This document shows, one piece after another, positions 1 to 26,561 of a stretch of DNA of 26,561 bases. The notes under the pieces were generated by a model that saw nothing but the letters and a program-made list of their open reading frames with translations, was not told where the DNA came from and made no database searches. The position numbers and the translations under genes are program-made. Origin of the DNA: DATDCY01 sp031406795 [NCBI: Candidatus Rokuibacteriota bacterium] (GTDB lineage: Bacteria > JAUVQV01); the NCBI GenBank assembly GCA_031406795.1, contig JANOHV010000136.1, positions 1 to 26,561 on the forward strand, written 5' to 3'. How positions within the stretch are numbered: position 1 is the first letter of the stretch; every line of letters begins with the position of its first letter.

Positions 1-677
1 TTCCCTCGATGATCGTGTTCGAGGGCTGGGCGGCCGCCGGCAAGGGCGGGACGATCAACGTCCTCACCGAGCGGCTCGACCCGCGCGGCGTGCGCGTCGT
101 GCCGATCTCGCCGCCGCGCTCGTCCGAGATGCGCTACCCCTGGATGTGGCGCTACTGGCAGAAGATCCCGGCCTATGGGCAGACGGTTATCTTCGATACC
201 TCGTGGTACCGCCGCGTGCTCACGGACCGCGTCGCCAGGAACGTCAAGAAGAACGTCTGGAAAGAGGCGTATCAGGACATCGTCGAGTACGAATCGCTGC
301 TCGGCGCCGAGGGGACGCTGATCCGCAAGTTCTGGCTGCAGATCAGCAAGAAGGAGCAGAGTCGGCGTTTCGAGAAACTGCTCGGCTCGAAGCTCACCTC
401 CTGGCAGGTCGCCGGAGAGGACGCGGACCAGCACAAGAAGTACGACCGCTATGAGACGGCAGTTGAGGAGATGCTCGCCCGCACGGATTTTCCGCACGCT
501 CCCTGGGTCATCGTCGAGGCGACCGACCGCTATCATACGCGGATCAAGGTGTTCGAAGAGATCGTCCGCGCCTTCGAGGATCGCCTTGCCGCGCACGTAC
601 CGCCGCCCCGCGCGCAGGCACCGGGCCCGGCGCCGAAAGCGCCGAAAGCGCCGAAAGTAACGCACCGTGGTCTTTGA
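1..677 (+). CDS. PPK2-family protein, probably non-catalytic (5' end outside window)
   Basis: This is a polyphosphate kinase 2-type P-loop protein. The frame is open to the left edge and enters the family's core strand (IVFEG) at once, so the ATG at 9 is probably internal and the true start lies upstream. The Walker A region reads GWAAAGKGG, with Ala (bases 30-32) where active PPK2 enzymes have Asp (GxDxxGKGG). The Walker B/lid region reads DTSWYRR (from base 195), with Thr in place of the usual Arg of DRSWY. Both changes argue against normal phosphotransfer. The C-terminus is a Pro/Ala/Lys tail coded by three tandem 9-base units (632-658). The gene overlaps the next PPK2 gene by 11 bases. 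In polyphosphate:AMP phosphotransferases (class II PPK2) two such domains are fused and the C-terminal one is the catalytic one, so this may be the detached N-terminal half. The family call is secure; inactivity is inferred. Confidence 0.85.
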   Translation, partial: PSMIVFEGWAAAGKGGTINVLTERLDPRGVRVVPISPPRSSEMRYPWMWRYWQKIPAYGQTVIFDTSWYRRVLTDRVARNVKKNVWKEAYQDIVEYESLLGAEGTLIRKFWLQISKKEQSRRFEKLLGSKLTSWQVAGEDADQHKKYDRYETAVEEMLARTDFPHAPWVIVEATDRYHTRIKVFEEIVRAFEDRLAAHVPPPRAQAPGPAPKAPKAPKVTHRGL

Positions 678-1428
678 CCGGCTCGACCTCTCGCTGAAGA
701 TCAGGCGCGCCGAATACGAGCGCGAGCTCAAGGCACTGCAGAACCGTCTCCACCTGCTCGGCTACCAGATCTACGTGAACCGTCTGCCGGTCGTCATCGT
801 GTTCGAAGGACCGGACGCGGCCGGCAAGGGCGGCGCCATCAAACGGCTGACCCAGAATCTCGACCCGCGCGGCTATGTCGTCTGGCCGATCGCCGCGCCG
901 CACGGCGACGATCGCGAGCGCCATTACCTCTATCGCTTCTGGCGCCGGCTGCCCGAGGACGGGCAGATGGCGATCTTCGACCGCTCCTGGTACGGCCGCG
1001 TGCTGGTCGAGCGCGTCGAGGGCTACTGCACCGCGGAGGCCTGGGCCCGCGCCTACCCGGAGATCAACCAGTTCGAGCGCCAGCTCGTTGCCCATGGGAC
1101 CACGGTGATCAAGCTCTGGATCCACATCTCCAAGGAGGAGCAGCTCAAGCGCTTCCGCGAACGCGAGCGGATACACTACAAATCCTGGAAGCTGACCGAG
1201 GAGGACTGGCGCAACCGCGGCAAGTGGGAGGACCACCTGCTGGCCGCCGACGAGATGATCCTCAAGACGAGCACGCACCACGCGCCCTGGGTCATCGTCG
1301 AGGCGAACGACAAACTTCACGCGCGCGTCAAGGTGCTGCGGACCGTGGAGCGCGCGTTGCGCGAGGGCCTCGCGCGGGGAGGCGCGAGCGCTTTTGAGCG
1401 GCCCGCCGACGAATGCTCTCCCGCCTGA
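667..1428 (+). CDS. Polyphosphate kinase 2 family protein (intact catalytic motifs)
   Basis: This is a 253-residue PPK2 enzyme, which moves phosphate between polyphosphate and nucleotides (AMP, ADP or GDP according to class). Visible motifs are Walker A GPDAAGKGG (residues 48-56, Asp50 and Lys54), NLDPRG (64-69), and the Walker B/lid segment DRSWYGR (105-111), followed by Arg/Lys-rich stretches expected to hold polyphosphate. The GTG start at 667 overlaps the upstream PPK2 gene by 11 bases in the +1 frame. A TAA at 658-660 closes this frame just upstream, so the two domains are separate reading frames and not an obvious recent frameshift. The pair resembles a split polyphosphate:AMP phosphotransferase, but substrate preference cannot be read from the sequence. 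The tolC-like gene begins 14 bases downstream. Confidence 0.9.
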   Translation: MVFDRLDLSLKIRRAEYERELKALQNRLHLLGYQIYVNRLPVVIVFEGPDAAGKGGAIKRLTQNLDPRGYVVWPIAAPHGDDRERHYLYRFWRRLPEDGQMAIFDRSWYGRVLVERVEGYCTAEAWARAYPEINQFERQLVAHGTTVIKLWIHISKEEQLKRFRERERIHYKSWKLTEEDWRNRGKWEDHLLAADEMILKTSTHHAPWVIVEANDKLHARVKVLRTVERALREGLARGGASAFERPADECSPA

Positions 1429-1442
1429 GGCCGGGGCCGGCG

Positions 1443-2780
1443 ATGAGCAGGATGTTCGCGTTCTGGAGTTGCTGCCTGCTTCTCGGACTCGGCACGCCGC
1501 GGGCGCACGCCATCAGCCTGGGGGAGGGCCTCGCGCTGATCTCCCGGTCCGGGCGCGAGATCGCCGTCTCCGCGGCGGGGGAAGAGGTGCTCCGCTCCTA
1601 CCCGATTCTGGCCGGCAGCGCCTGGAAGCCGACGGTGGACGCCTACGCGCGCGAGACCGTGCTCGCCTACCAGCCTCAGAGCGTGTTCGGCAGCCAGACG
1701 ATACCCATCGCCAACCGCGATTCGTTCGCCCTGGGGCTGAAGATCCGCCAATTGCTCTACGATTTCGGCCGGACGGACGCGGCGGTGCGCGCAGCCGTCC
1801 TCGACCTCGAAACCGGGCAGCTGGAGACGGCCCAGGCCCGCAACCGCTCCGCTCTGAAATTCATCCTGACGTACATCAGGCTCCTGCGCGCCCAGAAGCA
1901 GCTCGCTCTGCAGGAACAGGAGGTCCGTCGCTTCGAGGCGCACCGGGACGACACCCGGTCGCTCCTCGAGGAGGGGACGATCACGGAAAACGACCTGCTG
2001 CAGGCCGAGGTCAGGCTGGCGGACGCCGTTCAGCGGCGGCTGCAGGCGGAAAATCTCCGCGCCTTCGCCGCGGCCCAGGCGAACAGCCAGTTGCAGCGGC
2101 CGCTCGCGCTTCCGGTCGAGACGACGGAAATCGCCGCGCCGGCAGCCGGTGCGACCGAGACCAGCCTGGAGGGGGCGCTGGCGACCGCCGCGCGCGAGCG
2201 CCTCGAGTTCAAGGGGATCGGCAAGCGCCTCGCGTCCACCGAGGCGCGCCGCGCGGCGGTGCGCAAGGAGTATTACCCGAAACTGTATGTCGCCGGCGGT
2301 TATGAGTACGCGCGGAACGACTACACGGTGCACGAGGGGAATTGGTCGCTTCAGGCCGGCCTGGACTTCAACATCTACGCGGGCGGCGTTACCGGCGAGC
2401 GGCTGCGCCAGAAGGAGCGCGAAGTCGCGCTGCTCGAGCAGACGCGCGAGCAGCTGCGCGAGGCGGTGCAGCTGGAGGTGCAGGAGGGGTTCCTCTCGCT
2501 GCAGACCTCCCAGGCCCGCGTCGGCGCCACGCAGCGCGCCGTCGAGCAGGCGCGGGAGAACCTCCGGCTGCAGCAACTGCGGTACGCCGAGGGGGTCGGG
2601 ACGGCGACCGAAGTCCTCGACGCGGTGAGTCTCGCGACGACGGCGGAGCAGAATTTTCTCAACGCGCGCTACGACGTGACCGAGGCCCGGGCGCGGCTGG
2701 GATACGCCGTCGGCAGCGACCTCGTCGCCGCCTGGGGCGGCGATGGGGGCGGCGCGGGCAAGGGGGAGGATCATGAGTGA
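1443..2780 (+). CDS. TolC-family outer membrane efflux protein
   Basis: This is an outer membrane channel subunit of a tripartite exporter, 445 residues from the ATG at 1443. That start gives a clean signal peptide (MSRMF, hydrophobic core, then RAHA before the mature ISLGEGL). An in-frame ATG at 1413 would add ten residues and overlap the PPK2 gene. The body shows the internal duplication of the family: two long Gln/Glu/Ala/Arg-rich helical stretches, each preceded by a strand segment. KIRQLLYDFGRTDAAVRAA comes in the first half and LDFNIYAGGVTGERLRQ in the second, the typical pattern of TolC/OEP proteins. The gene overlaps the next one by 8 bases, and the following membrane-fusion and MFS genes complete the pump. 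Confidence 0.9.
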   Translation: MSRMFAFWSCCLLLGLGTPRAHAISLGEGLALISRSGREIAVSAAGEEVLRSYPILAGSAWKPTVDAYARETVLAYQPQSVFGSQTIPIANRDSFALGLKIRQLLYDFGRTDAAVRAAVLDLETGQLETAQARNRSALKFILTYIRLLRAQKQLALQEQEVRRFEAHRDDTRSLLEEGTITENDLLQAEVRLADAVQRRLQAENLRAFAAAQANSQLQRPLALPVETTEIAAPAAGATETSLEGALATAARERLEFKGIGKRLASTEARRAAVRKEYYPKLYVAGGYEYARNDYTVHEGNWSLQAGLDFNIYAGGVTGERLRQKEREVALLEQTREQLREAVQLEVQEGFLSLQTSQARVGATQRAVEQARENLRLQQLRYAEGVGTATEVLDAVSLATTAEQNFLNARYDVTEARARLGYAVGSDLVAAWGGDGGGAGKGEDHE

Positions 2781-3978
2781 GGACAGGCAGGTGGCGGCTG
2801 CGCCGGCGCCCGCGCCGCCGCCGCGCCGCGGCCGGCTGGTCGGTTTTCTCGTCGTCGGGGTGCTCATCGTCGTGGCGATCGTCGCGCGCGACCGCTATCA
2901 GCGTTACAAACACACGCACATCAGCACCGACGACGCCTACGTCGAGGGGACGATCCACTCAGTCGCCTCCCGCGTGCCGGGCACCGTCGTCAAAGTCAAT
3001 GCCGCCGTCAACCAGCGCGTTCGCGCCGGCGACGTTCTGGTCGAGCTCGACACCGACCTCGCTCGCGAGAGGCTCCGGGAGTCCGACGCGGCGTTGCAGG
3101 CCGAGCTGCTGAAGGGTGCGGAACTCGCGGCCCTGCGCGCCGGCGCGGTGAGCCGGATCAAGGCCGCCGAAGCCGGGCTCGCCCGCGTCCTGGCCTCGCG
3201 CGAAGAACTCGCGGCGGCGGTGGCGGTGCGGGAAGCGGACGTCCGGTCCCGCACCGTGCAGCTCGGGCAGGCCCGGAACGACCTTGCCCGCGCGGAGAGT
3301 CTCTTCGCCAAGAAGGTCATCCCCCGGGACCGCCTGGAGCAGTCGCAGACCGCCGCCGAGAGCGCCCGGGAGGCGTTGGCGGCGGCGCAGGAGCTGAAGA
3401 AGCTGGCGGAAATCGCCCTCGCGAACCACGCGACGACGGCCGCGCAGGCGCGGGCGGCCGTCGCGGTCGAGAAGTCCGCGCTCGGTCAGGCTGAGGCCGC
3501 GATGGGCACGCACGCGGAGCAGGTCAAGGGGCGGGAGGCCCAGGTCGCGATCGCGAAGCTCAACCACGGCTATGCCACGCTCATCGCGCCCGCCGAAGGG
3601 TACGTCACCAAGAAGGCGGTGGAGGCCGGCAACCAGATCCAGGCCGGGCAGCCGCTGCTGGCCGTCGTCTCGCTGCGCGATCTCTCCATCGTCGCCAACT
3701 ACAAGGAAACCCAGATTCACGTCATCAAGCCCGGTCAGTCCGTCCGAATCAGGGTCGACGCGATTCCCGGCCGCGAATTCACCGGGCGCGTGGAGAGCCT
3801 GATGGCCGGTACCGGCGCGGCTTTCTCGCTCTTTCCCCCCGAGAACGCGAGCGGCAACTACGTCAAGGTGGTGCAGCGCATCCCGGTCAAGATCGTTCTC
3901 GACCCGGACCAGGGCGTGGAGGAAGTCCTCAGGGTGGGCATGTCGGTCAACCCGACCATCTTAGCGACCGAGCAGTGA
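2773..3978 (+). CDS. emrA: EmrA/HlyD-type membrane fusion protein
   Basis: This is a periplasmic adaptor that links an inner membrane MFS exporter to a TolC channel. The ATG at 2773 follows a strong ribosome-binding site (GGGGGAGGA, 2763-2770) and overlaps the tolC stop. The order is a Pro/Ala-rich cytoplasmic tail, one membrane helix (about 22-39), a lipoyl-like half (HISTDDAYVEG onwards), a long Ala/Glu/Arg-rich coiled-coil hairpin (about 100-285), the second lipoyl half (IAPAEGYVTKKAVEAG), and a beta-barrel segment. The stretch FSLFPPENASGNYVKVVQRI is close to the EmrA signature. Its length of 401 residues is normal. The substrate is unknown; relatives export hydrophobic uncouplers, antibiotics or siderophores. 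Confidence 0.92.
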   Translation: MSEDRQVAAAPAPAPPPRRGRLVGFLVVGVLIVVAIVARDRYQRYKHTHISTDDAYVEGTIHSVASRVPGTVVKVNAAVNQRVRAGDVLVELDTDLARERLRESDAALQAELLKGAELAALRAGAVSRIKAAEAGLARVLASREELAAAVAVREADVRSRTVQLGQARNDLARAESLFAKKVIPRDRLEQSQTAAESAREALAAAQELKKLAEIALANHATTAAQARAAVAVEKSALGQAEAAMGTHAEQVKGREAQVAIAKLNHGYATLIAPAEGYVTKKAVEAGNQIQAGQPLLAVVSLRDLSIVANYKETQIHVIKPGQSVRIRVDAIPGREFTGRVESLMAGTGAAFSLFPPENASGNYVKVVQRIPVKIVLDPDQGVEEVLRVGMSVNPTILATEQ

Positions 3979-4097
3979 CGGCCCTCTCCGTAACTGTATT
4001 GGCGGAGGGGTGGCGCGGAGGAGAGGTCTCCGGCGGGTGAGCGAAGCGAAGCCGATGGAGGTCCGAAGCGGCAGGACCCCCCAGCCTGAACGGTGTC
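3979..4097 (+). other. Structured intergenic segment between emrA and emrB
   Basis: These 119 non-coding bases separate two genes that are usually tightly linked. Several potential hairpins are visible: GGAGA/TCTCC around a 2-base loop near 4019-4030, and a stem GGAGGTCC (4057-4064) with GGACCCCC (4074-4081) that has one A-C mismatch and a 9-base loop. No convincing ribosome-binding site precedes the emrB ATG at 4098. It could be an mRNA processing or differential-expression element, or a dispersed repeat; one copy cannot decide. Confidence 0.4.
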
Positions 4098-5627
4098 ATG
4101 GCCGTCTCTAGGAACAAGTGGCTCATCGCCTTCACGGTGATGCTGCCCACGCTGATCGAGATCATCGACACCTCGATCGTCAACGTCTCGCTCGACCACA
4201 TCCGCGGCTCGCTCTCCGCCGGCATCGAGGAGGCCACCTGGGCGATCAACGCCTACCTCGTGGCCAACGCGATCGTGATCCCGATGTCCGGCTGGCTGAG
4301 CCGGCTCTTCGGCCGGAAGAACTACCAGATCGGCTCCATCGTCCTGTTCACCCTCAGCTCTTTTCTCTGCGGCTCGGCCTGGAGCCTCCCGAGCCTGATC
4401 TTCTTCCGGGTGCTGCAGGGACTGGCCGGCGGCGGCCTCGTGCCGGTGAGCCAGTCCATCCTGCTCGAGGCCTTCCCGCCGAAGCAGCACGGCGTGGCGA
4501 TGGCGATCTTCGGCATCGGCGCGATGGTCGGGCCAATCCTCGGGCCGATCATGGGCGGCTGGATCACCGACAACTGGTCCTGGCGCTGGATCTTCTACAT
4601 CAACATCCCGCTCGGGATGCTCGCCGTCGTGATGAACGCGATCGTCATCCAGGACCCCCCGTGGATGCGGCGCGCGAAGATGCGCATCAATTACGCCGGC
4701 CTGGTCTTTCTCGCCGTCGGCCTCGGGTCGCTGCAGCTGGTGCTCGACAAGGGGCAGCGGGAAGACTGGTTCTCCTCGGACCTGATCGTCGGCTTCGCGC
4801 TGATCTCCTTCTTCGCGTTGACCCTCCTCGTCGTCAATGAGCTCAGCGTCGAACAGCCGATCATCAACCTGCGGCTCTTCCGGGACCCCACGTTCGCAAC
4901 CGGCACCGTGGTCATGTTCTTCCTCTTCTTCAACCTCTTCGGCAGCATCGTCCTGCTGCCGATCTACGTCCAGAGCCTGATGGGTTACAGCGCCTACGAC
5001 GCGGGCCTCGTGCTCGGCCCCGGGGGGCTGGCGACCCTGTTTGTCATGCCGTTCGTCGGCAAGCTTGTCCAGAAGGTCAACCCGAAGAAGATCCTCGGGG
5101 TCGGGATCGTCATCTGCTCGATCACCACCTGGCTGATGTCGCAGTTCAACCTCCAGGCGGACTTCTGGACCTTCGTGCTGCCCCGGGTCACCCTCGGGCT
5201 GGGCATGGGGCTCTCGTTCATCCCGCTGACCACGCTGACGCTCTCGCACATCCCGCGGGAAAAACTCGGGCAGGCGACCTCGATGTACAACTTGCTGCGC
5301 AACATGGGGGGGAGCGTCGGGATCGCCTTCGTGACGACGCTGCTCGCGCGACGCTCGCAGTTCCACCAGGCGCGGCTGGTCGATCATCTGACGGTCTTCG
5401 ATCCCGCCTTCGTCATCGCCAAGAGCAGGGCGGCGGCCGCCCTCGTTGCGCAGGGGGCGCCGGGAGCGGGGGCCGAGGGGATGATCTACGTGCAGTTGCT
5501 CCGCCAGTCGCGGATGCTCGCGTTCAACGACACGTTCTTCGTCACCTCGATCATGATGCTGGGTGTCCTCGTCCTCGTCTTCTTCATGCGGCGGGCGCCC
5601 GCGGCCGCCGCCGGACCGACCCGCTGA
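4098..5627 (+). CDS. emrB: EmrB/QacA (DHA2) family MFS drug transporter
   Basis: This is a 509-residue inner membrane proton-driven exporter with the roughly 14 hydrophobic segments of the DHA2 family. Recognisable family motifs are LIEIIDTSIVNVSLDHI in helix 1 (motif D1-like acidic residue), the loop SRLFGRKN (motif A), RVLQGLAGGGLVP (motif B), and GAMVGPILGPIMGGWITDNW with WRWIFYINIPLG (motif C and the DHA2 signature). The ATG at 4098 starts directly before helix 1 but lacks a clear ribosome-binding site. It is the third member of the tolC-emrA-emrB unit, so substrate would pass from here through EmrA and TolC to the outside. Substrate identity cannot be told from sequence. Confidence 0.93.
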   Translation: MAVSRNKWLIAFTVMLPTLIEIIDTSIVNVSLDHIRGSLSAGIEEATWAINAYLVANAIVIPMSGWLSRLFGRKNYQIGSIVLFTLSSFLCGSAWSLPSLIFFRVLQGLAGGGLVPVSQSILLEAFPPKQHGVAMAIFGIGAMVGPILGPIMGGWITDNWSWRWIFYINIPLGMLAVVMNAIVIQDPPWMRRAKMRINYAGLVFLAVGLGSLQLVLDKGQREDWFSSDLIVGFALISFFALTLLVVNELSVEQPIINLRLFRDPTFATGTVVMFFLFFNLFGSIVLLPIYVQSLMGYSAYDAGLVLGPGGLATLFVMPFVGKLVQKVNPKKILGVGIVICSITTWLMSQFNLQADFWTFVLPRVTLGLGMGLSFIPLTTLTLSHIPREKLGQATSMYNLLRNMGGSVGIAFVTTLLARRSQFHQARLVDHLTVFDPAFVIAKSRAAAALVAQGAPGAGAEGMIYVQLLRQSRMLAFNDTFFVTSIMMLGVLVLVFFMRRAPAAAAGPTR

Positions 5628-5651
5628 GGCCGCGCGGAGCCGGGCGCGGCC
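5628..5651 (+). terminator. GC-rich hairpin directly after emrB
   Basis: A perfect 8-bp inverted repeat, GGCCGCGC (5628-5635) and GCGCGGCC (5644-5651) with an 8-base loop, begins on the base after the emrB stop. There is no T-run, so it is not a classic intrinsic terminator. It may stabilise the 3' end or act for both convergent transcripts. Confidence 0.45.
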
Positions 5652-5670
5652 GGGGAAACGGGAGCCGGGC

Positions 5671-6291
5671 TCAACGGTGCTCCAGGTGCCGGCGCAGTCG
5701 GGTCAGCACATCCGCCTGGTGCGCCAGGTCGGCGACGAAATCCAGGCGGTCGGCGTCCAGGACGAGGATCGGGGAGGCGGTCCAGCCGCCGATCCAGGCG
5801 CGATAGAGGCGGTTGAGGCCCCGCAGGTAGGCCGGGTCGAGCCCGCGCTCCATCGGCCGCCCGCGCAGCGCGATGCGCCGGCGCTGTGTGCGCACCGAAG
5901 ACTTGAGGTAGATCAGCAGCTGCGGGGGCGGCAGCACGTCGCGGATGGTGCGGTAGAGCGCGAGGTAGGTTTCGTATTCGCGCGGCGGGAAGCGGCCGCG
6001 CTCGGCGAGGTGCGCGGCGAAGACTTCCGCGTCCTCGTAAATCGTGCGGTCGAGCACCGCCGGCAGGTCGAAATGCCCGATTTCCCGGTGCGCCTTGAAC
6101 TTGCGGGCGAGAAACCAGACTTGCGCTGGGAAGGCGAAGGCGGCCATGTCGCGGTAGAAATCGTCGAGAAAGGGATTGTCCTCGTTGCGCTCGTAGAAGG
6201 GGTGCATCCCGAAGCGCTCCTGAAGAAACCGGATCAGGCTCGACTTGCCGGCGCCGATGCTCCCGGCGACGGCGATGAACCGTGTCTTCAC
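5671..6291 (-). CDS. Deoxynucleoside kinase (dAdo/dGuo/dCyd kinase type)
   Basis: This salvage enzyme phosphorylates deoxynucleosides at the 5' position; the cytoplasmic family is related to deoxyguanosine and deoxyadenosine kinases. Visible are the P-loop GSIGAGKSS (residues 10-18), the acidic ERNEDNPFL segment, the DRTIYED motif (81-87; DRS/T-x-Y-E is the family hallmark), and an Arg-rich lid (RTQRRRIALRGRPME). The GTG at 6291 was chosen because GGGGAGG lies 8 bases upstream, giving 206 residues. An in-frame GTG at 6315 lies upstream of that ribosome-binding site and about where transcription should start. The gene is convergent with emrB and divergent from a tiny basic-protein gene. The exact substrate is not readable. 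Confidence 0.9.
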   Translation of the reverse strand: MKTRFIAVAGSIGAGKSSLIRFLQERFGMHPFYERNEDNPFLDDFYRDMAAFAFPAQVWFLARKFKAHREIGHFDLPAVLDRTIYEDAEVFAAHLAERGRFPPREYETYLALYRTIRDVLPPPQLLIYLKSSVRTQRRRIALRGRPMERGLDPAYLRGLNRLYRAWIGGWTASPILVLDADRLDFVADLAHQADVLTRLRRHLEHR

Positions 6292-6321
6292 GATGGTTGC
6301 CTCCCCACGTATCACGGCAGG

Positions 6322-6350
6322 AGTGTAAGGATCGCCGGCCGATAGTTCAA
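6322..6350 (-). promoter_or_regulatory. Candidate sigma70 promoter of the deoxynucleoside kinase gene
   Basis: Read on the minus strand: TTGAAC (6350-6345), 17-base spacer, TACACT (6327-6322). Predicted transcription start is near 6315, which supports the downstream GTG at 6291 as the translation start. Confidence 0.45.
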
Positions 6351-6381
6351 TCGTCGGCGCGGCCGTTCGGGGGCTTCCCCT

Positions 6382-6410
6382 TTGCCGTGAAGTCGTGTAT
6401 AAAATACAAT
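6382..6410 (+). promoter_or_regulatory. Strong candidate sigma70 promoter for the 36-residue basic protein
   Basis: TTGCCG (6382-6387), 17-base spacer, TACAAT (6405-6410), in a locally AT-rich stretch. The expected transcription start is near 6417, only a few bases before the AGGAGG ribosome-binding site, giving a leader of about 18 bases. A TATAAA at 6398-6403 lies inside the spacer. Confidence 0.6.
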
Positions 6411-6434
6411 CTTGCGAATCAGGAGGACGACACT

Positions 6435-6545
6435 ATGAAGGCTGGCACGAAGAACCGCTCGAAGGGCAACCGCAAGAAGGCTGCCCTCGCGAGGAAGTAC
6501 ACCAAGCGCAGACTCCGCGCTTCCAGCGGGCAGCAGAAGTTCTAG
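6435..6545 (+). CDS. 36-residue highly basic small protein, function unknown
   Basis: The protein begins MKAGTKNRSKGNRKKAALAR and ends ASSGQQKF. Almost half the residues are Lys or Arg and there are no Cys, Trp or acidic residues, which suits binding to RNA, ribosomes or DNA. Expression is well supported: a good ribosome-binding site (AGGAGG, 6421-6426, 8 bases before the ATG), a near-consensus promoter just upstream, and an intrinsic terminator just downstream, making a complete monocistronic unit. I do not recognise the family. It does not match L34, L36 or bTHX by eye. A small ribosome-associated protein is the most natural guess, but no function is assigned. Confidence 0.75.
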   Translation: MKAGTKNRSKGNRKKAALARKYTKRRLRASSGQQKF

Positions 6546-6572
6546 CCCCGCGGGCAGCCGCGGAGCACCGAT

Positions 6573-6612
6573 CCCCGCCCGGGCGGCAACGTCCTGGCGG
6601 GGGTTATTTTTT
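6573..6612 (+). terminator. Intrinsic terminator after the small basic protein gene
   Basis: Stem CCCCGCC (6573-6579) pairs with GGCGGGG (6596-6602), followed by TTATTTTTT (6604-6612). The T-run contains, on the other strand, the TAA stop (6606-6604) of the convergent merR-type gene, so the two units meet without spare sequence. Confidence 0.85.
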
Positions 6613-7251
6613 CTCCTGGTCGAACCAGCCGCGGAGAACGCCGATTTCCCGCAGCAGCGCTCCTCTCAAGCGTTCGGTGTCCGCCTCCGAGAGCGCTGCG
6701 ACATGCACGTGCAATTCGATCCCCGGGCCGACCTCGACGCGGTGCCATGTATTGTCGCTCGCCGGGGCTTTATCGATATTATCAACAGGATCATGATCCC
6801 GGAGCGGCTGAGGTGAACGAAACGTGAAGACCTGTGGACAAAATGAGTTGTCCACAGGCTGACGGTCTTCACGGGCAATTCCCCGATGCGCCGCAGTAAC
6901 CGGAGAGATCTCCGGTATCAGAAGTTCGAGGTCGCGGTTGCTGACGTTTTCCACAAGCGATCTGATCCTGACGAGTGGCAGGTATTGCGACTGCAGATAC
7001 TTCACGGCCAGGATTTGCAGGAGCTGCCGGTACCCGTAACGGGCGCTCTTTCCTTCGCCGACGACCGGTTTATCAACAAGTCTGTTTGCTGTGTAAAACC
7101 TGATCGTCCGCTCGCTCGGAATCTCCGTCACGCGGTACTTCGTCTGCGTCGGCGCCACCTGTGGAAGTTGTTCCCTGAGAATTGCGGCGAGCTGGGGCAG
7201 CGTAAAGGACGATTCGCCTCGATAGCGATGAAATGGTCTGACGATGGCCAT
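6604..7251 (-). CDS. MerR-family transcriptional regulator
   Basis: This 215-residue protein has a MerR-type winged helix in its first half: SERTIRFYTANRLVDKPVVG followed by SARYGYRQLLQILAVKYLQ matches the HTH-wing-HTH pattern. An atypical 25-residue leader (PQLAAILREQLPQVAPTQ) precedes it. The C-terminal part has a linker (about 120-175) and a short segment with ELHVHV; no Cys-rich metal site is obvious. The linker is coded by DNA rich in DnaA-box-like sites and a long inverted repeat. The promoter lies so close to the ATG that the mRNA is probably leaderless. GC content is lower than in flanking genes (about 55% in sampled lines), hinting at transfer or at selection on the DNA itself. Target genes are unknown; autoregulation is suggested by the palindrome over its own -35 region. 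Confidence 0.85.
   Translation of the reverse strand: MAIVRPFHRYRGESSFTLPQLAAILREQLPQVAPTQTKYRVTEIPSERTIRFYTANRLVDKPVVGEGKSARYGYRQLLQILAVKYLQSQYLPLVRIRSLVENVSNRDLELLIPEISPVTAAHRGIAREDRQPVDNSFCPQVFTFRSPQPLRDHDPVDNIDKAPASDNTWHRVEVGPGIELHVHVAALSEADTERLRGALLREIGVLRGWFDQEKK
6779..7078. other. Cluster of five DnaA-box-like 9-mers inside the merR-type gene
   Basis: Five sites differ from TTATCCACA by one base: TTATCAACA at 6779-6787, TTGTCCACA at 6841-6833 (minus), TTGTCCACA at 6848-6856, TTTTCCACA at 6947-6955, and TTATCAACA at 7070-7078. All but one point the same way. Chance occurrence at this density is unlikely in GC-rich DNA, and the AT-rich stretch 7251-7310 lies nearby. Whether DnaA binds here is unknown, and the sites also encode protein. 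Confidence 0.45.
6823..6873. repeat. Long nested inverted repeat
   Basis: The left arm (6823-6841) and right arm (6848-6873) are perfect reverse complements over 19 bases, except that the right arm carries a 7-base insertion. The inner core is CCTGTGGACAA / TTGTCCACAGG (11 bp, 6-base spacer) and the outer part is CGTGAAGA / TCTTCACG. The core contains two opposed DnaA-box-like sites. It lies in the part of merR that encodes the linker. Confidence 0.8.
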
Positions 7252-7257
7252 GGTTTG

Positions 7258-7286
7258 TATATACTGGTAACACTAGATAGTGTCAA
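7258..7286 (-). promoter_or_regulatory. merR promoter with overlapping palindromic operator
   Basis: Minus strand: TTGACA (7286-7281, perfect -35), 17-base spacer, TATATA (7263-7258). Only six bases separate the -10 from the ATG at 7251, so transcription should begin at or next to the start codon and the message would be leaderless. The palindrome ACACTAGATAGTGT (7270-7283; 6-bp arms, 2-base centre) covers half of the -35 and part of the spacer, a good site for autorepression. The spacer is 17 bases, not the 19-20 of classic MerR-activated promoters. Confidence 0.7.
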
Positions 7287-7433
7287 TATTGATGTATTGC
7301 TTTTAAGCGGCATTCGTTCGGTCGAGACGATCCATCGGTCAATGCGTTCGCCGTGGGCCGCTATCCGCCGCTCCTGCTGGTGAGAACCGGCATGATGTTA
7401 AGAACTTCTGGGGGAATAGATCCTGTCCTGGTC

Positions 7434-7805
7434 TCAGCAGTCGGTGAAGGCACGGATCTTCTGCACAAGCGCCGGCAAACCGTTTTCCTTCGAGGTGTAA
7501 CTCGCCGGCTGGGTCTTCGCGGCCATGCCGGCGAGGACGTGGTCCGGCTTGCCGCTGAAGTAGACGACGGGGATTGTGGAGAACTCGTTTCCGCGGATGA
7601 TGGAAATGATTCTGTCACCGGAGAGCAGGGGCATGTCGACATCCATCACGATTATGTCCGGGCGCTCCTTGTGGATGATCGGGGCGATGAACGGGCTGGT
7701 TGTCGACCAGACGACGAAGCCGGACGCCTGAAGGTGGCGCGCCACGGTGCGGAGCGTCGGCTCGTCATCATCGACGTGGAGAACTTTCTTCTGAGCAGTC
7801 GTCAT
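7434..7805 (-). CDS. Single-domain response regulator (CheY-like receiver)
   Basis: This 123-residue stand-alone receiver has all key residues: Asp12/Asp13 acidic pair, phospho-acceptor Asp55 in VMDVDMP, Ser84 (YFSGK) and Lys106 (YTSKE). There is no output domain. The ATG at 7805 has AGGAGGG upstream and a candidate promoter further up. No histidine kinase gene is adjacent, so its partner is unknown; the che genes 5 kb away have their own CheY. GC content is lower than in neighbouring genes, as for merR. In the 147 bases between this gene and the merR promoter nothing clear was seen. Confidence 0.9.
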   Translation of the reverse strand: MTTAQKKVLHVDDDEPTLRTVARHLQASGFVVWSTTSPFIAPIIHKERPDIIVMDVDMPLLSGDRIISIIRGNEFSTIPVVYFSGKPDHVLAGMAAKTQPASYTSKENGLPALVQKIRAFTDC

Positions 7806-7829
7806 GATTCCCTCCTGATGGTGCCTGCC

Positions 7830-7859
7830 ATTGTACGCCCGACACCAAATCGCTCACAA
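7830..7859 (-). promoter_or_regulatory. Candidate sigma70 promoter of the response regulator gene
   Basis: Minus strand: TTGTGA (7859-7854), 18-base spacer, TACAAT (7835-7830). The start codon at 7805 lies about 25 bases downstream with AGGAGGG between. Confidence 0.5.
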
Positions 7860-7942
7860 GAAGAAATCGGTCGTGCCGGACCGTCGCCTCGCAAGCGCGC
7901 ACGGTGGTAGGATGGCCGCACGGCACTCGAAGGAGGCACGGC

Positions 7943-9338
<1,396 letters not shown>

Positions 9339-9349
<11 letters not shown>

Positions 9350-11444
9350 GCTCCTCGCCGTTCTGATCGTCCCGCTCCTCGCGGTCGCACTGGCCCTCGT
9401 GCTCGGCAGGATCCCCGGGGTCGATCTGCTCGCGCTGAAGGCCGGCGACGTGCAGCGGCGCCTGCTCGCCGACCCGCGGCGCGCCGACAGGCGGGTCGTG
9501 CTGATCGAGGTCGACCAGGCGAGCCTCGATCGTTTCGAGAGCGACAACATCGCCTACCCGTGGCCGCGCAGCCTCTACAATCCACTGCTCGAGCACTGCG
9601 CGCGCGGCGGCGCGAAGGCGGTGCTCTTCGATGTGCTTTTCAACAACCTCTCGCCCTGGGGGGAGGACACGGATACGGAGTTTGCGTCGGGGATCCGCCG
9701 GAGCGGCCGGGTGTTCCTGGCGGCCGCATTCTCGAATGGCGAGGCGGCCGGCGGTCCGCTCGACCCGCGGCTGAGCCTGCCCGTCGCGGGCCCGGCGCCG
9801 GCGGCACTCGTGCGCTCGGCCATTTCCCCGCCGCTGCCGGCGATCCGCGACGCCGCCGCCGGGATCGGCTCGGTGACGCTTCTGCCGGACGCCGACGGCG
9901 CCGTGCGGCGGCTGCCGGTCGGTGTGCTGTTCGGGGGGCGGCTGGTCCCCGGTCTCGCGTTCGCCCCGTTCGCCGCCGGGGCGGAAACGGCGCGATTCGC
10001 GCCGGGGCGGCTGCGCCTCGGCGGGTTGAGCGTGCCGATCGACGAACAGGGCCAGGTGCTGCTGCGCTACCACGGCCAGCGCAGCGAGTACCCGCGTTAC
10101 TCGGCGGCCGCCGTCATCACCTCCGCGCTCGCCGCCGCCGAGGGCCGCACGCCCGCGGTGCCGGCCGAGGTCTTCCGCGGCGCATACGTGATCGTCGGCG
10201 CCACCGCGCCGGGACTCCTCGACTTGAAGCCCACCCCGCTGGCCGCCACCGCGCCTGGTTTCGAAATCCACGTCGCCGCGATCGACAACATCCTGAATGG
10301 CGATTTTCTCGCGCCGGCGCCCCCGGCTGCGACCCTGGGGCTCGCTCTCGCGGCGGCGGCCTTCGTCGTCGCCGGAGTCATCTTCCTGCCCGCGGCCGCC
10401 GGGGCCGTCGCGGTGGCCGGCGTCTTTGGGGCGGTTCTCGCGACCCTGGCCGCCGCCTACCGAGCCGGCTGGTTCCTGGACCCGTGGACGATCGGCGTGT
10501 CGATCCTGCTGGCCGTCATCGGCGCCGCCGTCAGACGCTCCATGACCGAGGGCAGGGACAAGCGCTTCATCGCCGGGGCGTTCGCGCGCTACGTTTCCCC
10601 GAAGGTCGTCAAGCAGCTCATCGCGGACCCCAAGCGACTCGCGCTCGGCGGCGAGCGGCGCGACGTGACGGTCTTCTTCTCCGACCTGCAGGGCTTCACG
10701 TCGATCTCCGAGGGGATGGAGCCGCCGGAGCTGGTGGCCTTCCTCAACGAGTACACAACGCTGATGGCGGACATCATCACGGGGCCGGGCATCGACGGCA
10801 CGATCGACAAGTACATCGGCGACTCGGTGATGGCCTTCTGGGGGGCGCCGCTGCCGCAGCCGGACCACGCGCGCCGCGGCCTGCTCGCGGCGCTGGCTTG
10901 CCAGGAGCGCCTGCGCCCATTCTGCGACGGCCTGGTCGCGCGCGGCGGTCCGCGGCTGATCACGCGCATCGGCCTGAACAGCGGGACCTGCGTCGTCGGC
11001 AACATGGGCTCGCGCGACCGCTTCGACTACACCGCCATCGGCGACACCGTGAACCAGGCCTCGCGCCTCGAGGGGATCAACAAGGTCTACGGCACCCTGA
11101 TCATCGCCGCCGAGAGCACCTGGCTGGAGGCGCAGGGGGCGGCATTCGGGCGGCAGCTGGATCGCGTGCGCGTCAAGGGCAAGGCGGAGCCGGTGGCGAT
11201 CTACGAGGCGCTGGCGGCGGCGGGTGCGGAGTCCGAGGCGATGCGGGCGCTGGCGGCTGCCTACGCCGAGGCCTACGCCGCCTACCGGGAGCGACGGTGG
11301 GCGCGGACAATCGAGCTGGCCGAGGCGATCCTGCGCACGACCCCGGGCGACGGTCCCTCGATGACGCTGATCGCGCGCGCCCGTCCCTTCATCGTCGAGC
11401 CGCCGCAGGACTGGGACGGCGTCTGGACACTCAAATCAAAGTGA
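9339..11444 (+). CDS. CHASE2-domain class III adenylate cyclase
   Basis: This membrane-bound, 701-residue nucleotide cyclase has an N-terminal membrane helix (5-23), a large extracytoplasmic CHASE2 sensor domain (about 25-320; ends TAPGFEIHVAAIDNIL), three helices (about 332-400), a short linker RYVSPKVVKQL, and a class III cyclase domain (436-620). Catalytic residues look intact: metal-binding Asp449 (FSDLQGFT) and Asp495 (GDSVMAFWG), Lys491 in TIDKYIGD as expected for ATP selectivity, and the DYTAIGDTVNQASRLE segment with the transition-state Asn and Arg. cAMP is therefore the likely product. The ATG at 9339 overlaps the rarA stop. The 3' end overlaps the convergent thiL gene by 9 bases. 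The ligand of the CHASE2 domain is unknown. Confidence 0.93.
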
Positions 11445-12491
11445 TCGGCCCGCCTGCTGCGGGGAAAAATGCTCCCAGCTCTGCGGAACAAGCGGTGCGC
11501 GGCGGCCCTCTGCGTCGAGCACCGACACGCCGTCGCGCCGCGGCAGCACGCGCCCGATCGCCGTCACCCCCAGGCCCAGACGCTTCCCGAGCGCGAAGAC
11601 CCCGCGCTCGTCGCGCGGTCGCGCGGCGAAGAGCAGTTCGTATTCCTCCCCGCCATGCAGCGCCGCCGCGATCGGGTCGCGATCGAGCAGCCGCGCCGCG
11701 CGGGAGGTCGAGGCGAGCACCGGAAGCCGGTCCGCGTGAACTTCGGCCCCGACGTCGCTGGCGGCGCAGAGGCGGCCGAGGTCGCGCGAGATGCCGTCGC
11801 TGACGTCCATCGCCGCGCGCGCGAGCCCCGTGGCGGCGAGCGCGGCGCCGAACGCCAGGCGCGGCTCCGGGTGCAGGTGCCGCCGCACGCAGCGCCGCAG
11901 CGGGGCGGGAAGGCGGGCGAGTCCATCGCGCTCGAGGGCCGCGAGCCCCAGCGTCGAGCCGCCGAGATCTCCGGTCACGAACAGCTGATCGCCCGGCCGG
12001 GCGCCCTCCCGGGTCAGCAGGCGGGCGCCGGCCTCGCCCGCGAGGGTGAGCGAGAGGAAGATCCCTGCGGCGGAGGCACAGGTGTCCCCGCCGACGAGGG
12101 AGAAGCCGAAGCTGCGCGAAGCGCTGCGCAGGCCGCGCCCCAACGCCGCGGCGAATGACCGGTCGAGCCCGGGCGGCAGAGCCAGCGAGAGCAGCGCCCA
12201 GAGCGGGCGGCCGCCCATGGCGGCGATGTCGCTGGCGTTGACGGCCGCCAGCTTCCACCCCAGGTTGCCCGGGGGCGCCCAGCAGCGCCGGAAATGGATG
12301 TCTTCGGCGAGCAGGTCGGTGGTGAGCAGCAGCCGGGCGCCGCGCCCGGGGCGCACCACCGCCGTATCGTCACCGGGACCGATGACGACCAACCCGCGCG
12401 CGGCGCCGGGCTGCCGCCGCGGCCCTGCGAACATGCGCACGAGCGCGTCCTCGCCGATCTGCGACAGCGGCACTTCCCTGCGGGCGGGCAT
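11436..12491 (-). CDS. thiL: Thiamine-monophosphate kinase
   Basis: ThiL makes thiamine diphosphate from thiamine monophosphate and ATP, the last step of cofactor synthesis. This protein is 351 residues. Diagnostic pieces are IGPGDDTAV (38-46), LLTTDLLAEDIHF (55-67), WKLAAVNASDIAAMGG (79-94), VTGDLGGSTLGL, MDVSDGISRDL and LHGGEEYELLF, which bind Mg-ATP and substrate. The ATG at 12491 matches family starts (SQIGEDALV follows). An in-frame ATG at 12515 would add eight residues without a better ribosome-binding site. A TACAAT lies only six bases upstream of 12491, so a leaderless start is possible. The gene is divergent from the che genes and overlaps the cyclase gene end by 9 bases. Confidence 0.95.
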   Translation of the reverse strand: MPARREVPLSQIGEDALVRMFAGPRRQPGAARGLVVIGPGDDTAVVRPGRGARLLLTTDLLAEDIHFRRCWAPPGNLGWKLAAVNASDIAAMGGRPLWALLSLALPPGLDRSFAAALGRGLRSASRSFGFSLVGGDTCASAAGIFLSLTLAGEAGARLLTREGARPGDQLFVTGDLGGSTLGLAALERDGLARLPAPLRRCVRRHLHPEPRLAFGAALAATGLARAAMDVSDGISRDLGRLCAASDVGAEVHADRLPVLASTSRAARLLDRDPIAAALHGGEEYELLFAARPRDERGVFALGKRLGLGVTAIGRVLPRRDGVSVLDAEGRRAPLVPQSWEHFSPQQAGRSL

Positions 12492-12514
12492 GGCGGCATT
12501 GTAGCGCGGAAACA

Positions 12515-12542
12515 TTGAAATCCCGAGGCCCTCTGCTATGAT
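12515..12542 (+). promoter_or_regulatory. Candidate sigma70 promoter of the che operon
   Basis: TTGAAA (12515-12520), 16-base spacer, TATGAT (12537-12542). The expected transcription start near 12549 falls just before the cheR ribosome-binding site GGAGG (12551-12555), so the leader would be very short. Confidence 0.6.
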
Positions 12543-12560
12543 GCGGCACGGGAGGTTGAC

Positions 12561-13460
12561 ATGGAGGCGGTGGCTGCTGCGGCAACGGGATGCTCGTCCG
12601 GCTCCGGCGCATATGTGCACCTGCGCCGACTGATCCACGACCGCACGGGGTTCGACATCGAGTCCTACAAGGACCGCTTCATCGAGCGGCGGGTCGCCAT
12701 TCGCCTGCGGGCCACCCACCACGAAGGGCTCGGGGATTATCTCAAGTATCTCTCGTGCGAACAGGCGGAGATGGACCGGTTGCTGCGCTGCCTGACGATC
12801 CACGTGAGTTCCTTCTTCCGCAACGCCAGCACCTATGCGGCCATCCGCGCCGCGGTGTTTCCCGTGCTCTTCACCCCGGGCGCCTCGCGCCACCCGCGCA
12901 TCTGGAGCGTCGGCTGCTCCCGCGGGGAGGAACCTTACAGTCTGGCGATCCTCGCGCACGAGTACCTCGGGGCGGCGGCGCGGAGCTGGGACGTGCAGAT
13001 CCAGGCCATCGACATCGACGACCGGGTGCTGACCGAGGCGAAGGCCGGCGAGTACACCTGGCCGCAGGTCGCCGATCTCGACGCCGCCCGCCGCGAGCGG
13101 TATTTCGTCCACGGGGAGCGCTGGCGCCTCGTGCCGGAGATCCGCCGGATGGTGCGCTTTCACCGTCGCGACATCCTGATGGATCCGCCGGGAGGCGAGT
13201 ACGACTGCATCCTCTGCCGCAATCTGCTGATCTATCTCGACCGTCCGGGACAGGAGGCGGTGCTCGAGCGTTTCGCGCGCGCACTGCGGCCGGGCGGTTT
13301 TCTCGTCCTCGGCCGGACCGAGGTTTTCGTCGGCGCGGGCCGCGAGGCCTTCGAGGTCGTGGACCCGCGCGAACGCATCTACCGCCGACTCCGCGCCAGC
13401 GGGCCGGCTCCCGTCGGTGAAGCGCCCGCGCCGTGCGCGGCGTCAAGGGGGAGATTATGA
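12561..13460 (+). CDS. cheR: CheR chemoreceptor glutamate methyltransferase
   Basis: CheR transfers methyl groups from S-adenosylmethionine to receptor Glu residues. It is 299 residues. The N-terminal helical domain ([24 protein letters not shown]) is followed by the SAM-binding domain with [17 protein letters not shown] (family: CS-x-GEEPYS), AIDIDDRVL (acidic residue for SAM), FHRRDIL, and [10 protein letters not shown]. No C-terminal receptor-tethering pentapeptide partner or TPR extension is visible. The ATG follows GGAGG by 5 bases. The stop overlaps the receptor gene's ATG (ATGA at 13457-13460), so the two are translationally coupled. No cheB is found in the window. Confidence 0.95.
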
Positions 13461-14704
13461 GGGCCAAGCTTGTCCTGAGCTTTCTGCTGGTCGTCCTGTC
13501 GATCGTGGCGGTGAACGCCATCTTCTATTACACGGTCCACGATGAATTGAAGCGCCTGGTGCTCTCCACCGCCGTCGGCATCGCCGTGGGCATGAGTCTC
13601 GGCTATTTCATCTCCCGCTCGATCACCTCCGGCATCTCACGGCTCGCGGAGGTGACGCGCGAGATCGCGGCCGGCGACCTGACCAAGGAAGTGTCCACGC
13701 AGGGCGACCGGGAACTGGTCGCCCTCGCCGACGCCTTCCAGATGATGCTCGGGCAGCTGCGCATGGTCGTCAGCCAGATCCAGGTCAGTGCCGGGACGCT
13801 CAGCGGGTCGGCGGCGGGCTTTTCCGCGACAACGCAGCAGATGAGCACCAGCGGCGAGGAGATCGCCTCGGCGACCGAGCACATCGCCAAGGGCGCCGAG
13901 ATGCAGGTCGAGGTTGTCGAGCGGGCGGCCGGGCGGATCCGCGAGGGCGCCGCGGCGGTGACGCGCATCGCGGAGCGGGCGCGGACGGCGGCCGAGGCCA
14001 GCGCCGTCGCGGGGGAAACCGCGCAGCGCGGCGGCACCGCCGCCACGGCCGCCCTGGAGAAGATGCGGCAGGTGTTCGAGAAGATGGAGGCGTCGGTCGA
14101 CCTGGTCCACGGCTTCGGCGAGCGGACCCAGAAGATCGGCAAGATCGTGGATGTCATCACCGGGATCTCCCAGCAGACCAACCTGCTGGCCCTCAACGCC
14201 GCGATCGAGGCGGCACACGCCGGCGAGTACGGGCGTGGCTTCTCCGTGGTCGCCGACGAGATCCGCAAGCTCTCGGAGGCGACGCGCCGCTCGGCCGAGG
14301 AGATCACCGCACTGGTCGGCGAGATCGGCCAGGAGAGCGCCAAAGTCCTGGTCTCGATGGAGTCGGGGACTCTGGAGATCCGCGAGGGTCGCGAGGTGAT
14401 CGACACGGTGCGCGGTTCGCTGGACGGGATCATCCACGGCACCGTCGAAGTCGCCCAGGGGGTCAGGGAAATCTTCACGCTCGCGGCGGAGCAGGCGCGC
14501 GGGTCCGCGGAGATGGTCAAGGCCACCGACGAGATCTCCCGCATCGCCGAGGACAACGCGGCGGCGACCGAGGAGGCCTCGGCCGCCACCCAGGAACTCA
14601 CCGCCTCCCTGGAGCAGATGGCCGGCTCGGCGCAGGAACTGGCGACACTCGCCGATGGGCTGCGCCAGACGGCGAGCCGATTCAGCGTCACGAGCCGGGG
14701 GTGA
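13457..14704 (+). CDS. Methyl-accepting chemotaxis protein without a periplasmic sensor domain
   Basis: This chemoreceptor is 415 residues from the ATG at 13457, which has AAGGGGGAG upstream and overlaps the cheR stop; an in-frame GTG at 13433 is less likely. Two membrane helices (about 5-27 and 34-53) are joined by only about six residues (VHDELKR region), so there is no ligand-binding domain outside. A HAMP domain (about 52-105) and a full signalling helix bundle follow. The hairpin tip is canonical: [20 protein letters not shown] then [19 protein letters not shown] (about 234-272). It may sense membrane or cytoplasmic state, or mainly scaffold CheA/CheW. It is surely part of the cheR-cheW-cheY-cheA unit. 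Confidence 0.95.
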
Positions 14705-14707
14705 GGC

Positions 14708-15211
14708 GTGGATGATTCGCAGCGCGCGGCGGGGGCGGGCGACGAGCTGCGCCTGCTCTTCTTTCGCAGCGCCGGCGAGCGCTTCGCGCTGGACGTGGCC
14801 TACGTGCGCGAGATCATCCCCGCGCAGACGATCACGCTGGTCCCCTTCGTGCCGCCCACGGTCGCGGGCATCATCAACCATCGCGGCACGATCTACACGC
14901 TGATCCGTTTTGCCCGGCTGGCCGGACTCGGCCGGGATCAGGAGGGAACCGTTGCACTGCTGCGCCTGCCGGAGATGGCGGTCGGCATCGCCATCGAGTC
15001 GGTCGAGGGCATCGAGCGGGTGTCCGGCCGGCTGATGAACACGGCCACCGAAGGGGCGCATCCCCCAACCGTTCCCTTTCTGCGTCGCGCGTGCGATCCC
15101 TCCGGGCGGTTCGTGCACGCGATTGACGCAGAGCTGTTGGTCGACACCATCTACCGGCTCCCCGAGCTCGCGCGCGCCGGGGAGACCGCACAGGAGGCCA
15201 GCCATGAATGA
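14708..15211 (+). CDS. cheW: CheW coupling protein
   Basis: CheW is the cytoplasmic adaptor that joins receptors to CheA, here 167 residues. It shows the SH3-like CheW fold sequence: LLFFRSAGERFALDVAYVRE, IIPAQTITLVPFVPPTVAGI, INHRGTIYTLI (family: N-x-RG-x-I-x-P), and VGIAIESVEGIERV. The start is GTG at 14708, three bases after the receptor stop. An AGGAGG near the gene's end (15192-15197) serves the next frame. The stop overlaps the next ATG as ATGA (15208-15211). Confidence 0.92.
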   Translation: MDDSQRAAGAGDELRLLFFRSAGERFALDVAYVREIIPAQTITLVPFVPPTVAGIINHRGTIYTLIRFARLAGLGRDQEGTVALLRLPEMAVGIAIESVEGIERVSGRLMNTATEGAHPPTVPFLRRACDPSGRFVHAIDAELLVDTIYRLPELARAGETAQEASHE

Positions 15212-15375
15212 CGCTTGTGCACGAGGCCCGGCAGCGGCGACGCGTGGAGGAGGCTCCGGCCTCGTCCGCGGGCGTCGAGTCGCCCACCATCTCCCTGAAC
15301 CCGGAAGTTGCCGCGGCGGCGCGGCGCTGCGCGCAGCGCGGGAGCGACGATGACGGCCCGGGTGCTGATCGTTGA
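15208..15375 (+). CDS. Small 55-residue ORF coupled between cheW and cheY
   Basis: The ATG at 15208 overlaps the cheW stop (ATGA) and has AGGAGG ten bases upstream. The frame reads MTLVHEARQRRRVEEAPASS, then a middle VESPTISLNPEVAAAARR and an acidic end, and stops 26 bases inside cheY. Third codon positions are mostly G or C (about 43 of 49 counted), as in real genes here. A rival ORF from 15204 to 15353 in another frame has better ribosome-site spacing but far poorer third-position GC. I recognise no family. It fills the 138 bases that otherwise separate cheW from cheY. Confidence 0.5.
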   Translation: MTLVHEARQRRRVEEAPASSAGVESPTISLNPEVAAAARRCAQRGSDDDGPGADR

Positions 15376-15718
15376 CGACGCCCTCTTCATGCGCACCATG
15401 CTGCGCAATATCTTCGTGGAGAGCGGCTTCGAGGTGGTCGGCGAGGCCGGCAACGGCAGCGAGGCGGTTGAGAAATACCGCGCGCTGCGGCCCGACCTGA
15501 CCACCATGGATATCGTGATGCCGGAAAAGAACGGCATCGAGGCGCTCAAACTGATCATGCTCTTCGATCCGCGTGCCCGTGTGGTCATGTGCAGCGCGCT
15601 CGGCCAGGAGTCGCTGATCATCGAGGCGCTCGAGGCCGGCGCGCGGGACTTCATCGTCAAGCCATTCAAGCCGGCGAAGGTCGTCGAGGTCGCGCAAAAA
15701 ATTCTGGCGGCCGAATAA
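15350..15718 (+). CDS. cheY: CheY-type response regulator
   Basis: This 122-residue single receiver domain has Asp9/Asp10, phospho-acceptor Asp54 (TMDIVMPEKNG), Ser82 (MCSALGQE) and Lys104 (IVKPFKP). It resembles the CheY type found next to CheA in many non-enteric bacteria. The start ATG at 15350 lies inside the small upstream ORF, and its TAA stop shares a base with the cheA ATG (TAATG, 15716-15720), so translation is coupled to CheA, its presumed phosphodonor. No flagellar switch gene is in view, so the output may be the pilus/secretion motor. Confidence 0.95.
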   Translation: MTARVLIVDDALFMRTMLRNIFVESGFEVVGEAGNGSEAVEKYRALRPDLTTMDIVMPEKNGIEALKLIMLFDPRARVVMCSALGQESLIIEALEAGARDFIVKPFKPAKVVEVAQKILAAE

Positions 15719-17898
15719 TGGATCTGTCGAAATACCGGCAGCTCTTCCTCGACGAGTGCCGGGAGCACCTGCAGGTGATCAATCGTGAACTCCTGCGCCT
15801 CGAGCAGGAGGGCGAGACCGGGGGGGTGGACGCGCTGTTTCGGGCCGCCCACTCCATAAAGGGGATGTCGGGGTCGATGGGGTACGACTCCGTCGTCGCG
15901 GTCAGCCACGCGCTCGAGGATATTCTTGATCGCCTGCGCAAGAAGACGCTTGGGGCGGATTCCGGGCTGATGGGGCTGCTCTACGAGGGCGTGGACTCGC
16001 TGGGGGCGCTCGTCGCCGAGATTGAAGAAAAAGGGGCGACGCAGCTCGAAGTCGCCGGGCTCGTGCTGCGGTTGCGGGACGCTTCGCGCGGGATGATACC
16101 CGCGCCGGTGGCGGTGGAAATCGGGGAGGCCTTGTGCCTGCCGGCCGTCGGCGTCGCGCCACCGGCAGACCCCCCGATGCCCGTGATGCCACCCGCAGCG
16201 CCACCGGTGATGCTACCCGTGACGCCGGCGCCAGCGATCGCTGCCGCGCCGCCGGCAATACCCTCCGAAGACCTGGGGGCCGATCTGGTCGCGGCCCGCG
16301 GCGGCATCTTCTCCCTGGAGCCCGAGAAGCTCGCGATGGTGCGGGATTTCGTGCGCAGCGGACTGGTCCCCTACGCCTGCCAGCTGCGCGTTTCCAAGGA
16401 CTCAGCGGCGCTGTGCGCCCGGAATTTCATCATCCTCGGCCGACTGGCCAAGACGGGAATGGTGCTCGCTTCGAATCCCAGCGTCGAGGAAGTCCGCGCC
16501 GGGATCGGCCGGGAGCTCGTCGAGGCGCTGCTGCTGACCGAGCGGCCGGAAGACCAGCTCAGGTCCCAACTGCTGGCGATTCCCGAACTCGTCGAACTGC
16601 AGCTCAGGCGCCTGAGTATCGGCGGCGTGGAGCGGGGGGCGGGCGCCGCGGCGGGGGAGGGCGCGCCGACCCTGCTCGCCCCGCGCGAGACGACCATCGA
16701 CCGGCCCGCGGGCTCGGTGCCCGGGCTCGCCGACCGCTACGCGCCGAAAAAAGCCTCGACGGTGCGCGTCGACACCCGGGTGCTCGACGACCTCATCAAC
16801 ATCGTTGGCGAGATGCTGATCACGCGCGAGCGGCTCCAGGAGATCGGCCGCGAGTTGGAGAGCGAGGAGCTGCATCTGAACCTGGATCGCCTGCGCGTGC
16901 TCGTGCGCGGTTTCCAGGACACGATCATGACCGTGCGCATGATGCCCCTCGCGCTCGTCACCGACCGGCTCCCGCGCATCGTCCGCGACCTCGCCCACCA
17001 GTCGGGCAAGCAGGTCGCCTTCGAGGTGCTGGGACAGAACATCGAACTGGACCGGGCGATACTCGAAGAGCTCAACGACGTGCTGATCCACCTGGTGCGC
17101 AACGCCATCGACCACGGCGTTGAGTCGCCGGAGCGCCGCACCGCCGCGGGCAAGCCGGCCAAGGCCGTAATCCGGGTGCGCGCCGGGCGCGAGCGCGACT
17201 GGGTCTGGATCCGCGTCGAGGACGACGGGCGCGGCATGGACCCCGAGCGCATCGCCCGCGCCGCGGCCGCGCGCGGCCTGGTCAGCGCGGAGCGCGTCGC
17301 CGCGATGGAGCCCCGCGAAAAGCTCATGCTCTGCTGCCTTCCCGGCGTCAGCACGGCCGAGACCGTCACCGACATTTCCGGGCGCGGCGTAGGCATGGAC
17401 GTGGTCAAGTCCCGCGTCGACGCGTTCGGCGGCGCGTTGCAGATCGACTCGCAGCCGGGCCGCGGCGCGGCCGTCACGCTGCGCCTGCCCCTGACGCTGG
17501 CGATCATCCGCATCCTGCTCGTGGAGGTCCGCGGGCAGGAATATGGGCTGCCCGTCTCGCACGTGCTGCGCACGGCCCAGATGGACCCCAACGAGATCGA
17601 GTGGTCGCAGCAGCAGCCGCTGCTGCGGCTGGGCCGGCGGCTGGTGCCGCTGCACGACCTCGGGGCGCTGGTCGGACTGCCGCCGCGCGACCTGCGCGCC
17701 CACCCCGGCCTTTTCCTCGCGGTCTCGGAGTTCGGCGAGCGCGCCGCCGGGCTGGCGGTCGACCGGCTGCTCGGCACCTACGAGGTGGTGATCAAGCCGC
17801 TCGGCCCGCCCCTGAAGCGGGTGCGCGGCCTGGCCGGGGTCACCGTTATGGGCGACGGGCGCACGGTGCTGCTGCTCGACCTGGCGGCCCTGATCTAG
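15718..17898 (+). CDS. cheA: CheA sensor histidine kinase
   Basis: CheA is the cytoplasmic kinase of a chemosensory array, 726 residues. P1 phosphotransfer domain: His45 in AAHSIKGMSGSMGY. A Pro/Ala/Val-rich linker follows (about 135-185). Next comes a P2-like regulator-binding segment (about 200-300). P3 dimerisation starts with STVRVDTRVLDDLINIVGEM. The P4 ATPase domain has the N box HLVRNAIDHG (about 458), G1 DDGRGMD (about 502) and G2 GRGVGMD (about 555). The C-terminal P5 CheW-like domain begins near LRLPLTLAIIRILLVEVRG. All catalytic motifs are intact. The ATG at 15718 overlaps the cheY stop by one base; the frame is open further upstream but inside cheY. A motor ATPase gene follows after 28 bases. 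Confidence 0.97.
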   Translation: MDLSKYRQLFLDECREHLQVINRELLRLEQEGETGGVDALFRAAHSIKGMSGSMGYDSVVAVSHALEDILDRLRKKTLGADSGLMGLLYEGVDSLGALVAEIEEKGATQLEVAGLVLRLRDASRGMIPAPVAVEIGEALCLPAVGVAPPADPPMPVMPPAAPPVMLPVTPAPAIAAAPPAIPSEDLGADLVAARGGIFSLEPEKLAMVRDFVRSGLVPYACQLRVSKDSAALCARNFIILGRLAKTGMVLASNPSVEEVRAGIGRELVEALLLTERPEDQLRSQLLAIPELVELQLRRLSIGGVERGAGAAAGEGAPTLLAPRETTIDRPAGSVPGLADRYAPKKASTVRVDTRVLDDLINIVGEMLITRERLQEIGRELESEELHLNLDRLRVLVRGFQDTIMTVRMMPLALVTDRLPRIVRDLAHQSGKQVAFEVLGQNIELDRAILEELNDVLIHLVRNAIDHGVESPERRTAAGKPAKAVIRVRAGRERDWVWIRVEDDGRGMDPERIARAAAARGLVSAERVAAMEPREKLMLCCLPGVSTAETVTDISGRGVGMDVVKSRVDAFGGALQIDSQPGRGAAVTLRLPLTLAIIRILLVEVRGQEYGLPVSHVLRTAQMDPNEIEWSQQQPLLRLGRRLVPLHDLGALVGLPPRDLRAHPGLFLAVSEFGERAAGLAVDRLLGTYEVVIKPLGPPLKRVRGLAGVTVMGDGRTVLLLDLAALI

Positions 17899-17926
17899 CC
17901 GGGTCCGGCGGCCGGCGAGGCGACGG

Positions 17927-19729
17927 GTGAAGACGACATCGGAAAACCTGTTCGGCATCCTTGCGCGCGTCGGCGTGCTTTCGGCCGACCAGGTCCAGGA
18001 GCTCTCGCAGCGCTGGGCGGCGCACCTGCGCGCGAAGTCCCCCCGGCGTCGCGCCGCGGGGCGGCCCGGCCCGGTCGAGAGCGAGCGCCCCGACCCCGAC
18101 CTGCTGGATTTCATCGCCGGCCAGCGGGTGCGCTCCGCGAAGGACGGCCGGCGCCTGATCGGCGAGCGCGAACTCTACGAAGGGCTGGCGCTCGGACTCG
18201 GGCTGCCGTTCCAGCGGATCGACCCGCTGCGGCTGGACATGGACCTGGTGACGCGCACCATCCCGCGCCCCTTCGCGGTGCGCCACCTGATGGTGCCGCT
18301 CTCGCTGGCGGGCGACGTGTTGACGCTGGCCACCGCCGACCCGTTCAACGACGAGGGTCTCGAGAACATTCAGCGCTCCTGCGGCTACACGATCCAGGCG
18401 GTCGTCGCGGTCAAGAGCGACATCATCAAGACCATCACCGAATTCTACGGCTTCAAGTCCTCGGTCGTGATGGCGGAAGCCGGCATGGCGCCCGCGGTCG
18501 GCGCGCTCTCGAGCCTCGAGCAGTACGTGCGCCTCAAGTCCGTCAAGGAGATGGAGGCGACCGATCACCACATCGTCAACGCGGTGGATTTTCTCTTCAC
18601 GTACGCCTTCGACCAGCGCGCCAGCGACATCCACTTCGAGCCGCGGCGCGAGCGAGCGCGGATCCGCTTCCGCATCGACGGCCTGCTGAACACGATCCAC
18701 CAGGTGCCGAACGTGATCCACCCGGCGATGGTCTCGCGCATCAAGATGCTCTCGCGCCTGGACATCGCCGAGCGGCGCCGCCCCCAGGACGGCCGCATCA
18801 AGGTCGCGCACAAGGGCCGCGACTTCGAGATCCGCGTCTCGACGCTGCCCACCGCCTTCGGGGAGAAGGTCGTGATGCGCATCTTCGATCCGGAGATCCT
18901 GCTGCAGGACATCGCGCAGCTCGGCTTCACGCCCGAGCAGCTGCAGGTCTACCAGCGCATCGCCTCGGCGCCGCACGGGATCATCCTGGTCACCGGGCCC
19001 ACCGGCAGCGGCAAGACGACTACGCTGTACTCCACGCTCTCGGTGCTGGCGACCGAGGAGCGCAACGTGACCACCGTCGAGGACCCGATCGAGATGATCC
19101 ACGAGGACTTCAACCAGGTCGGCGTGCAGCCCCAGGTCGGCCTGACGTTCGCGACGACGCTGCGGCACATCCTGCGCCAGGACCCCGACATCATCATGGT
19201 CGGCGAAATCCGCGACGGCGAAACTGCCGAGAACGCGATCCAGGCCGCGCTCACCGGCCACCTCGTGCTCTCGACGCTGCACACCAACGACGCCCCGACA
19301 GCGATTACCCGGCTCGCGGACATGGGGATCCCCCGCTACCTGGTCGGCTCGACGATTCTGCTCGTGGTCGCCCAGCGGCTGGTCCGCCGCATCTGCCCGC
19401 ACTGTGTCGAGGAGTACGCGCCGACGCCGGAGGAGCTGGCCTCGCTCGGGCTGGCGGCCGGCGCCCGGCCGGTGCGGCTGCGGCGGGGGGGCGGCTGCGC
19501 CCAGTGCCGGTTCACCGGACACCACGGGAGAACCGGCCTGTTCGAGCTGATGCCCGTCACCCCGGGGCTGCGGGCGCTGATTCACAGCGGGGCCGATCAG
19601 GGCGCGATCCTGGTCGCCGCCCGCAAGGAGGGGATGCGCACGCTGCGGGAGTCGGGCGTGCAGAAGGTGCTGCGCGGCGTCACGACGCTTGCCGAGGTGC
19701 TCCGCGTCACGATGGGCGACGTGGCCTGA
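17927..19729 (+). CDS. GspE/PilB-family secretion or type IV pilus assembly ATPase
   Basis: This hexameric cytoplasmic motor powers type IV pilus extension or type II secretion; it is 600 residues from the GTG at 17927. An N-terminal MshEN/GspE_N region (TIPRPFAVRHLMVPLSLAGD to ITEFYG) precedes the ATPase core: NDR region QRASDIHFEPRRERARIRFR, Walker A GPTGSGKTTT (about 357-366), Asp box VTTVEDPIEM, Walker B RQDPDIIMVGEIRDGETAE, and His box TGHLVLSTLHTND. A zinc tetra-Cys motif is present (ICPHC about 489-493 and CAQC about 525-528), as in GspE and PilB. GspE and PilB cannot be separated by eye. It sits 28 bases after cheA on the same strand, probably in one operon, which hints that this Che system acts on pili or secretion. 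Confidence 0.93.
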   Translation: MKTTSENLFGILARVGVLSADQVQELSQRWAAHLRAKSPRRRAAGRPGPVESERPDPDLLDFIAGQRVRSAKDGRRLIGERELYEGLALGLGLPFQRIDPLRLDMDLVTRTIPRPFAVRHLMVPLSLAGDVLTLATADPFNDEGLENIQRSCGYTIQAVVAVKSDIIKTITEFYGFKSSVVMAEAGMAPAVGALSSLEQYVRLKSVKEMEATDHHIVNAVDFLFTYAFDQRASDIHFEPRRERARIRFRIDGLLNTIHQVPNVIHPAMVSRIKMLSRLDIAERRRPQDGRIKVAHKGRDFEIRVSTLPTAFGEKVVMRIFDPEILLQDIAQLGFTPEQLQVYQRIASAPHGIILVTGPTGSGKTTTLYSTLSVLATEERNVTTVEDPIEMIHEDFNQVGVQPQVGLTFATTLRHILRQDPDIIMVGEIRDGETAENAIQAALTGHLVLSTLHTNDAPTAITRLADMGIPRYLVGSTILLVVAQRLVRRICPHCVEEYAPTPEELASLGLAAGARPVRLRRGGGCAQCRFTGHHGRTGLFELMPVTPGLRALIHSGADQGAILVAARKEGMRTLRESGVQKVLRGVTTLAEVLRVTMGDVA

Positions 19730-19745
19730 CCGGCCGCCGCATTCC

Positions 19746-22613
19746 TCAGGACTCGCCGAGCAGCCCCAGTTTGCGCATCATCTCCCGGACGCCGGCGTAG
19801 TCGGCGTCCGTCGTCAGGGCGAATCCGGTGTAGTCGGCGTAGAGCGCCTCGAACACCGCCGCGCCCGCGGCCCCGTCGCGGCTGAGCGCCAGCAGTGCGC
19901 CCCGCAGGGCTTCCTGGATGTCGACGGGCAGCTCCCGCGCGGCGCAGATGTTGAACTCCGGGATCGGCGGCGACTGCGCCAGCGTCATCAGGCCTTCGGG
20001 CTCGTACTGCTCCGCCACCGACTCCATGACCGCGCCGGCGTCGTAGTCGCCCCGCAGCACGGCCGCAGCGACGGCGTCGTGGTACCCCAGGTGCTCGAAC
20101 GCCCCGAGCCGCTCGACGCCGACTCCCGCCTCGAGCAGCAGCGCGCGCGGCACGATGTGACTCGACGTGGAGTTGACGTCGCCGAACGCGAAGCTGCGGC
20201 CCTGCAGCTCCGCCAGGGTGCGGAGCCGGGCGTCGCGCCGGCAGATGATCGCCGCGTGCTGGAAGGGTTTGCCGCGACGCAGCGCCGTCGCGAGCAGCAC
20301 GGCCCCGTAGCGCCGGTGGGCTAGCACGTAGGTCGACGGCGTCAGGTAGGCGAATTGGGTCCGGCCCTCGCCGAGGTCGCGCACGGCTTCGCCGAAATCG
20401 AGGGCGACATTGAGTTCCACCGGACGCCCCAGGGCCTGTCCCAGGTACTCGGCAAGCGGCGTGAAGCGCCGGTGCATCCGGGCCGGCGACTCGAGCGGGA
20501 CCACCCCGAAGCGCAGCGCGCCGCGGGACTCCTCCGAGAGGACCTTGAAGCGGGAGACTTCGGCCTCCAGCAGTTCGGTGTCGCCGTTGATGCCGCGCAG
20601 TCCCTGATTGATCCGCAGCGCGAGGGCCCGGTTGCTGCGCGGCAGGTCGATCACCGGCACGAGCGCCAGGCGGATCTGGCGGCAGCCTTCGCGCTGCTCG
20701 TTCAAGGCGAGCGACATGCGCCCGATCCCTTCCGAGACCCGCTCGGCGGCGGTGGCGACGTGGCCCCCGGCGAGAGCCTGTTCGCCGTTGGCGATGCTGA
20801 TGCGCTGCGCGGCCGCGGCCAGGAGTTCCATCGCGCCGCGGATCTTGTCGGCCTCGCGCTTCTGCTCGGTCGTGCCCTGCGCCAGGAACTGCGCCATCTG
20901 GTCGAGCCGGCCCATGGTCTCCCGGACCCGGGTCAGGCCCCGGGACTGTGACTGCGCCGCCTCCTGGATCGCGGTCGCCTTCTCGAGCGAGCGGCCGGAG
21001 CTCTCGACGATCTTCTCGAGCGCCGCGCCGGCCTCGCGCGCGAAACCGAAGCCGGCGTCGACCTCGGTCCTGCCGTCGCGCATCGCCTCGACCGCGAGGG
21101 CGACCTCGGTGCGCACGGCGTGGATCAGCTCGGCGATCTCGACCGTCGAGCGGGCGGTCTTGACGGCGAGGCTGCGGATCTCGCCGGCGACGACCTGAAA
21201 GCCCCGCCCGTGCTCTCCCGCCTGCGCCGCGAGAATGGCGGCGTTGAGCGAGAGCAGTCCGGTGCGGTCGTTGACCTCGTCGATGACGTCGAGGATCTCG
21301 CCGATCTTGACCGAGCGCTCGCCGAGGGCCTGCACGGCTCCCGCGCCGCGTTCGACCGCGCGCCGGATCGCCTCCATCCCGTCGAGGGTGCGCCGCACCG
21401 CGCGCAGGCCGAGCTCCTCCGCCTCCTGGCGAACCTGGGCCGAGCTGGCCGCCGATTCGCGCGCCCCTTCGCCCACGGCGCGGATCATCTCGTCGACCTC
21501 GTGCACCGCCGCCAGCGTCTCGGTGGAGACCCCCGAGAGGTGCTCGGTGCCCCAGGTCAGCTCGCGGATGGTGTGCGCCATTTCGCCGATCGTCCCCGCG
21601 ACCTCGCTCACGGTGGCGGTGAGCTCCTCCGAGCGCTGGTGCACCTCGCCGGTGTTGACGGCCATCTCCCGCGCCGCGGCGTGCACCGTGTCGGCCACCG
21701 CGGAGAGCCCTTCGATGTCCTCGGCGAGCTGCCCGATGGAGGCGCCGAGCTCCTCCATCGAGGAGGCGATGGCCGCGAAGGAATCGGTCTCGACGGTCGT
21801 GGCGTCCACCACCGCGGCGGACTCCTTCTCGGTCCTCGCGGAGATCGCGGCGACGCGACGGGAAACCTCGTGGATCCGCAGGATGACGGCGCCCAGCGAT
21901 CTGATCGAATTGCGCAGGCTCTCCCAGAGCAGGCCGAGGTCGCCGCTGGTGCGGCCCTGCAGATCGACGGTCAGGTCGCCGACCGCCAGCGCCGCGGTCG
22001 CCTCGCGCATCCGCGCCACCGGCCGGACGACCAGGATGCGGATCAGCCACCAGAGCATCAGACCCATGGCGAGCACGCCGGCGAGCGACCAGACCAGCGC
22101 GACGGCGACCAGCGAGGATCCCGCCTGGAAGACTTCGCGCAGCGGGATGGAGACCTTGGTCGCCCCGAGCAGGTTCTTTTCCCGCCCGTGACAGGAGTGA
22201 CAGTCCGGCCCGTTGAGCAGCGGCCGGTAGAAGTGCAGCCGGTCCCCGCGCTGTTCGGAGAAGGGCCGGGGGTCGGCGCGCAGCCGATCGAGGGCGGCGC
22301 GCTCGGGCGTCTCCGTGCTCTTGGTGAAAGCTTCGCGACCCGTGTCGGCCAGCACGTCGACGCCCGCGACGCCCGCGTGACTGCGCAGGTCCGCGACGAG
22401 GGCGTGGGTGATGTCGGCGCGGCCTTCCTTCATCACGCGTTCGACACTGCGGGTGATGATCTCGGCCGTGGACTCGGACTGCTGCCGGGCCACCGTAAGG
22501 AGGCCTTCCTGCATCAGGTGCAGAACGCCGAAACTGACGGAGACGATGCCGAAAAGGGGGAGGAGGGTGGACAGCAGCAGAATCCTGACTTCGAGCCGCT
22601 GCCACCAGCGCAT
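19746..22613 (-). CDS. Chemoreceptor-like fusion: haem-c periplasmic sensor, HAMP, MCP domain and C-terminal PhnD-like binding domain
   Basis: A 955-residue protein. Membrane helices lie at about 11-34 and 166-196 and enclose a periplasmic domain with a covalent-haem motif CHSCH (138-142) in PLLNGPDCHSCHG. A HAMP domain follows (about 193-245), then a long MCP-type helical region (about 250-690) whose tip is divergent: VNDRTGLLSLNAAILAAQAG at about 447-466. Residues about 699-952 form a type 2 periplasmic-binding-protein domain of the phosphonate/phosphate (PhnD) type: GVVPLESPARMHRRFTPLAEYL, LTPSTYVLAHRRYG, FAFGDVNSTSSHIVPRALLL, and GYHDAVAAAVLRGDYDAGAV. By topology this domain is cytoplasmic, unlike ordinary PhnD. 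c-type haem sensors on chemoreceptors are known in Geobacter (GSU0582, GSU0935). The ATG at 22613 has only a weak ribosome site. The gene is convergent with the motor ATPase gene. Confidence 0.92.
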   Translation of the reverse strand: MRWWQRLEVRILLLSTLLPLFGIVSVSFGVLHLMQEGLLTVARQQSESTAEIITRSVERVMKEGRADITHALVADLRSHAGVAGVDVLADTGREAFTKSTETPERAALDRLRADPRPFSEQRGDRLHFYRPLLNGPDCHSCHGREKNLLGATKVSIPLREVFQAGSSLVAVALVWSLAGVLAMGLMLWWLIRILVVRPVARMREATAALAVGDLTVDLQGRTSGDLGLLWESLRNSIRSLGAVILRIHEVSRRVAAISARTEKESAAVVDATTVETDSFAAIASSMEELGASIGQLAEDIEGLSAVADTVHAAAREMAVNTGEVHQRSEELTATVSEVAGTIGEMAHTIRELTWGTEHLSGVSTETLAAVHEVDEMIRAVGEGARESAASSAQVRQEAEELGLRAVRRTLDGMEAIRRAVERGAGAVQALGERSVKIGEILDVIDEVNDRTGLLSLNAAILAAQAGEHGRGFQVVAGEIRSLAVKTARSTVEIAELIHAVRTEVALAVEAMRDGRTEVDAGFGFAREAGAALEKIVESSGRSLEKATAIQEAAQSQSRGLTRVRETMGRLDQMAQFLAQGTTEQKREADKIRGAMELLAAAAQRISIANGEQALAGGHVATAAERVSEGIGRMSLALNEQREGCRQIRLALVPVIDLPRSNRALALRINQGLRGINGDTELLEAEVSRFKVLSEESRGALRFGVVPLESPARMHRRFTPLAEYLGQALGRPVELNVALDFGEAVRDLGEGRTQFAYLTPSTYVLAHRRYGAVLLATALRRGKPFQHAAIICRRDARLRTLAELQGRSFAFGDVNSTSSHIVPRALLLEAGVGVERLGAFEHLGYHDAVAAAVLRGDYDAGAVMESVAEQYEPEGLMTLAQSPPIPEFNICAARELPVDIQEALRGALLALSRDGAAGAAVFEALYADYTGFALTTDADYAGVREMMRKLGLLGES

Positions 22614-22662
22614 GCCCCGCCCCCGCTTGCGTCTCCCCGATCACCCTGAATTCTACTGAATT

Positions 22663-22691
22663 ACTCTACATCAATGCCGGGGGTGGTTCAA
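22663..22691 (-). promoter_or_regulatory. Candidate sigma70 promoter of the haem/PhnD receptor gene
   Basis: Minus strand: TTGAAC (22691-22686), 17-base spacer, TAGAGT (22668-22663), lying in the 90 bases after the upstream cyclic-nucleotide-binding-type gene. It suggests that the receptor can be expressed on its own. AT-rich GAATT repeats follow (22647-22661). Confidence 0.45.
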
Positions 22692-22703
22692 TGCTCGGAG
22701 CGT

Positions 22704-23141
22704 CTACTTCTTCGACCGCCCATAGATATAGCTGACCAGTTCGACGAACTTCTCGTCCATATCCCGCAGCAGCGTGGCCATCTGACCGGCCATGCGCGCC
22801 ATGATCCGGTACCCGACGGCCGGGTTGCGGACGGCGAGCTTGTCGAACTCGGTGCGGCGGATCAGCAGCACTTCCGCGTCGTGCACCGCCTGTGCCGAAG
22901 CGCTGTGCTGGCCGCCGCGGATGAAGGAGATCTCGCCGAAACACTCGCCCTCCTTGAGCTGCTGCAATGTCTGCTGCTGCTCGGCGTTGACCTGCTTGTC
23001 GATCTTGACGACCCCGCTAACGACGATGAAGAGCGCCGCGTCGGCCTCGTCCTCGGCGAAGATCGGCTGGCCGGCGCTGAAGGTCCGGCGCTCGGAGATC
23101 AGGGCCAGCTGCTCGATCGTCTGGTCGTCGAGAGTTGTCAA
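22704..23141 (-). CDS. Stand-alone cyclic-nucleotide-binding-type (Crp-like) domain protein
   Basis: This 145-residue protein is one beta-barrel cNMP-binding fold plus a C-terminal helix (about 107-145), with no DNA-binding HTH. FSAGQPIFAEDEADAALFIV, VSGVVKI and CFGEISFIRGGQHSASAQA fit the family. In the phosphate-binding cassette the usual Arg (as in GQERSA of E. coli CRP) is His79 here, so cAMP or cGMP binding in the normal way is doubtful. The start appears to be TTG at 23141, the only position giving a usual N-terminus; no strong ribosome site was found. It lies on the same strand as, and upstream of, the haem/PhnD receptor gene, so it may modulate the same response. The function is otherwise open. 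Confidence 0.85.
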   Translation of the reverse strand: MTTLDDQTIEQLALISERRTFSAGQPIFAEDEADAALFIVVSGVVKIDKQVNAEQQQTLQQLKEGECFGEISFIRGGQHSASAQAVHDAEVLLIRRTEFDKLAVRNPAVGYRIMARMAGQMATLLRDMDEKFVELVSYIYGRSKK

Positions 23142-23160
23142 GGAGAACTCGCGCCCCCCA

Positions 23161-23181
23161 ATCCGCGCGTAACGCGCGGAT
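23161..23181. repeat. Palindrome copy 1 (ATCCGCGCGT / ACGCGCGGAT)
   Basis: Ten-base perfect arms (23161-23170 and 23172-23181) with a single A between. The same palindrome recurs at 24002-24021. Both copies sit in intergenic regions between divergent genes and both are followed within about 15 bases by a second, smaller inverted repeat, as in REP/BIME-like elements. Confidence 0.75.
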
Positions 23182-23190
23182 CAGTTGAGG

Positions 23191-23216
23191 CAGGCTTGTT
23201 GCCTGGTCTTGTTTTT
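23191..23216 (+). other. Small hairpin followed by a T-rich run
   Basis: CAGGC-TTGTT-GCCTG (23191-23205) followed by a T-rich stretch (23206-23216). It looks like a weak intrinsic terminator reading rightward, but no gene points into it from the left, because the neighbouring gene starts at 23141 on the other strand. It could end an antisense or small RNA, or be the second half of the repeat element. Two direct copies of CGGGTCTTG follow at 23217-23225 and 23294-23302. Confidence 0.35.
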
Positions 23217-23353
23217 CGGGTCTTGTGGCTCATACCCGACCGTGCTGCTCGCTGCAAGCGTTGCTTGACCGCGGGGCGCCCTTGCGCCGTGCGCGGGTCT
23301 TGATTATCGTGAGCGGGGGCTAGGGAAGGCACCGCTCGAGAAGAGGAGTCGGC

Positions 23354-23737
23354 ATGGAAGAGCGAGAGGTTATCGTCAGTGTCGGGGCGCCGGCAGCCAT
23401 CGGGCCGTACTCCCAGGCGATCCGGGCGGGAGGGTTGATCTTCGTTTCGGGTCAGATCCCGCTTGATCCCGGGACGGGACAGGTGGTCGCGGGCGGCATC
23501 GCGAGGCAGGCGGAGCGCGCGCTGGATTCGCTGCAGGCGATCCTCAAGGCCGCCGGCAGCGGACTGGAACGCGTCGTGAAGACCACGGTATTTCTCACCG
23601 ACCTCGGCGCCTTCACCGAGTTCAACGAGGTGTACGCCCGCTATTTCCCGCACGCGCCACCGGCCAGAGCCACCGTGCAGGTCGCGGCCTTGCCGCGCGG
23701 CGTGGGGATCGAAATCGAAGCGGTGGCGCTGGCCTAG
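23354..23737 (+). CDS. ridA: RidA/YjgF/UK114 family reactive-intermediate deaminase
   Basis: RidA hydrolyses reactive enamine/imine intermediates released by PLP-dependent dehydratases, protecting metabolism; it is a cytoplasmic trimer. Its 127 residues match the family length. GPYSQAI (17-23), VSGQIPLDP (31-39), KTTVFLTDL (76-84) and PPARATVQVAALPRGVGIEI are typical. Arg105 and Glu120 fall at the catalytic positions of true RidA proteins. The ATG at 23354 has AGAGGAG upstream. The gene ends tail to tail with rpmB, sharing the four bases CTAG (23734-23737) as both stop regions. Confidence 0.94.
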   Translation: MEEREVIVSVGAPAAIGPYSQAIRAGGLIFVSGQIPLDPGTGQVVAGGIARQAERALDSLQAILKAAGSGLERVVKTTVFLTDLGAFTEFNEVYARYFPHAPPARATVQVAALPRGVGIEIEAVALA

Positions 23738-23925
23738 GCGGTCTTGGTGATCTTCCCGGAGCGCAGGCAACGGGTACAGAGCGTGACCCGCTTGGAACGG
23801 CCGGGCACATCGGCCTTCACCGTCTTGAGGTTGGGCATCCGGCGCGTCTTGCTCACGTTGTGGGCGTGGCTGATGACGCTTCCGGTTTGCGGACGCTTGC
23901 CGCAGACATCGCAGACCTTCGACAT
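23734..23925 (-). CDS. rpmB: Large ribosomal subunit protein bL28
   Basis: bL28 is a 63-residue structural protein of the 50S subunit. It keeps the zinc-ribbon type cysteines (CDVCGKRP at 5-12 and CTRC at 50-53), so it is the zinc-binding (C+) form. Other family features are GSVISHAHNVSKTRRMPNL and RVTLCTRCLRSGKI. The ATG at 23925 follows a GGGGGA. A promoter candidate lies about 40 bases upstream. It is unusual only in standing alone, not beside rpmG, and in overlapping the ridA stop by four bases. Confidence 0.97.
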   Translation of the reverse strand: MSKVCDVCGKRPQTGSVISHAHNVSKTRRMPNLKTVKADVPGRSKRVTLCTRCLRSGKITKTA

Positions 23926-23966
23926 GGGTACCATCCCCCTTTCAATACTTCTGTCCAGAAAGCGCT

Positions 23967-23995
23967 CTTGTACACGAATCCGGCGGCAAAGGCAA
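23967..23995 (-). promoter_or_regulatory. Candidate sigma70 promoter of rpmB
   Basis: Minus strand: TTGCCT (23995-23990), 17-base spacer, TACAAG (23972-23967). The resulting leader of about 35 bases contains the small inverted repeat TTCTG/CAGAA (near 23949-23960). Confidence 0.5.
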
Positions 23996-24001
23996 GCCAC
24001 G

Positions 24002-24021
24002 ATCCGCGCGTACGCGCGGAT
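24002..24021. repeat. Palindrome copy 2 (20-base perfect palindrome)
   Basis: ATCCGCGCGTACGCGCGGAT, the same arms as at 23161-23181 but without the central base. The flank on its right also resembles copy 1 (GGCA then a small inverted repeat), which supports a common origin. It lies just upstream of the rpmB -35 box and of the promoter region of the small membrane-protein operon. Confidence 0.75.
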
Positions 24022-24033
24022 TTGGGGCAAGTT

Positions 24034-24066
24034 GTCGTTGACAACGACCGCGGTCGCGGGTAGATA
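24034..24066 (+). promoter_or_regulatory. Candidate promoter with overlapping palindromic operators, upstream of the small membrane-protein operon
   Basis: TTGACA (24038-24043, perfect -35), 17-base spacer, TAGATA (24061-24066, weak -10). The palindrome GTCGTTG-A-CAACGAC (24034-24048) covers the -35, and a second palindrome, GACCGCGGTC (24046-24055), lies in the spacer. This arrangement suits a repressor or redox-responsive regulator. The weak -10 fits a promoter needing an activator. Confidence 0.45.
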
Positions 24067-24096
24067 GCTCGTGCACAACTTGGGGGGGAAAGACCG

Positions 24097-24198
24097 ATGA
24101 AGAAATACGCTCCGTTTCCCACCGCGCGCTGGTGGGTGCTGCACACCGCGGCCGTGGCGGCGGTTTATACCGTCGGCCACGTCCTGCTCGGGCGCTGA
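24097..24198 (+). CDS. 33-residue single-span membrane protein
   Basis: The sequence starts MKKYAPFPTARWWVLHTAAV and continues through a hydrophobic stretch to VGHVLLGR. It has a basic N-terminus, one membrane helix (about 12-31) and two His in or near the membrane. The ATG follows GGGGGGGAAAG at normal spacing. Its core W-V-L-H-x-A-A is shared with the next small ORF (GWVVLHIAA), so the two look like paralogues. It is followed after 7 bases by that ORF. The family was not recognised. It could be a small subunit of a haem- or redox-active membrane complex, but that is only a guess. Confidence 0.65.
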   Translation: MKKYAPFPTARWWVLHTAAVAAVYTVGHVLLGR

Positions 24199-24205
24199 GG
24201 CCGGC

Positions 24206-24310
24206 ATGCTGCGGTACATCATGAAGGGAACGCCGGGCTGGGTGGTTCTTCACATCGCCGCGATCCTGCTGACGCTCTGGCTCGGCGCGGTGACGAGGTT
24301 TGCGCCATGA
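24206..24310 (+). CDS. 34-residue single-span membrane protein
   Basis: It starts MLRYIMKGTPGWVVLHIAAI and continues LLTLWLGAVTRFAP. There is one membrane helix (about 12-29), with the WVVLH motif at its start matching the WWVLH of the preceding ORF. The stop overlaps the next gene's ATG (ATGA, 24307-24310), so translation is coupled. An internal ATG at 24221 is an alternative start. The function is unknown. Confidence 0.65.
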   Translation: MLRYIMKGTPGWVVLHIAAILLTLWLGAVTRFAP

Positions 24311-24723
24311 ACGCCGACGGAACCCGGCGGACGCTGCTTTGGGCGCTCGTTCTCGTGGCGCTTGGCGGCTTGCTGCTGCACTACCGGATTCACCCGTACC
24401 TGGCGCCCGACCGGGACCATCCCGGGCTGATGGTTTTCCGCGGCTCCTTCCTGGCCGCGACCCTGGTGCCACTGTTCGACCTGATCGTCGTGACGGCGCT
24501 CCTCGCGTCGCGCCGCACCGCCGCACTCGGCTATCTGCTGAACGGCATGCTGGTCATCTTCGGGACGGTGCTCATGGGACACTTCTCGATCGCCGCGCTC
24601 GCGCCCAAGGCCGCGCCGCTCGCCGACTGGCTGCTCAGGTCGACCTTCCCCGACATCGCGCTGGCCTGGGCGGACTTCATGATCGGCAAGGCGCTCTACG
24701 AAACCTGGATGCGGGAGGCATGA
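24307..24723 (+). CDS. 138-residue integral membrane protein, function unknown
   Basis: Three clear membrane helices (about 9-27, 44-68, 73-96) and perhaps a fourth amphipathic one (about 112-132). Histidines cluster at membrane edges: LLHYRIHPYL (helix 1 end), DRDHPG, and MGHFS (helix 3 end), and could bind a metal or haem. The ATG overlaps the upstream small ORF stop, and the TGA overlaps an ATG of the DUF1858 frame, so all four genes read as one coupled unit. I do not recognise the family. Confidence 0.8.
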   Translation: MNADGTRRTLLWALVLVALGGLLLHYRIHPYLAPDRDHPGLMVFRGSFLAATLVPLFDLIVVTALLASRRTAALGYLLNGMLVIFGTVLMGHFSIAALAPKAAPLADWLLRSTFPDIALAWADFMIGKALYETWMREA

Positions 24724-24728
24724 ACCCG

Positions 24729-24932
24729 ATGAAGATCACCGAAAAGATGACGATCCTCGAAGTGCTGAAGGCGGCGCCCCAGACACGCAAAGTCTTCGAC
24801 CGATACACGATGCGCTGCAAGGGCTGCCAGGGGGCCGCCGCGGAAACGGTCGCGGCCGGGGCCCGCAATCACGGCGTCGACCCGAAGACCCTGCTGCGCG
24901 AACTCAACGAGGCCCTGAAGGAGGAGAAGTAG
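24729..24932 (+). CDS. DUF1858-type redox-disulfide domain protein
   Basis: This 67-residue protein matches the DUF1858 (ScdA N-terminal-like, hybrid-cluster-protein-associated) pattern: MTILEVLKAAPQTRKVFDRY, then CKGC (Cys30, Cys33), and HGVDPKTLLRELNEAL. Such proteins have a conserved CxxC thought to work as a disulfide or metal/NO-related redox switch. GGGAGG lies 10 bases before the ATG at 24729. An in-frame ATG at 24720 overlaps the previous stop but sits only one base from that ribosome site, so 24729 is preferred. It is the last gene of the small-membrane-protein operon, followed by recG after 17 bases. Confidence 0.85.
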   Translation: MKITEKMTILEVLKAAPQTRKVFDRYTMRCKGCQGAAAETVAAGARNHGVDPKTLLRELNEALKEEK

Positions 24933-24949
24933 GTTCCCCGGCCGTCGCG

Positions 24950-26561
24950 GTGCTGACCCTCTCGGACGCCGTTCGCGCCATCCCCGGCGTCGGCAGTGCG
25001 CGGGCCGGGCACCTCGAGCAGCTCGGCGTCTTCACCGTCGACGACCTGCTCAGGCTTCTCCCGCGCCGCTACGAAGACCGGCGCGCGCTGACGCCGATCG
25101 CCTCCCTCGCCGCGGGCGCCACCGCCTCCTTCGAGGCGCGCGTCGTCTCCTCCGGTGCCGCGATCACCCCGCGCCGGGGCCTGCGCGTCTTCCGCGCGGT
25201 GTTCGAGGACGGCTCGGGCAGGATCGCGGGGCTCTGGTTTCGCTTCCGGGCCGCGCACCTGCAGACGCTGCTGCGAACCGGCGCCCGCGTGCTCGTGCAC
25301 GGGACCGTCATCGTGGCGGCCGGGCGGCGGGAGATTCTCCACCCGGAGATCGAGCCGCTGGCCGAGGGTGCGGAGCGTTGTGCGCCGCTGGTTCGCCCCG
25401 TCTACCCGGCAACCGCCGGGCTCTCGCAGGCGACGCTGCGGGCGATCGTCCAGCGGGCGCTCGAGGCGGTGCTTCCCGGACTGGAGGATCCGCTTCCCCC
25501 CGAGCTGCGCGAGCGGCACAGGCTGCCCGGACTCGCCGAGTCGCTCGTGGCTCTGCACGACCCCGGCGCCGGCTCCCCCGCGCAGGTGCCGGCCCCTGAT
25601 GGCTCGATCTGGCGCCGGCGGCTGGTGTTCGAGGAGCTTTTCAGGATGCAGCTGCAGTTGGCGATCCGCAGGCGGCGCCAGGAGAGCGTCCGCCCGCGGC
25701 AGACCCGTCCGGACGGGTCCGGTCTGCTCGCCCGCCTCGGCGAGCGCCTCCCGTTCGCCCTCACGGCGGCCCAGGCGCGCGTCTGCCGTGAGATCCTCGC
25801 CGACATGGGCGAGCCCCGCCCGATGCAGCGGTTGCTCCAGGGGGACGTGGGCAGCGGCAAGACCGTCGTCGCCGCGCTCGCGATTCTGGCCGCGGCTGCG
25901 GGGGGCGGGCAGGCGGCGCTGCTGGCCCCCACCGAACTGCTGGCCGAACAGCACTATCTGACCTTCGGCCGGCTCGCGGGAGCGCTCGGCCTCGAGCCGG
26001 AGCTGCTGACGGGCGGGGTGCCGCGCGCGCGCCGCGCCCGCGTGCTCGCGGGACTCGCCGCGGGTCGGGTGCCGCTGGTCATCGGCACGCATGCCCTGCT
26101 CGAGTCGAACGTGCGTTTTTCCCGGCTGGCGCTGGCCGTCGTGGACGAGCAGCACCGCTTCGGCGTGCGGCAGCGCCTCGGCCTGCGCGAGAAGGGCGAG
26201 GAACCCGACCTGTTGGTGATGACGGCCACGCCAATCCCGCGTTCGCTGGCGCTGACGCTCTACGGCGATCTCGATCTCTCGACCCTCGACGAATCGCCGC
26301 CGGGGCGCCGCCCGGTGAGCACCCGCGTCATCGGCGAGGCGGGGCGTCGCGCCGCGTGGGAATTGCTTCGCTCCGAAGTGCTGCAGGGGCGCAGAGCCTT
26401 CGTCGTCTGCCCGCTCATCGAGGAGACGGGCGAGGATGACCCGGCGGCGGCCGTGCGCATGGCGGCTCGCCTGCAGGCGCACTTGCCGGGGGTTCGGGTG
26501 GGGCTGCTGCACGGCAGGCTGCCGATCGAAGAGCGCTCGCGGGCGATGGAGCGCTTTCGCA
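24950..26561 (+). CDS. recG: ATP-dependent DNA helicase RecG (3' end outside window)
   Basis: RecG remodels stalled replication forks and Holliday junctions. About 537 of the usual 700 or so residues are present; the gene runs off the right edge. The N-terminal HhH-like part VRAIPGVGSARAGHLEQLGV, DLLRLLPRRYEDRR, and the OB-fold wedge (AVFEDGSGRIAGLWF) precede helicase lobe 1: QGDVGSGKT (about 299-307), LLAPTELLAEQH, and VVDEQHRFGVRQR (DEQH about 397-400). TATPIPRSLALTLYGDLDLS follows, and lobe 2 begins with FVVCPLIEE. The GTG at 24950 is the most likely start, though GGAGGAG is about 20 bases away; the frame is open further upstream. Confidence 0.96.
   Translation, partial: MLTLSDAVRAIPGVGSARAGHLEQLGVFTVDDLLRLLPRRYEDRRALTPIASLAAGATASFEARVVSSGAAITPRRGLRVFRAVFEDGSGRIAGLWFRFRAAHLQTLLRTGARVLVHGTVIVAAGRREILHPEIEPLAEGAERCAPLVRPVYPATAGLSQATLRAIVQRALEAVLPGLEDPLPPELRERHRLPGLAESLVALHDPGAGSPAQVPAPDGSIWRRRLVFEELFRMQLQLAIRRRRQESVRPRQTRPDGSGLLARLGERLPFALTAAQARVCREILADMGEPRPMQRLLQGDVGSGKTVVAALAILAAAAGGGQAALLAPTELLAEQHYLTFGRLAGALGLEPELLTGGVPRARRARVLAGLAAGRVPLVIGTHALLESNVRFSRLALAVVDEQHRFGVRQRLGLREKGEEPDLLVMTATPIPRSLALTLYGDLDLSTLDESPPGRRPVSTRVIGEAGRRAAWELLRSEVLQGRRAFVVCPLIEETGEDDPAAAVRMAARLQAHLPGVRVGLLHGRLPIEERSRAMERFR

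Follow-up and report, generated by a model that had tools for sequence, protein, structure and literature searches.

The minus strand of the 26,561-nt window (the whole stretch of DNA that was analysed; assembly GCA_031406795.1, contig JANOHV010000136.1) from DATDCY01 sp031406795, a Candidatus Rokuibacteriota bacterium, encodes a 955-residue chemoreceptor (19746..22613) that may carry a sensor at each end, a periplasmic haem domain for NO or redox state and a cytosolic PhnD-type domain for an oxyanion-like ligand. We assign this reading a probability of roughly 55%. From the N- to the C-terminus, the protein contains two membrane helices around a periplasmic c-haem Cache domain, a HAMP domain, a long bundle characteristic of methyl-accepting chemotaxis proteins (MCPs), and a full-length PF12974 domain. 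The open reading frame is intact, in agreement with an earlier note on this DNA that had described a single fusion protein, and a spurious frame was rejected from the GC content by codon position (0.74/0.48/0.93) and the existence of homologs. The combination of MCP and PhnD-type domains is beyond chance, because the two recur co-linearly in 41 further open reading frames, and Pfam confirmed both in the nine of these that were checked. Other bacterial genomes encode proteins built in the same way, which suggests an uncharacterised family of two-sided sensors.

Domain architecture, predicted topology and putative ligand pocket of the receptor

The periplasmic sCache_heme-type sensor domain (residues 34–165; 22119..22514, minus strand, as are all features of the receptor) is flanked by transmembrane helices 1 (residues 11–29; 22527..22583) and 2 (residues 168–186; 22056..22112), both predicted from hydropathy, and contains the c-type haem attachment motif CHSCH (residues 138–142; 22188..22202). 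A profile of the periplasmic part, built from the window's protein and eight relatives, matches PDB structures 3b47 (GSU0582; E 2.9e-13) and 3b42, which we take to be GSU0935 (E 1.7e-10), and no further structure at E ≤ 0.01. Because of these matches, the domain is assigned by its sequence to the GSU0582/GSU0935 kind of c-haem Cache domain, and the parallel to Geobacter haem-c chemoreceptors drawn previously holds. The CxxCH motif within a periplasmic Cache domain, the mark of sCache_heme (DUF3365/Tll0287) proteins, is present; it occurs within the first 200 residues of 29 of the 42 family members, the window's gene counted. The Mcp40H-20_sensor profile (PF21563) is matched at E ≤ 0.01 by all nine family members scanned, and the window's protein scores 20.3 bits as a whole and 24.6 bits as the domain alone, both below the cut-off of 27. 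The corresponding Tll0287-like scores of 15.3 and 19 bits are also below the cut-off (24.1).

The HAMP domain (residues 194–235; 21909..22034) scores 21.1 bits, under the curated cut-off of 25, which all nine fusions scanned with Pfam pass. The MCP signalling domain in its Pfam extent (MCPsignal, residues 423–573; 20895..21347) reaches 121.8 bits against a cut-off of 34.6, and contains the conserved hairpin tip LSLNAAILAAQAGEHGRGF (residues 454–472; 21198..21254), so that the domain with its conserved tip, a mark of methyl-accepting chemotaxis proteins, is present. The MCP coiled coil finishes with the canonical end LEAEVSRFKV, directly behind which the PhnD/PtxB-type domain begins. Most of the 14 second MCPs from the loci compared terminate in a KEVEGFKL-type sequence, the kind that immediately precedes the PhnD domain in the fusion.

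PhnD-type binding domains usually act outside the cytoplasm. In the window's receptor, hydropathy gives no membrane segment past helix 2, and positive charges sit on the predicted cytoplasmic sides. Among the 42 aligned fusions, no segment was found beyond residue 260 in 41; the exception (L128) has one weak hydrophobic segment within its PhnD domain. The lack of a hydrophobic segment after the second helix leads to the prediction that the PhnD-type domain is cytoplasmic, as the earlier note had placed it. That note had named profile placement and topology beforehand as tests of its claims, and neither the profile searches nor the computed topology refuted them.

The PhnD/PtxB-type domain (residues 702–939; 19797..20510) matches PF12974 (Phosphonate-bd) over positions 1–242 of 242 with 220 bits (E 3.7e-65, cut-off 27), which bears out the proposed PhnD-type assignment of residues 699–952 or thereabouts; the domain series put forward with it also holds. 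The best solved match is PtxB (E 2.1e-25 for the window's domain; 5o2j, E 4.4e-50, for the family profile). Identity with PhnD itself was rejected, since the PhnD equivalog TIGR03431 of NCBIfam gave 122.6 bits against a cut-off of 261.1; the broader subfamily TIGR01098 gave 132 bits against 112. Being joined to an MCP in one polypeptide, and with no ABC transporter domain among the 20 window reading frames scanned, the domain does not fit the pattern of an exported solute-binding protein encoded with ABC transporter genes. A single-sequence AlphaFold model of the last 296 residues had a mean pLDDT of 38.8.

The STSSH motif (residues 815–819; 20157..20171) aligns with S124-T125-S126 of PtxB, whose STS-H oxyanion clamp is present as S815, T816, S817, and H845. 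The family motif PEFNIC (residues 885–890; 19944..19961) lies at the PtxB cap position, with F887 aligned to the capping Tyr203. Leu707/Phe887 stand where PtxB has its phosphite-specific cap, Asp16/Tyr203; identity with PtxB was rejected on this ground, and because of the replacement the ligand is probably not phosphite. Across the family, S815 is retained in 42 of 42 members, H845 in 40, and Phe at position 887 in 40, whereas the exact STS is kept in only 26. The eight mapped pocket positions are jointly more conserved than 97% of random eight-position sets (P 0.028), which is a modest test; a P of 0.0046 for six of the eight was picked post hoc, after the result had been seen, and was not used. 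Within the pocket, F740 (58.6th percentile) and Q785 (68.5th) vary among members, and T816 (46.6th) is close to the average, so specificity may differ between members or binding may have been lost in some.

Recurrence of the fusion and its chemosensory neighbourhood

A search of 295 genomes from one other phylum with the 356-residue linker and PhnD query listed 75 matches (counted by hand) at E ≤ 5.2e-54, spread over 67 of these genomes, and an oddity of one genome was thereby rejected. All but one of the 75 begin within the first 23 residues of the query. In 39 of the 40 loci opened, 41 reading frames are MCP-PhnD fusions, and these together with the window's gene make up the 42-member family set. 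The PhnD domain is kept in all 42, and the N-terminal sensor varies: CxxCH is absent from 13 members, one of which matches sCache_3_2, and, judging by length and alignment, L103, L131–L134, and L138 have the PhnD domain and no haem-type domain. With five transport proteins as the outgroup, a tree places the 42 C-terminal regions in one group (100/99). After the addition of 18 further PhnD domains, the 36 fused ones included still stand together, but support is weak (80/10, 81/88), and two PhnD domains that are not from chemoreceptors fall inside the fused group on a long branch.

Searches of other phyla were made at E-value thresholds that more diverged fusions would escape. In the phylum of genome G003 (345 genomes, E ≤ 1e-40), 15 genomes were matched, and none of the 17 matches listed covers the linker. 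There was no match in the phylum of G009 (140 genomes, E ≤ 1e-40) or, at E ≤ 1e-50, in those of G002 (198 genomes) and G001 (148), which apparently sample the phylum of G003 again, as the first-listed genomes repeat. Scanning contigs for the PhnD part yielded 39 pattern matches, none of them a relative. Full-length tblastn against plasmids found, among the best 5000 records, no single place covering 80% of the query, and the two-piece matches opened were separate solute-binding protein and MCP genes. In a RecG tree, with a usable match from 17 of the 26 genomes searched, the window's organism lies on a long branch outside a supported clade (98/99) of 12 genomes from the fusion phylum; the forks adjoining it are weak (58/34). 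Genome G006 (bacterium BMS3Bbin08) presumably belongs to the phylum Nitrospirota; the taxonomy dump lists this bacterium under unclassified Bacteria.

Domain scans identified chemosensory genes on the plus strand of the window: CheR (12561..13460), a second MCP with HAMP and MCPsignal domains (13433..14704), CheW (14708..15211), a CheY-type receiver (15308..15718), and CheA (15589..17898, the longest frame, its true start being uncertain). They are followed by a GspE/PilB-type ATPase (17927..19729, plus strand), convergent with the receptor gene. In most relatives, a conserved chemosensory operon surrounds the gene: among 39 loci, CheW was matched in 33 and had no match in six, CheA was found in 26, CheR in 25, an ExeA-like AAA protein in 24, and a second MCP in 24. 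The window's receptor gene stands outside this arrangement; che genes are nearby, but its tip type differs from that of the MCP beside the window's CheA.

Proposed signalling and alternative explanations

The periplasmic haem domain would respond to NO or redox state and signal through helix 2 and HAMP, and the cytoplasmic PhnD-type domain would close on a small oxyanion-like ligand held by the STS-H clamp. The PhnD-type domain is attached to the descending helix at its membrane-proximal end, close to HAMP and the adaptation region, so that its opening or closing could bias the MCP bundle. The hairpin tip would combine the two inputs and relay them to CheW/CheA. Because many relatives' operons carry a second MCP without PhnD, the array would be mixed, with the PhnD input as one of its modules. 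The partly kept pocket, the constancy of PhnD against a varying N-terminal sensor, and the location of relatives in a conserved che operon lend indirect support to two inputs. The interpretation of the earlier note thus stands for the domains, the predicted topology, and the Geobacter parallel, and in part for the two-input idea.

The PhnD-type domain might instead serve docking or assembly: in place of the tail of other MCPs, it would hold a protein of the cytoplasm, whether the operon's AAA or HEAT protein, CheR/CheB, or some other adaptor, and its ligand binding would be vestigial. The position behind a canonical MCP end, the recurrence of operon partners among relatives, the three of eight pocket positions that are no more conserved than average, and the frequent loss of the exact STS are consistent with docking, which is nevertheless unlikely given the retained S815, H845, and F887, the joint conservation of the eight positions, and the place of the window's gene outside the relatives' operon. 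Export of the PhnD domain for work in the periplasm is hardly credible and was rejected from the hydropathy of the 42 fusions; the domain also lies behind HAMP and an MCP bundle, two parts that known MCPs have in the cytoplasm. The solved matches with informative depositor names are periplasmic or transport-system binding proteins, and in L188–L190 PhnD has its usual layout, N-terminal to kinase or HD modules, both of which would suit export.

It is improbable that the haem domain is the sole sensor and PhnD a passive appendage: the haem motif is common in the family and haem chemoreceptors without PhnD exist (GSU0582, GSU0935; PMC3460858), but PhnD is the constant part of the fusions, and the N-terminal sensor, with the six members named above lacking a haem-type domain, is the variable one. 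Binding of phosphite as in PtxB would fit the best solved match and the clamp, yet is very improbable with Leu707 and the nearly invariant Phe887 at the cap. In Te_PtxB, the equivalent change, Y208F, essentially abolished the binding of methylphosphonate, the ligand that this result concerns (PMC5700983).

We retain the receptor with a sensor at each end as the preferred reading. More tentatively, with doubt slightly outweighing confidence, the whole family may read both sides of the membrane, its C-terminal cytosolic PBP2 (Venus-flytrap) domain being a second ligand input to the adaptation bundle and the part that stays constant in a dedicated chemosensory system. The ligand would be an oxyanion other than those known for PtxB/PhnD, and internal metabolite status would be coupled to external NO or redox state. 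Where solute-binding proteins are known to us to act on chemoreceptors, they do so from outside; in the present receptor, a complete solute-binding domain sits behind the MCP end, predicted to be inside, and this fusion recurs in many genomes with its own operon. If a ligand is bound there, a single polypeptide could weigh a haem signal from outside against a metabolite from inside, and control can enter through the membrane-proximal C-terminal end. The haem-less variants are naturally separated inputs, which makes the two-input question directly testable.

Comparison with known systems

The Geobacter receptors GSU0582 and GSU0935 (sCache_heme, DUF3365/Tll0287) have the same order of transmembrane helix, periplasmic CxxCH domain, transmembrane helix, HAMP, and MCP (PMC3460858, PMC12889525). 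Their layout, as described in PMC3460858, stops at the MCP domain, whereas the window's receptor adds PhnD. PF12974 is not among the architectures in the Figure 2 legend of a 2026 preprint, which gives NO-binding properties for a signalling haem-Cache protein (PMC12889525). A literature search for the haem–MCP–PhnD architecture found no description.

The binding proteins PtxB, HtxB, and PhnD have the PF12974 domain and the STS-H oxyanion clamp in common with the receptor, but they are periplasmic proteins of ABC transporters, whereas the receptor's domain is fused behind an MCP, is predicted to be cytoplasmic, and has other cap residues (PMC5700983). In AioX/ArrX-type PhnD-like sensing proteins (PMC5908839) and PhnD-kinase proteins, the PhnD-type domain likewise serves signalling; it is free or N-terminal there, in contrast to the C-terminal, predicted cytoplasmic domain of the MCP fusion. 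In all six loci scanned for this in the fusion phylum, standalone PhnD genes are neighbours of histidine-kinase genes, and three proteins scanned from elsewhere (L188–L190) have PhnD at the N-terminus, ahead of kinase or HD modules. The Pseudomonas putida plasmid pBS1142 encodes a PhnD-type protein and an MCP side by side in a trio of EAL, PhnD-type solute-binding protein, and MCP; these are separate genes, whereas in the window's receptor the two are fused.

Domain organization and predicted membrane topology of the receptor

The MCP-PhnD receptor gene (22613..19746, minus strand) is a single intact frame of 955 codons. Pfam profiles identified an MCPsignal domain in residues 423–573 of the protein (122 bits), and Phosphonate-bd, the PhnD domain, was matched across the whole profile by residues 702–939 (220 bits). 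HAMP and the class 40H haem sensor were matched with 21.1 and 20.3 bits, respectively, both scores lying under the Pfam cut-offs. The haem motif CHSCH occupies residues 138–142. A profile built from the periplasmic part of the window protein and eight relatives matched only two structures at E ≤ 0.01: 3b47 (E 2.9e-13), the c-haem sensor domain GSU0582 from a Geobacter chemoreceptor, and 3b42 (E 1.7e-10), which we take to be GSU0935. PF21563 was matched by all nine scanned members at E ≤ 0.01, and Tll0287-like by three of the nine.

Hydropathy places the membrane segments of the window protein at residues 11–29 and 168–186, with none further on; three positive charges precede the first segment and four follow the second. 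Since the MCP bundle sits between TM2 and the PhnD domain, the latter is predicted to be cytoplasmic. Past residue 260, no membrane segment was found in 41 of 42 aligned fusions, the lone exception being that of locus L128, which has a weak segment within its PhnD domain. Ahead of residue 260, hydropathy indicates two segments in 25 fusions, three in 12, and four in 5.

Recurrence of the fusion and variation of its sensor domain

The first relative was reached via the GspE/PilB gene adjoining the receptor gene. The genome of bacterium BMS3Bbin08 (G006; locus L028) contains a 961-residue open frame with 38% identity to residues 6–952 of the window protein; a comparable frame was not found in the eight other genomes searched alongside it. 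The linker and PhnD part (356 residues) was then used as a query against 295 genomes from the phylum of G006, 114 of which contain a match at E ≤ 1e-22. Among the matches listed, the best 75 (E ≤ 5.2e-54; 67 genomes by hand count) are fusion-like, and 74 of these begin at or before query residue 23. Every weaker match among those listed begins at query residue 88 or beyond and thus lacks most of the linker. Forty regions were opened from that listing: 39 contain 41 ORFs combining MCP and PhnD, and the remaining one, L135, encodes a tandem PhnD protein instead of a fusion. Twenty further regions hold complete fusions in three cases (L183, L184, and L187), partial fusion frames in two (L185 and L186), and other PhnD proteins in fifteen. 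Judged by sequence, the MCP-PhnD fusion is a family.

A CxxCH motif is present within the first 200 residues of 29 of the 42 aligned fusions, including the window protein. One of the 13 fusions without it (L124:4747–7641) carries sCache_3_2, and the fusions of L103, L131–L134, and L138 lack a haem-type domain, according to their length and alignment. This distribution indicates that PhnD is the constant module of the family, and the N-terminal sensor the variable one.

Ligand pocket and proposed signalling inputs

The STS-H motif of PtxB from Pseudomonas stutzeri consists of S124, T125, S126, and H155; Y94 also contacts a ligand oxygen, D16 stabilises the capping tyrosine, and tyrosines Y49 and Y203 are also named (PMC5700983). 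By our own reading, Y55 and Y208 of Te_PtxB are the equivalents of Y49 and Y203. Alignments give S815, T816, S817, H845, Q785, L707, F740, and F887 as the respective equivalents of S124, T125, S126, H155, Y94, D16, Y49, and Y203 in the window protein. The clamp residues S815, T816, S817, and H845 occur in 42, 31, 32, and 40 of the 42 fusions, with an exact STS in 26. Elsewhere in the pocket, F887 is found in 40, L707 in 36, F740 in 22 (Tyr in 11), and Q785 in 9 (His in 17, Tyr in 8). The mean entropy of the eight positions is 0.98 versus 1.56 domain-wide (35 sequences with less than 80% mutual identity), a degree of conservation shared by 2.8% of randomly drawn eight-position sets. The cap position is occupied by the family motif PEFNIC, of which Cys890 is present in 31 of 42. 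Thus, the STS-H clamp is largely kept, and the cap is changed. The ligand would be oxyanion-like, other than phosphite.

A preprint on the haem-domain family reports that one signalling member releases NO slowly and that a stable complex with oxygen is not formed (PMC12889525), and the ferric form of GSU0582 has a high affinity for NO (PMC3460858). The haem domain may thus read periplasmic NO or redox as a first input. A cytosolic ligand would constitute the second input and act on the bundle from its membrane-proximal end. The leading rival explanation is that the PhnD domain has a docking role.

Gene surroundings, descent, and relation to known systems

The fullest loci of the relatives have the order CheY, CheA, ExeA-like AAA, CheW, MCP-PhnD, second MCP, CheW, HEAT-repeat protein, CheR, and CheB; Pfam identification of the AAA, HEAT, CheB, and DUF4388 proteins comes from a single locus for each. 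Within the stretches fetched for the 39 fusion loci, some of which end at contig ends, we found CheW in 33, CheY-type proteins in 32, CheA in 26, CheR in 25, AAA in 24, and a second MCP in 24. A CheW match is absent from the fetched stretches of L121, L122, L131, and L132–L134; the first three contain no che match whatever, and in L132–L134 the che matches are CheY-type only. The ExeA-like AAA ATPase and HEAT-repeat protein (L109:4505–5320 and 11423–13390) are unusual che partners. Most of the 14 second MCPs compared terminate in a sequence (e.g. EVEGFKLG) of the same kind as the EVSRFKV preceding PhnD in the window protein. Their tips are of the AAILA type, as in the fusion, in the five where the tip pattern matched, the other nine lying outside the pattern; in the fusions, the Leu position of AAILA is Leu in 38 of 42 and Glu in four.

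Unlike in the relatives' operon, the CheR, MCP, CheW, CheY, CheA, and GspE/PilB ATPase genes of the window are oriented towards the receptor gene, and the MCP of this cluster has a differing tip (11 residues, not shown). The kinase for the window receptor may be encoded elsewhere in the genome. The che cluster has a gene for a CHASE2–adenylate/guanylate cyclase protein (8943–11444, plus strand) on its upstream side, and the gene of a cNMP-binding protein (22704–23141, minus strand) adjoins the receptor gene; a cyclic-nucleotide link is possible. The window also contains two adjacent PPK2-type polyphosphate kinase genes (9–677 and 667–1428, plus strand).

Five transport SBPs served as the outgroup of a tree in which all 42 C-terminal regions cluster together with good support (100/99); within this cluster, that of the window branches first. 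A larger tree of 59 rows included 18 added standalone, tandem, and other PhnD domains, and 36 fused domains, seven of the 42 fusions having been dropped for thinning and the partial fusion L186 added. The fused domains still group together, with weak support (80/10, 81/88), and the non-chemoreceptor PhnD domains of L171 and L177 are placed inside the group on a long branch; the window shifts next to L103/L110, also with weak support (81/68). An origin of the fused PhnD domain in signalling is plausible, because standalone PhnD genes from the phylum of G006 adjoin histidine-kinase genes in all six loci with a neighbour scanned (L169, L171, L173, L176, L179, and L181).

Tandem PhnD-PhnD proteins of about 570–620 residues (L135:3967–5718, L172, L175, L145, L148, and L149) occur in the phyla of G006 and of a further genome, G003, and an N-terminal export signal is apparent in some of them. 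Locus L180 (2341–4602, minus strand) encodes two PhnD domains fused to a DsbD-type membrane domain.

We recognised no description of an MCP with a C-terminal PF12974 in the literature, judged mostly from titles and the beginnings of abstracts. The words "phosphonate" and "PhnD" are absent from the main text of the haem-Cache preprint PMC12889525, and the legend of its Figure 2 does not name PF12974. The component domains are of known kinds, and their arrangement is, as far as the literature could be searched, undescribed. The kinase-adjoining standalone PhnD-type SBP genes resemble an AioX-type sensing pair. An unfused counterpart of the receptor is found on the P. putida plasmid pBS1142 (locus L001, 3635–8735), where genes for an EAL-domain protein, a PhnD-type SBP, and an MCP lie in a row.
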